Source of the DNA: Melioribacteraceae bacterium
Lineage (GTDB): Bacteria > Bacteroidota > Ignavibacteria > Ignavibacteriales > Melioribacteraceae
DNA: 64,000 nucleotides
Assembly (NCBI GenBank): GCA_016927595.1
Contig: JAFGMI010000024.1
Span: forward strand, 62,001-126,000
Reading direction: 5' to 3'
Made by a program: the position numbers and the translations under genes
In this document: in pieces, positions 1 to 64,000 of the stretch
How the letters are laid out: every line of letters starts with the position of its first letter
How positions within the stretch are numbered: position 1 is the stretch's first letter
Notes under the pieces: generated by a model
The model's database searches: none
The model's input: the letters and a program-made list of their open reading frames with translations, nothing else
Told to the model about the DNA's origin: nothing

Positions 1-768
1 CGGTTTATTGTTTCCGGTGGAGCAGCGTTGCCGAGAGATTTGGGATTTTTCTTTGAAGCAGTCGGGCTTTTAATTATTGAGGGATACGGTCTTACCGAAT
101 CATCACCGGTAATTGCTGCAAACAGATTGCACGATTATAAGTTCGGTACCGTTGGAAAGCCGTTCCCGGGCGTTGAAGTTAAAATTGCCCAGGACGGTGA
201 AATATTGGCATATGGTCCAAATATAATGCAGGGATACTATAAAAATAAAAAAGAGACTGAAGAGACTGTAAAAAACGGCTGGCTGCATACAGGCGATATT
301 GGTGTTTTTGATGCCGAGGGCTTCTTAATTATAACTGACCGTAAAAAGAGTTTATTTAAAACATCTACAGGGAAATATATTGCACCTACTCCGATTGAGA
401 ATATGTTTCTTGCCAGTAAATATATCGACCAGTTCATATTAATAGGAGACCGGAGGATGTTCATCACCGCACTTATTGTGCCCGATTATGAAGCAATAAA
501 AGAATATGCCGATGCACATCGAATCGCGTACACGGATCCGCTTGAATTAACCAAATCCAAGCAGGTATATGAACTGCTCGAGAAAGACCTGTCGCAGTTC
601 CAGAAGAGACTGGCTGCGTATGAAAAGGTTAGGCGGTTTACCATTCTTGAAAAACCATTCACGATTGAAGACGGCGAGATGACCCCTTCATTGAAACTGA
701 AGAGAAAGGTGATTGAAGAACGGTATAAAGATTTGATAGAGGAAATGTATAAAGGGATTGAATCCTGA
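1..768 (+). CDS. Long-chain acyl-CoA synthetase (AMP-forming), C-terminal part
   Basis: The gene enters the window from the left: the frame is open from base 1, so no start codon is visible. The product belongs to the adenylate-forming ligase family that activates fatty acids to acyl-AMP and then acyl-CoA. Visible family motifs are the GYGLTESSP adenylation motif (bases about 79-105), TGDIG (the conserved Asp that holds the ribose), DRKKSLFKTSTGKYI with the hinge region, and the C-terminal PSLKLKRK segment carrying the catalytic lysine. About 255 residues are present, so roughly the N-terminal 60 percent is missing. The ending matches eukaryotic-like/FAA1-type bacterial long-chain ligases, which have an insert before the final lysine. 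Substrate chain length cannot be read from the sequence. A strong terminator follows. Confidence 0.9.
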   Translation, partial: RFIVSGGAALPRDLGFFFEAVGLLIIEGYGLTESSPVIAANRLHDYKFGTVGKPFPGVEVKIAQDGEILAYGPNIMQGYYKNKKETEETVKNGWLHTGDIGVFDAEGFLIITDRKKSLFKTSTGKYIAPTPIENMFLASKYIDQFILIGDRRMFITALIVPDYEAIKEYADAHRIAYTDPLELTKSKQVYELLEKDLSQFQKRLAAYEKVRRFTILEKPFTIEDGEMTPSLKLKRKVIEERYKDLIEEMYKGIES

Positions 769-790
769 CAATAACCTAAAATGGAGATTT

Positions 791-822
791 AAGCCCGGTG
801 ATTGAATCCCGGGCTTTTTTTT
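791..822 (+). terminator. Rho-independent terminator after the acyl-CoA ligase
   Basis: A perfect 8-bp stem AAGCCCGG (791-798) / CCGGGCTT (809-816) with a 10-nt loop runs directly into a T tract ending at 822. It ends the acyl-CoA ligase transcript and also shows that the next gene cannot start at the in-frame TTG at 802, which lies in the loop. Confidence 0.9.
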
Positions 823-825
823 AAC

Positions 826-1512
826 ATGAAATATGAGTTACTTATATTCGATGCAGATGATACACTGTTCAATTATAATGAAGGTGAATCTTTTGCACTG
901 GCAGCATCACTGCAGGCATTCAAGATCAATGCTGATTTCAACAACTTCCGTAAAACCTATAGTGATATAAATAAGTCGTTATGGCAGGATTTTGAACTGA
1001 ATCAAATTAGTGCAGATGATCTTAAAATAGAACGATTCAGGAGATTGTTCTCATCATTAAATATTGGGATTGATGCAGAGAAATTCAGCGACTTGTATCT
1101 GCATAATCTCTCGAAGGCTGTATTTTTAATTGACGGAGCGTTAGAGTTAATTAAGAAGCTTAGTAGAAACTACAGGTTAGTGATAATTACGAACGGTTTA
1201 ACTAAGGTACAGAGACCGCGCTTTAACAAATCGGCTATTGGTAAGTATTTTGAAACCTATATTATCTCAGAGGAAATTGGACTTCAGAAGCCTGACCCGG
1301 GTATATTTAAATTCACTTTCAACAAAACAAAATATAATAAAAAAGATAAAACCTTGATGATAGGTGATAATCTCGGTTCAGATATTCTGGGGGGGAATTT
1401 ATTCGGAATAGATACGTGCTGGTATAACCCGGGACAAAAGGCAAACTTGACCGGAATTACTCCAACTTTTGAAATACATAGACTTTCTGCCTTGCTTACT
1501 CTTCTGAAATAG
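826..1512 (+). CDS. YjjG-like HAD hydrolase (noncanonical pyrimidine nucleotidase family)
   Basis: This 228-residue protein is a haloacid-dehalogenase superfamily phosphatase. Motif I is DADDTLF near the N terminus (nucleophile and acid/base Asp), motif II is the IITNG segment, motif III uses the Lys in GLQKPDPGIF, and motif IV is GDNLGSDILGG. The helical cap after motif I and the KPDPGIF block resemble the YjjG 5'-nucleotidase family, which removes phosphate from noncanonical pyrimidine nucleotides and acts as house-cleaning. The ATG at 826 is chosen because an in-frame TTG at 802 lies within the preceding terminator hairpin. There is no clear Shine-Dalgarno sequence. Substrate identity is inference; a related phosphoglycolate-type phosphatase is the alternative. 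Confidence 0.8.
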   Translation: MKYELLIFDADDTLFNYNEGESFALAASLQAFKINADFNNFRKTYSDINKSLWQDFELNQISADDLKIERFRRLFSSLNIGIDAEKFSDLYLHNLSKAVFLIDGALELIKKLSRNYRLVIITNGLTKVQRPRFNKSAIGKYFETYIISEEIGLQKPDPGIFKFTFNKTKYNKKDKTLMIGDNLGSDILGGNLFGIDTCWYNPGQKANLTGITPTFEIHRLSALLTLLK

Positions 1513-1592
1513 AACGACTTTAATAGGGTTAATTCTGAATTAAAGGTGTTATTTTTAGTATATTTGCATTCTAAAAATTACAGGGATTTATT

Positions 1593-3629
1593 TTGCAACG
1601 AGAAAAAATTCTGGTTACATCTGCTCTTCCTTACGCTAACGGACCAATTCATCTGGGACATCTGAGCGGGGCTTATCTGCCTGCCGATATTTTTGTCAGG
1701 TATCATCGATCCAAGGGTTCAGATATCCTTTATGTCTGCGGATCGGATGAACACGGAGTTCCAATAACTATAAGTGCCGACAAAGAAGGTGTATCGCCAA
1801 AAGAGATAATTGACCGTTATCATGAGGCTAATAAAAAAGCATTTGAAAAGTTCGATATGTCTTTCGATGTTTATTCAAGAACAAGTCGCCCGATCCACCA
1901 CGAAACGGCTCAGACTTTTTTTAAGAGTTATCTGGAACAAAAACTTCTGATTGAGAAAAAGTCTTTTCAGTTTTATGATGATAAAGCACAGATGTTTTTG
2001 CCTGATAGATATGTCGAAGGTACATGCCCCAAATGTGGTTTTGAGGAAGCCAGAAGCGATGAATGTGAAAATTGCGGTTCACTTTATGACCCGAGTGAAT
2101 TAATAAAACCCAGGAGCAAAATTTCGGGTGAAGAACCTCTGTTAAAGGAAACTTCTCACTGGTATTTCCCTCTGGGCAAGTTCCAGGATAGATTGGAAAA
2201 ATACGTTAATGAAAGTAATGAAAAATATAAATGGAAAGACAACGTAATTCAGTACTGCAGGGGATGGTTCAGAGACGGGCTTAAGGATAGAGCCGTAACA
2301 CGCGACTTGGACTGGGGTGTTAAGGTACCGATAAACGGTGCTGATGGTAAAGTGTTGTATGTCTGGTTCGAAGCGGTTCTGGGTTATATTTCGGCGACAA
2401 AGGAGTTTTTCAAAGCGAAAGGAAACGAAGATGGATGGAAGGATTTCTGGCAGGATACTTCCACCAGGTACATAGCCTTCATCGGCAAAGATAATACAGT
2501 ATTTCATACAATAATATTCCCTGCAATGTTAATGGCATGGAACGACGGTAATAAAGAAAAATATCTTCTTCCGGAGAATGTGCCCGCAAACGAATTCCTG
2601 AATTTTGAAGGGAAAAAGTTTTCTAAATCGCGAGGCTGGGGTATTGATGTTTCAGATTTTCTAGAACTATTCCCGGCTGATTCGCTAAGATACACACTGG
2701 CATCGAACCTTCCGGAAAACAAGGATACGGATTTTCATTGGAAGGAGTTTCAGGCAAAGAACAATTCCGAGCTTGCAGACATATTAGGTAATTTTGTGAA
2801 CAGAACGTTCGTCTTTGCCCGGAAGCATTTCGGCAATAAAGTTCCGGCACTGGGCGAGCTACAGAAAATTGACAGCGAAATGATTGATATGATTAAAGAA
2901 TACCCTGTAAAAATCGGTTCGTTGATTGAAAATTATAAGATAAAAGATGCCGTTCTCGAAATGATGAATCTTGCACGCGCGGCAAATAAATACTTTAATG
3001 ATACGGAACCCTGGGTTACTATTAAATCGAATAAAGATAAGTGCGGCACAACCATTAACGTTTGTGTCCAGATTATCAGTACCCTTGCAGAAGTATTCGG
3101 ACCTGTTATACCGGATGCATCAGGTAAAATGTTCAGGATGCTGAATACAAATTCTGCAGGATGGGTGAATTGCGGAACAATAAGATTATTTGAAGGACAT
3201 GAGTTAGGGACTCCGGAAATATTATTCTCAAAGGTTGATGATGAAATAATTAGCGAACAAATAAATAAACTTGGTGTCGTCGAACAGGTTTCGTATAACG
3301 AACCTATGATAAGCTACGAAGAATTTTCAAAGATTGATCTGCGAACTGCTGTTGTTCTTGAAGCTGAAAAAATAAAAAAGAGTAAAAAGCTGTTGAAATT
3401 GAAAGTTAAAACTGCCGGTGGCGAAAGACAAATAATAGCAGGAATTGCAGAGCACTATTCTCCGGACGAATTGCTAAATAAAAGTATTGTTATTGTGGCC
3501 AATCTGAAACCCGCCAAACTAATGGGATTAGAATCACAGGGAATGATTCTGGCAGTCGAGAATAAAGATGGGGAATTGAAAATTCTTCAAACTGATGATA
3601 AAATCGTACCCGGCGCTAAAGTCCGGTAA
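1593..3629 (+). CDS. metG: Methionine-tRNA ligase
   Basis: MetG charges tRNA-Met with methionine. The 678-residue protein has the class I signature HLGH at residues 20-23, a zinc-binding insert with CPKC and CENC pairs around residues 145-161, a KFSKS version of the KMSKS loop near residue 342, and a C-terminal tRNA-binding domain (about 570-678) of the EMAPII/Trbp111 type, giving the long, dimeric form of the enzyme. The only suitable start is TTG at 1593, directly before the conserved KILVTSALPYANG segment. A TATATTTG box at 1559-1566 resembles the Bacteroidota -7 element, so the gene may have its own promoter. The orphan methyltransferase begins 20 nt downstream and may be cotranscribed. 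Confidence 0.97.
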   Translation: MQREKILVTSALPYANGPIHLGHLSGAYLPADIFVRYHRSKGSDILYVCGSDEHGVPITISADKEGVSPKEIIDRYHEANKKAFEKFDMSFDVYSRTSRPIHHETAQTFFKSYLEQKLLIEKKSFQFYDDKAQMFLPDRYVEGTCPKCGFEEARSDECENCGSLYDPSELIKPRSKISGEEPLLKETSHWYFPLGKFQDRLEKYVNESNEKYKWKDNVIQYCRGWFRDGLKDRAVTRDLDWGVKVPINGADGKVLYVWFEAVLGYISATKEFFKAKGNEDGWKDFWQDTSTRYIAFIGKDNTVFHTIIFPAMLMAWNDGNKEKYLLPENVPANEFLNFEGKKFSKSRGWGIDVSDFLELFPADSLRYTLASNLPENKDTDFHWKEFQAKNNSELADILGNFVNRTFVFARKHFGNKVPALGELQKIDSEMIDMIKEYPVKIGSLIENYKIKDAVLEMMNLARAANKYFNDTEPWVTIKSNKDKCGTTINVCVQIISTLAEVFGPVIPDASGKMFRMLNTNSAGWVNCGTIRLFEGHELGTPEILFSKVDDEIISEQINKLGVVEQVSYNEPMISYEEFSKIDLRTAVVLEAEKIKKSKKLLKLKVKTAGGERQIIAGIAEHYSPDELLNKSIVIVANLKPAKLMGLESQGMILAVENKDGELKILQTDDKIVPGAKVR

Positions 3630-3649
3630 TTAAGATTGTTGAAAAGAGT

Positions 3650-4594
3650 ATGAATAAAAAATCTGCCCCGATGAACCGGTCTTTAATGTTAAGGCGTGGT
3701 GAAATTTCGAAATACTCGAAAAGGTTAGTGAAAATTAGCGAAACTGTTCTTTTCAAGGAAATTTTAAACAAGACTATTAATCAAAACCTTTTCGATATAA
3801 TTGATTACCTGCCGGATGGTTTTATTAATTTACTTTTCATCGATCCGCCATACAATATCAGGAAGAATTTCAATAATAAATTGTTTAGGGAAAGACCAAT
3901 TAATGAATACACAGCCTGGATTGAATCGTTCGTATCAAAATTGGTAAGATGTCTTAAACCGGATGCATCAATTTATGTTTGCGGAGACTGGAAATCTTCA
4001 ACCTCTTTGCATCTTGTGCTCAGTAAGTATTTTATTGTCAGGAACAGAATCACCTGGGAAAGGGAAAAGGGTCGCGGTTCAAAAACCAACTGGAAAAATA
4101 ATACCGAAGATATTTGGTTTTGTACAGCATCTGAAAATTATAAATTTAATCATAACGCCGTAATGCTGAAACGCCGCGTACTCGCACCATACAGGGATAA
4201 TGAAGGTAAACCTAAAGACTGGCAGAATGATGATGACGGCGCTTTCAGACTAACGCATCCATCAAACATATGGAATGACATTTCGGTGCCATTCTGGTCG
4301 ATGCCTGAAAATACGGAGCATCCGACCCAAAAACCGGAAAAATTACTTGCTAAAATTCTGCTCGCCAGCTCGGATCCTGGTGAAGTTGTTTTTGATCCGT
4401 TTCTTGGATCGGGCACAACATCAGTAGTTGCAAAAAAGCTGGACCGAAATTACGTAGGGATAGAAATTGATAAAAAGTATGCTTGTATTGCGGAAAAAAG
4501 ACTCGAATTAGCCGATAGAGATAAAACGATACAGGGTTTTCATGAGGGTGTTTTCTGGGAAAGGAACTCCGCACTTAAAAGGAATGTCAAATAA
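3650..4594 (+). CDS. Orphan DNA methyltransferase (beta class, N6-adenine/N4-cytosine)
   Basis: A 314-residue site-specific DNA methyltransferase. The catalytic motif IV, DPPY, is at residues 65-68, before the S-adenosylmethionine-binding motif I (DPFLGSGTT, about residue 248), the order that defines the beta class. A conserved HPTQKP stretch precedes motif I and the ending GIEIDKKY is typical. The general layout is like the YhdJ/EcoKII group. No restriction endonuclease or specificity subunit is adjacent; the neighbours are metG and a SurA-like operon, so it looks like a solitary methylase with a regulatory or epigenetic role rather than half of a restriction system. The target sequence cannot be read from the protein. 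A second beta-class enzyme lies at 55.6 kb. Confidence 0.87.
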   Translation: MNKKSAPMNRSLMLRRGEISKYSKRLVKISETVLFKEILNKTINQNLFDIIDYLPDGFINLLFIDPPYNIRKNFNNKLFRERPINEYTAWIESFVSKLVRCLKPDASIYVCGDWKSSTSLHLVLSKYFIVRNRITWEREKGRGSKTNWKNNTEDIWFCTASENYKFNHNAVMLKRRVLAPYRDNEGKPKDWQNDDDGAFRLTHPSNIWNDISVPFWSMPENTEHPTQKPEKLLAKILLASSDPGEVVFDPFLGSGTTSVVAKKLDRNYVGIEIDKKYACIAEKRLELADRDKTIQGFHEGVFWERNSALKRNVK

Positions 4595-4684
4595 TCCTTT
4601 GATTACTTCTTACATTGATTTTCAGTCTATCTATGGGTAAAATTAAAACTTGAATTTAAAATGATTAGGGAGGTAGTTTTAATA

Positions 4685-6676
4685 ATGAAAAATAGTGTTT
4701 TGATACTACTCATCGGAATTATTTCGTTATTTATTTTTTCCTGTTCTCCGAAATTATCGGAGTATATAGTTGCTGATTTTGGAAATACAGAGGTGACACT
4801 TTCTGATTTTGAAAAAGCTTACGCAAAGAATGTTGGTGGTATTGAACACGCCCGTCAAGATTCACTGGAGAATTATAAAAAATTTCTTGATTTATACCTG
4901 AACTTCAGAATGAAATTACGAAATGCCGAGGTTAGAGGTTATCCTTCCGATGAATCGATTATCAGTGAACTTAACGACTATAAAAAACAGGTTGGTGCAT
5001 CATATGTGACTGAAAGAGAAATTGTTATCCCCGGTCTTCGGAAGCTTTATGACAGAGGGAAGGATGAAATCCGGATTAGTCATATCATGATTCAGCAGGA
5101 CAGTATGGTTTCTAATCCTAAAGAGACCGCTGAAATGCTTATAGACTCTCTTAATGCGGGTGCGGATTTTAGCAAATATGTTGATAAATATTCAAAGGAT
5201 GGTTACTCGAAAAAGTATGATGGTGATTTATACTGGGTAACTTCAGGTCAGATACTGCCTAATATCGAAGAAGCTATTTACAGTACTCCGGTAGGTGAGA
5301 TATGCTCTAAACCTATTCCGTCGCAATACGGATACCATATATTAAAAGTTACCGACCGGCAGCCAATCCGCTATAAATTAAAAGCCAGCCATATACTTAT
5401 TAAGGCTACTCCGAATATCGACAGCACCGATTCAGCGGGGGCTTACTACAGAATAAACGAAATTTATAATAAGATAATAAACGGTCAGAATTTTGAAGAA
5501 TTGGCAAAACAGTATTCTGAGGACCAGGGCACCGCTGCAAATGGCGGCGATCTGGGATACTTTTCAAGAAGACGAATGGTAAAGGCCTTTGATGAAGTTG
5601 TTTTCAATATGAAAGTTGGAGAAATTTCAAAACCGGTAAAGACGAATTTCGGTTATCACATTATTAAACTTGTTGATGAACAACCTTACCCTTCATTCGA
5701 GGATCAGAAAGAGGAGCTTCGTCAGAAGTATAAAAGATCGACCTATGATGATGATTATAAATCATACATCGACAGCCTTAAGAAAAAATATAACTATTCG
5801 ATTAATCAGAACCTGATTAACGGATTGGTGAACATGCGTGATACCGTTCTTATCAACAACAGCTACTGGAACAGTTATGCGCATGAAAAATACGGTAATG
5901 ATACGGTTATTTCTGTGGGTAAAAAGTCTGTGATTTTAGACAGTCTGTTCGCATTTGCTATTTCCGATAGACAGTTTGTAAACAAGAAAGTCCAGAGAAC
6001 AGGATTTATTCAGCGTGCAGCAGACAAACTTTCCGACCAGCTGGTGCTGGAGGAACGCGCACTTAACCTTGATGCGGAAAACCAGGAATTTGCCGATTTG
6101 ATGAAAGATTACAAGAACGGTATCTACATTTTCAGACTGCAGGAAGACGAAGTGTGGGATAAACTAATCCTCGATTCGAATGAAGTTAAGAATTTTTACG
6201 AACAGAACAGCGAGAATTACAAATACAATGATAGGGTGGAATATGCTGAAATTCTGGTCAGGCAGGATTCGCTTGCAAAAGCAATTTATGAACAGTTAAA
6301 ATCCGGTTCGGAATTCGACACCCTTGCCGCGATGCATACAACCAGATCGGGATTCAAATCCAGAAATGGACGTTACGATATCTCAGAGGTTGCTGGTAAT
6401 GAATTAGCGGAAATAGCCTTCGGATTAAATAAGCCGGGCGATTTTACTGAGCCATTCAAAACGAGCGGCGGTTTTGCAATAATCAAACTTATTGAAAAAT
6501 ATCCCGCACGTCCTAAAACGTTTGAAGAAGCAAAACCTGAGGTATCAAGTGATTATCAGGAGGTATTAAGCAAAAAACTTGAACAGGATTACATTGATCG
6601 TTTGACTAAACTATATAAACCTGAAAAATATTATGAAGTACTTGAGAGAGCATTTAAAGAGAACAAGTTTAACTAA
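4685..6676 (+). CDS. Periplasmic PpiC/SurA-type peptidyl-prolyl isomerase lipoprotein
   Basis: This 663-residue lipoprotein should help fold outer-membrane or secreted proteins in the periplasm. A hydrophobic signal ends in the lipobox FIFSC with Cys20. Two clear parvulin domains follow, about residues 128-227 (SHIMIQQ to GYHILKV) and 234-332 (ASHILIK, NGGDLGYF, GYHIIKL), and a third degenerate copy lies near 518-604. The start at 4685 is preferred over the upstream in-frame ATG at 4661 because AGGGAGG at 4667-4673 sits 11 nt before it and the signal peptide then begins correctly. It is the first gene of an operon with two related chaperone genes; the next one starts inside its 3' end. Whether the third domain is active is unknown. 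Confidence 0.9.
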   Translation: MKNSVLILLIGIISLFIFSCSPKLSEYIVADFGNTEVTLSDFEKAYAKNVGGIEHARQDSLENYKKFLDLYLNFRMKLRNAEVRGYPSDESIISELNDYKKQVGASYVTEREIVIPGLRKLYDRGKDEIRISHIMIQQDSMVSNPKETAEMLIDSLNAGADFSKYVDKYSKDGYSKKYDGDLYWVTSGQILPNIEEAIYSTPVGEICSKPIPSQYGYHILKVTDRQPIRYKLKASHILIKATPNIDSTDSAGAYYRINEIYNKIINGQNFEELAKQYSEDQGTAANGGDLGYFSRRRMVKAFDEVVFNMKVGEISKPVKTNFGYHIIKLVDEQPYPSFEDQKEELRQKYKRSTYDDDYKSYIDSLKKKYNYSINQNLINGLVNMRDTVLINNSYWNSYAHEKYGNDTVISVGKKSVILDSLFAFAISDRQFVNKKVQRTGFIQRAADKLSDQLVLEERALNLDAENQEFADLMKDYKNGIYIFRLQEDEVWDKLILDSNEVKNFYEQNSENYKYNDRVEYAEILVRQDSLAKAIYEQLKSGSEFDTLAAMHTTRSGFKSRNGRYDISEVAGNELAEIAFGLNKPGDFTEPFKTSGGFAIIKLIEKYPARPKTFEEAKPEVSSDYQEVLSKKLEQDYIDRLTKLYKPEKYYEVLERAFKENKFN

Positions 6677-7448
6677 GCTGGTTTTTCTTGCAGTAATTCT
6701 TTTAAGCTGCAGCGAAGAAGAAAATGTCCCGGAGAATTATCTGGCGAAAGTCGAGAATTCGTATCTTAAAAAGAGTGATTTGAAAGATATGAATATCGAT
6801 TTCCAAAACGTGAAGCAGCGTGATGCATTTATTAATAACTGGGTAAAGAATGAAGTATTATTTCAGGAATCTATTAAACAGAATAACGACGAAAATATTG
6901 ACGAAGTGTTGCAGAGCATAAGAAAGGAATTGATTATTAATTATTTGATCGAATCGAAAGTGAAGAATTCCAGTAGGGATTTTACGGAAGAAGAGCTTAA
7001 AGAACATTATGAATTGTTCAGACAGAATTTTGTGCTTTCCAATGAATTGTATTTTCTTAACGGAATAGAATTAAGTGATGAAAAAACCGCTCACAGTTTT
7101 ATAGATCAGTTTAATTCTTCTGCTGTTAAAACATTTCCTTCAGAGTTCAAGAATGCGATTTCAATATTTACAAATAAAAAATATTACGACTTCAGCTGTC
7201 CCTCTAAGGATTTTTATAATTCAATCAGGTATCTCGATGAAAACGAACTCAGCAAAGTTATTAAATCAGAACAAAATTCATATCTGGTTGTTCAACTGGT
7301 CAGAAAATATGAACCGGGGACAATTCCCGATTACGAAATAGTAAAAGAAAAGGTTAAGGAAAGCCTGACGGTAAAGTATAAACAAAAAATAATCGACGAC
7401 TTTGTCAGGGAGTTGCTCGAAGATTATGAAATTGAAATAAAAGGTTAA
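6633..7448 (+). CDS. SurA-related lipoprotein without a recognisable isomerase domain
   Basis: A 271-residue predicted lipoprotein (lipobox LLSC followed by SEEE after a short hydrophobic stretch). The N-terminal half has the charged helical look of the SurA chaperone N domain (KKSDL, then NWVKNEVLFQE), but the C-terminal half lacks the GGDLG and GYHII signatures of a working parvulin domain. It starts 44 nt inside the preceding gene and ends 3 nt before surA, so translation is probably coupled. I infer a chaperone-only member of a three-gene folding operon. The extended N terminus before the signal is a little long, and a TTG nine bases later is an alternative start. Confidence 0.7.
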   Translation: MKYLREHLKRTSLTKLVFLAVILLSCSEEENVPENYLAKVENSYLKKSDLKDMNIDFQNVKQRDAFINNWVKNEVLFQESIKQNNDENIDEVLQSIRKELIINYLIESKVKNSSRDFTEEELKEHYELFRQNFVLSNELYFLNGIELSDEKTAHSFIDQFNSSAVKTFPSEFKNAISIFTNKKYYDFSCPSKDFYNSIRYLDENELSKVIKSEQNSYLVVQLVRKYEPGTIPDYEIVKEKVKESLTVKYKQKIIDDFVRELLEDYEIEIKG

Positions 7449-7451
7449 TCG

Positions 7452-8729
7452 ATGACTGTAATAAGAAAAATATTTTTTCTGTTGGTAATGAGTTTTACTT
7501 CCTCCTTTACACAGGAAGTCCTTGATAAAATAGTTGCCGTTGTTGATGATGAAATAATTTTGAAATCAGAACTTGATTTGAGAATTAATCTTGAGGCTGC
7601 ACAACGCAGGTTAAATCCTGAGGATCCAGATTTAAGAGCGAAGGTTTTAGATGCGCTTATTAGTGATAAATTACTTTATGCTCAGGCTGTTCTGGATACA
7701 ATTGAAGTTTCCGATGAAGAAGTAATGCAGCAGCTGGACTATCAGATGAATTATTTTATATCGCAGTATGGCTCTAGAGAGCTTGTTGAAGAAACATACG
7801 GTATGAGTATTGAGAGAATTAAAAGGGAATTCAGGGACGATACTCGTAAAAATATGATGGCTGAAAGAGTTAAGCAGAAAAAATTCGGAGCCGTTGAGGT
7901 TACACGCAAGGAAGTTGAAGAGTTTTATGAAAACTATGAGGATTCACTCGGACTTATACCGGAAAGATTTGAAATAGCTCATATATTTATCAATCCCAAA
8001 GCTTCGGGGAAGGTTAAATTAAAAGCAAAAGAATTTGCCCAGCAACTACTTGATTCAATTAAAAGCGGTGCCGATTTTGCTGAGCTAGCAAAAAAACATT
8101 CCGATGATCCGGGGAGTGCTTCGCAGGGTGGCGATCTCGGAACAGTAAAACGAGGTGTGTTTTATCCGGAATTTGAAGCGGCTGCCTATTCATTAGAACC
8201 GGGAGAATTATCAGGTGTCATCGAGTCCCCGGTCGGATATCATATAATTCAACTTATAGAAAGAAAAGGTGAAGCCATTAATGCGCGGCACATTCTTGTA
8301 AAAGCTAAGAGTGATGATGAAGCTGACTTAAGAACGATCGAACTTCTAACTGATATTCGGGACAGCATTTTGAATTCGGAGAAATCATTTTCTTACTTTG
8401 CTGGTAAGTACAGCGACGATAAGGAAACTGCAAAATTCGGTGGTGAACTTGGTACTTTTGAAGTCGGACAGCTAGATAAACAGCTTCTTGACCAAGTTTA
8501 TAAATTAAAGCCAGGGGAAATCGGATTCCCCAAAAGACTTGATATTGATGGGTCAACTTACGGATTTCATATAGTAAAACTAATTGACAGAACTCCTGAA
8601 CATAAGGCTAATCTTGAACAGGATTTCAACGATATTAAACGACTTGCGGAGTTCAGAAAACGGGAAAAATTGTATGAGAAATGGGTTGAAGAACTGAAGC
8701 AGAAAATTTACTGGGAAATAAAAGTCTAG
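7452..8729 (+). CDS. surA: SurA-like periplasmic chaperone/peptidyl-prolyl isomerase
   Basis: The 425-residue protein has a cleavable signal peptide, a SurA N-terminal chaperone domain (DKIVAVVDDEIILKSEL is the family hallmark) and two parvulin domains, about residues 173-270 (AHIFINP, GGDLG, GYHIIQL) and 276-381 (ARHILVK, GGELG, YGFHIVKL). SurA escorts unfolded outer-membrane proteins through the periplasm. It is the third gene of the operon, 3 nt after the lipoprotein gene. The domain order and length match the SurA family well. Client proteins are likely to include the many barrel proteins of this organism, such as those at 30-37 kb, but that is inference. Confidence 0.92.
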   Translation: MTVIRKIFFLLVMSFTSSFTQEVLDKIVAVVDDEIILKSELDLRINLEAAQRRLNPEDPDLRAKVLDALISDKLLYAQAVLDTIEVSDEEVMQQLDYQMNYFISQYGSRELVEETYGMSIERIKREFRDDTRKNMMAERVKQKKFGAVEVTRKEVEEFYENYEDSLGLIPERFEIAHIFINPKASGKVKLKAKEFAQQLLDSIKSGADFAELAKKHSDDPGSASQGGDLGTVKRGVFYPEFEAAAYSLEPGELSGVIESPVGYHIIQLIERKGEAINARHILVKAKSDDEADLRTIELLTDIRDSILNSEKSFSYFAGKYSDDKETAKFGGELGTFEVGQLDKQLLDQVYKLKPGEIGFPKRLDIDGSTYGFHIVKLIDRTPEHKANLEQDFNDIKRLAEFRKREKLYEKWVEELKQKIYWEIKV

Positions 8730-8738
8730 GGGAAAGAA

Positions 8739-9737
8739 TTGGAAAAATCTATTGATAAAAACGATATCCAATTAGTTGAAAAGTTAAAGCAGTCCATTTC
8801 AGAAATTAAATCTGAAATTTCTAAAGTAATAATCGGACAGGATGAAATAATTGATAACCTGTTAATAAGTCTTTTTTCTAAAGGACATTGCTTGCTGGTG
8901 GGCGTACCGGGTTTAGCGAAGACTTTATTAATAAGAACGGTTGCCGAGGTGCTGGATTTGAAGTTCAGCAGAATACAATTTACTCCGGACCTTATGCCCA
9001 GCGATATTACAGGAACAGAAATACTTGAAGAAGACCAGGTAAGCAAGAAAAGATCATTTAAATTTATTCACGGACCTGTTTTTGCAAATATTATTCTTGC
9101 TGATGAAATTAATAGAACACCGCCGAAGACGCAGGCTGCATTGCTGGAAGCTATGCAGGAGCATAAGGTAACGGCAGCGGGTACATCTTACAGACTGGAT
9201 GAACCTTTTTTTGTCTTAGCTACACAGAATCCGATTGAACAGGAAGGAACGTATCCGCTCCCGGAAGCCCAGCTTGATCGATTTATGTTTAATCTATGGC
9301 TTGATTATCCTTCGTACGATGAAGAAATAAAAATTATAAAATCAACCACGAGCGACTATAAACCTTCACTGCAAAAGGTTATATCGAAGAACTCTATTGA
9401 ATCATACCAGGATTTGGTAAGAAGAGTGCCTGTTGCTGAAAATGTTATTGAGTATGCAGTAAAACTCGTCAAGGCTACTCGTCCCGGTTCGCTTCCTGAG
9501 AACGATGTACTCAAAAACCTTGTAAACTGGGGCGCTGGTCCCAGAGCTTCACAATATTTAATTCTTGCTGCCAAAGCAAAAGCAGTTTTTGAGGGAAGAT
9601 ACTCGCCTCGGATTGATGATGTTAGAATGTTTGCTCTCCCTGTCCTCAGACACAGGATAATACCTACATTTAATGCTGAAGCAGAAGGTATATCTTCAGT
9701 TGATATTATTACCAGAGTATTGGAAAAAACTAATTGA
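8739..9737 (+). CDS. MoxR-family AAA+ ATPase
   Basis: A 332-residue MoxR-type ATPase. The Walker A motif is GVPGLAKT (residues 55-62), Walker B is IILADEINR (about 118-126), and the sensor segment LATQNPIEQEGTYPLPEAQLDRF is diagnostic for MoxR. These enzymes act as chaperones in the assembly of metal-containing or multi-subunit envelope complexes, usually with DUF58 and von Willebrand A proteins encoded beside them. None of those partners is next to this gene; instead an M23 peptidase gene overlaps or abuts its end. The start is TTG at 8739 with a purine-rich GGGGAAAG stretch just upstream; no ATG fits. Confidence 0.93.
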   Translation: MEKSIDKNDIQLVEKLKQSISEIKSEISKVIIGQDEIIDNLLISLFSKGHCLLVGVPGLAKTLLIRTVAEVLDLKFSRIQFTPDLMPSDITGTEILEEDQVSKKRSFKFIHGPVFANIILADEINRTPPKTQAALLEAMQEHKVTAAGTSYRLDEPFFVLATQNPIEQEGTYPLPEAQLDRFMFNLWLDYPSYDEEIKIIKSTTSDYKPSLQKVISKNSIESYQDLVRRVPVAENVIEYAVKLVKATRPGSLPENDVLKNLVNWGAGPRASQYLILAAKAKAVFEGRYSPRIDDVRMFALPVLRHRIIPTFNAEAEGISSVDIITRVLEKTN

Positions 9738-9739
9738 AG

Positions 9740-11023
9740 ATGCAGCCGAGAATTAAAGAACTCTTTTTGTTTCTTTTTTTTATTCCCGCAATTATAATCT
9801 ACATCTTTATTTTAATCCCGGATTATTCCGAGGACGAATCAGATGTAATCGCTGATTCGACGGCTGTAAATCAAGTGCATGAAAATGAATACAGGTTGCA
9901 AGTAGATTCGTTGGTAGAATTCAAATCCGTTGTTGAAAAAAACGAAACTTTATCGGATATACTCCTTGCACATAATATGGATTTTGAGCAAATAATTAAT
10001 ATTGTTAAAGCTGCCCGCCCTGTATTCGATTTCCGCAAAATACAATCTGATAAAAATTATACGATTTACTATCAGAGCGATTCGATAGCTGCGGTGAAAT
10101 ATTTCGTTTATGAGATCGATCCTATAAATTATGTTGTATGCGATTTAACAGATTCAATTGAAGTATTTAAAGCAAGCAGAGATATTGTTACCAAAATCAG
10201 AAGTGTTTCCGGAGTAATTGATAATTCGCTTTATATGACTTTAAGTGAAAACGGTATTAGCGATCTGCTTTCATCAAAACTTGCCGATGTGTATGCATGG
10301 CAGATAGATTTTTATGCTATTCAAAAAGGAGATTTCTTCAAAGTCATTTTCGAAGAGAATTACGTGAATGATAATTTTATAGGTATCGGGAAAGTAAATG
10401 CAGCCGTTTTTACGCACAGAGACAAACCATTTTATGCATTTCGTTACAACATGAACGGGAAGGATGAATTCTTCGATGAGATAGGCAACAGCCTTAGAAA
10501 AGCCTTCTTGAAAGCACCTTTAAGGTTTTCCAGAATCAGCTCAGGATATACTAACAAACGCTTTCATCCAATTCTGAAATATTACCGTCCGCATCGCGGA
10601 ATCGATTATGCTGCACCGCATGGGACACCCGTCCAAGCGGTTGGCGACGGTTTGATTACAGATGTTAGATGGACAAAACAGGGCGGACGGTTCGTCAAAA
10701 TTAAACATAACTCGGTTTATTCCAGCGGATATATGCATCTTTCTTCTTACGCTAAGGGTATTACGCCGGGTAAAAGAGTGCAGCAGGGTCAGATAATCGG
10801 CAGAGTCGGTTCGTCAGGTCTTGCAACCGGACCACATCTTGATTTCAGATTCTGGAAGAATGGTGAATTGGTTAATTACTTAAAACAGGAATTCCCGTCA
10901 TCTCACCCTATAAATAAAAATCTGATTGAAGACTTCTTCGGCTACAGAGACTCATTAAAATCCGGACTTGACAGCATTAAAGTCCATTTCCCCTTCGACC
11001 AGACTTCTTCTTCAGAAAAATAA
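9740..11023 (+). CDS. Membrane-anchored M23 family metallopeptidase (MepM-like)
   Basis: This 427-residue protein has one N-terminal membrane segment (about residues 7-27), a middle region resembling the OapA/Csd3 N-terminal domains of MepM-like hydrolases, and a C-terminal LytM/M23 domain with HRGIDYAAPHGTPV, then YMHLS and GPHLDFR. The family cuts peptidoglycan cross-links or activates amidases. The usual second His of the HxH zinc motif is Asp here (HLD), a variant I believe occurs in related envelope peptidases, so activity is probable but not certain. The ATG at 9740 follows the moxR stop (TGA at 9735-9737); an overlapping TTG at 9734 is possible. It is convergent with the 2-oxoglutarate dehydrogenase gene, only 4 nt apart. 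Confidence 0.88.
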   Translation: MQPRIKELFLFLFFIPAIIIYIFILIPDYSEDESDVIADSTAVNQVHENEYRLQVDSLVEFKSVVEKNETLSDILLAHNMDFEQIINIVKAARPVFDFRKIQSDKNYTIYYQSDSIAAVKYFVYEIDPINYVVCDLTDSIEVFKASRDIVTKIRSVSGVIDNSLYMTLSENGISDLLSSKLADVYAWQIDFYAIQKGDFFKVIFEENYVNDNFIGIGKVNAAVFTHRDKPFYAFRYNMNGKDEFFDEIGNSLRKAFLKAPLRFSRISSGYTNKRFHPILKYYRPHRGIDYAAPHGTPVQAVGDGLITDVRWTKQGGRFVKIKHNSVYSSGYMHLSSYAKGITPGKRVQQGQIIGRVGSSGLATGPHLDFRFWKNGELVNYLKQEFPSSHPINKNLIEDFFGYRDSLKSGLDSIKVHFPFDQTSSSEK

Positions 11024-11027
11024 TAAT

Positions 11028-14000
11028 TTACTTAAAAGCTCCTTTGATAAGATCTTCCTGCTGCTTTGTACTTATTTTTGCTGAACCTGAAGCCGGGCTT
11101 GGACTTTCGGGTCGTCCGACATATAATAATTTTTGTTTCGGTTTAATTAACTCAATCAATCTCGGAAATATGAAATACCACGCGCCCATATTTTTAGGTT
11201 CTTCCTGAACCCATCTAATGTCTTTTACTGTGGGATACCTGCTTAATAAATTTTCAATAGCCATACCAGGGAAAGGATAGAGCTGTTCGATTCTGATGAT
11301 TGCTGTGTCGGTAATACTATTTAAGCTTTTGAATTTTATTAAATCATAGTATACTTTACCGCTTGTAAGAATTATTTTCTTAATACCTGTATCTGAATCG
11401 GTCAGCACATTATCAATTACCTCTTCAAAACGACCTTCGGTAAACTCTGCAATACCAGATCTGGCAGCGGGAAGTCTTAAAATACTTTTAGGAGACATAA
11501 TAACCAGAGGCTTCTCAAGTCCCGAATGAACATGCCTTCTCAGCAAATGAAAATACTGAGCGGGAGTTGAAGGGTAAGTTACGTACATGTTATCTTCGGC
11601 GCACAGGATTAAAAATCTTTCCAACCTTGCACTGCTATGTTCCGGTCCTTGCCCTTCCTGACCATGAGGAAGAAGCATAACAACTTTATTGGGCAGTTTC
11701 CATTTTTTTTCGGAGCATGAAATGAAATTGTCAATTATAACCTGAGCGCTGTTTGCAAAATCGCCGAACTGTGCTTCCCATATTACAAGTGCAAGAGGAT
11801 CAGCTACACTGTATCCGTATTCGAAACCGAGCACTGCGGCTTCAGACAACAAACTGTCCAGAGGTTCAAGAGTTGCCTGATTTTCGATGATGTTGTTATG
11901 GGGTATTATTTCTTTTTCGTTATTAATATCTGTTAGTATCAAATGTCTTTGACTGAAAGTACCGCGGGCACTATCCTGTCCGCTTAATCTTACAGGCACT
12001 CCTTCCAGTAAAAGTGAACCAAACGCAAGCGCCTCACCGAATGCCCAGTCAATGTCGGTTCTTCCTGTCAGAAATTCCTTTCTTTTTGCTATGTGCTTTT
12101 TTAACTTCGGATTCGGTGTAAAATCCGGAGGAAAAGTTGTAATAGCTTTTACTACTTTCGAGAGTTTTTCAAAACTGACACTTGTATCACTCAAGATTTT
12201 TTTTGATTTGTATTCATCCTCACTTACTGCGAGCGTTCTGTCAGGGATAAAATCATTTTTTTTCTTTTTCGAATCCTTCAGAGCCTTATCCAGTCTGCCA
12301 TATAATTCATCTTCAAGTTTTTTTATTTCCTTTTCAGTAATTATATTTTCTTTAATTAGTTTTTCCGCATAAATTTGTTTGACAGAAGGATGCTCTTTTA
12401 TTTTTTTATACATTAAAGGCTGCGTATAAACAGGATCGTCTCCTTCATTATGACCATGACGCCTGTATCCGACTACATCAATTACCACATCTTTATTGAA
12501 TTCCTGTCTGTATTCAAAAGCTAGTTTTGTAACCCATAAGCAGGCTTCCGGATCATCTCCGTTGACATGGAAAATGGGGGACTGAACCATTTTAGCGACA
12601 TCGGTGGCGTATGGCGATGAGCGCGCGTCTTCAGGTGCAGTAGTAAATCCTATCTGATTGTTTATTATAATATGAATTGTACCACCTGTTCTGTATCCTT
12701 TTAATTGCGAAAGGTTTAACGTCTCGGCTACGATACCCTGTCCGGCAAATGCAGCATCACCGTGGATTAGCAGAGGAATTATCAGTTTCCTTTCTCTATC
12801 GTGAATACGTGTTTGCTTTGCGCGCACTATCCCTTCAACTACCGGATTTACCCATTCAAGATGACTGGGATTAGAAGACACTGATATTTTAATTTTCTTA
12901 CCGTCTTCTGTTTCGTATTGACCGGTCGCACCCAGGTGATATTTTACATCGCCGGTACCCTGCGATGAATCTGGATCAATATTATCTTCAAACTCAGAGA
13001 ATATTTTATCATACGATTTACCGATGATATTGGAGAGCACATTTAATCTTCCTCTGTGTGCCATTCCCAGTATAACTTCTTTAACACCGTTTGACGCAGA
13101 AGTATTCAGCAGTTCATCCAGGACAATGATAACCGCTTCATTACCTTCTAAAGAAAACCTTTTATGCCCGATGAATTTTGTATGGAGAAAGTGTTCGAAT
13201 GACTCTGCTACTATCAGCTTTTCGATTATTCGGGTTTTAGCCTCGTTTGAAAAACCTGGTTTGTTTTTGATTGTTTCCATTTTTGACTGAAGCCAGGCTT
13301 TTTCTTCAGGATTCTGAATATGCATATATTCAGCCCCGATTTTTTCACAATAAGTTGCATGCAGGACTTCTAGTATTTGTCTTAATGTTCCGGCTTCAAG
13401 CCCTTTTAAATTTGCAGTTACAAAATTCCTGTCGTAGTCCCATATTGTAAATCCGTAAAAGGAAGGATCGAGTTCCTTGTGAAATCCAATTTTGGACGAG
13501 AGAGGATTAGTATTGGCAATTAGATGTCCTCTAACCCTGTACATATTAATCAATGCAAGTATTTGAGCCTGCTTTTCTATCTCACTCTGATTTTCGCCAG
13601 GAGCAGCCTCTTTCGTGGTTGTATCTATTCCCCAACTTACAGGATTTTGTGGTATATCGAGATCGTGAAAAATGGTTTCGTAAAAAACTTCTTCACCTCT
13701 GAGTAAACTGTCGATATATTTAAGAAATTCTCCTGATTCAGCTCCCTGTATTATCCGATGATCGTATGTACTTGTGATGTTCATTACTTTGCCGATACCC
13801 AGACTCGCAAGTGCGGACGGATTCATCGCTTTAAACTCTGCCGGATAATCAATAGCACCAATTGCTATTATGCAGCCCTGTCCGAGCATCAGACGTGGTG
13901 TAGAGGACACTGTGCCGATTCCCCCGGGATTTGTGAGCGTTACCGTTGTACGCTGAAAATCTGCAGGTTCAATATTTCCGTTCTTTACTTTTGAAATAAT

Positions 14001-14663
14001 ATTATTATACGCTTCATAAAATTCATGGAAATTCATTTTCCCTGCTTTTTTAATATTCGGAACTATCAGGGAGCGTGTACCGTCCTTTCGTTCGGTATCG
14101 ACTGCAATACCCAGATTCACATACGGTTTGTCGACTATATTAGGTTTACCTTCTACTATTGCAAATGAATTATTGATTCCGGGATATTTTTTCAGCGCTA
14201 ATACAACTGCATAGGCGACTATGTGTGTAAAAGACATTCTGCCCTTGTTCATTCTCTGGAGATGAGTGTTTATAATTCTCCTGTTTTCTTCCAGTAGTTT
14301 AACAGATATCGTTCTGAGAGAAGTGGCGGTAGGAATGTTCAGACTAGCGTCCATATTCTCAATTATTTTCGCTCCGACTCCCGTTATTACGTTTGTCCGG
14401 CCTTCGTCAGAAATCTCAAAAGAATGTGCGGATTTAAAACTATTTCTCACATTTTCCTGAGGAGAAATTACATTCATCTCTGTACTTCGTTTTTCAGATC
14501 CATTTTTATTACCAGTAATCAGGTCGAAGTATCCGTGCCACTCCGAAGAAACTGAATCCGGATTATCCAGATATTTTTCAAGTAAATCGGCGACGAAACC
14601 GAAGTTGTATCCAAATTGATTAAATAATTCCTGGTGATAAGCAGTGATATTTTTTTGTGACAT
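11028..14663 (-). CDS. kgd: Multifunctional 2-oxoglutarate decarboxylase/dehydrogenase (E2-like domain fused to E1)
   Basis: The 1211-residue product combines a short N-terminal SucA-like segment (HGYFD), a catalytic succinyltransferase-like E2 domain (about residues 80-330, ending with the active-site block STYDHRIIQG), and a thiamine-diphosphate E1 domain (residues about 370 to the end; HRGRLNVL near 530, GDAAFAGQG, NNQIGFTT, RHGHNEGDDP, and GQEGQGPEHSSARLERFL near 1000). This is the layout of mycobacterial KGD, serving the 2-oxoglutarate step of the TCA cycle. No lipoyl domain is present, so a lipoylated partner must come from another gene. The ATG at 14663 before SQKNITAYHQE is chosen; an in-frame TTG at 14699 exists. 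Neither has a clear ribosome-binding site. Confidence 0.93.
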   Translation of the reverse strand: MSQKNITAYHQELFNQFGYNFGFVADLLEKYLDNPDSVSSEWHGYFDLITGNKNGSEKRSTEMNVISPQENVRNSFKSAHSFEISDEGRTNVITGVGAKIIENMDASLNIPTATSLRTISVKLLEENRRIINTHLQRMNKGRMSFTHIVAYAVVLALKKYPGINNSFAIVEGKPNIVDKPYVNLGIAVDTERKDGTRSLIVPNIKKAGKMNFHEFYEAYNNIISKVKNGNIEPADFQRTTVTLTNPGGIGTVSSTPRLMLGQGCIIAIGAIDYPAEFKAMNPSALASLGIGKVMNITSTYDHRIIQGAESGEFLKYIDSLLRGEEVFYETIFHDLDIPQNPVSWGIDTTTKEAAPGENQSEIEKQAQILALINMYRVRGHLIANTNPLSSKIGFHKELDPSFYGFTIWDYDRNFVTANLKGLEAGTLRQILEVLHATYCEKIGAEYMHIQNPEEKAWLQSKMETIKNKPGFSNEAKTRIIEKLIVAESFEHFLHTKFIGHKRFSLEGNEAVIIVLDELLNTSASNGVKEVILGMAHRGRLNVLSNIIGKSYDKIFSEFEDNIDPDSSQGTGDVKYHLGATGQYETEDGKKIKISVSSNPSHLEWVNPVVEGIVRAKQTRIHDRERKLIIPLLIHGDAAFAGQGIVAETLNLSQLKGYRTGGTIHIIINNQIGFTTAPEDARSSPYATDVAKMVQSPIFHVNGDDPEACLWVTKLAFEYRQEFNKDVVIDVVGYRRHGHNEGDDPVYTQPLMYKKIKEHPSVKQIYAEKLIKENIITEKEIKKLEDELYGRLDKALKDSKKKKNDFIPDRTLAVSEDEYKSKKILSDTSVSFEKLSKVVKAITTFPPDFTPNPKLKKHIAKRKEFLTGRTDIDWAFGEALAFGSLLLEGVPVRLSGQDSARGTFSQRHLILTDINNEKEIIPHNNIIENQATLEPLDSLLSEAAVLGFEYGYSVADPLALVIWEAQFGDFANSAQVIIDNFISCSEKKWKLPNKVVMLLPHGQEGQGPEHSSARLERFLILCAEDNMYVTYPSTPAQYFHLLRRHVHSGLEKPLVIMSPKSILRLPAARSGIAEFTEGRFEEVIDNVLTDSDTGIKKIILTSGKVYYDLIKFKSLNSITDTAIIRIEQLYPFPGMAIENLLSRYPTVKDIRWVQEEPKNMGAWYFIFPRLIELIKPKQKLLYVGRPESPSPASGSAKISTKQQEDLIKGAFK

Positions 14664-14926
14664 TTTCGGCTTTTTCTGTTTGTTGTTAGATTGTAACAAT
14701 ATAAAAGGATAAAATGTTCTATTCCAGGGGAAATAAGATTGTGAAAAAGATACACGGAAAGTTAAATAAAATAACTGAATATTCAGTAAAATTATCTGAA
14801 GTCATTGAATTTTTGATGATAATTAAATTGGTTAATACATCCTTTTTAGTAACTCCACTTTTTTGAGCACCGGTTGTAACATTTTAACCCGGTATTCAAT
14901 CTAAGAATTAGTTAAACCAGAAATTT

Positions 14927-15442
14927 ATGGAAGAATCAGGATTAGTAATCAGCTGCGAAAAGTGGAGAAAACGCAGCTTTTAGAAGAATATATGAGGCTA
15001 ATGTTTCCGGTTTCTGAAGCAATTCAGCTGCGATGATGATTCAGTAGCTGATTGGGTTCAGACTGCATTTATCATAGTATTCGGCAAAATTGATCAATTC
15101 AGAGGAGAATCAAAATTTTCAACATGGTTATTCGGTATAGCTTTGAATGAAATGAAAAAAGACAGATTCAGAACAGGTAAAATTTATTTCACAGAACTGA
15201 ATGCAGCGGAAGGAATTCCGGTTGAAGAATTCGAACTTGAAATAAGTAATGAACTGAAATTTTACCTTAAGGATATTGATGAGTTAAAACGTACCGTGTT
15301 TTTATTAAAAGAGATTGAAGGCTACTCTCACCAAGAAATTGCTGAAGTTCTGAATATTAGCGTTTCATTCTCCCGGACAATTCTATGCAGAACAAAAGAA
15401 TTACTCAGTAGAAGAATTGAATCGGACGGAGGTATTAAATGA
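14927..15442 (+). pseudogene. ECF sigma factor gene interrupted by two compensating frameshifts
   Basis: Reading from ATG 14927 gives MEESGLVISCEK, then a one-base shift is needed in the GAAAAG run (14957-14962) to continue as GENAAFRRIYEANV, and a second shift back at the TTT of 15004-15006 to continue as FRFLKQF. The rest then reads cleanly: region 2 (DWVQTAF, FRGESKFSTWLFGIALN) and region 4 (LLKEIEGYSHQEIAEVLNIS), ending at 15442. The first and last parts share one frame; between them that frame has TAG at 14981 and TAA at 14999. As written no full sigma factor can be made by normal translation; the longest clean product (TTG 15143) lacks most of region 2. The stop overlaps the next ATG by 4 nt. 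Natural decay, sequencing error or recoding are all possible. Confidence 0.8.
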
Positions 15443-15945
15443 AAAAGTACTCAGATTATTATGATACCAGCGATTATCACTCACCTGTATTAAAAAACGG
15501 AATGTGGATGAAAATCCGGGATAGTATTGCGGAACCGGCAGACCGTAATTTGTTCAAAATTGATCTCAGAAGCTATGCCCTCGGCATTATGTCGGCAATT
15601 ATAATTTCGTTTAGCATTGCGGGGATTCGAAGTATCTATATGACTTTTTATAACGATTCTCTGCCTGAACTCGTACGTATGAATAAAACCTACTTAACTG
15701 CTACTGAAGGATTGGAAAAACTTGTTGCTGAGCGGATCAGACAAAGTGAGATAAAAACTCCCGATGAGGGTATACTAAACAAAAATGAAAGCCTGGCAAG
15801 TATCAACAAAGCAATTCAGGAAATTCAGATCAGTGCTTTTTATAAAGATTATTCCAGTGTAAAGCAGCAAAGATTAAAAACTCTTTACCTTATGAAACCG
15901 CAAATACTTGATGAGATAATTTCTTTAGAGGGAGAACCAAAATGA
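15439..15945 (+). CDS. Single-pass membrane protein in the anti-sigma position
   Basis: A 168-residue protein with a charged N-terminal cytoplasmic part (about 45 residues), one membrane segment (IMSAIIISFSIAGI, about residues 50-70) and a helical C-terminal part of about 95 residues expected outside the membrane. It overlaps the sigma gene by ATGA and the next gene by ATGA, so the three are a translationally coupled operon. The position and topology are those of an anti-sigma factor. However, there is no cysteine in the protein, hence no HxxxCxxC zinc anti-sigma motif, and no family is recognised. The role is inferred from context only. Confidence 0.65.
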   Translation: MKKYSDYYDTSDYHSPVLKNGMWMKIRDSIAEPADRNLFKIDLRSYALGIMSAIIISFSIAGIRSIYMTFYNDSLPELVRMNKTYLTATEGLEKLVAERIRQSEIKTPDEGILNKNESLASINKAIQEIQISAFYKDYSSVKQQRLKTLYLMKPQILDEIISLEGEPK

Positions 15946-17348
15946 AAAAGATATTATTATTGTTTCTGCTGATGGCATCTTTATGTTCAACAGCAACAGA
16001 AAAAAAACATATTAAAAAATCCTTTCAGATTAATCCGCAGAAATTAATTGAATTTATGGGCGAATCGGGACTTAAAGTAAAATTCCGATCCTGGGCTAAG
16101 GATTCGGCTATGGTGGAGTTAAATGTTAAAATCAAAAGCTCTGAAAAAGAATTCGAAAGGGAATATATTGAAAGCTTCGATGTTGTATTCCGGGAAAACG
16201 ATTTTCATTATACAATCGGAATTGAAGCGATCGATTATAATCCCTCAATCAGTATTTGGGATATTTTAACTCTGGATTTTAAACGTTCAGTAAGTATTGA
16301 TATATCCGGATATATTTATATCCCCGATAAGAACAGTCTCTCTGCGCGGATACGATACAGTGAAATAAATCTCGAAGGTATGTCCGGGAAACTGAATATT
16401 ATCGGAAGGGGAAATACAATCAGACTTTCTGATTGTACTGAAGTCCGGGAAATAGAAAATGATTACGGCGAGGTATATATCAAAGACTGCCGTTCACCCG
16501 GTTTGAAGCTTTCAACTCGCAGTTCAAAGGTAAGAATAGATTCATTTACAGGAAGGCTTGATATCAATGCACCATATACTGAAATCTATGCTGAACGATG
16601 CGACGGTGACGTAGATATTAGATCAGGAAGTTCCAGGATCGAGGCAGAAACTGTTTCGGGGAGTCTGCACATTGATGCACAATACGCGGATATTAAACTT
16701 CACCAGATACGCGATTCGGTAATTATCCTTACACGAAGTGCGATCGCTGATATATCAAACATCAGCGGGTTGAGGTTTAAAGGTCCTTATTCGAAATTGT
16801 TCGTCTGCGACATATCCGGGGAAAGATTCAATGAGACAGTAATTGAAAACCGTTCGGGTAGCATTGAACTGCACAGGATAAATAGCAATCTGAGAATAGA
16901 CGATGAGTATTCGCAGATAAATCTAGATTCTGTAAATGGGAATGTTTTATTGAAATCGCGAAGTAACGAAATAAAGTGCAGGTATCTGAAGGGAAATTGG
17001 GAGTCAGATACCAGATACAGCAATATAATTCTGGAGGATGCAAAGTCACGAAAACTTATGATTAAAAATATTAGCGGCTCGGTAGAAACTGAAATGGTTT
17101 CGGAGCCGGAATATGTGGATATTTCAAATAAGCATGGCGATGTGAATTTAATGTTAAATAAGAGTTTTTCAGGAAAGTTCAATTTAGAAGTTGAATACGG
17201 CAAAATAAATTCGGATTTTCCACTTACATTAAATTATTATAATAGTAATGGTAAAAAATCGATTGCTTCAGAAGTCGGCAACAGTAACAATATTATCAAA
17301 ATTAAAAACAGATCTGGAAGCATCAACCTGCTTAAACACTCCGATTAA
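15942..17348 (+). CDS. Exported DUF4097-like beta-strand repeat protein
   Basis: The 468-residue protein has a signal peptide (ending near LCSTATEKK) followed by about 130 residues of mixed sequence and then repeated short beta-strand units of roughly 36-40 residues, each with a pattern such as STRSSKVRIDSFTGRLDI, then a 'Y(T/A/S)xI' strand (APYTEIYAE, AQYADIKLH, DEYSQINLD, TRYSNIILE). This matches the DUF4097/DUF2807 type of adhesin-like beta-helix. It is the last gene of the sigma triad, so it is likely an envelope target or sensor of that system. Such proteins are often found beside ECF sigma genes in Bacteroidota. Exact function is unknown. A strong terminator follows. Confidence 0.75.
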   Translation: MKKILLLFLLMASLCSTATEKKHIKKSFQINPQKLIEFMGESGLKVKFRSWAKDSAMVELNVKIKSSEKEFEREYIESFDVVFRENDFHYTIGIEAIDYNPSISIWDILTLDFKRSVSIDISGYIYIPDKNSLSARIRYSEINLEGMSGKLNIIGRGNTIRLSDCTEVREIENDYGEVYIKDCRSPGLKLSTRSSKVRIDSFTGRLDINAPYTEIYAERCDGDVDIRSGSSRIEAETVSGSLHIDAQYADIKLHQIRDSVIILTRSAIADISNISGLRFKGPYSKLFVCDISGERFNETVIENRSGSIELHRINSNLRIDDEYSQINLDSVNGNVLLKSRSNEIKCRYLKGNWESDTRYSNIILEDAKSRKLMIKNISGSVETEMVSEPEYVDISNKHGDVNLMLNKSFSGKFNLEVEYGKINSDFPLTLNYYNSNGKKSIASEVGNSNNIIKIKNRSGSINLLKHSD

Positions 17349-17364
17349 CTTTTGCAGTTTATTT

Positions 17365-17400
17365 AATCTCCGGTTTAGCAAAACCGGAGATTTTCAATTT
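17365..17400 (+). terminator. Rho-independent terminator after the sigma/DUF4097 operon
   Basis: A perfect 12-bp stem AATCTCCGGTTT (17365-17376) / AAACCGGAGATT (17381-17392) with an AGCA tetraloop is followed by a T-rich run. It closes the three-gene operon that starts at 14927. Confidence 0.92.
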
Positions 17401-17497
17401 TTTCAAAACCGGTTTATAAATGAATCTTATTATTTTTGTAATGTTTGTATGAATTAATAACTTATAAATAATCTTTTCAAGAATTTATAAATTGCCT

Positions 17498-19183
17498 ATG
17501 TTCCCGAATAAGAATCTTCTGAAAAGTTTCGTTAATATGGTTGTATCACGCAGCAAATATTTCGAATTGGAAAATAAAAGACTTATTATACTGCCTCTGC
17601 AGATAATTGCCGCTATAGTTGTTATAGCAGGTGCATTTGCACTGATGTTCGAGGTTACATACTTTGCAGAATTTTCATTTGATATCTATTTCGGACGGCT
17701 AATCGCAACAGGCATAGGATTTTTGATCCTGGTTATCTCTAATTTCGAAATAGGGCAGAAACACCCCACCATTCTTATACATGTTCTTCTTCTGACAATA
17801 ATCGCATCGTTCGCTTCAATAATCATCACCATACCTGAAAGTTTATATATTAACTCCCATCTGCTGGCTCTCGTTCTTTTTACGAGCGCTCTCTTTCTTA
17901 ACTGGGATTTGAAGAATCAGATAATTGTTGCGATTTATTATAATATACTTTTTGCATCTTCCATTCTGCTCACGGATAAATCAATTTATTTTCTTCCCAG
18001 CATGTATGCCTCGGTTGTTTATGTAATAATTATAAGTTTGTTAAGTATTGTTGCATCATCAATCAACTACAGATTAAGACAAAGAAGTATAGAGAAGACA
18101 TTTGAAGCGAGAGATTTTTTCGAAAATTCTACCGAAGCTTTATTTAAAGCCAGCATCGAAACGCTTAAGATCAATACGGTTAATCCTTCTTTCTTAAAAT
18201 TATTTGAATTCGGTAAAGGGGAGTCGGATCTCAAGAATTATATATTTTCAGATATTTTTTCAACACCGGAGGAATTTGAAAAATTTTCGCTGGCGCTTGA
18301 AGCTGATCTGTACCTGAGAGATTATGCTGCAAAACTTAAAACAATAAACAATCAGGAATTTATAGCGTCTCTAATTGTCCGTATTTCTGATGATATCTCA
18401 GGTCAGCATAAATTTATTGAAGGAAGTGTACGCGATATAACCAGTGAGAAACTGGCGGAAGAGAAAATAAAGAAATACAGCCAGGAATTAAAAAACCTTA
18501 ATGATTCCAAGGACAAATTTTTTTCTATCGTTGCGCATGATTTAATAAGTCCGTTCAGTGCCGTAATCGGTTATTCCGAAATACTTGCGAGTGAATTTCG
18601 TGAACTTGAACTTGACCAGATAGGGCAGTTTGCATCCGATATAAACTCGATTTCACAGAAAGCCCACAATCTGTTAAGCGAACTGTTAGACTGGTCAAGA
18701 ATTCAGACGGGCAGGATGCCTTATGAACCACAGAAAGTCCAGGTCCATTCACTCGCAAATGATCTGGGCGAACTATATTTTGAATCTCTGAAAAGTAAGA
18801 ATTTATCTCTCGTTAACAAGATAAATCCGGATCATTTGGTTATTGCCGACTACAAAATGGTAGGAACCATTTTGAGAAATCTAATCTCAAATGCCATCAA
18901 GTTTTCGCATCACGGCGGGAAGGTTTCCGTTACATCAACAAGAATAAATGAGAAAATTCAGTTTTGTGTCGAAGATGAGGGAATTGGAATAAAGCAGTCT
19001 GATATTGACAAACTCTTTAAGATAGATGTGCATCACACGCAAATTGGCACAGGGCAGGAAAAAGGTACCGGACTGGGTTTGATTCTTTGCAAAGAATTAG
19101 TAAAGAAAAATAATGGCGACATTTGGGTTGAAAGCGAGGATGGAAGAGGTGCGAAATTTATATTTACTTTAATGTCGGCTTAA
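17498..19183 (+). CDS. Membrane sensor histidine kinase with a PAS-like domain
   Basis: A 561-residue sensor kinase. The N-terminal 190 residues hold about six hydrophobic membrane segments; a PAS-like region follows (about residues 205-310), then the dimerisation/phosphoacceptor domain with FSIVAHDLISPF (His near residue 347) and the ATP-binding domain with N box NLISNAIKFS (about 461), G1 EDEGIGI and G2 GTGLGL (about 523). It would autophosphorylate on His and pass phosphate to a response regulator, but none is encoded nearby, so it is an orphan kinase. Start: ATG 17498; TTG 17492 is also in frame. The signal sensed cannot be told. The gene stands alone between a terminator and a 390-nt spacer. 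Confidence 0.9.
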   Translation: MFPNKNLLKSFVNMVVSRSKYFELENKRLIILPLQIIAAIVVIAGAFALMFEVTYFAEFSFDIYFGRLIATGIGFLILVISNFEIGQKHPTILIHVLLLTIIASFASIIITIPESLYINSHLLALVLFTSALFLNWDLKNQIIVAIYYNILFASSILLTDKSIYFLPSMYASVVYVIIISLLSIVASSINYRLRQRSIEKTFEARDFFENSTEALFKASIETLKINTVNPSFLKLFEFGKGESDLKNYIFSDIFSTPEEFEKFSLALEADLYLRDYAAKLKTINNQEFIASLIVRISDDISGQHKFIEGSVRDITSEKLAEEKIKKYSQELKNLNDSKDKFFSIVAHDLISPFSAVIGYSEILASEFRELELDQIGQFASDINSISQKAHNLLSELLDWSRIQTGRMPYEPQKVQVHSLANDLGELYFESLKSKNLSLVNKINPDHLVIADYKMVGTILRNLISNAIKFSHHGGKVSVTSTRINEKIQFCVEDEGIGIKQSDIDKLFKIDVHHTQIGTGQEKGTGLGLILCKELVKKNNGDIWVESEDGRGAKFIFTLMSA

Positions 19184-19573
19184 ATTAGATTTAATGAGAC
19201 TTCGACTGTATTTACAGGTCAAATGTATTTTTTACTTGTCAGCATGTAAAATATTCATCTCTCCTCCGGTAGAATTTTTAAGTCTTTATCGGCAAAAACT
19301 CCAGCAAACATGTATTCAAATTAAATCGATTATTTTCGGCTAAAAACGAAAGAAATTTCTAAAGTAAAATTTCATATAGATTCTATAAATAATTTTATTA
19401 TTTTGCTTTATGGCACAGAACTTGTCGAAAATACGCTTATATTGATTTTACAGTCTAATTGATAAAATTAAATTTATTACTTACTTTGAATTGCACCATT
19501 ATTCTTGATATCATGCAATTTATACCAATTTTTTGTACTGCTTCATTTATTGCTAAAAAATTAAGAGGTTGAA
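19184..19573 (+). other. 390-nt intergenic spacer with candidate promoters and an inverted repeat
   Basis: There is no gene here. Three signals can be seen. TGGCAC-N5-TTG at 19411-19424 resembles a sigma-54 -24/-12 element (with GT in place of GC at -12). TTG (19459-19461), 19 nt, TTACTTTG (19481-19488) is near the Bacteroidota -33/-7 consensus. A perfect 7-bp inverted repeat AATTGCA (19489-19495) / TGCAATT (19514-19520) lies just downstream and could be an operator. No terminator for the kinase gene was found. Confidence 0.5.
19411..19426 (+). promoter_or_regulatory. Candidate sigma-54 promoter for the repeat lipoprotein
   Basis: The bases TGGCACAGAACTTGTC carry the TGGCAC and TTG blocks at the correct spacing for an RpoN promoter. 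The mismatch (TTGT instead of TTGC) is at the most conserved -12 position, which weakens the call. It lies about 150 nt upstream of the lipoprotein start at 19574. No enhancer-binding regulator is encoded in the window. Confidence 0.35.
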
Positions 19574-22500
19574 ATGAAAAAAGTGCTAGTGCTTGTATCG
19601 ATGTTAATGCTGATGATACTGATATCATGCGAGCTCAAACAAGAATCAACCGATGATGGAACCGTAACCCCTACCGAAGAAACTATTATAATTTCGACAC
19701 CAGCTTCAGGGACTGAACTTGTAGCAGCTGAATCCTACGAGATTCAATGGAATAGCGACGTTACGCAGAATGTAAATATTCAATATACGACGAATAATGG
19801 CAGCAGCTGGATAAATATTATATCGAATATAGAAAACACGGGCAGCTATATCTGGGATCCTGTTCCGAATACACCTTCTGCACAGTGCAGAATTAAAATA
19901 TTTACTCTCGATTCAACAGTTACTGCTCTGAGTACAGGGTTTTTCAGTATACTGGAACCTGCACAGAAATCATTGAAAGTTGATGCACCAGACGGCGGCG
20001 AAGTACTGATCGTCGACGAAGAATTCGACATAAAATGGACTTCAGTGAGTATTCGTGATGTTAAAATTCAATTTTCAACAGATAACGGAAGCACCTGGAA
20101 CTCGATTGTTGAAAGCTTCCCGGCAGATTCAGGGATATATAATTGGAACCCGATACCTAATTCAACATCTATTCAATGCCTTGTAAAAATCTCAGATATA
20201 AAATCAGATACTTTAAGTGATGTAAGTGATGCAACATTTGCAATAAGTGTTCCTAAAAATATTTCAGTAGTCGCACCGAATGGCGGCGAGAGCTGGACGG
20301 GAAACACGAACCAGACTATCAGGTGGTACAGCTCGGAAGTGGAAAACGTTAAAATAGAGTATACACTTGATAATGGAGTAAGCTGGAATATAATTGTAGC
20401 AAGCACACCGAGCGACGGTTTTTATACATGGGACCCGATTCCTAACTCACCATCTTCCAACGCAAAGATAAGGGTGACAAATATTGCCGATGGAGGATTT
20501 CCTTCGGATGAAAGCGATGGTGTTTTTAATATCGAACCGGAAGTATTTATAACCGTGATGGAACCGAACGGAGACGAAGAGTGGTTGAGTGGTTCCGGAC
20601 ACTATATTAAATGGAACACCTCAAAACCTGATGCAGGTTCACAATCACTAAGTGTTCCGGTTAATCCGGGAAGTGATAAAGCATCGCGGCTTATTAAATT
20701 AAACGACGAAAGAACGATTAAAAGCAAGAGCAATATTGCTGCAGGGTATTCGGTAAATTCTTCAAGCTCGCAGGGAACAGGAAAGATTAAATCGGTTTCA
20801 GATGTAAAGATAGAATACAGTACCAATAATGGCGGGAGCTGGTATACAATCGTTGAGAGTACACCGAACATAGGATATTACTTGTGGAATCCGCTGCCGG
20901 TTCACAACTCTGTATTGTGTGTTGTAAGAGTAAGCGACGCTGCCGACGGTGTTCCGTTTGATCTTTCGGATAACAGTTTTACCATTTCTCAATACCCCAG
21001 TCTGCAACTGGTTGTGGAAACTCCGAATGGCGGAGAGGAATGGAATTCGGGGACGACACAGACTATCAAGTGGACTTCTACAGGTATAACATCGGTAGCG
21101 ATTGATTATTCTACCAACAACGGTGTAAGCTGGATTACTATCGAAGAGAATATTCCGAGTTCCGGTTATTATACATGGAACCAGGTTCCCAACACTGCTT
21201 CGAACAATTGTAAGGTAAGAATCAGGAATGTCGATAACAGCGGTGTACCATTCGATGAAAGCAACGGGACATTTGCAATACTTCCGGAACCTGGTATAAC
21301 CGTTAAGACTCCGAACGGGGGTGAGATACTTCAGACAGGCACGAGCAATAACGTTACCTGGACTTCCGAGAACATTCAAGATGTTAAGGTAGAGCTAACT
21401 ACAAATAACGGAGCTAGTTGGAGTGTAATTGAGGCAACAACACCCAGCGATGGGAATTATACGTGGACTACAATACCAGACATAAACTCATCTCTTTGCA
21501 AGATACGGGTTAGTGATGCCAGCGACGGAATTCCTTCTGATATTTCCGATCAGGTTTTTACAATAACCAATCAGATTGAACAGACTGTTGAAGTTCAGAT
21601 ACCCAACGGCGGCGAGTTATGGGAAGCAAGCACTTCCAAACTTATACAATGGGCGAGCAACGGGATAGATTCCGTTAGAATTGAATATTCATCCAACAAC
21701 GGAATAAGCTGGACTACAATTGCCGAGCGGGTTGAAAATACAGGCTCTTTTGACTGGACCGTTCCGAATGTGAATTCCACTCAGGCTAAAATCAGGGTGC
21801 GTGATTCGAAAGACAATGAACCATCAGATGAAAGCAACGGTACATTCACGATTAGACAGGCAGGATCATTGAAAATACTTAAACCTGAATCAGGAGATGT
21901 ATGGATTTCGGGTGATGCCAACAGAATCGAATGGGAAGCCCAGAACGTTGAGAAGATAAAAATAGAATATACATTGAGCGATGCAATTTACGACCCCGAA
22001 GCAAGTTTCTTTGATGATGAGTGGATAACTTTAACCGAAGATGCCCCTGGCGCTGCTGGATTTTATGAAGCGCGGTTCACTACACCTTCCAACCTCTACA
22101 GAATTAGAATCAGCGATTCGCAGCTCGATTCACCAGTAGATTTTTCGGGATTGTTTACGGTTAAAGCGAGACCTGTAAAGAGTATAGCTGTACAATCGCC
22201 TAACGGTGCAGAACAACTTTTTGCTGGTTCAAGTTACTCCATTAAATGGACGTCCAGCAGTATACAATTTGTAAACATCGATTATACTACCAATAATGGG
22301 GCAACCTGGGATAATATAGTAAATAACACTGAGAGTGACGGAATTTACAACTGGAATGCTGTGCCCAGCTTAAGTTCTTCACTTTGCAAGGTTAGAATTG
22401 TTGATGCTGAAAACGACCAGTTCTTTGACGAATCCGACGCCAACTTTGAAATAGTTTACCAGAACGAAACAATTACTCTTACTTCACCAAACGGCGGCGA

Positions 22501-24526
22501 AGCATGGCAGGCAGGAACAACCCAGGAGATTACATGGCAGCATACAGGTATTCAAAATGTTAAGATTGAACTTACAACAAACAACGGAATATCCTGGTCC
22601 ACAGTCGTTGCATCAACTCCTTCTGACGGATACTATACATGGACACAGATCCCGTTAACCGCGTCAACAAACTGCAAGATAAAAATAAGCGATGCCGATG
22701 ACAGTATGCCTTCCGACGATAGTGATGAATTCTTTACTATATCACCCGAACCGGGCATTACAGTAATATCGCCTAACGGAGGCGAAAGCTTCCTTACCGG
22801 TACGGCAACGACAATCAGATGGACATCAGTGAATATTGATAATGTGAAAATTGAATATACAACCAACGGCGGTGCAAGTTGGGCTATTATCTCATCAGAA
22901 ACTCCAAGCGACGGTGCTTTTTCATGGGAAAATATCCCCGACTTGAATTCGCTTCTCTGCCAGGTTAGAATAAGCGATGCCGACGACTATGCACCTCTGG
23001 ATATTTCCGATTCGTATTTTGAAATCACTAATCAGGTTGAACAGACAATTAATGTATTGGCGCCAAACGGCGGAGAATTGTACGAAGCAGGTACAACCCG
23101 GAATATAACCTGGTCTGGAAGCGGAGTTTCAAAAGTATCTGTCGAATTTACGAACAATAACGGATTGTCTTGGCAATCGATTGCAACCAATATCGACAAC
23201 ACAGGCGCAATTGAATGGTCGATTCCTATCACATTGAATTCGCCTCAGTGTAAAATACGCGTTAAAGATGCAGACGACGACGTACCGACAGATGAGAGCG
23301 ACGGCACGTTTACTGTTAAACCGGCTCAGTCTATTACAATTATCAGCCCTGTCGGCGGTGAAATATACGATGCAGGAGAAGCAATCACAATTCAATGGAA
23401 CGCTACAGGGATTGAGAACGTTGGTATCCGATACACAACGACAAACGGTTTAGGTTCATTTGATGAACCCTCATTCTATACACTGACTTCAAGTACACCT
23501 AACACGGGTGAACTATTGACTAGTTTTTCTGTACCGTCGAACCTGTACTATATAGAAATTTATGACGCTTATGATGATGCGCCGCGGGCAAGAAGTATCG
23601 GTAACTTTACAATTCTGCCCCAGCAGACGCCAAGCATTACGGTTATTTCACCTAACGGCGGCGAAGCTTTGCTTCAGGATGAAACTCATAATATCTTATG
23701 GAATTCAAAAGCTGTAGAGAATGTTGCAATTGAAGTTTCAACCAACGGCGGTGCGACATGGACCAGTATTACTACCAGCACACCAAGCGATGGCAACTAC
23801 AATTGGGATGTAAGTACCGTATTAAACCTGACTTCAAAAAGTGACAATTGCCTGCTCAGGATTTCGGATGCAAACTCAGTCTCCATATTTGATGAATCGG
23901 ACGGTTATTTTACGGTGCAGCCAGCGGTAAAATATGTTAATTTAATCTCACCTAACGGCGGCGAGGAATGGGATTATGATGAAGGTCATATGCTTGTCTG
24001 GGAATCAGCAGGTATTACTTTTGTTAACATCTATTTCTCTTATGATAACGGTGTAACATGGCAGAAGGTTGCAAATAACGTTCCTAATACAGGTGGTTAC
24101 GAATGGGATCCACCGAATGTAGATGTAAGTCTTGGCAGGATTAAAATTGAAGATGCTACAGATGCTACAATTTCCGATATAAGCGATGGTACGTTCAAAC
24201 TGGATAATCTCGAGACTGTTTTCAGACCGTTTGTTTATATTGTTCAGCCTATCGGATCGAGTGTGCTGACGGCGGGAACTGTTTTTGATATTACCTGGAA
24301 TAATAGCGAGGATATTGTAAGTGTAGATATCGAGTACTCTGCTGATAACGGTCAAACCTGGGCAAATGTTGTTTTGGGTTATACGCAGACAGCCTGGGAT
24401 CAGCTGAATACATTCTCCTGGAATGTCCCGGCTACTACTACTACCGGAAGAATCAGGATAACAGGTTATGATGTAAATGGTGGACAGGTAATTCAGACCA
24501 TAACTGATCCTTTCACAATTCAATAA
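19574..24526 (+). CDS. Giant surface lipoprotein built of 16 PNGGE/TNNGxSW repeats
   Basis: The 1650-residue product has a lipoprotein signal (lipobox LISC, Cys near residue 19) and then 16 tandem beta-sandwich-like repeats of about 95-100 residues, each with SPNGGExW, IxWTS, VxIxYTTNNGxSW, TPSDGxYTW and KIRIxDAxDxxPSDxSDxxFTI. This resembles Kre9/KNH-type (Ser-Thr-rich membrane-anchored) repeats common in secreted Bacteroidota-group proteins. There is no type IX sorting domain at the C terminus, so anchoring should be by lipid. Repeat 4 has an insert of about 55 residues; repeats 8 and 13 are divergent. Repeats 5-9 and 10-14 look like a duplicated five-unit block. An AAGAGGTTGAAATG start context supports ATG 19574. 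An adhesive or scaffold role is inferred. It stands alone, followed by a terminator. Confidence 0.85.
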   Translation: MKKVLVLVSMLMLMILISCELKQESTDDGTVTPTEETIIISTPASGTELVAAESYEIQWNSDVTQNVNIQYTTNNGSSWINIISNIENTGSYIWDPVPNTPSAQCRIKIFTLDSTVTALSTGFFSILEPAQKSLKVDAPDGGEVLIVDEEFDIKWTSVSIRDVKIQFSTDNGSTWNSIVESFPADSGIYNWNPIPNSTSIQCLVKISDIKSDTLSDVSDATFAISVPKNISVVAPNGGESWTGNTNQTIRWYSSEVENVKIEYTLDNGVSWNIIVASTPSDGFYTWDPIPNSPSSNAKIRVTNIADGGFPSDESDGVFNIEPEVFITVMEPNGDEEWLSGSGHYIKWNTSKPDAGSQSLSVPVNPGSDKASRLIKLNDERTIKSKSNIAAGYSVNSSSSQGTGKIKSVSDVKIEYSTNNGGSWYTIVESTPNIGYYLWNPLPVHNSVLCVVRVSDAADGVPFDLSDNSFTISQYPSLQLVVETPNGGEEWNSGTTQTIKWTSTGITSVAIDYSTNNGVSWITIEENIPSSGYYTWNQVPNTASNNCKVRIRNVDNSGVPFDESNGTFAILPEPGITVKTPNGGEILQTGTSNNVTWTSENIQDVKVELTTNNGASWSVIEATTPSDGNYTWTTIPDINSSLCKIRVSDASDGIPSDISDQVFTITNQIEQTVEVQIPNGGELWEASTSKLIQWASNGIDSVRIEYSSNNGISWTTIAERVENTGSFDWTVPNVNSTQAKIRVRDSKDNEPSDESNGTFTIRQAGSLKILKPESGDVWISGDANRIEWEAQNVEKIKIEYTLSDAIYDPEASFFDDEWITLTEDAPGAAGFYEARFTTPSNLYRIRISDSQLDSPVDFSGLFTVKARPVKSIAVQSPNGAEQLFAGSSYSIKWTSSSIQFVNIDYTTNNGATWDNIVNNTESDGIYNWNAVPSLSSSLCKVRIVDAENDQFFDESDANFEIVYQNETITLTSPNGGEAWQAGTTQEITWQHTGIQNVKIELTTNNGISWSTVVASTPSDGYYTWTQIPLTASTNCKIKISDADDSMPSDDSDEFFTISPEPGITVISPNGGESFLTGTATTIRWTSVNIDNVKIEYTTNGGASWAIISSETPSDGAFSWENIPDLNSLLCQVRISDADDYAPLDISDSYFEITNQVEQTINVLAPNGGELYEAGTTRNITWSGSGVSKVSVEFTNNNGLSWQSIATNIDNTGAIEWSIPITLNSPQCKIRVKDADDDVPTDESDGTFTVKPAQSITIISPVGGEIYDAGEAITIQWNATGIENVGIRYTTTNGLGSFDEPSFYTLTSSTPNTGELLTSFSVPSNLYYIEIYDAYDDAPRARSIGNFTILPQQTPSITVISPNGGEALLQDETHNILWNSKAVENVAIEVSTNGGATWTSITTSTPSDGNYNWDVSTVLNLTSKSDNCLLRISDANSVSIFDESDGYFTVQPAVKYVNLISPNGGEEWDYDEGHMLVWESAGITFVNIYFSYDNGVTWQKVANNVPNTGGYEWDPPNVDVSLGRIKIEDATDATISDISDGTFKLDNLETVFRPFVYIVQPIGSSVLTAGTVFDITWNNSEDIVSVDIEYSADNGQTWANVVLGYTQTAWDQLNTFSWNVPATTTTGRIRITGYDVNGGQVIQTITDPFTIQ
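19667..24523 (+). repeat. 16 tandem coding repeats of about 290 nt
   Basis: Approximate unit starts are 19685, 19970, 20263, 20551, 21007, 21295, 21586, 21868, 22183, 22468, 22756, 23047, 23332, 23635, 23932 and 24229. The units are diverged at protein level. A longer period of about 1.46 kb is visible: units 5-9 correspond in order to units 10-14, for example shared endings EPG (5 and 10) and ITNQ(I/V)EQT (6 and 11), and a shared PSNLY segment in the odd units 8 and 13. Confidence 0.8.
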
Positions 24527-24546
24527 CCATAAAAGTATTATTTAAG

Positions 24547-24581
24547 AAAAGGCTGTAATCGATAAGAATACAGCCTTTTTT
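24547..24581 (+). terminator. Rho-independent terminator after the repeat lipoprotein
   Basis: The stem AAAAGGCTGTA (24547-24557) pairs with TACAGCCTTTT (24569-24579); the 3' arm ends in a T run. It separates the lipoprotein gene from the tRNA. Confidence 0.88.
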
Positions 24582-24583
24582 AT

Positions 24584-24616
24584 TTTGAAAATATTTGTGA
24601 ATTATTCTTAATTTTG
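24584..24616 (+). promoter_or_regulatory. Bacteroidota-type promoter for tRNA-Glu
   Basis: TTTG (24584-24587), a 21-nt spacer and TAATTTTG (24609-24616) match the TTTG / TAnnTTTG (-33/-7) consensus known from Bacteroides. Transcription would begin a few bases before the tRNA 5' end at 24628. The element supports placing the organism near the Bacteroidota. Confidence 0.55.
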
Positions 24617-24627
24617 TACCTGTTAAT

Positions 24628-24701
24628 GGCGCATTCGTCTAGTGGTCCAGGACGCAGCCCTCTCAAGGCTGAGATCACGGGTTCGAATCCCGTATGCGCT
24701 A
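24628..24701 (+). tRNA. tRNA-Glu (anticodon CTC)
   Basis: The 74-nt sequence folds into a standard cloverleaf: 7-bp acceptor GGCGCAT/ATGCGCT (with a G1-U72 wobble), D arm GTCT...GGAC with AGTGG in the loop, anticodon arm CAGCC-CTCTCAA-GGCTG giving anticodon CUC (codon GAG), and T arm ACGGG-TTCGAAT-CCCGT. The discriminator base is A and CCA is not encoded. A terminator follows at 24734. Confidence 0.96.
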
Positions 24702-24733
24702 CATCTTTGTTAAATACTCTTTGAATTTATATG

Positions 24734-24763
24734 AGAGAACTATACTGGTTCTCTTTTATTTTT
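24734..24763 (+). terminator. Rho-independent terminator after tRNA-Glu
   Basis: A perfect 7-bp stem AGAGAAC (24734-24740) / GTTCTCT (24748-24754) with a 7-nt loop is followed by TTTATTTTTAAA. Confidence 0.8.
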
Positions 24764-24776
24764 AAACGGATCGATA

Positions 24777-25448
24777 GTGTCTGATAAAGAATTAAAAAGG
24801 AAAGCCGTTAAGGTTATGGATATACTCAAAACGGTGTATCCGGGAGTGAAGCCCGCCCTTGAATACGATTCTGCATTTCAGCTCCTTATATCAACAATTC
24901 TTTCAGCTCAGTGCACTGATGAGAGAGTTAATATTGTTACACGCGATTTATTCAGGAAATATTTATCCCCGAAAGATTATGTTGATGTTGAAACCGAAGA
25001 GCTTGAAGCGGATATTTTCTCAACAGGATTTTATAAGCAGAAGGCAAAGAATATTAAGAAGTGCTGTCTGATTCTGATTAAGGATTATAACGGGCAGGTC
25101 CCGAGGGATTTTGATAAACTTGTCGAACTGCCAGGTGTCGGCAGGAAAACAGCCAGTGTTGTTGCAGGTAATGCCTTCGGTATCCCCGCGATTGCTGTGG
25201 ACACACATGTAAAAAGACTTTCGAATCTGATAGGCTTTAGCGATTCTGATGATCCTGAGAAAATTGAAGCAAGGCTTAAACAATTACTCCCCGAATCATA
25301 CTGGATAAATTCCTCGCACTGGCTCGCTACCCATGGCAGAAATATATGCATAGCCAGAAGACCAAAATGTTTTCAATGTATTATATCGGAGCTTTGTGAT
25401 AGTTATGATCCGGATTCAGTAATCAAATACAATAAAAAGAAAAGTTGA
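24777..25448 (+). CDS. nth: Endonuclease III (DNA glycosylase/AP lyase)
   Basis: The 223-residue enzyme removes oxidised pyrimidines from DNA in base excision repair. It has the helix-hairpin-helix motif LPGVGRKTA (about residues 115-123) with the catalytic Lys, the catalytic Asp in VDTHV (about 139-143), and a C-terminal iron-sulfur cluster loop with four cysteines spaced C-X6-C-X2-C-X5-C (about residues 191-207). Length and motifs are typical. The start is GTG at 24777; there is no in-frame ATG before the conserved region except internally. An HD hydrolase gene follows 7 nt later and is probably cotranscribed. Confidence 0.96.
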   Translation: MSDKELKRKAVKVMDILKTVYPGVKPALEYDSAFQLLISTILSAQCTDERVNIVTRDLFRKYLSPKDYVDVETEELEADIFSTGFYKQKAKNIKKCCLILIKDYNGQVPRDFDKLVELPGVGRKTASVVAGNAFGIPAIAVDTHVKRLSNLIGFSDSDDPEKIEARLKQLLPESYWINSSHWLATHGRNICIARRPKCFQCIISELCDSYDPDSVIKYNKKKS

Positions 25449-25455
25449 GGATGTA

Positions 25456-26022
25456 ATGATGGATAAAATGAGGGACAGAGAGTATTGCCATTCAATACTC
25501 AGGGAATTCACTAAAAACGACAGTCTTCTTAAGCATGCTTATGCAGTAGAAGCATGCGTAAAAGCTTACGCTGAAAAGTTTAACGAAGACGTACAGTATT
25601 GGAGCAACGTTGCGCTTCTTCATGATTTTGATTATGAGATGTATCCATCAGCAGAGGAGCATCCCTATAAAGGTTTTGAATTACTACAGGAGAGAGGATT
25701 CGATGAGAATTTCAGGAAGGCGATTCTTTCTCATGCTGATTATACGAATGAGCCGCGTGATACACTTCTGAAAAAGGTGCTGTTTGCATGCGATGAACTT
25801 GCCGGATTTATAACGGCTGTTACTTATGTGCGTCCAAACAGAAAAATCGAAGAGGTTGAGATTAAATCAGTTAAGAAGAAATTAAAGGATAAAGCTTTTG
25901 CACGTGCGGTTAGCAGGGAGGATATCAGAAAAGGAGCAGAGGAACTGGGAGTTGAACTGGATGAACACATTGAGTTCTGTATAAATGCTATGAAAAAAGA
26001 AAAGGATTTACTGGGACTTTGA
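25456..26022 (+). CDS. HD-domain metal-dependent phosphohydrolase
   Basis: A 188-residue single-domain HD protein. The metal-binding residues are visible as His in LLKHAYAVE, the HD pair in ALLHDFDYE (near residue 57), His in EEHP, and His in LSHADY further on. Such proteins hydrolyse phosphate esters, often of nucleotides, but the substrate is not known for this family. The start ATG at 25456 (a second ATG follows directly) has GAGG five nt upstream. It lies 7 nt after nth, suggesting an operon and perhaps a nucleotide-cleaning role alongside repair, which is inference. Confidence 0.85.
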   Translation: MMDKMRDREYCHSILREFTKNDSLLKHAYAVEACVKAYAEKFNEDVQYWSNVALLHDFDYEMYPSAEEHPYKGFELLQERGFDENFRKAILSHADYTNEPRDTLLKKVLFACDELAGFITAVTYVRPNRKIEEVEIKSVKKKLKDKAFARAVSREDIRKGAEELGVELDEHIEFCINAMKKEKDLLGL

Positions 26023-26058
26023 TCCTGATCAAAAGATTATCGTGAATTCCAAATTGAC

Positions 26059-26091
26059 TTGACATTTAAGTAAGATGTTAAGTAACTTTTG
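26059..26091 (+). promoter_or_regulatory. Candidate promoter for the type IX secretion operon
   Basis: TTGACA (26059-26064) is followed after 18 nt by TAACTT, which continues as TAACTTTTG. It can be read as a sigma-70 -35/-10 pair or as a Bacteroidota TTG-N21-(A)AnnTTTG element. It lies about 115 nt before the porU start. The assignment is by pattern only. Confidence 0.4.
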
Positions 26092-26203
26092 CATCATTAA
26101 AAGGGAGAATTGTAATATAGAGTATTTGCTACGATTTTTACATTGGCTTCTATAGGTTAAATCGTATATTTAAACTGTTAAGCTCCATAATAGGATTAAA
26201 TTG

Positions 26204-29200
26204 ATGAATAGCAAATACTCAATACTGTTTTTCCTTTTTTCTTCATTAAGTATTTTTGCCTCCCGGGGTTTTAATTTAATCTCATCAGATGCTAATGCAA
26301 TTATCATTGATTACAGACCTTCTTATACCGTCTTTGCGAAAGTTAATATAAACAATCAGGAATACTTTCGGATAGAACTGTTGAACGGTGTAATGGATGA
26401 AAGATCTGCAGCGGGTTTACCTGCAATACCGGTTGAACTCGTAAATATTGGTGTGCCTTCAGAACACGGTAATATTATTGAAATTCTTGATTCAGAGTTC
26501 AAACTCATTGAAGGTAAAATACTACCTATCCCCGACTACAGAGATAATGATAATCCTGAATTGCTCGTCAAGGAATCAGTAGCGTATGGAATTGTGAATG
26601 AGGATAATCCCGTTTCATTTGGTGAATTCGGAATCAGTAGAAATATTCAAGTTCAAACCTTGAAACTATCGCCTGTTTATTTTGATGCGGTAACGAATAC
26701 AATTAAAAAATATGAACGAATTCGTTTTAAAGTAACATATTCGAAGAGCAGAAACGGACTAATACAAGTAAAAGAAAAAAAGCTCGCAGGCTCTCTGCTA
26801 AATTTTTCTGAAGCTTCTGACTGGGGAATCGACCAGCAAAAGTTAAAAAAGGCAGCCAACTCATCTTTATTCAATGGTATATGGTACAAATTTGCAGCAG
26901 TAAACGAAGGTATTTACCGTATACCTTTATCGCAACTGGGCAGTTTGGGTATTTCCGCCTCTACAGTGGACCCGAGGACAATAAAAATTTTTAATAACGG
27001 CGGATTAAATCTGCCTGAAAATCCTGAAACACAAATCGAAAACATGGTCGAAATTCCCATACAGGTTGTAGGTGAAGAGGACGGCAGTTTTGATAGTGAT
27101 GATTATATCCTGTTCTATGGCAAAGGTACAACTTTTTGGACATACGACTCGATTCAGGCGGCATATGTGCGACAACGGCATAATTATTCAAAGGTGAATT
27201 ACTATTTTATTACATCCGGTGGCAGTCCCGGTAAGAGAATGCAAATTCAGCAATCCCTAAACTCCGGAAATCCATTTGTTCAGACTATCACTACCGGTTT
27301 CGCGTATGTTGATGTTGATACTATAAATATCGGAAAATCTGGCAGAGATTATTGGGGTGATGAAATAAGTTCTTCAAATCGTACACTTACATATATTAAC
27401 AGCCTGAACGGATTAATACCCGGTAGTGAAATAAAATACAAATTTAGATTTGCCAACAGTTCCCGTCCGGAGTATTCGCTTGCAGTTACTGAAAATGATC
27501 AATTAATAGTTAACAGGGTGATTTACGGTACAGGATCAGCATTGTACAAATGGGGCTCCTCAACTGTTTTTACCGGTAGTTTTACCGGTAGTGTCCCTAA
27601 TGACAGAAGTGTAGTTAAATTCAATTATTCTTCAAGTTCCTCTGATGCCAGAGGATACATTGATTATATGGAAATTCAGTTCCAAAAATCTCTGCGTGCA
27701 TATAACGATCAAATATTATTCTTCTCCGAGAGAGTAGATGCACCGGTTGAAATGAGGCTTTTTAATTTTAGCAATTCAAATATACGTGTTTTTGATATTA
27801 CCAATTCATCAAGCGTAATTGAAGTAATACCCAGAATTATCAGCGGCGGCGAAGCGACAATTGAAGTTAACGGAACTATACATCAGTCGAGGAAATATTT
27901 TGCAGTTACAAGTGATAACTTCTTCACAGTTAGTGATATCTCGCAGATTGAAAACTCTGACATTCAGGGTACGGCGCCCGGGGCTGAGTACTTGATTATA
28001 ACGGACAAAAAATTTGCAGCAGAGGCGGAAAGGCTGAGAAACTATAGAGCCAATGAAGCACCTGATAAACTTTCGTCGGTTGTTGTGTTTGCAGATCAGA
28101 TTTATAACGAGTTTTCGACGGGTATCGTCGATCCGACAGCAATAAGAAATTTTCTTAGATATGCATATTTAAACTGGCAGATTAAACCCTTTTTTGTTTT
28201 ACTGCTTGGCGACGGTACATACGATTATTTTAATACAGATAATGCATCAAACAATTTTATACCGACCTTTCAAACTCCCGAATCGCTCGATGAAATAGGT
28301 TCTTATCCATATGACGATTATTATTCCAGAATTGTCGGTAACGATCAGAAAGCCGATCTTGCTGTAGGAAGGGTTAATGTTGTAAGCGTATCCGATGCTG
28401 TAAATTATATCGATAAAATAATTAGCTACGAAAAGGATTCCCAAAAAGGACTCTGGCGGAACAGGATTACTCTCGTCGCTGATGACGGCTTAACAAGCAG
28501 TGGCAATGACGGCGACGACCACACTGATCAGTCCGAACAACTTGCAAACAGAATAATACCCCCATCCTTCGATCTGAGCAAAATATTCCTTTCAAAGTAT
28601 CCGACGGTAATAACAGGTCTGGGCAGGAGAAAACCGGCAGTTAATCAGGCGATAATTGATGCTGTAAACAACGGGACACTTTTGCTTAATTTTACGGGTC
28701 ATGGTAATCCGAACGTATGGGCACACGAAAATGTATTTGAGAGAACTACTTCCATCTCACAATTCAAAAACGATAAATATTTTTTCCTTACTGCAGCAAC
28801 CTGCGACTTCGGAAGATACGATGACCCGGAAAGTATAAGCAGTACCGAAGAAATGCTTCTTCTGCAGGATCGGGGAATGATCGGAGGGTTTTCGGCAGCC
28901 AGGCTGGTTTATTCATCGCCAAATGCAGCAATAAATAATTCTTTCTATTCCTATCTGATGGATCAGACATTAAAACCTACAATAGGCGAAGCGTTCTTCC
29001 TGGTCAAGCAGAGACGTAATGATGATAATGACGAGAAGTTTCACCTGTTCTGCGACCCTGCTGTTAAGCTGAACAGACCTTATACACCGGTGAGCATTGA
29101 TAAAGTTAACAATTCTTCATTAATGGATACCGTAAATATAAAAGCATTAAGCGAGGTTAAAATTGAAGGTTCGGTCACGGATGGCTCAGGGAGTGTAAAT

Positions 29201-30142
29201 ACTGCATTCAACGGTGAAGGGATAATAACGGTTTTTGATTCAGAGAAAATGGTCCATCTTGATGATATCAATTATAATATACTTGAACAGGGAGGGATAA
29301 TTTTCAGGGGTAGGGTTAATGTTGAAAATGGTCGCTTCGAAACTTCTTTCACTGTTCCGAAAGATATATCGTATGAAAATAAAAACGGAAAGGTCGTCGC
29401 TTATTTGTATAATGAGACCGAGGATGGAATAGGCTTTACAAAGAATATAATTGTCGGGGGAACTGATACAACAGTTACCGATGATGGTGAAGGTCCATTT
29501 ATAGACGTGTACTTTGATGACCTGACTGATAAAAATGCATACCTTGTAAATCCGGATTTTAACCTGCTAGTTAAGTTAGCAGATGGTACAGGACTGAATA
29601 CAACAGGGACAGGTGTCGGGCATAAATTAGAGGGCATCATTGATAATGATGAAGAAAACCCGGTTGATTTTTCAAATTATTTTATAGGTGATAAAAATTC
29701 CGGCGGAAAATCAGGAGTTATTGATTATCAGTTTACTGATTTCCCGGTTGGTGAACATAAAATTAAAATAAAAGCATGGGATGTTTTTAATAATCCTTCA
29801 TCGGTTGAAACATATTTTACGGTAGTTACTTCGGGTGAATTTGCTGTGAAGGATGTATATAACTATCCAAATCCTTTTAAGGGGAATACGTCATTTACAT
29901 TTCAGCATAACTTGAATGAAATGATTGATGTTAAGATTAAGATTTACACCGTTGCCGGAAGGATGATCAAAGAATTAGAATCAAATGCTGTCCCGGATAA
30001 GTTCGTGAAAATCCATTGGGACGGCAGAGATACAGACGGAAGTGAATTGGCGACCGGGACATATTTATATAAACTTATAGTTAAAGCAACAGACAGCGGT
30101 TACACTAAAAGTATTCTTGGTAAATTAGCTGTGATTCATTAA
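26204..30142 (+). CDS. porU: Type IX secretion system sortase PorU (C25 gingipain-like peptidase)
   Basis: PorU is the cell-surface sortase that cleaves the sorting domain from type IX cargo and attaches the cargo to the surface. The 1312-residue protein has a signal peptide, a long beta-rich N-terminal region (to about residue 580), a C25 caspase-like peptidase domain with the catalytic His833 in FTGHGNPN and Cys867 in AATCDFG, an Ig-like region and a C-terminal YPNPF...GRMIKEL...GTYLYKL sorting/FlgD-like domain (about residues 1225-1312). Both catalytic residues are present, so it should be active. Start: ATG 26204 (TTG 26201 precedes it). porV follows 44 nt later, the conserved porU-porV order. 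Confidence 0.93.
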   Translation: MNSKYSILFFLFSSLSIFASRGFNLISSDANAIIIDYRPSYTVFAKVNINNQEYFRIELLNGVMDERSAAGLPAIPVELVNIGVPSEHGNIIEILDSEFKLIEGKILPIPDYRDNDNPELLVKESVAYGIVNEDNPVSFGEFGISRNIQVQTLKLSPVYFDAVTNTIKKYERIRFKVTYSKSRNGLIQVKEKKLAGSLLNFSEASDWGIDQQKLKKAANSSLFNGIWYKFAAVNEGIYRIPLSQLGSLGISASTVDPRTIKIFNNGGLNLPENPETQIENMVEIPIQVVGEEDGSFDSDDYILFYGKGTTFWTYDSIQAAYVRQRHNYSKVNYYFITSGGSPGKRMQIQQSLNSGNPFVQTITTGFAYVDVDTINIGKSGRDYWGDEISSSNRTLTYINSLNGLIPGSEIKYKFRFANSSRPEYSLAVTENDQLIVNRVIYGTGSALYKWGSSTVFTGSFTGSVPNDRSVVKFNYSSSSSDARGYIDYMEIQFQKSLRAYNDQILFFSERVDAPVEMRLFNFSNSNIRVFDITNSSSVIEVIPRIISGGEATIEVNGTIHQSRKYFAVTSDNFFTVSDISQIENSDIQGTAPGAEYLIITDKKFAAEAERLRNYRANEAPDKLSSVVVFADQIYNEFSTGIVDPTAIRNFLRYAYLNWQIKPFFVLLLGDGTYDYFNTDNASNNFIPTFQTPESLDEIGSYPYDDYYSRIVGNDQKADLAVGRVNVVSVSDAVNYIDKIISYEKDSQKGLWRNRITLVADDGLTSSGNDGDDHTDQSEQLANRIIPPSFDLSKIFLSKYPTVITGLGRRKPAVNQAIIDAVNNGTLLLNFTGHGNPNVWAHENVFERTTSISQFKNDKYFFLTAATCDFGRYDDPESISSTEEMLLLQDRGMIGGFSAARLVYSSPNAAINNSFYSYLMDQTLKPTIGEAFFLVKQRRNDDNDEKFHLFCDPAVKLNRPYTPVSIDKVNNSSLMDTVNIKALSEVKIEGSVTDGSGSVNTAFNGEGIITVFDSEKMVHLDDINYNILEQGGIIFRGRVNVENGRFETSFTVPKDISYENKNGKVVAYLYNETEDGIGFTKNIIVGGTDTTVTDDGEGPFIDVYFDDLTDKNAYLVNPDFNLLVKLADGTGLNTTGTGVGHKLEGIIDNDEENPVDFSNYFIGDKNSGGKSGVIDYQFTDFPVGEHKIKIKAWDVFNNPSSVETYFTVVTSGEFAVKDVYNYPNPFKGNTSFTFQHNLNEMIDVKIKIYTVAGRMIKELESNAVPDKFVKIHWDGRDTDGSELATGTYLYKLIVKATDSGYTKSILGKLAVIH

Positions 30143-30186
30143 TATTAAATTTTTAAACAAGAATTTTTATCCGGAGGTATTTTATA

Positions 30187-31383
30187 ATGAAGAAATTAGT
30201 AACGATGGTATTTGTATTAACATCGCTGGTTTTAGTTAATACAAAAATATATGCTCAAGGAGAGGCGGCGGTTCCGTTCTTGCTGCTCGCTCCCGATTCA
30301 AGAGCAGCTGGAATTGGTGAATCAGGTGCTGGTTTGGCTGACAATTCTGCCGCAATTTTCTGGAACCCTTCAGGGATTGCTTTTCTTACCGGTTCTGAGT
30401 TAAGCCTTACTCACAGTAAATGGCTTCCTCAATTTAACCTCGACTTGTTTTACGATTACCTTACCTACAGACAATATATTGAAGATCTTGCAGGAAGTGT
30501 GACCGCAAGTATAACATATATGAACTACGGAGAATTCGTACGTACTTCTTCTAATAGTCCCGAACCGATAGGCACCTTCCGGTCATTTGATGCAGCGCTA
30601 ACGCTCGGATATGCTACAAAAATTCATTCCGACTGGGGTCTGGGATTAAATTTCAGGCTGATTCACAGCCGGTTATCTGATAAACCTACCGAAAATGAAC
30701 AGGGTTCCGGTGTTGCCACCACTGTAAGTTTCGATGTCTCTGCAATGTGGAGACCCGAAGAACTTAATCTTCCTTTTATTGGGGATTACGGCAATAAACT
30801 TAGTATAGGGATGAACCTTAGCAACCTTGGTCCTAAAATATCCTACATCGACCAGGCTCAGGCTGATCCGATCCCGACAAATTTCAGGCTGGGATTTGCA
30901 GTCAGATTGTTCGAAGATGAATTCAACTCATTGACATACACTCTCGATTTCAGCAAACTTCTTGTCGATAAAGGTCAGGCTTTCAGAAATGTTGGCGATA
31001 GCACTGTAACACAATCGGCTTCAAAACGAAAAGACTTTTACGAAGCAATATTTTCAGCCTGGGGCGATCAGCCGTTCAGTGAAGAGATGAGAGACATTGT
31101 TACTACAATGGGTTTTGAGTACTGGTATGGTGATCCGCAGGATTTCATGTTTGCGCTTAGAGCAGGTTATTTTTATGAAGATCCGTCATACGGAAACAGA
31201 AAGTTCATGACCCTTGGCGCGGGGATTCGATACGACATGTATGGTTTTGATTTTAGTTACATATCAACAGGCGTTTTCAAAGATGGCGAGAATCATCCGC
31301 TTGCCGATACTCTGAGGTTCTCACTATTAATAGGCTGGGGTGCTACTCCTGAACAGGTTATAGGATTTCCGAGAGGGTTATAA
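30187..31383 (+). CDS. porV: Type IX secretion outer-membrane protein PorV
   Basis: PorV is an outer-membrane beta-barrel of the FadL type that shuttles type IX cargo from the translocon to the PorU attachment complex. The 398-residue protein has a signal peptide ending near IYAQGEA, then the family hallmark FLLLAPDSRAAGIGESGAGLADNSAAIFWNPSG, alternating beta strands, and an overall length typical of PorV/PorQ. A strong ribosome-binding site GGAGGT sits 8 nt before ATG 30187, unusual among its neighbours, and suggests high expression. It is between porU and a sorting-domain protein, which fits the role. Confidence 0.93.
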   Translation: MKKLVTMVFVLTSLVLVNTKIYAQGEAAVPFLLLAPDSRAAGIGESGAGLADNSAAIFWNPSGIAFLTGSELSLTHSKWLPQFNLDLFYDYLTYRQYIEDLAGSVTASITYMNYGEFVRTSSNSPEPIGTFRSFDAALTLGYATKIHSDWGLGLNFRLIHSRLSDKPTENEQGSGVATTVSFDVSAMWRPEELNLPFIGDYGNKLSIGMNLSNLGPKISYIDQAQADPIPTNFRLGFAVRLFEDEFNSLTYTLDFSKLLVDKGQAFRNVGDSTVTQSASKRKDFYEAIFSAWGDQPFSEEMRDIVTTMGFEYWYGDPQDFMFALRAGYFYEDPSYGNRKFMTLGAGIRYDMYGFDFSYISTGVFKDGENHPLADTLRFSLLIGWGATPEQVIGFPRGL

Positions 31384-31389
31384 CTTATT

Positions 31390-34300
31390 ATGAAAAAAAT
31401 ATATTCTCTGTCATTGCTGATAATTATTTTAATGGGCAGTATTTCTGCCCAGTCTTTTGTGGGTAAAATTAATCCGTACCAATTAAATTCTTTTAATGAA
31501 CTTAATGTGCCCGATACTCTTAAAATTTTAGCCGTTATGGTTGAGTTCGAACCGGATGAAGATAATGCAACATTCGGCGACGGAACCTTCGGCTCAATTT
31601 ATTCAGAAAATTACGGCAACGATATTATCGATCCGCTTCCTCACGATAAGACATATTTTTCCAATCATCTTTTATTTGCTAAAAACTATTTTGAAAAAGT
31701 ATCAAACGGGAAACTGACTATTGAATATACGATTCTTGAGCAGATTATCCGCCTCCCGAAAATTATGAGAGAGTACTCTCCCGAGCCGGCAAACAGGGAT
31801 GATTTTACCAGGCTGGTTAATATGACTTCGGAGGTCTGGTCTCATGTGGAACGGAATACGATGATTGCTGAACCTGCGGATTATAATCTCTTTGCAATAT
31901 TTCATGCCGGAGTAGGACGTGACATCGATGTACCCGGAAGTATCGGTAACGATAGAGATCTCCCGTCGGTATATTTAAGTTATAATGCATTTGAAAGTAT
32001 TTTAGGTGATCAGTTCGACGGTTTTCAGGTTTCAAACTTATCATCTAAAATAACAAACACGATGATTCTTCCCGAAACTGAATCGAGGGAACTGTCGGGA
32101 ATCGGTGAAAAGGTTTTGCTTGAATTATCAATAAACGGCTTAATCGTTGCAAGTATAGCCAGTCATTTAGGACTGCCGGATCTGTTTAATACTGAAACCG
32201 GACTGAGTGCTATTGGCAGATTCGGTCTTATGGATGGGCAATCAATTTTCTCTTTCGGCGGTTTATTTCCGCCTGAACCCTCTCCATGGGAAAAAATATA
32301 TCTTGGATGGGTTGATCCGGTCGAATTAGTTTTAACTGATATGAAAATAAATCTTACCGTCGAAGAATCAGCCGGATTCTCCGATACAACCCTTGTGAAG
32401 ATACCAATCAACTCCTCTGAGTATTATCTTGTTGAGAACCGGTCGCGTGACGCGAATGGTGACGGCTGCTTAATAACATACCGAGTCGGGGATCAAACAT
32501 TTCAAAAAAGTTTTGACAAAGATTATTCAAGTTTTATTTCATTTAATATTGATACGCTGTCGGGTGTTGTTACTGACGTAGATGAATTCGACTGGGCGTT
32601 GCCTGCATTCGACAGAAACGACAGTGACCTTGAATCTTTTTCGGATATTGGATTAGTTATATGGCATATCGATGAAACTGTTATTAATGAGAAGATCACT
32701 CTTAACCAGATTAACAACGATAAGTTCAGAAAAGGCGTTGCAGTTGTCGAGGCTGACGGAATCCCGGATATTGGCGAGGAGTTCCAGACCATTTTCGGCG
32801 ACATCGTAATAGGTGAAGGCTCAAAAGAGGATACATGGTACAGCTCTAATCCCGCAGAATTCTATACGAACAGATTCGCAGATAACACAAAACCTTCGTC
32901 AAAATCGAACACAGGTGCAAATAGTCTTATTACTCTTTCGAATTTTTCCGGTATCGGCAAGGTTATGAGCTTCGACTTAGACTTTGGAAGTGATGTTGTT
33001 AGACAAATAAGTTCATTTAAATTACCTGCAGATGAAAATATAAGATGGGTAAACGCATCCGACAAAGGTTATTACTATTTCATTTCTGAATCCAAAATTA
33101 TTCAGACCGATGCTGAAGGTAATACTATTTCAGAAAGAGATATTGAAGCTGAATTTAAACCTGCATTTTATGACGATGAATTTAATGATTACTTTATCTT
33201 CTCAGACGGGAATGAACTAACATTACTTGTTTACCAGTCATCAGGTGCTATTGTCCGGACAATAACAGGCATTTCAGAATTTACAACTAGTCCTGTTATT
33301 ACAAATACAAATCCACTGTCTTTTAGTATCGGAACTAATTCCGGCAGTATAGCGGATTATATTGCCACATCCTCAACAGGGTATCAAATAACTTCAGCAC
33401 TGGAATTAAAAATATTCAATGATGCTGTGAGGGATATAGCGGAAATTGATATAAACAGGACCGTAGTTAGTGATGATAGCTGGAGTTGGGATAAAAATCA
33501 TGTTTCATCGTTAATTCCGCTTCCAGCGATACCTTTGAAAATTATAACTACCTATGCTTATAATAAAAATACGTCAGCGGTTCTCTTAAATGATAATTCA
33601 CTCTGGATTAAGAATCTGAATTCAGATCCGGTTATGATACCGGTTGCAGGCTCGCTTCCGGCTACTCATTTATCTGCCGGCGATCTGAAGTCTGATGGCG
33701 GTAATTATTTTGTTGTAAATGCTAATGACAGGATTGATGCTTATAATGCAAGCGGGGGTGTCGCCGATAATTTCCCGATCTATTGTCCTGATGACGCTTC
33801 CTTTGTTGGGACACCTTTAGTTCTCGATTTCAATTCAGATAATTATTCTGATGTGTTGATCAGCGCAGATAACGGAAATGTTTATTTATTCTCAGGGAAT
33901 GACGGTAAAATAATAGCTCCCTTCCCAGTGTCTTTAGGTTATGAAATAAATAATTCACCTTTAATATTCAATGGTAATAATGGTACTGGAGTTATTTTTA
34001 ATGATATTAATAATACGATTAGTATTTGGGAGTTATCGGACAGTCAGTTACAAGTCGATTGGTCCCAGGAGAAAGGTAATTCATTAAATACATCTTCGCT
34101 CGGTGAACCTGATAATCAAAACAAAATTGAATCCTTTTTCCCCAAAAACAGGGCTTACAGCTGGCCTAATCCTGTTTATGATACTGAAGCTTACTTCAGG
34201 TTTTATGTGTCTGAGGATTCTGAAGTTGAAATAAATATATTTGATCTTGCCGGAGATTATGTCGATAAAATCAATTATAAAGCACTTGGCGGATTTGACA

Positions 34301-34419
34301 ATGAAGTGCTCTGGGATGTGAGCTATATTCAGAGCGGAGTTTATTTAGCTCACATGAATGTGAAGAACAGTTCGGGCACGAGTGACTATAAAATAATAAA
34401 AGTTGCAGTTATTAAATAA
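31390..34419 (+). CDS. Type IX secreted M6-like protein with a lost zinc-binding motif
   Basis: The 1009-residue protein has a signal peptide, an N-terminal domain like M6 (immune inhibitor A-type) metalloproteases, a middle region with beta-propeller/FG-GAP-like strands (VLDFNSDNYSDVLISADNGNVYLF), and a C-terminal type IX sorting domain (SWPNPV...INIFDLAGDYV...SGVYLAHM). In M6 enzymes the sequence HEXXHxxGLPDLY binds zinc; here the aligned residues 254-258 are A-S-I-A-S followed by HLGLPDLF, so both His and the Glu are gone. It is most likely a non-catalytic binding or structural protein. It lies 6 nt after porV, within the secretion operon, and could serve the attachment machinery, which is inference. 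Confidence 0.8.
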   Translation: MKKIYSLSLLIIILMGSISAQSFVGKINPYQLNSFNELNVPDTLKILAVMVEFEPDEDNATFGDGTFGSIYSENYGNDIIDPLPHDKTYFSNHLLFAKNYFEKVSNGKLTIEYTILEQIIRLPKIMREYSPEPANRDDFTRLVNMTSEVWSHVERNTMIAEPADYNLFAIFHAGVGRDIDVPGSIGNDRDLPSVYLSYNAFESILGDQFDGFQVSNLSSKITNTMILPETESRELSGIGEKVLLELSINGLIVASIASHLGLPDLFNTETGLSAIGRFGLMDGQSIFSFGGLFPPEPSPWEKIYLGWVDPVELVLTDMKINLTVEESAGFSDTTLVKIPINSSEYYLVENRSRDANGDGCLITYRVGDQTFQKSFDKDYSSFISFNIDTLSGVVTDVDEFDWALPAFDRNDSDLESFSDIGLVIWHIDETVINEKITLNQINNDKFRKGVAVVEADGIPDIGEEFQTIFGDIVIGEGSKEDTWYSSNPAEFYTNRFADNTKPSSKSNTGANSLITLSNFSGIGKVMSFDLDFGSDVVRQISSFKLPADENIRWVNASDKGYYYFISESKIIQTDAEGNTISERDIEAEFKPAFYDDEFNDYFIFSDGNELTLLVYQSSGAIVRTITGISEFTTSPVITNTNPLSFSIGTNSGSIADYIATSSTGYQITSALELKIFNDAVRDIAEIDINRTVVSDDSWSWDKNHVSSLIPLPAIPLKIITTYAYNKNTSAVLLNDNSLWIKNLNSDPVMIPVAGSLPATHLSAGDLKSDGGNYFVVNANDRIDAYNASGGVADNFPIYCPDDASFVGTPLVLDFNSDNYSDVLISADNGNVYLFSGNDGKIIAPFPVSLGYEINNSPLIFNGNNGTGVIFNDINNTISIWELSDSQLQVDWSQEKGNSLNTSSLGEPDNQNKIESFFPKNRAYSWPNPVYDTEAYFRFYVSEDSEVEINIFDLAGDYVDKINYKALGGFDNEVLWDVSYIQSGVYLAHMNVKNSSGTSDYKIIKVAVIK

Positions 34420-34443
34420 AGTTTAACCGGAACAGATTAACCT

Positions 34444-37400
34444 ATGCGTAATAAATCAATCCTTTTAATTCTTGCCGTTTTTCTATGTGCATCAAAACTG
34501 TTTTCACAGTATAATGAATTCGAGCCTGAGTACAACTGGCTTACTATCAAAGGCGAACACGTCTTTGTTCACTTTCATGAAGAAGCAGAACGTACAGCAA
34601 AATTAGTGGCAAAAATTGCCGATGAAGTCTGGGACCCTATTACCAAACTGTATGAATATGATCCGGGTCCTGTACACTTTGTTATAAAAGATATAGATGA
34701 TTATTCAAATGGTGCGACTTTCTTCTTCGATAATAAAATCGAGATATGGGCTTCGGCACTGGATTTCGATTTAAGAGGTTCTCATAACTGGCTTAGGAAT
34801 GTAATATCACACGAATTCACACACATGGTTCAGATTCAAGCCAGTATGAAAACAAACAGGTCTGTACCGGCATTTTACCTGCAGTATCTTAACTACGAAG
34901 ATAAGCGCCGCCCCGATATTCTGTACGGATTTCCGAACTTTATAGTTTCGTATCCGGTGCCTTCAGTAAATATACCTGCCTGGTTCGCAGAGGGTACAGC
35001 GCAATATATGCGGACGGAATTTAATTACGATAACTGGGATACGCACAGAGATATGATCTTGCGTTGTTATGCACTTGACGGGAACATGCTCACCTGGAAT
35101 CAGATGGGGGTGTTTAATAAAACCAGTCTCGGTAATGAATCTGTTTATAACTCTGGGTTTGCACTTACCAGATACATTGCGCAAAAATACGGTGAGGACA
35201 AACTAAGAGAAATTACCAATGCGCTTGGGAAGTTTACGAATTTTACAATCGATGCTGCATTTGAAGATGTGCTTGGCAAAGACGGTAATGAAATTTATGA
35301 TGAATGGAGCAGCTTTCTGAAATATGATTATAAAGAACGTATGAAAGATGTTCTTGATAATCCTGTGCAGGGAGATATGATAGCCTCTGTAGGGTTCGGG
35401 AATTTTTATCCTGTGTTTTCAGCCGACGGTTCCTACATATATTATATCTCGAATAAGGGGAGCGATTATTTCGGTTTATCGGGTATTTACAGATACGATT
35501 TGAATACTAAAGAAGAGATAAGTATAACCAGTAATGTCAGGTCTTCGTTAGGTGTATCACCGGACGGCGAGAAAATATACTATGCCAAGTTGAGTGAACA
35601 TAATCCTAAATGGAATAATATTCACGATCTGTATGAATATGATATAAAGAAGGATGATGAAAAAAGACTAACATACGGTATCAGAGCTAATAATCCGTCA
35701 CTATCTCATGACGGTAAAAAAATAACATTTATATTCCAGAAGGATGGAACTTCAAATATCGGTATTGTGGATTCGGATGGTAGTAACTTTAAAAGACTTA
35801 CATTCTTCGAAAATGGCGAACAGGTATTTAATCCTAAATTCTCGCCGGATAACAAGTCAATCTTTTTTGGATATTCATATCATCAGACCCGGGATATAGC
35901 TAAAGTTGAAACAGACGGCTCAGGGCTGGAGTTTATAATTCAGACTGATGCAGATGAACGTAATCCATTTATTACAGACGACGGCAGTATGGTATACTCT
36001 TCAGATAAATCGGGTATCTTTAATCTTTACCGCTACGATTTTAAAAATAAAGAAAGTATACAGTTGACTAATGTTGTCGGCGGTGCATTTATGCCGGAGA
36101 TGGATAACAACGGAAATATTGTTTATGCGGGATATACTTCAACCGGATATAAAATATTTTATCTGCCGGATGGCAAGGGTACAATAGTTAATTCTGAGAA
36201 TCACTACGTATGGATTAATAATCCTCCGCTTAATCATTATAAACCGAATGGTGATATTGATAATTTTAATCTGGACAGACTTGTTAATTTTAACGACAGA
36301 GAAACACCCGATTACGAAATAAAACCATACTCGGGATTCTTTTCACGCATGAGCTTTTTCCCATTCATCCGATTCGATAATTATAATATATCGAACAGTG
36401 TACTCGGCAAAATAAAACCCGGTGTTTATCTTGCATCGAATGATTACCTGAACAGATACAGTTTATTTGCTGGTATTTCGATTAACAAAAATCTTGAGCG
36501 CGACGCATATCTTAGTTTTGAATACAGGAATAAACTCCCGCTTATATATGATCTGGGACTTACTCCGCAGCTAACTTTCGAATTGTACAGTGTAAGCAGG
36601 GAAACAGATGTTGATATTTACTTCGGTGAATATGTTGATAGTGCAGGCGTAACCAGGTACGATTATATTGTCCCGACTGACGTTACATACAATTTGTTTG
36701 AAGTTGATTTTGCCGCCAGGCACAAAATATTTGCCGAAGGGAACGAAGTTGAGTTCAGATTTATATACAGTGACTATGTAGCTACTCTTGGAAGTTTTAT
36801 AATTCCGAACGAAAAATTGCTGTATCCTACAACAAACGATAAGTATTTAATCGGCAGGAATTTGCAGTTCAAATATAGGCATAAGATGATAATACCGACT
36901 ATTGATACAGATATTAACCCGGTCGGAAGAGATGTTGAGTTTCAGTATAATTATGAATTCAATAAGTTTAACAACGATGGGGAATATGAAGTTGCCGACG
37001 GTATTCTTAAACCTCTCTACAACAATTACAATTTCCACAGACTAGAGCTTAACTGGAAAGAATATTTTCAGCTCTATCATGATTATACTTTAACAGCACA
37101 GCTGAGAGTTGCTTCTATACTGGGGCCTGCAGTTCCTGATTTCTTTGATTACTACCTTGGTGGGTTAACCGGCATGAAAAGTTATCCTTTTTATTCTGTA
37201 AGCGGAAACGAATTGGGCTGGTTTAATCTTACTTATCGGTTTCCTTTGCTAAAAAATATTGATCAGCGTGTTGGTCACCTCTACGTTGATAAAATATACA
37301 TGTCGGTTTTTGCGGATTTCGGAAACGCATGGTCTGGTGCATTGCCAGGACTGAATGACTTTAAAAAAGGGGCAGGTGCTGAAATAAGAATTAAAATGAA

Positions 37401-37545
37401 TTCATTTTATTTATTTCCTACGAGTTTATTCTTCAATGCAGCTTATTCATTTGATAAATATGTCCGGGAGGTGAGAGGGGAGCAGGTTGAGTACGGTAAG
37501 GAATGGAGATTTTATGGCGGAGTATTATTTGATTTTAGCTTTTAA
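34444..37545 (+). CDS. Outer-membrane fusion: gluzincin peptidase, TolB-like propeller and beta-barrel
   Basis: This 1033-residue protein begins with a signal peptide, then a zinc peptidase domain of the gluzincin type with HEFTH at residues 123-127 and the third ligand Glu183 in WFAEGTAQY, then a TolB/PD40-type beta-propeller (about residues 310-610; repeats such as PVFSADGSYIYYIS, GVSPDGEKIYYA, PKFSPDNKSIFFG), and finally a BamA/Omp85-like barrel half that ends in FDFSF, the aromatic ending of outer-membrane proteins. The predicted topology puts the peptidase and propeller on one side of the outer membrane and anchors them with the barrel. Function is not known; substrate processing at the outer membrane is inferred. 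It sits 24 nt after the sorting-domain gene. Confidence 0.83.
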   Translation: MRNKSILLILAVFLCASKLFSQYNEFEPEYNWLTIKGEHVFVHFHEEAERTAKLVAKIADEVWDPITKLYEYDPGPVHFVIKDIDDYSNGATFFFDNKIEIWASALDFDLRGSHNWLRNVISHEFTHMVQIQASMKTNRSVPAFYLQYLNYEDKRRPDILYGFPNFIVSYPVPSVNIPAWFAEGTAQYMRTEFNYDNWDTHRDMILRCYALDGNMLTWNQMGVFNKTSLGNESVYNSGFALTRYIAQKYGEDKLREITNALGKFTNFTIDAAFEDVLGKDGNEIYDEWSSFLKYDYKERMKDVLDNPVQGDMIASVGFGNFYPVFSADGSYIYYISNKGSDYFGLSGIYRYDLNTKEEISITSNVRSSLGVSPDGEKIYYAKLSEHNPKWNNIHDLYEYDIKKDDEKRLTYGIRANNPSLSHDGKKITFIFQKDGTSNIGIVDSDGSNFKRLTFFENGEQVFNPKFSPDNKSIFFGYSYHQTRDIAKVETDGSGLEFIIQTDADERNPFITDDGSMVYSSDKSGIFNLYRYDFKNKESIQLTNVVGGAFMPEMDNNGNIVYAGYTSTGYKIFYLPDGKGTIVNSENHYVWINNPPLNHYKPNGDIDNFNLDRLVNFNDRETPDYEIKPYSGFFSRMSFFPFIRFDNYNISNSVLGKIKPGVYLASNDYLNRYSLFAGISINKNLERDAYLSFEYRNKLPLIYDLGLTPQLTFELYSVSRETDVDIYFGEYVDSAGVTRYDYIVPTDVTYNLFEVDFAARHKIFAEGNEVEFRFIYSDYVATLGSFIIPNEKLLYPTTNDKYLIGRNLQFKYRHKMIIPTIDTDINPVGRDVEFQYNYEFNKFNNDGEYEVADGILKPLYNNYNFHRLELNWKEYFQLYHDYTLTAQLRVASILGPAVPDFFDYYLGGLTGMKSYPFYSVSGNELGWFNLTYRFPLLKNIDQRVGHLYVDKIYMSVFADFGNAWSGALPGLNDFKKGAGAEIRIKMNSFYLFPTSLFFNAAYSFDKYVREVRGEQVEYGKEWRFYGGVLFDFSF

Positions 37546-37559
37546 AAACTAAGAATAGC

Positions 37560-38453
37560 ATGAAAACATTTTTGATTATAATTATTTGTGCAGTATCGGT
37601 TTCCGGACAGCAAAATAAAGTACAGCTTAACGGAGACTTAATGAACGATAAATATATCGTCATGGATTTGTCGAAAAAGTCGTTTATCGTTTCCGAAAAT
37701 AATAAAATAGAACTTGATCTTAAATCACCTTTTCTTGCAGGTCTCTTCTCGTTTCTTCTGCCGGGAGCCGGCGAGTTTTACAGCGAGAGTTATATTAAAT
37801 CGGCAATATTTATAGCTATTGAAGCGGCTGCGATTTATTACGGTCTGTCATACAACAAAAAAGGCGATGATCAGACATTACTGTTTGAAAATTATGCTAA
37901 CGTAAACTGGGATGCAGCAAAATATGCCCGGTGGACAATTGACAATATTGATCATTTAAATAATAAAATCGGAGCGAATGTAAATCCTGAAGATTATTCG
38001 GATCTTTTCTATGACCAGGATACACGTACTCAGGTTAACTGGGATGTTCTCAATCAGCTTGAGAGTGATATAGGAGGTTGGTATTCACACAGGCTCGATA
38101 AATTCGGAGAGCAACAGTATTATGAGATGATCGGCAAGTACCCTCAGTTTAATCCCGGCTGGAATGATTTCGACGAGAATTCGCTCTTTACATATGTAAC
38201 AGGTCAAAAAGACCCGGTGACAAGGAATTTCGACTATTATTCTGGACTAAGAGGCAAAGCCAACGATTATTATAACATCGCCTCTAAAGCGGTTATTGTC
38301 ATCGTCACAAATCATATAATCAGTGCTATTGATGCTGCGTGGTCTGCAAGCAGGTATAATAAAAATGTGTCGGTCAACATGAGCATCGAAAAGCAACAGG
38401 TTGGGTATTATACAGAATATTTCCCTCAGTTGAATCTTAAAATAGGACTGTGA
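37560..38453 (+). CDS. DUF5683-like exported/membrane protein
   Basis: A 297-residue protein with a signal peptide (ending near VSVSGQQ) and a hydrophobic block (SPFLAGLFSFLLPGAGEFYSESYIKSAIFIAIEAA) of the type seen in DUF5683 proteins of Bacteroidota and relatives: a proline/glycine hairpin between two membrane segments. The central part is aromatic and polar, and a further hydrophobic stretch (AVIVIVTNHIISAIDA) lies near residue 255. It starts 14 nt after the barrel fusion gene and is probably the last gene of the porU operon. No function is known. Confidence 0.7.
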   Translation: MKTFLIIIICAVSVSGQQNKVQLNGDLMNDKYIVMDLSKKSFIVSENNKIELDLKSPFLAGLFSFLLPGAGEFYSESYIKSAIFIAIEAAAIYYGLSYNKKGDDQTLLFENYANVNWDAAKYARWTIDNIDHLNNKIGANVNPEDYSDLFYDQDTRTQVNWDVLNQLESDIGGWYSHRLDKFGEQQYYEMIGKYPQFNPGWNDFDENSLFTYVTGQKDPVTRNFDYYSGLRGKANDYYNIASKAVIVIVTNHIISAIDAAWSASRYNKNVSVNMSIEKQQVGYYTEYFPQLNLKIGL

Positions 38454-38534
38454 TATTTATTCCTGCCTGCTATCCGGTTTTGATTTCAGCATCACTTTTA
38501 TTTATTTTTCCCTTCGTCTAATTAAAGTTTAAAT

Positions 38535-39872
38535 ATGCAAATACCACTAGTTGTAATTATAGGAAGACCGAATGTAGGAAAGTCAACTTTATTCAACAGG
38601 CTTACCCGTTCAAAGCTTGCTATTGTTGATGATCTCAGCGGAGTAACCAGGGACAGGCAGTACGGAGATGCGGAATGGAATGGTAGAATATTCAGAGTTA
38701 TGGATACCGGTGGTTACGTACCAAACTCTACCGATTTGTTCGAAACTGCAATTAAGGAGCAGGTTCAGATAGCTCTTGACGAAGCAGATGCCGTATTGTT
38801 TGTTACGGATGGCCGCTCGGGTGTTGTACCTGTTGATATCGAAATTGCAAACATTTTGAGAGCCTCGTCGAAGCCGTCATTCATTCTTGTTAATAAATCG
38901 GATAATGAAGAAATAAGCTTGAACAAAAATGAGTTTTATTCGCTTGGTCTCCGTCACGTTTACGATATCGCCGCTATCAACGGCAGAAATGTAGGCGACA
39001 TGCTGGATGATCTTATAGAGGCACTTCCTTTTCCTGATGATTATCTTGAAGAGGATGAAAGACTTAAGATTGCTATTATAGGTAGACCAAACGTCGGAAA
39101 GTCCTCATTGACTAATGCACTCCTGGGTATCGAAAGGAGTATCGTTACGGATATTCCCGGAACTACCCGCGACAGTATCAATTCAATTCTGAAGCATTAT
39201 GGAGAAGAAATTGTTTTAATTGATACCGCCGGTTTAAGAAAGAAAACCAGGGTTAAGGAGAACATAGAGTTTTACTCAAATGTTAGAACATTCAGAGCAA
39301 TTGCGGAGTGTGATGTAGCGGTTGTGATGCTGGATGCTGCACTTGGACTTGAAAGTCAGGATCAGAAAATTATCGATGAAGCGGTAAGAAGGCGGAAAGG
39401 CATTATTGTTGCTGTTAACAAATGGGACTTAATTGAAAAAGAAACTAACACTGCAAAACATTATGAAAATTCTATAAGGGCTAAATTAGGCACGGTTGAT
39501 TATTTGCCCGTTGTTTTTATTTCCGCGCTTACGAAGCAAAGAGTTTTTAAAATAATAGAAATGTCAAAAAGTATTAGTGCTGAAAGGAAGAACAAAATTC
39601 CTACCAGTAAACTTAACGATGTACTTCTGCCGGAGATAGAAAGGACACCGCCACCGGCAACTCCGCGAGGTAAAGAAATAAAAATTAAATATATAACCCA
39701 GGTTGGAGAGAAGTATCCTGTATTCTTAATTTTCAGCAACGAAGTAAAGTTTATTCCGGATTCTTACCGGAGATTTGTAGAAAGGTTGATAAGAAAGCAT
39801 TTCGGTTTTTTCGGTGTACCGATTACGGTTTCATTTAAAGATAAAAATCCTGCTGAGGACCAAACTTACTGA
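38535..39872 (+). CDS. der: Ribosome biogenesis GTPase Der (EngA)
   Basis: Der is a double-GTPase needed for maturation of the 50S ribosomal subunit. The 445-residue protein has two GTPase domains, each with the G1 loop GRPNVGKS (residues about 9-16 and 182-189), G3 motifs DTGGY and DTAGL, G4 motifs NKSD and NKWD, and the C-terminal KH-like domain ending with [11 protein letters not shown]. Length and order are typical. It is followed by a CoA-disulfide-reductase-like gene 2 nt later, so these are cotranscribed. Confidence 0.97.
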
Positions 39873-39874
39873 AA

Positions 39875-41233
39875 ATGTACAATCCCAGAAAAATATTGAT
39901 TATTGGGGGGAACGCAGCCGGTCCGGCTGCTGCGGCTAAAGCAAAAAGGGTGAATCCTGATGCAGAAGTTACTCTGTTTGAAGGCAGTAAATATATATCT
40001 ACAGGTACATGTGAAATTCCTTATGTATTATCCGGGGAAATAGAAAATTATAATGACATAATATTCTATGATAAAGAAAAATTTGAAGCGGAAAAGGGAG
40101 TAAAAGTATACACAAACCATTTCGTGAACAGCATTAACAGGAAAGAAAAAAAAATTAAGGTCAGAAACTTAATTTCGGATGATGAAATATTTTATGAATA
40201 TGACAGTTTGATTTTATGCACGGGATCTGTCCCCAGGCAGATTCAGGAAATTCCTTTCTCAATTGAAAATGTTTTCCCGTTAAAATTCGTGAGTGATTTA
40301 CAAAGGCTTCTGGGGTTTATCAGCAAAAACAATCCCAAAACGTGTTTGATTATTGGATCAGGTTATATTGGGCTTGAGGCGGCTTCTGCTCTCCGGAAAA
40401 GGGGCTTATCAGTAAAACTCGGGGAAAAATTTTCGAATCCGTTTCCCGGCAGCGAACCCGAAATTCAGGAAATTATTAAAGACAGACTTTCATCTCTGCA
40501 GATTGAGTTTATTCCCGGCATCGAATCGCTGAAATATATCATAAAGAATAATAAGGTTGTACAGTATAAACATGAAGGTCGATTAATTGAAATTGACTTA
40601 ATTATAGTTTCTGCCGGTATTATGCCCAATACCGTTTTAGCACAAATGAGTAAATTGGATTTGGGATTACATAATGGAATTGTTGTTAATAATAAATTGC
40701 AGACTTCGGATCCAAACTTATATGCTGCAGGAGATAACATTATTATTAAAAATTTTATTACATCAAAAGAAGATTATATGCCGGTGGCTTCGATTGCACA
40801 TTCTTTTGGTCATATAGCCGGTGCAAATGCAGCCGGCTCTAGTCAAATTTACAAACCGGTTATCAAAAATATTGCAGTTGAGTTTCTTGAGCTTGCCTAC
40901 TCTCAGGCGGGATTAACACTCGACGAAGCTGTTAATTATTTTCCGCAGGCAGTCTCCGCAACAGCTCTTGCCTTAAATAAAGCCCAAGTTATGCCGAATA
41001 GCTCGAAAACTTTCGGAAAATTAATCTACGATAAATCTTCAGGATATATTTTAGGTGCTTCGTTTATCGGAAAGAATGAGGTTACCGGATATGCGGATAT
41101 TGTTTCATCACTGATACAAAACAGAGTTAAAGCGTTTTCACTAGACGATTTATATTTTAATTATACACCTCCGCTTTCACCTTTCGTTAATCTGTTGTCA
41201 ATTCTGGGTCGAAAAATTAGAAGGAATAATTGA
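39875..41233 (+). CDS. CoA-disulfide-reductase-like FAD/NAD(P) oxidoreductase
   Basis: A 452-residue flavoprotein of the pyridine nucleotide-disulfide oxidoreductase family. It has the FAD-binding GGNAAGPAAA motif at residues 11-20, a single redox cysteine, Cys46, in STGTCEIPYVLSG, which is the position of the active cysteine of CoA-disulfide reductases and NADH oxidases, the NAD-binding GSGYIGLEAA motif (about 160-169), and a C-terminal dimerisation domain. It would reduce CoA disulfide, polysulfide or oxygen; the exact substrate cannot be fixed. It lies between der and upp with 2-nt spacing and one-base overlap. Bacillithiol synthesis is also encoded in the window (bshC), so low-molecular-weight thiol redox is a plausible theme. 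Confidence 0.82.
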   Translation: MYNPRKILIIGGNAAGPAAAAKAKRVNPDAEVTLFEGSKYISTGTCEIPYVLSGEIENYNDIIFYDKEKFEAEKGVKVYTNHFVNSINRKEKKIKVRNLISDDEIFYEYDSLILCTGSVPRQIQEIPFSIENVFPLKFVSDLQRLLGFISKNNPKTCLIIGSGYIGLEAASALRKRGLSVKLGEKFSNPFPGSEPEIQEIIKDRLSSLQIEFIPGIESLKYIIKNNKVVQYKHEGRLIEIDLIIVSAGIMPNTVLAQMSKLDLGLHNGIVVNNKLQTSDPNLYAAGDNIIIKNFITSKEDYMPVASIAHSFGHIAGANAAGSSQIYKPVIKNIAVEFLELAYSQAGLTLDEAVNYFPQAVSATALALNKAQVMPNSSKTFGKLIYDKSSGYILGASFIGKNEVTGYADIVSSLIQNRVKAFSLDDLYFNYTPPLSPFVNLLSILGRKIRRNN

Positions 41234-41859
41234 TGAAAAACCTTACGATTATTGATTCACCTTTAATCCGAAGAGATATGACATATTTGAGAGACAAAGA
41301 AACTAAAGAATACCAGTTTCGACTGGCTCTCCGCAGAATTGCTTATTGTCTCGCTATAGAAATTGGGAAAGAGTTCCAATTATCGGAAAGGGAAGTAGTA
41401 ACGCCGCTAGAAACAACTACCGGACATAGACTCAAACAGCAAATTGTACTCGTTCCCGTACTCCGTGCCGGATTGAGTCTTGTAAATTCTTTTATTGAAA
41501 TGATTCCTGAGGCTAAGGTAGGGCATATCGGAATTCAACGTGATGAACAGACTCTCCAACCCGTGGATTATTATTATAAAACTCCCAAAAATCTCGATGT
41601 ATCGAAAGTAATTATACTTGATCCAATGCTAGCTACAGGGGGAAGCGCTTCTGCCGCTGCAGCTTTTTTAAAGAAGCGCGGTGCAAATGATATTATTATG
41701 GCATGCCTTATTGCAGCTCCCGAAGGTGTCAGGAAACTGCAGAACGATCATCCCGAAATTCCTGTATTTACTGCACAACTCGACAGACAATTAAATGAAA
41801 ACGGATATATCCTGCCCGGACTTGGAGATGCAGGTGACAGAACATTTGGTACGTTGTAA
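41233..41859 (+). CDS. upp: Uracil phosphoribosyltransferase
   Basis: Upp makes UMP from uracil and PRPP in pyrimidine salvage. The 208-residue protein shows the conserved RDKET motif, VLVPVLRAG, the PRPP-binding loop LDPMLATGGSA and the uracil-binding region YILPGLGDAGDR near the C terminus. The start ATG at 41233 overlaps the last base of the preceding stop codon; TTG 41230 is in frame but less likely. It is typical in length. The downstream TPR gene starts inside its 3' end. Confidence 0.96.
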   Translation: MKNLTIIDSPLIRRDMTYLRDKETKEYQFRLALRRIAYCLAIEIGKEFQLSEREVVTPLETTTGHRLKQQIVLVPVLRAGLSLVNSFIEMIPEAKVGHIGIQRDEQTLQPVDYYYKTPKNLDVSKVIILDPMLATGGSASAAAAFLKKRGANDIIMACLIAAPEGVRKLQNDHPEIPVFTAQLDRQLNENGYILPGLGDAGDRTFGTL

Positions 41860-42853
41860 ACTAATAGTTTTCTTCTTCGTACATCTCACAGTTAATGCAC
41901 AGCAAATCCCTGTTGAATATATTGATTCATTGATGATACGTGGAACCGGATTGATTATTACACAACAGTACGACAGCGCATTTTCAATATTTAAAAGTAT
42001 TGATGAAAAGTATGAAGATAATCCGATTGGCAAGATATACCTCGCCGGAACTTTGATAACCCAGGCATTTGAAGAGGGTACAGAATTTAAAACGGAAATT
42101 ATCGATTCATTGCTGAATGATGCCATCTATGAAAGTGAAATACTTCTTGATACCGATGATGAGAACATATGGAATTTGTACTATGCAGGTCTGGCTAAGG
42201 GTTTTAAGGCTTATTACAAGGCGCTTAACGAAAACTTTATTGATGCATTTATCGAAGGATTTACAGCCCTGTCGCTTTTCAGCCAATGTCTCGAAATAAA
42301 TAATAATTTTGCTGAAGCCCAGGTTGCAGTGGGAACATACCTGTATTGGCGCTCGGAAAAATCAGAATTTTTAAGCTGGCTTCCTTTCGTAAGAGATGAC
42401 ATGGATAAGAGTATTAAAATGCTTGCTGATGCTTTTCACAGGGCTCGTTATAATAATTTAATAGCTGCATACTCTTTATTCTGGATTTATATTAGTAAGG
42501 AGGACTATAAATCGGCTTCAGGAGTATGTGAAAAAATTCTGGAGTTATATCCAGCGAGCCGTCTATTCAGACATATTTATGCAAAGTCCTTAAAATTGTA
42601 TAAAGTCGATTCTGCTGTTAACCACTTGATTAAACTTAGAGACGAATACGAAAAGGCAGGGCTGAGAAACCGTAAAATCCAGATTATGCTTGAGTTAGCT
42701 GAACTCTACTTTACGAATAAAAATTATAAATCTGCAATTGAAAACTGTGACGGAATTCTGAATTTAACAATCAATGATAAAACCCAGCAAGATCGATTCA
42801 GGAAGGCAGGAGACCTGAAAAACAAGGCACTCCGATTTATCTCGAATAATTGA
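41828..42853 (+). CDS. Exported TPR-like protein
   Basis: A 341-residue protein with a signal peptide-like start (KLIVFFFVHLTVNAQ) and helical repeats of TPR type in both halves, for example DSAFSIFKSIDEKY and KSASGVCEKILELYPAS and KSAIENCDGILNL. No enzymatic motif is seen, and a protein-protein scaffold in the periplasm is inferred. The ATG at 41828 places the signal reasonably and overlaps upp by 32 nt; TTG 41846 would give a shorter signal peptide and an overlap of 14 nt, and ATG 41795 is too far upstream. The gene is the last of the der operon. Confidence 0.7.
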   Translation: MQVTEHLVRCKLIVFFFVHLTVNAQQIPVEYIDSLMIRGTGLIITQQYDSAFSIFKSIDEKYEDNPIGKIYLAGTLITQAFEEGTEFKTEIIDSLLNDAIYESEILLDTDDENIWNLYYAGLAKGFKAYYKALNENFIDAFIEGFTALSLFSQCLEINNNFAEAQVAVGTYLYWRSEKSEFLSWLPFVRDDMDKSIKMLADAFHRARYNNLIAAYSLFWIYISKEDYKSASGVCEKILELYPASRLFRHIYAKSLKLYKVDSAVNHLIKLRDEYEKAGLRNRKIQIMLELAELYFTNKNYKSAIENCDGILNLTINDKTQQDRFRKAGDLKNKALRFISNN

Positions 42854-42908
42854 ATTTTCTCATTAAATTTAGTATTAAAATAAATAAATAATTTTAGAAT
42901 CTACGACT

Positions 42909-45080
42909 ATGGAAGTAACAGAGCAGAAATATCAGGATTTGCTCGCTCAGTTGATTAACAGTTGTAAAGTTAATCTCCCGAAAGTTAACCAGACATTGAT
43001 TGAAAAAGCATTCAATTTAAGTTTTGAAGCGCATAAAAATGATATCCGCGCTTCGGGAGATCCTTATTTTCTTCACCCGCTTGCTGTTGCAAACATTGTA
43101 GCCTCGGAGATTCCTCTCGATGATATATCTGTTATTTCGGCTTTGCTTCATGACGTAGTGGAAGATACTGAATTCGATCTTGAATTTATTTCCAAGGAAT
43201 TCAGTGACGAAGTAGCAGAAATCGTTAATGGAGTAACAAAAATAAGTGGTGTTTTTTCAGGACATGAAATCACTCAGGCTGAAAATTACAGAAAATTACT
43301 CCTCTCAATGGTAAAAGATGTTCGGGTAATACTGGTTAAATTTGCTGACAGACTGCATAACATGAGAACCTTGGAATATGTACCTCCGGAAAAACAGAGG
43401 AGAATTTCACTGGAAACGCTTGAAATATATGCTCCCTTCGCAAACAGGTTCGGTCTTGGAAGAGTAAAATGGGAATTGGAGGATCTTTCTTTCAAATATT
43501 TAAATAGGGAAGCCTACGAAGAAATTGCAAAAAAAATTAAGAATAAACGAAAAGAAAGAGAAGCATTCATAAATAAATTTATTGCCCCTGTTATCAGCAA
43601 ACTTAAGGAGCATGATATAGATTTTGAGATAGGTGGCAGACCTAAGCATATATACAGTATTTATAAAAAAATGGTGAAGCAAAATCTCAGCTTTGAACAA
43701 ATATTTGATCTGCTTGCTGTCAGGATTATACTCGAAAGTAATGATCCGAATGAGTGCTTTTATGTTTTGGGAGTAATAAATCAACTATACAAGCCAATTT
43801 CAGACAGATTCAAAGATTACATTTCCATTCCTAAAAAAAATAATTATCAGTCCATTCATAATACCGTAATTGGACAGGAAGGAAAATTAGTAGAAGTACA
43901 AATCCGAACAAGAAAAATGCATGAAATTGCGGAGAAAGGTGTGGCAGCTCACTGGAAGTATAAGGAAAATCTTCTTCATTCTGATACTGAACTTGAGGAA
44001 TGGGTTAATTGGATCCGCGATATTTTTGAAAATGCATCTCACAACGAAGCGACAAAAGAAATTTTGGCTAGTTTTAAGTTGAATTTGTATCAGGATGAAA
44101 TTTATGTTTTTACACCAAAGGGAGACCTTAAACGTCTTCCTATATATTCAACTCCGGTTGACTTTGCGTTTGAAATACACAGTAATGTCGGATATCACTG
44201 TATCGGAGCAAAAGTAAACGGTAAAATTGTACCTCTGGATACTGAACTGCATAGCGGCGATCAGGTAGATATAATCACATCGAAAAATCAGCACCCGAAC
44301 AGAAGCTGGATGCAATTTGTACAAACTCACAAAGCAAAGTCAAATATCCGTAAATATCTGAACCGGGAGGAGGAGAAAGTTGTAGAATTAGGCGAGGAAG
44401 TCTGGGAGAAAAAATTAAAGAAATTAAAGCAGTCCTTTCCAAAAGATGAACTTAATAAACTTGCGAGAAAACTAAAATACGACAGCCCAAAACACTTCTT
44501 TGCAGCAATTGCTAAAAATCAGGTCGATCTGGATTCAATACTTAATCCTGTGGAGCAAAAAGAAGAACAGCCTGCTCCCGAACTTGAGTACGAATCATTT
44601 GCAACCCTCGCAAGAACAACGACGGGAAACATTATTTTTCAGGGAGAGCATAAAGGTTTTGAATATTCATTTGCCAAATGCTGCAGTCCGATTCCGGGCG
44701 ATCCCATAGTTGGCTATATAACAATCGGGGAAGGTATAAAGATTCATCGTAAGGATTGTAAAAATCTGATAAACATGCTGAAACACGGGGAGCATAAACT
44801 TGTGCCCGTAAACTGGCCTAATTCTAATGGATCACAGTTTGTGGCAGGCATAAAAATCCGCGGGGAGGATAGTCCGGGTGCACTTAACGAGATTTCAAAT
44901 TCAATAACTCATTACCAGAACACGAATATAAAATCAGTTAATATAAATACTTCCGATTCGATGTTCGATGGAACTGTTGCAGTTTATGTAAAAGATATTG
45001 AACATTTAAACAGGTTAATCGAGCGGTTGAAAAAATTGCAGGGAATATTCTCGGTCAGCCGATTTGACGTAAATAATTGA
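42909..45080 (+). CDS. rel: Bifunctional (p)ppGpp synthetase/hydrolase (RelA/SpoT family)
   Basis: The 723-residue protein makes and breaks the alarmone (p)ppGpp in the stringent response. The N-terminal HD hydrolase domain is intact (ALLHDVVEDTEFD near residue 80), the synthetase domain carries RFKDYISIPKKNNYQSIH (about residues 299-316), followed by TGS (about 395-455) and a C-terminal ACT domain (about 640-720). The presence of HDxxED implies hydrolase activity, so this is the single long Rel type. It precedes ruvX by 7 nt. No clear promoter was identified in the 55 nt before it. Confidence 0.96.
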   Translation: MEVTEQKYQDLLAQLINSCKVNLPKVNQTLIEKAFNLSFEAHKNDIRASGDPYFLHPLAVANIVASEIPLDDISVISALLHDVVEDTEFDLEFISKEFSDEVAEIVNGVTKISGVFSGHEITQAENYRKLLLSMVKDVRVILVKFADRLHNMRTLEYVPPEKQRRISLETLEIYAPFANRFGLGRVKWELEDLSFKYLNREAYEEIAKKIKNKRKEREAFINKFIAPVISKLKEHDIDFEIGGRPKHIYSIYKKMVKQNLSFEQIFDLLAVRIILESNDPNECFYVLGVINQLYKPISDRFKDYISIPKKNNYQSIHNTVIGQEGKLVEVQIRTRKMHEIAEKGVAAHWKYKENLLHSDTELEEWVNWIRDIFENASHNEATKEILASFKLNLYQDEIYVFTPKGDLKRLPIYSTPVDFAFEIHSNVGYHCIGAKVNGKIVPLDTELHSGDQVDIITSKNQHPNRSWMQFVQTHKAKSNIRKYLNREEEKVVELGEEVWEKKLKKLKQSFPKDELNKLARKLKYDSPKHFFAAIAKNQVDLDSILNPVEQKEEQPAPELEYESFATLARTTTGNIIFQGEHKGFEYSFAKCCSPIPGDPIVGYITIGEGIKIHRKDCKNLINMLKHGEHKLVPVNWPNSNGSQFVAGIKIRGEDSPGALNEISNSITHYQNTNIKSVNINTSDSMFDGTVAVYVKDIEHLNRLIERLKKLQGIFSVSRFDVNN

Positions 45081-45087
45081 ATTTCAT

Positions 45088-45507
45088 TTGGAAAAGAAAA
45101 GAATACTGGGTTTAGACTACGGTAAAAAAAGGATAGGGATCGCTGTAACAGATCCTCTGAGGATATTTGCATACCCGCTGGAAACTTTAAGTAATGATTC
45201 CAATTTCTGGAGTAATTTTGATAAAATAATTAATCAGTTTGATATTGAAAAAATTGTTGTCGGCTACCCGGTAAAGGAGGATGGTTCAAAAACTGATGTT
45301 ACGGGAGCAGTCGAAAAATTTGCAGGTGAATTAAATAAGAAATATAAGTACGAGATTGTTTACGTGGACGAAAGGTACTCATCTGCAATAGCTAAGGAGA
45401 GAGTTATTAGCAGTGTAGTATCTAAAAAGAAAAGACGTAATAAGGGATTGCTCGATAAAAATGCAGCCGCAGTAATTCTTGAAGACTATCTGAAAACAAC
45501 AAATTAA
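45088..45507 (+). CDS. ruvX: Putative pre-16S rRNA nuclease / Holliday junction resolvase-like (YqgF)
   Basis: A 139-residue RNase H-fold nuclease. Motifs are the N-terminal LGLDYGKKRIGIAV, the central VVGYPVKEDGS, and VDERYSSAIA with the acidic catalytic residues, as in YqgF/RuvX, which trims the 5' end of 16S rRNA. The start is TTG at 45088. It lies 7 nt after rel and is followed by a 90-nt spacer leading to the microcompartment genes. Confidence 0.93.
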   Translation: MEKKRILGLDYGKKRIGIAVTDPLRIFAYPLETLSNDSNFWSNFDKIINQFDIEKIVVGYPVKEDGSKTDVTGAVEKFAGELNKKYKYEIVYVDERYSSAIAKERVISSVVSKKKRRNKGLLDKNAAAVILEDYLKTTN

Positions 45508-45532
45508 AGCATTATTTATATATTTTATTTAA

Positions 45533-45561
45533 TTGACATTTATACCCTATTAAATTATTTT
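45533..45561 (+). promoter_or_regulatory. Candidate promoter of the BMC shell genes
   Basis: TTGACA (45533-45538), 17 nt, TATTTT (45556-45561) lies 38 nt before the shell gene start, separate from rel-ruvX. It is a pattern match only. It suggests that the two shell genes are an independent unit. Confidence 0.4.
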
Positions 45562-45598
45562 CAAAAAAGATTTTTAATCAAATTTGGGAGCACATTTT

Positions 45599-45880
45599 AT
45601 GACACTAGATGCACTCGGAATGATTGAAACCAAAGGATTGGTTGGTTCGATTGAAGCCGCTGATGCTATGGTTAAAGCTGCAAAGGTTGAGCTTATCGGC
45701 AAAGAGACAATCGGCGGTGGTTATGTTACTGTAATGGTCCGTGGTGATGTCGGTGCAGTTAAAGCTGCCACAGATGCCGGCGCAGCAGCTGCACAGAGAG
45801 TGGGTGAATTGGTTTCGGTTCATGTAATTCCGCGTCCTCATTCAGATGTAGAACTTATTCTTCCCCAAAAAGCAAAATAG
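45599..45880 (+). CDS. BMC shell hexamer protein (PduA/EutM type)
   Basis: A 93-residue single-BMC-domain shell protein that forms hexameric tiles of a bacterial microcompartment. It is very close to the family consensus: [24 protein letters not shown], then [43 protein letters not shown]. The pore loop is IGGGYV, small and glycine-rich, like those that pass small polar metabolites. ATG 45599 with GGGAG 8 nt upstream is the real start rather than TTG 45584. It is followed after 5 nt by a second shell gene. No vertex protein or core enzyme is adjacent. Confidence 0.95.
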
Positions 45881-45885
45881 TTTGA

Positions 45886-46641
45886 ATGATGCAACTCGCT
45901 TTGGGTTTAATAGAAACGAAAGGATTAATAGGTGCTATTGAAGCTGCCGATGCCATGGCAAAGGCAGCAAATGTAAGGATAATAAATAAAGAGAAAAGCA
46001 CGGCTGCCTTGGTAACTATTAAAATTGAAGGTGAAGTAGCAGCAGTTAAATCTGCCGTTGAAGCCGGTGCCGCGGCTGCTCAGCGGGTTGGACAATTACT
46101 CAGCGCACATGTAATCCCACGTCCTCATTCAGAAATTGATTTCATTGTTGAAGGTAAAGAAAGAATCTTGTCACCTTCTCCGGGTGAAACCGGGATGGTT
46201 AAAAAAGCTGATAAACCCTCAAAGAGGAGTGCTAAAAAAGCTGAAGTAAAGCAGGCGGCGGCAGAAGAATTTAAAGAGATAGTTGAGGAAAATTCATTTC
46301 CGGAGCCTGTAAAGGAGGATATCAAAGAGGAGATATTTCAGGAAGAAGATGTAATTGATACAGCAACATTAGAATCCGGACAAATACCAACAGAAACTCC
46401 AGCAACCAAATCACACCTCGAAATTCTTCGCGAACAGGCAAAACAGGAATTATCCGGCGAGAGCGGGGAAGAATCTGACCAAGAAGCCGTTACTAACCTG
46501 CCGGAATTATCTGAGCTTGAAAAATTGAATGTACATGAATTAAGAAAACTCGCAAGAAGTTTAAAATCGTTCCCGATAAAGGGAAGGGATATCTCGAAAG
46601 CGAACAGACAAACTTTGCTTGATTACTTCAAAGAAATATAA
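45886..46641 (+). CDS. BMC shell protein with an extended tail ending in a Rho_N/SAP-like motif
   Basis: The 251-residue protein starts with a BMC domain (residues 1 to about 90, ending [12 protein letters not shown]), followed by an acidic-basic, low-complexity linker rich in Glu, Lys, Pro and Ala (about 95-205) and a C-terminal segment (about 207-251) with LEKLNVHELRKLARSL and NRQTLLDYFKEI, resembling Rho N-terminal or SAP helix-loop-helix units that bind nucleic acid. The pore loop reads KSTAALV instead of IGGG, implying different pore chemistry. Tails on BMC hexamers are known (EutK has a helix-turn-helix), but I do not recognise this one. It starts 5 nt after the first shell gene. Confidence 0.85.
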   Translation: MMQLALGLIETKGLIGAIEAADAMAKAANVRIINKEKSTAALVTIKIEGEVAAVKSAVEAGAAAAQRVGQLLSAHVIPRPHSEIDFIVEGKERILSPSPGETGMVKKADKPSKRSAKKAEVKQAAAEEFKEIVEENSFPEPVKEDIKEEIFQEEDVIDTATLESGQIPTETPATKSHLEILREQAKQELSGESGEESDQEAVTNLPELSELEKLNVHELRKLARSLKSFPIKGRDISKANRQTLLDYFKEI

Positions 46642-46724
46642 TTGTATACTCATTAAGATCATTCCTGTATCAACGTCAGTATTATTTCATTTTATGGTTA
46701 TGACCCTTTTTATATATTTATGAC

Positions 46725-47636
46725 ATGAAATCTAAGATTGTAACAATATCGTCTATTGCAATATTCTCGATTGTATTATGGGTATTTATTTCATTCTCGG
46801 CAGATTATTCGGCTACGATAAAAATCCCTGTAAAGTTTCATAATATACCTGAAGGGTACGCATTAAAAAATATTTCAGCCGAAGATATAAGTCTGAGCTT
46901 AAAAGGCGAAGGCTGGCAACTTGCTCAGTTAACTTTCGGTACTTCTCATTATCTCGACATAGTGATAGATGAAACAGCAATTTCCGACGAAGTGGGAGTA
47001 CGTAATTCGCTGGAGCAAAGTTCCTGGCTGCCGTCAAGTCTGCAATTAATGATGATTGAGCCTGAACAAATTAATTACTCTCTCGAAAGAATTAATTATA
47101 AGAACGTAAAAATTTCAGAACGTATTAAGCTTAATTTTAAACCGGGATACGGACTTGTTTCTGATATAACAATCGAGCCGGACACTATTATGATCTCCGG
47201 TCCAAAATCCGTAATTCAGAATATAGATACTGTATATACAGAAAAAGTAACAGTAAATTCACTTGATGCCGAGTATTCACAGGAGATTACTCTTGCAGAG
47301 ATCGAAAATGTAACATTTCCATTCAAGCAGGTATTTGTAAAATTTGATGTCCAGAAAATTGTAGATAAGACTTTCGAGAATGTATTCGTAGAAAGGCGTG
47401 GTGTTCCTCCTTCCAGGGATTTATCACTATTTCCCGAAAGAGTAGATGTAATCCTCAGAGGCGGAATTAAAATGCTGGGCAGATTGGATAATAGTTCTGT
47501 TAAGTTGTTCGTTAATTTCAGCCAGGCAATTGAAGATACACTGGGTTTCTTAGAACCCCAGATTAAAATACCATTATTTACAAGTCTGATTGACATCAGA
47601 CCCAAAAGACTTGATTACATCATTAAACAATACTGA
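46725..47636 (+). CDS. YbbR-domain membrane-anchored protein
   Basis: A 303-residue protein with one N-terminal membrane segment (IVTISSIAIFSIVLWVFISF) followed by two or three YbbR-like beta domains, seen as repeated I(K/E)VPVKFxNIPEGY-like and GLVSDITIEPDTIMISGPKSVIQNI motifs. In other bacteria YbbR (CdaR) proteins regulate the cyclic-di-AMP cyclase CdaA, which is not next to this gene. The next gene, tmk, starts 2 nt after its stop, so it is cotranscribed with tmk. The role is uncertain. Confidence 0.8.
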   Translation: MKSKIVTISSIAIFSIVLWVFISFSADYSATIKIPVKFHNIPEGYALKNISAEDISLSLKGEGWQLAQLTFGTSHYLDIVIDETAISDEVGVRNSLEQSSWLPSSLQLMMIEPEQINYSLERINYKNVKISERIKLNFKPGYGLVSDITIEPDTIMISGPKSVIQNIDTVYTEKVTVNSLDAEYSQEITLAEIENVTFPFKQVFVKFDVQKIVDKTFENVFVERRGVPPSRDLSLFPERVDVILRGGIKMLGRLDNSSVKLFVNFSQAIEDTLGFLEPQIKIPLFTSLIDIRPKRLDYIIKQY

Positions 47637-47638
47637 TT

Positions 47639-48247
47639 ATGTTCATAACTTTTGAAGGACTTGATTTCTGCGGCAAATCCACGCAGGTAAAATTATTAGC
47701 CGATTACCTGAGAGGCAAAGGACAGAATGTGGAATTGATTCGTGAACCGGGAGGTACTTTTATTTCCGAGAAGGTAAGAAGAATATTACTGGACCGTGAA
47801 AACCATGATATGACAATTGAAACGGAACTTTTATTGTTCTCCGCCAGCCGCTCTCAACTTGTCAGGGAAATCATAATTCCACTTCTAAAAAAAAACTACT
47901 ATGTAATTTCCGACAGGTTCCATGACTCATCTATTGCATATCAGGGATACGGAAGAGGAATCGACATACATAAAGTGAAAGAGATTCAGAGCTTCGCAAT
48001 AGATGCTGCTAACCCTGATATTACATTTTTCATCGACATACCTCTAGATGAAGTGAAACGCAGGAGAAACAAATTTGAACCGGAATCATGGGATAGAATT
48101 GAAATATCGGTAGATGATTTTTATAAAAAAGTAAGGGATGGGTATCTTGAACTTGCAGAAGCTGAAAACAGATTTCGTATTATCAATGGTCTGAATTCAA
48201 TTGAACAAATTCATGATCAGATTGTAAAAGAAATTGAAAATCTCTGA
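47639..48247 (+). CDS. tmk: Thymidylate kinase
   Basis: The 202-residue enzyme phosphorylates dTMP to dTDP. The P-loop is FEGLDFCGKSTQ (residues about 4-15), the DR(F/Y) motif is SDRFHDSSIAYQGYGRG, and the LID region is RRRNKFEPESWDRIE. The usual Gly in the P-loop is Phe (DFCGKST), a tolerated change at that place. Length is normal. It is 2 nt downstream of the YbbR gene and 17 nt upstream of the CtpA protease gene. Confidence 0.95.
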   Translation: MFITFEGLDFCGKSTQVKLLADYLRGKGQNVELIREPGGTFISEKVRRILLDRENHDMTIETELLLFSASRSQLVREIIIPLLKKNYYVISDRFHDSSIAYQGYGRGIDIHKVKEIQSFAIDAANPDITFFIDIPLDEVKRRRNKFEPESWDRIEISVDDFYKKVRDGYLELAEAENRFRIINGLNSIEQIHDQIVKEIENL

Positions 48248-48264
48248 TTTAAACAGGAAATGAA

Positions 48265-49923
48265 ATGAAATACAAATATAGATATTTGCTCGCTTTACCT
48301 GTATTGCTGTTTGTGACCGGATTTATTAGAGGCGATGAGGATATATTTTTTAAAATATCAAAAAGTATAGATCTCTTCGGAAGAGTATACAAAGAGGTTG
48401 CTCTTAATTATGTAGATAATATTGATCCTGAAGAGTTTATGCTGAGCGGTATAAAAGGTATGCTCACGACCCTTGATCCATATACAAATTTTATCGATGA
48501 AACGCAGAAGAAAGATCTTGATTTCATGACAAAAGGAAAATATGGCGGCATCGGTGCCAGTGTCGGATTAAGAAACAACAGGGTTACCATTATTGACTTG
48601 ATTGAAGGTTATTCTGCACAAAGACAGGGAATAAGGATTGGAGATATAATTAAAGAAATTAATGGAGTCTCGATTACCAGAGAGAATTATGATTTGATCG
48701 GTGAATATTTACAGGGAGAACCAGGGGAAATTGTGAAGATGGTGATTGAACGAGAAGGAGATAACGAGAACCTGATCTTTAACATGCCTCTCGAGGAAGT
48801 TCAGGTTAAAAATATTACCTATTACGGATTTTTTCCTGCAGCTTCGAATAATGCTTATCTTAAGTTGAGCAGCTTTTCAAGATCTGCCGGGGATGAAATA
48901 AGACGAGCCATTGGTGAATTATCTAAACAAAAAAAAATCGAAGCGATTGTGCTGGATTTACGGGGTAATCCGGGTGGGCTTCTTGATCAGGCAATAGATG
49001 TCGCGGAGAAATTTCTTAAAAAAGACCAGCTGATAGTTTCCGTTATCGGCAGAGATACTACGAAAATCACGAAGTATTTTGCAAAGGAAGAGCCGGTAGC
49101 ATCCGATAAAAAGCTGGTAGTACTTGTTAACGAGCAAACAGCTTCAGCTTCTGAAATTGTAGCGGGAGCAATTCAGGATCACGACAGAGGTATAATAATT
49201 GGTACGCAGTCATTCGGGAAAGGACTTGTGCAGACACTTGTTCCTATGCCTTACAACTCATCTTTGAAAATTACGACAGCACGGTACTATACGCCCAGTG
49301 GAAGATGTATTCAGAAGATAAACTATTCCGATCAGAACAAAGTTATCACGAATAATCCTATTAAATCTGTACACGAGTATCAAACAGATAATAATAGGAA
49401 GGTCTACGCTTCAGGCGGTATCGAACCGGATACCGTCGTAACAAATAATTCTTCTTCCCGGCAGGTGGAGCAGTTATTGGCACGGGGAATGTTCTTCAGA
49501 TTTGCTACAAGTTTTTTTAATAATAATTCTGATATGAGTCTGGATACTTTTACGAAGGATGAATACCTTATTGAATTTATAAGTTACCTTCGTACGCAGG
49601 AATATAGTTACTCGATGAAGTCCGAAAAATTACTTCAGGAGTTAAAAGAACTGGTAGAAAAAGAAGGTTACGGCGTTGATGTGAAAACCGATGTTGAAAA
49701 TTTAATTTCAAAGCTGAATGATCTTAAAATAGATGAATTAGAACTTTACAGAGATGATGTTGTCTCGAATATCAGAAAAGAGCTGGTTGCAAGAATAAAA
49801 GGCAGGGATGCCAGAATTCTTGAATCACTAACGCACGATAAACAAATTGAACTGGCGTTGAAAATTCTTGGTGAAGAGAAGACTTATATAAATTTACTTG
49901 CACTGGCATACAGTGATAATTGA
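48265..49923 (+). CDS. Carboxyl-terminal processing protease (S41, CtpA/Prc type)
   Basis: A 552-residue periplasmic serine protease with an N-terminal signal or anchor, a PDZ domain (about residues 95-175: GIGASVGL, SAQRQGIRIGDIIKEINGVSI), and the S41 catalytic domain with Ser296 in TASASEIVAG and Lys319 in GTQSFGKGLVQ, the Ser-Lys dyad of the CtpA family. It should trim the C termini of envelope proteins. The C-terminal 150 residues are helical and charged. It starts 17 nt after tmk and overlaps the next gene. Confidence 0.93.
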   Translation: MKYKYRYLLALPVLLFVTGFIRGDEDIFFKISKSIDLFGRVYKEVALNYVDNIDPEEFMLSGIKGMLTTLDPYTNFIDETQKKDLDFMTKGKYGGIGASVGLRNNRVTIIDLIEGYSAQRQGIRIGDIIKEINGVSITRENYDLIGEYLQGEPGEIVKMVIEREGDNENLIFNMPLEEVQVKNITYYGFFPAASNNAYLKLSSFSRSAGDEIRRAIGELSKQKKIEAIVLDLRGNPGGLLDQAIDVAEKFLKKDQLIVSVIGRDTTKITKYFAKEEPVASDKKLVVLVNEQTASASEIVAGAIQDHDRGIIIGTQSFGKGLVQTLVPMPYNSSLKITTARYYTPSGRCIQKINYSDQNKVITNNPIKSVHEYQTDNNRKVYASGGIEPDTVVTNNSSSRQVEQLLARGMFFRFATSFFNNNSDMSLDTFTKDEYLIEFISYLRTQEYSYSMKSEKLLQELKELVEKEGYGVDVKTDVENLISKLNDLKIDELELYRDDVVSNIRKELVARIKGRDARILESLTHDKQIELALKILGEEKTYINLLALAYSDN

Positions 49924-50695
49924 ACTGTTAGTTCTTATTCTCGGGGGTTTTACTGCCGGAATTCTTTCAGGAATGATTGGAATAGGAGGCGGATTGGTAT
50001 TCGTCCCTCTGTTGTTATTCTTATATAATCCGGATCCTGGAATTTCTTCTAATACAATTTTGATGATAATTTCCACCTCACTGTTCGCCGGAAGTTTTGC
50101 TTCTTCAAGCTCTGCTTTTAGTCATCTGCTGCATAAAAACATTGATCTTAAAAAAGCATTACTATTAAGTGTTAGCAGCGGCTTAAGTGCTTTTACAGTA
50201 CCGATTTTTATATCTGATTTCAACATGAATTTTGTGGAATTCTTATTAGCTGTAATTCTTTTCGTTGTTGCAATACTGCTTTTTTTCGATTCGAAAATCG
50301 ATAGTAATTTCAGATTCAGATTAAATGATAAACTACTTATCCTCTGGGGATTGATAATAGGATTTATATCCGCTGCAGGAGGTATAGGCGGAGGAGTGTT
50401 TTATGTGCCCGTACTTTACTACCTATTTGGTCTGGATGTAAAAAAATCGGTAGGTACATCTGTAACAGCAGTTTCAGCTACGATGATCGTTGCGACCATA
50501 TCGTATTTAATTAATATGAAATATTCAGAGGAAATAATTTATCTTCATGCGGGATTAATTCTCGGTATTACTGCAATTATCGGGGCAGTTATAGGTGCAG
50601 GGCTGACGATGAGGATTAATCCATACGTAATAAAAAAGATATTTTCATTATTTTTAATTATTACTGTGATTAAAATTATAACTGCGATTATATGA
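49913..50695 (+). CDS. TauE/SafE-family membrane transporter (DUF81)
   Basis: A 260-residue integral membrane protein with about eight hydrophobic segments. The two family repeats are seen as LSGMIGIGGGLVFVPLL and FISAAGGIGGGVFYVPVL, the conserved GxxGIGGG motif of TauE/SafE proteins that export sulfite, sulfoacetate or other sulfur anions. The substrate cannot be read. It starts at GTG 49913, overlapping the protease gene by 11 nt (TTG 49898 is also in frame), and the next gene overlaps its stop. Confidence 0.85.
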   Translation: MIIELLVLILGGFTAGILSGMIGIGGGLVFVPLLLFLYNPDPGISSNTILMIISTSLFAGSFASSSSAFSHLLHKNIDLKKALLLSVSSGLSAFTVPIFISDFNMNFVEFLLAVILFVVAILLFFDSKIDSNFRFRLNDKLLILWGLIIGFISAAGGIGGGVFYVPVLYYLFGLDVKKSVGTSVTAVSATMIVATISYLINMKYSEEIIYLHAGLILGITAIIGAVIGAGLTMRINPYVIKKIFSLFLIITVIKIITAII

Positions 50696-50976
50696 TTTTA
50701 AAAACTATCCATAAAGATGCCTCGCTTGATACATGTCCCGAATGCAAGACTGCCGGAGCATTAAGACGGTCTCGTGCGAGGAATTTCCGGGAAAATATAA
50801 TCAAGAGGTCAAAAATATTCAATATCTACAGGTGTCGTGAATGCGGCTGGCGGGGCGTAAAAACTTCCTTCAGTTTCAGAAAAATTTCTTTAAAAGTTAT
50901 ACTGTTTGATATATTGCTGATATTAATTTCAGCCCTCATTATCAGGTACATTATAATTCGTTTTGTTATGAACTAG
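50692..50976 (+). CDS. Small zinc-ribbon membrane protein
   Basis: The 94-residue protein has a CPEC...CREC zinc ribbon in the N-terminal half (residues about 15-52) with a basic stretch between the pairs, and a single membrane segment near the C terminus (VILFDILLILISALIIRYIIIRF). It overlaps the transporter gene by ATGA and is likely coupled to it. I do not recognise a family beyond the ribbon; a metal- or nucleic-acid-binding membrane protein is possible. Confidence 0.65.
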   Translation: MILKTIHKDASLDTCPECKTAGALRRSRARNFRENIIKRSKIFNIYRCRECGWRGVKTSFSFRKISLKVILFDILLILISALIIRYIIIRFVMN

Positions 50977-51068
50977 TTTCCTGCAAACCTTTCCAAATAA
51001 TTACAAATACATTAATTTTATTTACTGAAAATATTGATTTTTGACTAGATGAACATTGAGGAGGTATT

Positions 51069-52979
51069 ATGACAACCAAAGAACATCAATCGAAGCATTA
51101 CGAGTTCAAGGCAGAAGTTAAACAACTGTTAAACATTCTGGTGCACTCGTTATACACGAACAGGGAAATATTCCTTCGTGAGCTGATATCGAACGCATCT
51201 GACGCCCTGGATAAATTACGCTTTGAATCTAATCGAGGTACCGAAATAGATGAAAGCGAACTACCTTTGGAAATTGTGATCGAGCTTGACGAAAAATCGA
51301 ACACAATAACGATTACCGATACGGGAATCGGAATGACTGAAGAGGAGATTATCACGAATATAGGTACAATTGCCAAATCCGGTTCTGCTGAATTCATAAA
51401 GCAGCTCAGCGAATCTAAGGCTGAGGCAAATAATATCATCGGTAAATTCGGTGTCGGGTTCTATTCGGTTTTTATGGTTGCCGAAAAAGTTGAACTTAAA
51501 ACCAGGTCTTATAAAAAAGATTCTGCTTCATACCTTTGGATATCTGATGGACTGGGCAACTATGAGATAAAAGAAATAGAGGAATCGGCTCAGCGAGGGA
51601 CAAGCATAAAAGTCTTTTTAAAGGACGACTCGAAGGAGTTTACTCAGAAATACAGAGTTGAAGAGATAATAAAGAAACATTCCAATTTTGTATCCTTCCC
51701 GATTAAGATTGGTGACAACAGAGTAAACACGGTTGCAGCTATCTGGAGAGAACCGAAATCCTCTGTTAAAAAAGAGCAGTACAACGAATTTTATAAATTC
51801 CTGAGTTATGATACCGAGGAACCGCTGGAGGTTATTCACAAATCGGTTGATGCTCCAATCCAGTTTAACTGTCTTCTGTTCATCCCTTCGAAAAATATTG
51901 ATATTTTCGGTTTTAACCGTGAGGATTATGGTCTCGATTTATATGTTCGCAGAGTATTAATCCAGCACAAAAACAAAGATTTGCTGCCAGAGTACCTGAG
52001 CTTTGTGAAGGGTGTTGTGGACTCGGAGGATTTACCTCTGAACATTTCAAGAGAAACACTTCAGGAAAATTTAATCTTTACAAAGATTTCCAACAGCGTT
52101 ACTTCGCAAGTACTGAATACACTCGAAAAAATTTCGAAAGAGGATAAAGAGAAATACAATATTTTCTGGGAACAACACGGGAAGATATTTAAAGTTGGTT
52201 ACGGTGACTACGCTAACAGAGAAAAGTATATGGAACTGCTTAGATTTGATTCGTCCAATAATTTTAAGAATAAAGAGCTGACATCACTGTCTGAGTATGT
52301 AAGCCGTATGAAGCCTGATCAAAAAGAAATATATTATCTTTTCGGTGCCAGCAGGGAAGCGTTGGCGATGGATCCTCATCTCGAGATATTCAGGAGGAAA
52401 GGTATTGAGGTTTTATATCTTACCGATCCCGCAGATGAGTTTATCATGAGTTCTTTGTTCAAGTATAAGGATTATGATCTGAAATCGGTTGATCAGGCGG
52501 ATTTAAACAAACTGGATAATCTGAATGATGTTGAACAATCTGAGAAAAAAGTTGAAGATCTTTCGAAAGATGATGAGTTGCAGTTAACAAGCCTTCTTTC
52601 TAAAATGAAAGAATATCTTGGCGATAAAGTTACCGAAGTTAAGGTATCAGGCAGACTTCAGGACAGCCCGGCATGCCTGGTTAACACCGATAACACTATG
52701 TCGTCGTCGATGCAAAAAATTATGAGTATTGTGAACAAGGACACGGCAGTTCCCAAAAAAATATTGGAAATTAACCGGGATCATTCGCTGGTGCGTAATA
52801 TGCTGAAGGTCTTCAAATCGAACCCGAACGATGAATTTATTAAAGATGCTACAGACCAGCTCTACGAATCTTCCCTACTTCTTGAAGGCTATCTTTCCGA
52901 TCCTCATAAGCTGGTTGCCAGAATTAATAAGCTGCTCACAGAATCGAGTGAATGGTATTCAAAACTAAAAAATATTTAA
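51069..52979 (+). CDS. htpG: Heat shock protein HtpG (Hsp90)
   Basis: HtpG is the bacterial Hsp90, a dimeric ATP-dependent folding chaperone. The 636-residue protein has the N-terminal ATP domain (ELISNASDALDKLR, then TITDTGIGMTEEEI, GTIAKSGS, GKFGVGFYSVFMV), the middle domain (NISRETLQEN), and the C-terminal dimerisation domain. The length is typical. A strong ribosome-binding site GAGGAGG is 6 nt before ATG 51069. It has 92 nt upstream from the previous gene and no recognisable CIRCE element. A hairpin terminator follows. Confidence 0.97.
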   Translation: MTTKEHQSKHYEFKAEVKQLLNILVHSLYTNREIFLRELISNASDALDKLRFESNRGTEIDESELPLEIVIELDEKSNTITITDTGIGMTEEEIITNIGTIAKSGSAEFIKQLSESKAEANNIIGKFGVGFYSVFMVAEKVELKTRSYKKDSASYLWISDGLGNYEIKEIEESAQRGTSIKVFLKDDSKEFTQKYRVEEIIKKHSNFVSFPIKIGDNRVNTVAAIWREPKSSVKKEQYNEFYKFLSYDTEEPLEVIHKSVDAPIQFNCLLFIPSKNIDIFGFNREDYGLDLYVRRVLIQHKNKDLLPEYLSFVKGVVDSEDLPLNISRETLQENLIFTKISNSVTSQVLNTLEKISKEDKEKYNIFWEQHGKIFKVGYGDYANREKYMELLRFDSSNNFKNKELTSLSEYVSRMKPDQKEIYYLFGASREALAMDPHLEIFRRKGIEVLYLTDPADEFIMSSLFKYKDYDLKSVDQADLNKLDNLNDVEQSEKKVEDLSKDDELQLTSLLSKMKEYLGDKVTEVKVSGRLQDSPACLVNTDNTMSSSMQKIMSIVNKDTAVPKKILEINRDHSLVRNMLKVFKSNPNDEFIKDATDQLYESSLLLEGYLSDPHKLVARINKLLTESSEWYSKLKNI

Positions 52980-52993
52980 AAAAATACTTTTAA

Positions 52994-53019
52994 AGCGATA
53001 GGTGTAAAAACCTATCGCT
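52994..53019. terminator. Bidirectional terminator between htpG and the DnaQ/GIY-YIG gene
   Basis: A perfect 10-bp stem AGCGATAGGT (52994-53003) / ACCTATCGCT (53010-53019) with a 6-nt loop lies between the two convergent genes; it includes the stop codon of the minus-strand gene. The flank is T-rich on the minus-strand side, so it works best for that gene, and it may also end htpG. Confidence 0.75.
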
Positions 53020-54670
53020 GATTCATTGCAACTGTTCGGATTAGGTGATCTGCCGAATCAAATTCTTTAAGATAATAAACGCTGAGTCGGTTTCTGTGTT
53101 TTACAAACCAGCTCAATGCTATTTTCAATCTTTCGAGATCCTTGCTGCTCAGCTCCCTGAATAAATGCTGTGTGCCAGCATAAAAATCAATAACTGCCTG
53201 TTCGAAAATCTGTGCGTGTTCAAGTATATAGTTCCGGATAAAAACTTTTCCTTCAACCAGTAATATATAATCATCGTTTCGTGCACCTTTAATTTTAACA
53301 AGTACACATGCATTATTAACAGGGGAGGATAGTATGAGTGTCTTATGAAGCTGATTTAGTATAAGGTTAATAGTATCTCTGATAACGGCTGCTTCTTCAT
53401 ATTTTTTTTGTCCGGCAAGGTTTTTCATTTTAAGTAGCAACCTGTCGACAGCATGCTGATTTTTCCCCTCCAGAAAATCATATACACTTCGAAGCTCTTC
53501 TTCATATTGTTCAATAGAATTTGTTATACAGGGAGCCAGGCATCTTTCAATATCGCTCAGGTAACATTTTAAACCTTTAGCCAGTTCTTTATCCGTGCAT
53601 TCTCTCAGCATGAAAGTCCGATTAACGATATCGACCATCGATCTTGCGGTATCACTGCTGTTATACGGACCGAAGTAATCATTCCCGTCAAAATCAAATT
53701 TGGATGTAACTTTAGGTATGTTGTACTTGATCTCCTTATTAAAACAAATAAAATAATTCTGAGAATATTTTTTAAGCTGCGAATTGAAGCAGGGTTTGTG
53801 CAGTTTTACCAGTTCCGCTTCAAGTATTAGTGCAGTCAATTCTGTATTTGTTTCAATGTGCTCGAGCCTTACAGCCCTCTGGGTTATCTTCCTGGATTTT
53901 CGGACCGCTGTACTCGAAAAATGATTTGATACACGTTTCGGGAGAGATTTAGCTTTCCCGATATATATTACATTACCTTCGCGATCTTTGAATAAATAAA
54001 CCCCAGGTCCCTCTCCGATTTCTGAGAAGTCGTTAAGCAGACTTTTTTTTACTAATCTGAAACTTTTTCTTTCGGGTATTGATGCCTGGAATTTTATCGT
54101 TTCATCGAGAGTTTCGATATTGTGTTCACTATACAACTCATCAAACATTCTGATCAATACTTTCGCAGTTGCCCTGGCATCCTCAGCCGCACGGTGAGCC
54201 TTCTTAATTCTTATATTAAAATATTTGATCAGACTTCCCAACGATTTGCTCTTCAATCCGGGGTATAATTTTCTTGCAAGCTTTAACGTACACATCGTTT
54301 CATTGCCGGGCAATTCATAACCTGCAATTTGAAGTTCCTTCTTCAAAAATGAATAATCGAAACTCAGGTTATGCGCAACAAGAACACTATTCCCTATAAA
54401 AGAAATAATTTCAGGGAGTTTTTCTTCAAATAAAGGAGCGTTATCAACATCTTCCTGACTTATGCCGGTTAACCGGGTTATGAAAAAAGGCAATTCAGTT
54501 AACGGATTGAAAAGTGTCGAGTACTGGTCAACGATTTTGCTGTTCTTGACTTTAACAATTCCAATTTCAATTACACGGCTGTTTTGTGGCGATGTGCCGG
54601 TGGTTTCAAAGTCGAAAACTGCAAATTCGCTCTTTTTAATTAATTTATCTGAATTTTTATATCCGGACAA
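53012..54670 (-). CDS. DnaQ-like exonuclease fused to a UvrC/Cho-like GIY-YIG nuclease
   Basis: The 552-residue protein joins two nucleases. Residues about 14-175 are a DEDDh exonuclease: FDFETTGT, VAHNLSFDYSFL and HRAAEDARATAKVL supply the acidic and His residues. Residues about 218-300 are a GIY-YIG domain (GVYLFKDREGNVIYIGKAKSL), followed by a UvrC-like region with CLAPC cysteines and a UVR-like segment (LAGQKKYEEAAVIRDTI). The same fusion is known in actinobacteria and other phyla; it may act in nucleotide excision or mismatch-like repair but lacks the UvrC RNase H half. The start is TTG 54670; an upstream stop rules out a longer form. It stands alone. Confidence 0.9.
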   Translation of the reverse strand: MSGYKNSDKLIKKSEFAVFDFETTGTSPQNSRVIEIGIVKVKNSKIVDQYSTLFNPLTELPFFITRLTGISQEDVDNAPLFEEKLPEIISFIGNSVLVAHNLSFDYSFLKKELQIAGYELPGNETMCTLKLARKLYPGLKSKSLGSLIKYFNIRIKKAHRAAEDARATAKVLIRMFDELYSEHNIETLDETIKFQASIPERKSFRLVKKSLLNDFSEIGEGPGVYLFKDREGNVIYIGKAKSLPKRVSNHFSSTAVRKSRKITQRAVRLEHIETNTELTALILEAELVKLHKPCFNSQLKKYSQNYFICFNKEIKYNIPKVTSKFDFDGNDYFGPYNSSDTARSMVDIVNRTFMLRECTDKELAKGLKCYLSDIERCLAPCITNSIEQYEEELRSVYDFLEGKNQHAVDRLLLKMKNLAGQKKYEEAAVIRDTINLILNQLHKTLILSSPVNNACVLVKIKGARNDDYILLVEGKVFIRNYILEHAQIFEQAVIDFYAGTQHLFRELSSKDLERLKIALSWFVKHRNRLSVYYLKEFDSADHLIRTVAMNQR

Positions 54671-54817
54671 TGTTTACTTTTTTTTCTTCCGAATATAACC
54701 ATCTTCCCTTAAAATAATAATTAGGAATATTTATTTTGAATTTATATTTACTGACAATAGAGCGGTTTTATATTGGAGTCATTTTGAATATATTTACTTT
54801 ATAATTATCTGAGTATT

Positions 54818-55630
54818 ATGAATATAAATATATTGTTTATAGGCGATATCGTCGGTAAACCCGGCATGGAAATGACACAGACGTGGCTGAGCAGCCTGCA
54901 GAAAAAGTTTAAAGCCGACATTACTATTATCAACGGTGAGAATGCCAATGATGGGAAAGGTTTTACCCAGAAAGAAGGCAGCATATTATTTAACATGGGA
55001 GTTGATGTGGTTACAGGCGGTAATCATACCTGGGATAAGCATCAGTCGCAGGAATACCTTAAAAGCGAACCCCGATCATTGCGACCGTTGAATTATCCTA
55101 AGGGAACTTACGGAAACGGGTATTACATTACCGATACTAAAAAGGGTAAAGTGGGTGTTTTAAATCTGCAGGGCAGATCGTTCATGGCTGCTATCGATTG
55201 TCCTTTCAGGACAGCGGAATGGGCTGTAGGTAGGATTCAGCAGGAAACAAAGGTAATCTTTGTGGATTTTCATGCGGAAGCAACAGCTGAAAAAATGGCA
55301 CTTGCTAACTTTCTGGACGGTAAAATAAGTGTTCTTGCAGGAACGCACACCCACGTACAGACGAGTGATGAAAGAATACTTGCCAATGGAACGGCTTATA
55401 TTACGGATGTGGGTATGACCGGACCATACGACTCGGTTATCGGCATGAAAACAGATGCAGCCATCAACAGATTTTTGTATCAGACACCTCAGAAATATCA
55501 GACTGCACTGGATAATGTACATCTTTGCGGTTTATCCGTTGTTGTTGATTCCGAAACCGGCAAAGCAATAGAAATAGAAAGAATTTTACTGCCTGAATTT
55601 GATCGTAAGGTCGAAATTAGAAATGAATAA
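54818..55630 (+). CDS. YmdB-like metallophosphoesterase
   Basis: The 270-residue protein belongs to the TIGR00282/YmdB family of metal-dependent phosphodiesterases. Motifs are FIGDIVGKPG near the N terminus, NGENANDGKGF, GGNHTWDKH (metal ligands), FHAEATAEKMA, and GTHTHVQTSD. In Bacillus, YmdB hydrolyses 2',3'- or 3',5'-cAMP and affects biofilm and motility. Length and order are normal. The start of the next gene overlaps its end by 8 nt, so the pair is likely cotranscribed. Confidence 0.9.
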   Translation: MNINILFIGDIVGKPGMEMTQTWLSSLQKKFKADITIINGENANDGKGFTQKEGSILFNMGVDVVTGGNHTWDKHQSQEYLKSEPRSLRPLNYPKGTYGNGYYITDTKKGKVGVLNLQGRSFMAAIDCPFRTAEWAVGRIQQETKVIFVDFHAEATAEKMALANFLDGKISVLAGTHTHVQTSDERILANGTAYITDVGMTGPYDSVIGMKTDAAINRFLYQTPQKYQTALDNVHLCGLSVVVDSETGKAIEIERILLPEFDRKVEIRNE

Positions 55631-56612
55631 TTTCCCTTTGCCACGTCTGGATAAGGATTCGAAGCTTTATGAAATTCTCTTGAACTACTGCAGGCTGAAG
55701 AGCGGTGAGAAGTGGGAAGATCCCGAAGGATTACATTCCGTTGGATGTATTGATTGCACCGATGAGGATCAAATAAAAAATTTTATTGGCAAAAAAAAAT
55801 TTACGCTTGCTGTTCACGATCCTCCGTATAATTTGATTGCATTCAAAAAAATGAATGTTGATGAGTTTATTTTATGGTGCAGCAAATGGATTAAAAATAC
55901 TGAGAAAATTCTCACGAAAAATTCTTCGCTGTATGTCTGGCTCGGAGCTGATTATAAAAAACATTTTCAGCCTTTCGCTGAATTTATCATAATGATAAAG
56001 GGGACGGGTTTTAAATCTCAAAATATGATTACAATGCGGAATCAACGAGGCTACGGTACACAGAAAAACTGGATGAGTGTCAGACAGGAATTATTATTTT
56101 ATTCGAAAGGTGAACCGGTATTTAATTCGGCAAATGTGTATACTGATATTCCCAAAATATTGCGGGGCTACTATAAAGAAGTTAACGGTAAAATAACCGA
56201 AAATTTTGAAAGAAGCCATTCGGATAAAATACGCGCAGGCAATGTATGGGTGGATATTCAGCAGGTATTTCACTTAAAGGAGGAAAACGTTAACGGGTGT
56301 TTCGCCCAAAAGCCTCTTCAGGCGATTGAAAGAATAATCAAAGTATCCAGTGCAATTGATGATAGAGTTGTTGATTTCTTCTCGCATTCCGGTACGACGC
56401 TTCTTGCTGCTGAACGAACAGGGAGAAAGTGCAGTACCATTGATATCGATCCGGTTTTCTGTGAAATATCTATTCGCCGTCTGGAACATTTCCGGGAAAC
56501 AGGACTTTTGGGCTGGCAGAATTCCAATCCTTTTGCAAAGGAAATACTCAATGATAAAAAGCTGATTGAACTTTTAAGAAAAGAGTATAATATGTCATAT
56601 AAATTAAATTGA
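55623..56612 (+). CDS. Second orphan DNA methyltransferase (beta-class, divergent motif I)
   Basis: A 329-residue enzyme with the catalytic DPPY at residues 66-69 before the S-adenosylmethionine motif I, which here reads FFSHSGTT (near residue 253) in place of the usual DPFxGSGTT. The flanking helical segment (LLAAERTGRKCSTIDIDPVF) supports binding. YGTQKNW matches a conserved pattern of this group. No restriction enzyme is nearby; it lies between a phosphoesterase gene and folD. The ATG at 55623 overlaps the previous gene by 8 nt; an in-frame TTG at 55599 is possible. It is different from the methylase at 3.65 kb. Target and activity are unknown. Confidence 0.82.
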   Translation: MNNFPLPRLDKDSKLYEILLNYCRLKSGEKWEDPEGLHSVGCIDCTDEDQIKNFIGKKKFTLAVHDPPYNLIAFKKMNVDEFILWCSKWIKNTEKILTKNSSLYVWLGADYKKHFQPFAEFIIMIKGTGFKSQNMITMRNQRGYGTQKNWMSVRQELLFYSKGEPVFNSANVYTDIPKILRGYYKEVNGKITENFERSHSDKIRAGNVWVDIQQVFHLKEENVNGCFAQKPLQAIERIIKVSSAIDDRVVDFFSHSGTTLLAAERTGRKCSTIDIDPVFCEISIRRLEHFRETGLLGWQNSNPFAKEILNDKKLIELLRKEYNMSYKLN

Positions 56613-56623
56613 GGAAATATTGA

Positions 56624-57505
56624 ATGGCAATGATTGACGGCAAAGCGGTTGCAGCGGAAATAAGAAGTGAGCTTAAAGAAAATATTGACAAGTTAAAATC
56701 AATCTCAAATAAAATACCTGGACTTGTTACTATTATCGTGGGTGAAAATCCTGCCTCGAAAGTCTATGTTAATATGAAGAGCAAGGCTTGTACCGAAGTT
56801 GGGATGAAATCAAAAATAGAAGAACTTAGCGCGGATATCTCGGAAGAAGAGTTGCTGAGTATTGTTAAAAGTTATAATAATAATCCTGAATATCATGGTA
56901 TTCTTGTGCAACTTCCTCTCCCTTCCCACATCAGTGAAGATAAAGTTATAGAAACAATTGCTGTTGAGAAAGATGTAGACGGATTTCATCCGATTAATAC
57001 GGGGAACTTAATGATCGGGAAGGATTCTCTATTACCTTGTACGCCTAACGGTGTAGTGGAGTTATTGAAAAGATATAAAATTGAAACCAGTGGGAAGCAT
57101 GTTGTGGTAGTCGGCAGAAGCAACATAGTAGGCAAACCTGTGGCGAACATGCTCGTGCAGAAGAAAGAGGGAGCGAATGCAATAGTTACAATTTGTCACA
57201 GTGCTTCCGATATAACGCAATACACAAAACAAGCTGACATACTGATTGCTGCAATGGGTCGTCCGGGTTTCATTACTGCTGAAATGGTTAAAGAAGGGGT
57301 TGTTGTTATAGATGTTGGTGTAAACAGGGTAGATGATTCCGGAGCAAAGAAAGGCTATAGGATAGTGGGTGATGTGGATTATGATACTGTTTCAGCAAAG
57401 GCTTCTTATATCACACCGGTTCCGGGTGGTGTTGGTCCTATGACGATTGCAATGCTTCTGGTTAATACTTACAAGGCTTTTCAAAAAATTGAAAACATTA
57501 ATTAA
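56624..57505 (+). CDS. folD: Methylenetetrahydrofolate dehydrogenase/cyclohydrolase
   Basis: FolD interconverts methylene-, methenyl- and formyl-tetrahydrofolate in one-carbon metabolism. The 293-residue protein has the [18 protein letters not shown] motif with the catalytic Lys, [25 protein letters not shown], the nucleotide-binding [12 protein letters not shown], and the C-terminal [11 protein letters not shown]. Length is typical. It is 11 nt upstream of deoC, and the two are likely cotranscribed with the downstream genes. Confidence 0.96.
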
Positions 57506-57516
57506 AAGGTAAGCTA

Positions 57517-58386
57517 ATGGCTTCTTCAATAATTGACAGGATTGTCTCACAGGTATTTACGGAGAAAGCTTTAAAGGATTTTTACTGTGTGGGCGATACG
57601 TGCCAGGGCTGGGAAAGAAACGTTATTGATCAGCCGGAAACAGTTAAAAAGATAATTGAAAATGGTGCTGATAGAATTGCTGCCGGGATTGGTGTAGGCG
57701 GGCATATTGAAGATGTTGGGATAGCAAGAATGATCGATCATACTTTATTAAAGGCAGAAGCCACGGAAGATGAAATGATCAAATTATGCGATGAGGCTAA
57801 AATATATGAGTTCGCTTCGGTTTGTGTAAATCCGTGTTATGTTAAACTATGTTCCCAGCAACTTAAAGGCAGCAAGGTTAAAGTATGCACTGTAATCGGT
57901 TTCCCGCTGGGAGCAACAACAACTGAAATAAAGAGAAAGGAAGCTGAGCAGGCGATTGAAAACGGGGCTCAGGAAGTCGACATGGTTATAAATATCGGTA
58001 TGCTTAAACAGGGTAAATACGACTATGTGTTTACTGACATTAATCAGGTAGCTCTGGCGGCGAAAAGAAACAGAGCAATATTAAAGGTAATTATTGAAAC
58101 GGCACTGCTTACTGATGAAGAAAAAGTAAAAGCCTGTGTTATAAGCAAGGAAGCCAAAGCCGATTTTGTGAAAACCTCCACGGGGTTCAGCAAAGGCGGT
58201 GCAACCGCAAGTGATGTTGCTCTGATGAAATACGTCGTAGGAAGTTCTGTCGGCGTTAAAGCCTCCGGCGGTATAAGATCACGTGAAGATGCGCAGGCAA
58301 TGATTGAAAGCGGAGCTGACAGGATAGGTGCCAGTGCGAGCGTAAAAATAGTAGCCGGCAATGATACGGGAGAACGTGGTTACTAG
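57517..58386 (+). CDS. deoC: Deoxyribose-phosphate aldolase with an encapsulation-peptide-like N-terminal extension
   Basis: DeoC cleaves 2-deoxyribose-5-phosphate to glyceraldehyde-3-phosphate and acetaldehyde. The 289-residue protein keeps the family core from about residue 70 ([12 protein letters not shown]), the Schiff-base Lys219 in FVKTSTGF, and Lys248 in GVKASGGIR. It carries about 70 extra residues at the N terminus. The first 18 ([16 protein letters not shown]) form an amphipathic helix with paired hydrophobic residues every three to four positions, much like peptides that send enzymes into microcompartments. Shell genes lie 12 kb upstream, and DeoC is a known member of sugar-phosphate microcompartment types. 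Encapsulation is an inference. It follows folD by 11 nt. Confidence 0.92.
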
Positions 58387-58610
58387 TGGTACTCGATTTA
58401 ATCGTAAAAGATACAGGAGACGGGTATACCGCTGAAATTCCCTCGATAAACGGATGTGAGAGTTGGGCACATGAAGAGGAGACAGCCATAAATAATGTCG
58501 TTGAACTGCTCCGCTACTATTTAAACCTTCCGGGGGATCTTAAAATTATAATTGATAAAGCCCGGGGAACAAGTAAAAAGCAAATCTTTAAACTAGTGTT
58601 CGATAAGTAA
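58386..58610 (+). CDS. HicB-like small protein (orphan, no HicA seen)
   Basis: A 74-residue protein of the HicB/UPF0150 type: the strand-turn-strand pattern GYTAEIPSINGCESWAHEEETAINNVVELLRYYL matches the partial RNase H-like fold of HicB antitoxins. A HicA toxin gene, normally adjacent, is absent, and the C-terminal DNA-binding extension of many HicB proteins is missing. It starts at GTG 58386, overlapping the last base of the deoC stop, and ends directly at trmH. It is a housekeeping-operon passenger, or a stand-alone regulator. Confidence 0.65.
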   Translation: MVLDLIVKDTGDGYTAEIPSINGCESWAHEEETAINNVVELLRYYLNLPGDLKIIIDKARGTSKKQIFKLVFDK

Positions 58611-59201
58611 TTGCGTCAATTTAAAACTGAAAAAAGACTTAATAAAATTTCTAAAGTAATAAAAGCCAGGCAGCATGCCCTGGCAGTAGTAATTGAGAAT
58701 ATTCATGATCCTCATAACGTGAGCGCTATATACCGTACTTGTGATGCAGTCGGTGTCCCGAATGTAAGTTTACTTTATACATTAGAGGAATTCCCGAAAA
58801 TCAGTAAAGTCTCTTCCGCTTCGGCAATGAAATGGGTGAAGAGCAAAAAGTTTAATAGTGTTGATAAATGCTATTCCACATTAAAGGAAGAAGGATTCAG
58901 TATTTATGCAACCCTGCTCGATGAGTCAGCAGTAAGTATATATGATATCGACATGACCGGGAAAATAGCTTTCGTATTCGGGAATGAGCATAGAGGGGTC
59001 TCTGAAGACGCAGCTGAAAAAGCCGATAAGAAGATTTATATACCGATGAGAGGAATGATCCAGAGTTTAAATGTTTCCGTTGCGACTGCTGTAACTCTTT
59101 TCGAAGCACAGAGGCAAAGAGCTCTTAAAGGCATGTATGATTTTTCGGAACTGTCTGACGATGAGATTGAAAACTTTATAAATGATTGGTGTGATAAATG
59201 A
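58611..59201 (+). CDS. TrmH/SpoU-family RNA 2'-O-methyltransferase
   Basis: The 196-residue SPOUT-class enzyme methylates the 2'-hydroxyl of ribose in RNA. It has the three SpoU motifs: ENIHDPHNVSAIYRTCDA (motif 1, with Asn and Arg), FVFGNEHRGVS (motif 2) and IPMRGMIQSLNVSVATAV (motif 3). These and the short length are close to tRNA (guanosine-18-2'-O-)-methyltransferase TrmH. The substrate is inferred. The start is TTG at 58611, immediately after the HicB-like gene, and aroA overlaps its end by 4 nt. Confidence 0.9.
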   Translation: MRQFKTEKRLNKISKVIKARQHALAVVIENIHDPHNVSAIYRTCDAVGVPNVSLLYTLEEFPKISKVSSASAMKWVKSKKFNSVDKCYSTLKEEGFSIYATLLDESAVSIYDIDMTGKIAFVFGNEHRGVSEDAAEKADKKIYIPMRGMIQSLNVSVATAVTLFEAQRQRALKGMYDFSELSDDEIENFINDWCDK

Positions 59202-60478
59202 ATTACAAGGTAGAGAATGTTAAAAGCATTAAGGGGGAACTGTCGCTTCCCGGTGACAAGTCAATATCACACCGTTCCGTAATGTTTTCCTGCCTTGCCG
59301 GAGGGGAATCTACTATTCAAAACTGTCTAATGTCGGAGGATCTGATTTCGACTATGAGCTGTTTTCGTGCGCTGGGTTGCAGAATTGATGAGAAGGACGA
59401 GTTGGTTATTATTAACGGAGCCGGTTTTAACGGTTTCAAAAAACCGGTTAAAGATCTTCACTGTGGTAATTCAGGGACAACGGCTCGTTTAATAACCGGG
59501 ATACTTGCAGCACAAAGTTTCAGTTCAAAACTAATTGGCGATGAATCACTTTCACAGAGACCCATGAGGCGGGTTGTTGATCCGTTATTATCGATGGGTG
59601 CTGACATACAAATATCATCAAACGGTACATTGCCAATACATATTAATCCGGTAAAGTCTCTTATTGCTGTTAAACATGAATTAAAAGTTGCCAGCGCGCA
59701 GGTTAAAAGCGCAATACTTCTGGCAGGTCTCCATCTCGATGAAACTACAGTAGTTGTCGAGAAATTCAATACTCGCAATCATACTGAAACAATGCTTAAG
59801 TTACCCGTGAAAAAAGAAAACGGCGCGAGCATTATCTCTGTATCGAAATCATATTATCCTGAAAAAAATCAGTATTATATTCCTTCTGACATATCATCTG
59901 CCGCATTCTTTATGGTATTGGGATTGATATCTGAGAATTCCGAAATCAGGATTAAAAGCGTATTGCTGAATGAATCCCGGACTGGAGTTATTGAGGTTCT
60001 GAAAAGTATGGGTGGAAATATATCTTTTGAAAATATCAGGGAGACTTCAGGAGAAAAGTTCGGCGATATTGTTGTGAGAAGCAGTTATCTACGTAATGTT
60101 GTGATAAATAAGGAATTAATCCCAAATATTATTGATGAAATTCCGATTCTTTCAGTTGCCGGAATTTTTGCGGAAGGAAACTTTAAAATTGAAAATGCAG
60201 AAGAATTGAGGTACAAAGAATCGGATAGGATAAAATCACTTTGTGATAATTACAAATTACTGGGTTATAAAGTTAATGAATTCGCTGATGGATTTGAATT
60301 ATCAGGTGATCCGACAAAAACCAGTGTCGTTATTGATTCAAAAGGCGATCACCGTATCGCAATGACTTTTGCTGTATTGGGAAGTCAAATTAGTGCCGGT
60401 ATGCAAATCAGGAATTTTGAATGTGTGGCTGTTTCGAATCCGGATTTTCTCAATCAGTTGAAAAAACTTGGAAGTTGA
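59198..60478 (+). CDS. aroA: 3-phosphoshikimate 1-carboxyvinyltransferase (EPSP synthase)
   Basis: AroA joins shikimate-3-phosphate and phosphoenolpyruvate in the shikimate pathway to aromatic amino acids. The 426-residue protein has GDKSISHRSVM near residue 20, GNSGTTARL (about 91-99), SQRPMRRVV, the LPIHI segment, the acidic ESDRIKSL region, and GDHRIAMTFAV near the C terminus. It overlaps the preceding methyltransferase gene by ATGA. It ends 4 nt before bshC on the other strand, with no clear terminator. Confidence 0.97.
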   Translation: MNYKVENVKSIKGELSLPGDKSISHRSVMFSCLAGGESTIQNCLMSEDLISTMSCFRALGCRIDEKDELVIINGAGFNGFKKPVKDLHCGNSGTTARLITGILAAQSFSSKLIGDESLSQRPMRRVVDPLLSMGADIQISSNGTLPIHINPVKSLIAVKHELKVASAQVKSAILLAGLHLDETTVVVEKFNTRNHTETMLKLPVKKENGASIISVSKSYYPEKNQYYIPSDISSAAFFMVLGLISENSEIRIKSVLLNESRTGVIEVLKSMGGNISFENIRETSGEKFGDIVVRSSYLRNVVINKELIPNIIDEIPILSVAGIFAEGNFKIENAEELRYKESDRIKSLCDNYKLLGYKVNEFADGFELSGDPTKTSVVIDSKGDHRIAMTFAVLGSQISAGMQIRNFECVAVSNPDFLNQLKKLGS

Positions 60479-60482
60479 CGGT

Positions 60483-62108
60483 TTACAGCTCAATTATCTG
60501 ATGCTCAAACTTATTTATTGACAACTCATTAATCAGCACTTTTATCAAATCTGCACCATATTTAACCGCGAATGATGTAAAATTAATTACTCTTTCCTGA
60601 TATTCATTCCCTGGATAAATATTCGCGCTGATTTTATCGATCTGTCTCAACACTGTTTCGTGCTTGCGCTCAACTGCTTTCTCAACTTTTGATTTAAGAA
60701 CATCAAGAGAATGATTGATTCTTTCCTCGGTTTTTCCGGCTGTTTCCAATAAAGACTGATCGATGGAAAAAATATTCTCTTTTAGTTTTTCAATCGCATA
60801 TTGTATTTCATTTTTTATTTCTGAAAACAGTTTGTCAACATTTTCGTCAGAAATACTGGATAATACTTCTGTTTTTATTCTATCATTTTCCCCCAATAAA
60901 TCTATCAGGTTAAGTTCGAACCTTTCGATTAAGCCGGAGATATTTTTTTCGAGTATTGTCGCTGAGGCTCTCGGATAAATATATGGTTGCGGTATATCGA
61001 AGTAGCTATAGTTCGGAATAACCTGAGCAAAATAAGCGATCTCACTGGGTCCTCCGATATAAAAAGCTGTCGGTAATAAATAATCCTGACAAATCGGTCT
61101 TAGCAGAACATTAGGGCTGAAATCCTGAGGTGCTTCTTCAAGTCTCTTCAGCAGCTCCTCCTGGGTGATTTTTTTTCTTTTATTTTTTAACTTAAAATTT
61201 TCTTCTTCAGGTTCGAGTAAATACCTGCCGTCCGGTTCGTGTATGAAAATATTAATAGGTTTTACCTTAACCTGAGCGTGATACAAATCCTCCAGCTCAG
61301 CACTTCGTTCTATTACAAAATCGGAATGCTCCCTGAAGTATTCAATTTCTCTTTTAAACACGGGACGCAGTAATTTTTTGATATTATCACTCTGCGGGTT
61401 TATGACAACTAATCCGTATTCACCAAAATATTTATTTAGTATCTTCTTAAATGCATTAACAAATGATTTACCTGGCTGGTACGCATCGTCGACGAGATTA
61501 ACAATTTCCTCTTTGAATTCAGAGTCGCGTAAGCCGTCAAAATATTCTTTTTTCGTAGTAGTAATGTTGTCATTAAACTGTAACTTCCCAATACTGCCAC
61601 GGTTCAGATCATCTTCCAAACCATCATCGTACACAAAGTTTTTGAGTTCATTTGTTTTATCGAGGATAGTTACTGATTTAACTTCGTGGAAGTCGTGGTC
61701 ATCACCTTCAAGCCAAAATACAGGTACAAAATTATATGTATCGTATTTTTCCTTTAATTGCCGGCTGAGTTTTATGGCAGTTATAATTTTATAGAAGGTA
61801 TATAAAGGACCTCCAAAAATGGAAAGCTGCTGTCCGGTAACAACAGTCAGTGTTTTAGGAGATTTGAGCAATTCAATATTTGCTTCGACGAGTTTAGACT
61901 TTTTAATATCGCTGTATTGCCCGGAAATAATATCAGCTAAAATAAATCTGTGCAACCGTTCTTTTTGTACAATTTCCGAAAACTTGGATTCATAGTTTTC
62001 CGTATCACGGTAGTTTTGATTATAAAAATTTTTAACTTTATCAAAATCGTACAAGTAATCCAGAAACAATCGTCTGAAGCCTGGTAAATCAGAATATTTA
62101 ATATACAT
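60483..62108 (-). CDS. bshC: Bacillithiol biosynthesis cysteine-adding enzyme BshC
   Basis: BshC adds cysteine to the glucosaminyl-malate intermediate, the last step of bacillithiol synthesis. The 541-residue protein has the family signature TGQQLSIFGGPLYTFYKI near residue 95, then VPVFWLEGDDHDFHEV, and a long coiled coil (about residues 435-500) before the C-terminal end. Length is typical. BshA and BshB are not in the window. The start ATG at 62108 faces the DUF1207-like gene, so the 105-nt spacer must hold divergent promoters. Confidence 0.95.
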   Translation of the reverse strand: MYIKYSDLPGFRRLFLDYLYDFDKVKNFYNQNYRDTENYESKFSEIVQKERLHRFILADIISGQYSDIKKSKLVEANIELLKSPKTLTVVTGQQLSIFGGPLYTFYKIITAIKLSRQLKEKYDTYNFVPVFWLEGDDHDFHEVKSVTILDKTNELKNFVYDDGLEDDLNRGSIGKLQFNDNITTTKKEYFDGLRDSEFKEEIVNLVDDAYQPGKSFVNAFKKILNKYFGEYGLVVINPQSDNIKKLLRPVFKREIEYFREHSDFVIERSAELEDLYHAQVKVKPINIFIHEPDGRYLLEPEEENFKLKNKRKKITQEELLKRLEEAPQDFSPNVLLRPICQDYLLPTAFYIGGPSEIAYFAQVIPNYSYFDIPQPYIYPRASATILEKNISGLIERFELNLIDLLGENDRIKTEVLSSISDENVDKLFSEIKNEIQYAIEKLKENIFSIDQSLLETAGKTEERINHSLDVLKSKVEKAVERKHETVLRQIDKISANIYPGNEYQERVINFTSFAVKYGADLIKVLINELSINKFEHQIIEL

Positions 62109-62213
62109 TGGAATGTCCCTTTAGACTATATGAAATATAGTTGCTGATACGTTATGAAAATTCACCGTCAATTAACATATTTGTATTTATATTGCAAAAT
62201 TAAATTATTATTG

Positions 62214-63077
62214 ATGAAAAATATACTCAATAAACTGATTATTCTGTGGTTCATTTTACCTCAGGCAATAACTTCTCAGCAGATGTTGGAATTTCTTCCA
62301 TCAGGTCTGCAATTTATGCCATTAAAAGCTAACCATCAAGAAGCCAGACTGGGAGTTCTGTATTTCCCCAGGACCGGTTTTCTAAAGGTCGATATCGGGA
62401 ATAACGTCGACCTTATCAAATATTACTTCAATGATTCAGCCTCACTTTCTTCCGGTATTGAATTCATGGCGTATGCATTATCAACAAATTATCAGGGGAA
62501 GAGGTTGCAAATAGATGCAATAGATGGTTTCTTCGGAGGCAATGCGAATCTACAAATCAAATCTGGAACAGCAATTTATCAGTTGAGACTGAGAGTTATT
62601 CATAACAGTGCGCATTTTGTTGACGGTCATTACGATAATATAAACGACAGATGGAAGGATAATATCGGACCAATACCATTTACACAGGATTTCGGAGAAA
62701 TTACATTTGCACATACATTAAAACTCTCAGAAGCACGGCTCAGGTACTATGCCGGTGTTGCATACGCGACACTCGTTAGACCACATCTCATTAAAAAGTA
62801 TTCTTTTAATGCAGGTTTTGAAATATCCACCGGTAAAATTACCGGAAAGTTTCTGAATAGAGATACAAATATATTTATAGCTCATCATAACAGGTATGCC
62901 GGAATGCCGGATTATAAATTAAGTTATAATAATATGCTGGGTATAAAATTCGGAGGATGGTACGAAAAGGGCATAATATTTTATTTATCTCATTATCACG
63001 GTAATGATATATTCAGCGAATACTACGCAAGAAGAATAACAAGAATCGGTGCCGGATTCTTTGTCGATTTTTTATAA
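62214..63077 (+). CDS. DUF1207-like exported protein
   Basis: A 287-residue protein with a signal peptide (ILWFILPQAITS) and a beta-strand-rich body. The segment FMPLKANHQEARLGVLYFP resembles the opening of DUF1207 outer-membrane-associated proteins, and the ending FFVDFL is compatible with a barrel. The ATG at 62214 is chosen since it places the signal peptide at the N terminus; the ATG at 62154 would add 20 residues. No function is known. Confidence 0.7.
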   Translation: MKNILNKLIILWFILPQAITSQQMLEFLPSGLQFMPLKANHQEARLGVLYFPRTGFLKVDIGNNVDLIKYYFNDSASLSSGIEFMAYALSTNYQGKRLQIDAIDGFFGGNANLQIKSGTAIYQLRLRVIHNSAHFVDGHYDNINDRWKDNIGPIPFTQDFGEITFAHTLKLSEARLRYYAGVAYATLVRPHLIKKYSFNAGFEISTGKITGKFLNRDTNIFIAHHNRYAGMPDYKLSYNNMLGIKFGGWYEKGIIFYLSHYHGNDIFSEYYARRITRIGAGFFVDFL

Positions 63078-63183
63078 AAAATTAAGTCTATTTTACTCTG
63101 AAATAATAATTTCCATTTTTCAATTATTCAGTAATTTATAGGACAATGTGTATTGTAAAAGTTTTTTCTAAAAGTCATATCAC

Positions 63184-64000
63184 TTGAAAAATAAATCTAA
63201 AATATTGTATGCGATTAAAATCATAACCGCTGCCGGTTTGATTATATTCCTGACTGTTTATGTCGATTACAAGGAAATAATAAGGCTGATTTCAACAGCC
63301 GATATTTTTATAATCTTGATGGTGCTGTTACTTACAATTCTTAACCTGTTCCTTCAATTTCAGAAATGGCGTCTTGTTTGTAATCGTCAACTTGGTGTAA
63401 ATAACAACATGAAAATTCTCAAGTCTCTGTTCGTGGGAATTGGCGCCGGTATATTCACGCCAATGAAATTTGGCGAATACATTTCCAGAGGAATATTATT
63501 TGAAGATAAGAGAATGGTGGATGTTGCATTTGCGACTTTTATTGATAAAGGCATTACACTGCTGATTGGTTTCATAATTGGATTAATACTGTTTAACATA
63601 TTCATGATTGAAAAAGATTACGTTTCGACCGAAGAGATCATCAACTTTTACTTAATAATATTTTTGGTTGCTGCATTGATAATTACTGTCACTATTATCA
63701 TCCGGGGAAGATTAAAGGAATTAGTTAAATATGTTGTACCCAAAGAACATAGATTAAGAATTAAAGAATATTTTTTTACGTTGAAAAGTATTGAGGGGAA
63801 TTTTATACCGAAAATTATTGCAATTGCTCTTATTTTTCACTTAACATTCACTTCTCAATTTGCTCTTTTGATTTACTCGTTTACGGGTGTTTTCGACTTT
63901 CTGCTTTATTTCTATATAGCTAACCTGATTTTATTCGTAAAGATAGTGATCCCGCCAGTAGCCTTCGGTGAGATAGGTGTACGTGAGGGAGCAGCTGTGT
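63184..64000 (+). CDS. Flippase-like/lysylphosphatidylglycerol synthase membrane domain protein, N-terminal part
   Basis: The frame is open from TTG 63184 to the end of the window (272 codons), so the C terminus is missing. The sequence shows several membrane helices and the family pattern of the YbhN/UPF0104 group: QKWRLVCN after the second helix, KSLFVGIGAGIFTPMKFGEYISRGILF, and near the edge PPVAFGEIGVREGAAV. Related proteins include the flippase domain of MprF, and many move lipids or lipid-linked sugars across the membrane. The exact substrate is not known. No ribosome-binding site is seen at the start. Confidence 0.8.
   Translation, partial: MKNKSKILYAIKIITAAGLIIFLTVYVDYKEIIRLISTADIFIILMVLLLTILNLFLQFQKWRLVCNRQLGVNNNMKILKSLFVGIGAGIFTPMKFGEYISRGILFEDKRMVDVAFATFIDKGITLLIGFIIGLILFNIFMIEKDYVSTEEIINFYLIIFLVAALIITVTIIIRGRLKELVKYVVPKEHRLRIKEYFFTLKSIEGNFIPKIIAIALIFHLTFTSQFALLIYSFTGVFDFLLYFYIANLILFVKIVIPPVAFGEIGVREGAAV

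Follow-up and report, generated by a model that had tools for sequence, protein, structure and literature searches.

Does this locus encode a working ECF sigma factor, has the gene been inactivated, or does its broken appearance come from the assembly or from an unusual mode of expression? The locus lies at 14927-15442 of the window, by which we mean the whole stretch of 64,000 nucleotides analysed here, and the gene was examined together with its relatives, its promoter and its operon.

Reading frame of the sigma gene

In the ORF reading of the window, the frame of the sigma gene starts at ATG 14927 and is closed by TAG 14981-14983, after 18 codons. A homologous, sigma-like reading is picked up in the next frame and runs to TGA 15015-15017, and the original frame is regained at 15005, lying open from 15002 to TGA 15440-15442. 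The gene was divided into the following parts:

14927..14983, + strand: 5' part of the sigma gene, with ATG, 18 codons and the premature TAG; its start is close to the N-termini of the relatives
14949..15017, + strand: middle part, the start of region 2, in the next frame, with TGA 15015-15017 at its end; reads SAAKSGENAAFRRIYEANVSG
15005..15442, + strand: remainder of the ECF sigma gene (most of region 2, linker, region 4), 145 codons in the original frame, with Pfam matches and no stop

These results agreed with the initial annotation, according to which a sigma gene can be read only by switching frame and then back, and the sequence 3' of the second shift is intact. The middle part resembles KxGxxxAFKKLYDxNV of the sigma family, and its frame contained no stop between the two lesion sites. 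A profile search of whole genomes counted three stops inside the window's sigma gene, and no second copy of this sigma factor was present in the window's genome at E ≤ 1e-25. The open half matched Sigma70_r2 (1.1e-8) and Sigma70_r4_2 (8.1e-10) in Pfam, both above the cut-off, with the first match ending at residue 54 and the second starting at residue 93; in the intact relative L005, both domains lie within 177 aa. As described in the available portion of one classification paper, ECF sigma factors have region 2 and region 4 domains only, a feature kept in later classifications (PMC8103513), and region 2 and region 4 only were found in the window's open half. The sigma stop (TGA 15440) shares 4 nt with the start of the next gene.

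The profile search detected a sigma orthologue in 11 of 79 family genomes (E ≤ 2.6e-57; next match, 1.1e-31). The gene was stop-free in 10 of these 11 and interrupted in the window's genome only. For the wider relatives, the best 44 of 80 loci were used (L055-L098), the 36 weaker ones being left out, and all 44 carried a single open frame of 170-260 aa. The shift was shared by none of the 10 other strong family orthologues and by none of these best 44 wider relatives. The window's genome stands in one family with the genomes G001, G015 and G016, and G001 and G002 belong to its genus.

Size and place of the two lesions

The first shift had been assigned to the GAAAAG run at 14957-14962. Both frames were scored against a profile built from 32 relatives (loci L055-L086), which placed the switch at 14949 (29.4 bits), 14952 (28.3 bits) or 14955 (27.1 bits), whereas 14958 scored only 22.3 bits and 14961 lay outside the best five (19.6 bits or less). 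With the switch at 14949-14955, the GAAAAG run reads K-S-G, as in the sigma family. Lesion 1 as two missing bases scored lower (19.9 vs 29.4 bits) and was rejected. The two lesions were delimited as follows:

14946..14957, + strand: most likely site of lesion 1, net +1 compared with the relatives (both-frame profile scoring, best switch 14949-14955)
15002..15011, + strand: lesion 2, about 10 nt short compared with the relatives (landmark distance; best breakpoint 15005, with 15002 and 15008 near-equal)

For lesion 2, we measured how far the residue preceding the WVQ-type motif lies from the A in the AFxxLY-type motif in 43 of the best 44 relatives, L095 being missed by the landmark pattern. 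This spacing was 74 nt in the window, compared with 84 nt (28 residues) in 41 of the 43 relatives and 90 nt (30 residues) in the other two. Because of the difference between 74 and 84 nt, lesion 2 is a shortfall of about 10 nt, with three to four residues missing from a stretch of nearly fixed length. The return to the original frame near 15004-15006 was confirmed, whereas the description of both events as one-base shifts had to be given up. Since lesion 2 measures about 10 nt and lesion 1 maps best before the A run, the lesions are not two one-base homopolymer slips; such slips were ruled out at lesion 2 by the landmark spacing and weakened at lesion 1 by the profile scores.

An exact 10-nt direct repeat, TCAGCTGCGA, was observed at 14949-14958 and 15024-15033, one copy lying at the likely site of lesion 1. 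A repeat of 10 nt occurred in about 3% of resampled sequences and in none of the 44 relatives (best 44 of 80 loci) within a stretch of the same size. Template switching through the repeat is suggestive at most and was not retained.

Conservation of the open half

The remainder of the gene had been called perfectly conserved. In a column test with the same 32 loci, L055-L086, changes were found at 4 of 37 near-invariant columns of the open half, compared with 0 to 5 in those 32 intact loci. Identity to the nearest relative is about 52% over this half, so this wording was too strong; at that identity the relative is too distant for dating the break. Two of the altered columns are adjacent in region 2 (K to I and A to V), which hints mildly at relaxation. 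Differences from the G001 orthologue were 0.35, 0.26 and 0.61 for the three codon positions, and on this sequence comparison they remain coding-like. Because the open half shows no unusual decay, the break is either recent or not real; the same absence of unusual decay is also expected from an assembly error or from a gene that is still used.

Predicted promoter

A predicted promoter of ECF type is kept at the broken locus:

14875..14904, + strand: predicted ECF-type promoter, TGTAAC-N17-AATCTAA

Of 44 relatives (best 44 of 80), 35 carry the pattern TGTARC-N17-NRTC[ACT]AA in front of the sigma gene, including records from Ignavibacteria and Balneolaceae, compared with 0.045 of 44 expected by chance under first-order Markov resampling, for a pattern that was fitted after viewing these sequences. 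The box spacing was 17 nt in all 35 pattern-bearing relatives, with 15 to 19 nt allowed. The window and many relatives carry AAC within the TGTARC -35 box; other relatives carry AGC. The -10 box reads AATCTAA in the window, CATCTAA in most pattern-bearing relatives and CGTCTAA in some. In the accessible text of PMC8103513, the early ECF criteria comprise a co-transcribed cognate anti-sigma factor and an autoregulated promoter with AAC in the -35 box, as well as CGT in the -10 box, which was later dropped as a defining feature. This CGT is absent from the -10 box in the window.

The window's genome showed no genome-wide excess of the promoter pattern, with five matches (one of them this site) against six for the reversed control, and a genome-wide regulon under the pattern was dropped from consideration. 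The corresponding counts were 17 vs 10 in G001, which is a small excess, and 7 vs 5 in G002. The sigma factor probably controlled mainly its own operon, as judged from these sequence matches, and since there is no genome-wide excess of promoter sites, the main effect of its loss is expected on this operon.

Partner gene, DUF4097 gene and operon

Two genes are coupled to the sigma gene:

15439..15945, + strand: partner gene, 168 aa, with one predicted membrane helix; probable membrane anti-sigma factor; 4-nt overlap with the sigma stop
15942..17348, + strand: DUF4097 (Toastrack) protein, 468 aa, third gene of the operon (Pfam PF13349, 1.7e-14)

Both reading frames are open, as the initial annotation had stated. 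The 11 of 79 family genomes that have the sigma orthologue are also the ones that carry the partner gene, and an ORF with a hydrophobic stretch directly follows the sigma gene in all 44 relatives (best 44 of 80 loci). The partner proteins of 38 of these 44 were aligned with the window's, and Y8 and W23 were invariant; the six omitted include L075 (135 aa only) and L098 (N-terminus unlike the others). An N-terminal signature, aromatic-Y...W, is conserved in the 38 aligned relatives. The partner protein matched no family in Pfam or NCBIfam and no solved structure at E ≤ 0.001; its structure model reached a mean pLDDT of 80.1 but a pTM of 0.39, and no fold is assigned to it. The partner is probably an anti-sigma factor of a family undescribed so far. 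In G001, one TAA lies within the profile match of the partner, yet the open frame is 171 aa, as for an intact gene.

The operon is flanked by a 2-oxoglutarate dehydrogenase gene upstream and a histidine kinase gene downstream. The dehydrogenase, at 11028-14699, is fused with an acyltransferase domain in a single protein of 1223 aa. In G001, the order is dehydrogenase, sigma, partner, DUF4097 (orthologue in the same place, tblastn 2e-107) and a partial kinase gene at the contig end, with all of the operon present. In G002, a gap of about 0.5 kb separates the dehydrogenase gene from the kinase gene (G002:C40:5900-9500, L176), and no credible trace of the operon was found in the gap (best tblastn match, E 0.23). 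The three genomes of the genus compared here thus carry the module whole (G001), broken (the window's genome) and not at all (G002).

Elsewhere in the window, two consecutive genes with BMC (bacterial microcompartment shell) domains were observed at 45584-46641 (4.1e-30 and 8.9e-26). A HicB-like identity considered for 58386-58610 was dropped, the Pfam match being absent.

Discussion

We consider that the locus is, with a probability of roughly 78%, a recently inactivated (pseudogenised) ECF sigma factor whose lesions are known from a single assembly. A disrupted frame was found beside intact orthologues, as in a pseudogene, and the uninterrupted frame of a working sigma factor was not found (stop after 18 codons, two lesions); the window's copy would be a remnant of an ECF sigma member, not a working member. 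The young pseudogene was one option offered in the initial annotation, and it is favoured by the intact relatives, the conserved downstream half, the retention of the predicted promoter and the lack of the operon in G002. The ancestor would have headed an autoregulated operon of three genes, for the sigma factor, a single-span membrane anti-sigma factor and the DUF4097 protein, and this operon probably served envelope stress. Near codon 8 the gene would have gained one base net, and the first helix of region 2 would separately have lost about 10 nt; with the sigma gene put out of frame in this way, translation would stop after 18 codons. If, as we infer, the promoter is read by its own sigma factor and the partner is the anti-sigma factor, the operon would be poorly expressed without sigma, and the module may be in the course of being lost.

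An assembly in which a normal gene of the organism was given both lesions, for example through low coverage or a mixture of strains, is an unlikely explanation and the most serious of the competing ones. It would fit the fact that the promoter, the partner genes and the 3' half are all well preserved, and the exact 10-nt repeat flanks the region. However, one lesion measures about 10 nt and is no homopolymer miscount, and the other maps best outside the A run, which also speaks against the specific proposal of two homopolymer errors. The assembly comprises 59 contigs at 99.79% completeness, and the locus is internal to one of 180 kb. Frames elsewhere in this genome argue in the same direction: 19 of 20 Sigma70_r2 matches lie within open frames of at least 179 aa, compared with 146 aa for the window's match, a comparison that uses frame length only, the stop count being 'none' for the window's match too. 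Likewise, 75 of 79 HATPase_c matches contained no stop, and of the four with a stop inside, three lie in open frames of 447-749 aa and one in a 52-aa frame. By eye, the other genes in the window's ORF map also look unsplit. The 52-aa frame belongs to a HATPase_c fragment with two stops (G000:C25:12947-13069), possibly another broken gene of the window's genome.

It appears highly improbable that recoding or internal initiation still lets the cell make a sigma factor or a regulatory fragment with region 4, which would leave the lesions tolerated rather than inactivating. A shortened product from an internal start at TTG 15143 or ATG 15152, acting for instance as a region-4 decoy for the anti-sigma factor, would profit from the normally conserved open half, the open frame from 15002 to 15442 and the retained 4-nt overlap; the first ATG, GTG or TTG of the open frame, however, is at 15143, so most of region 2 would be lost, and none of the 44 relatives (best 44 of 80) is reduced in this way. 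We give this version very little credence, and still less to programmed recoding, in which the ribosome would shift once at each site and make a sigma factor shorter by three to four residues. Recoding agrees with two frame changes that cancel and with a middle frame free of stops between the sites. Against it, the sigma gene is single-framed in 10/10 other strong family orthologues and 44/44 wider relatives (best 44 of 80), the shortfall takes residues from a stretch of nearly fixed length, a shortfall of 10 nt is unexplained by a ribosomal shift, and no standard slippery heptamer was seen by eye. Because all other orthologues examined read in one frame, recoding, a further option of the initial annotation, is without support; our search found no literature joining programmed frameshifting with an ECF sigma factor.

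With inactivation of the sigma gene, our preferred reading, the case would be one of ordinary and fairly recent gene loss and would involve no novel mode of decoding. It would be a probable local stress circuit caught early, with the sigma factor gone and the promoter, the probable anti-sigma factor and the target gene remaining. Of greater use is a by-product of the analysis, the conserved operon, in which an ECF sigma factor, a membrane partner with one helix and no family name, and a shared promoter pattern occur together in Ignavibacteria and Balneolaceae; the DUF4097 protein belongs to this operon in the window's genus and several relatives.

The locus resembles known systems of an ECF (group IV) sigma factor and a membrane anti-sigma factor in its domain content (regions 2 and 4 only), the AAC of its predicted -35 box, the promoter pattern before its own operon and an overlapping downstream gene whose product has one predicted membrane helix. 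It differs in that the frame of the window's copy is broken, so that no working sigma factor is expected from it, and in that the partner has no Pfam or NCBIfam family. As in frameshift pseudogenes of accessory regulators, one lineage is disrupted and all other examined orthologues are intact; unlike them, the window's gene has no unusual decay beyond the lesions and would be young or not real. No literature joining an ECF sigma factor, DUF4097 and an anti-sigma factor was found. In the accessible portion of the Toastrack (DUF4097) paper, roles in membrane-linked stress response are predicted and, for one gene context, a sigma factor in operonic linkage is named (PMC11237479). The window's DUF4097 gene likewise stands beside a transcription regulator, as in the Toastrack envelope-stress neighbourhoods described there, whereas its link runs via an ECF sigma factor and an unnamed partner, with 2-oxoglutarate dehydrogenase and histidine kinase genes as neighbours. 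The Toastrack domain is predicted in that text to be intracellular (PMC11237479), whereas the window's DUF4097 protein starts, by eye, with an apparent signal peptide.
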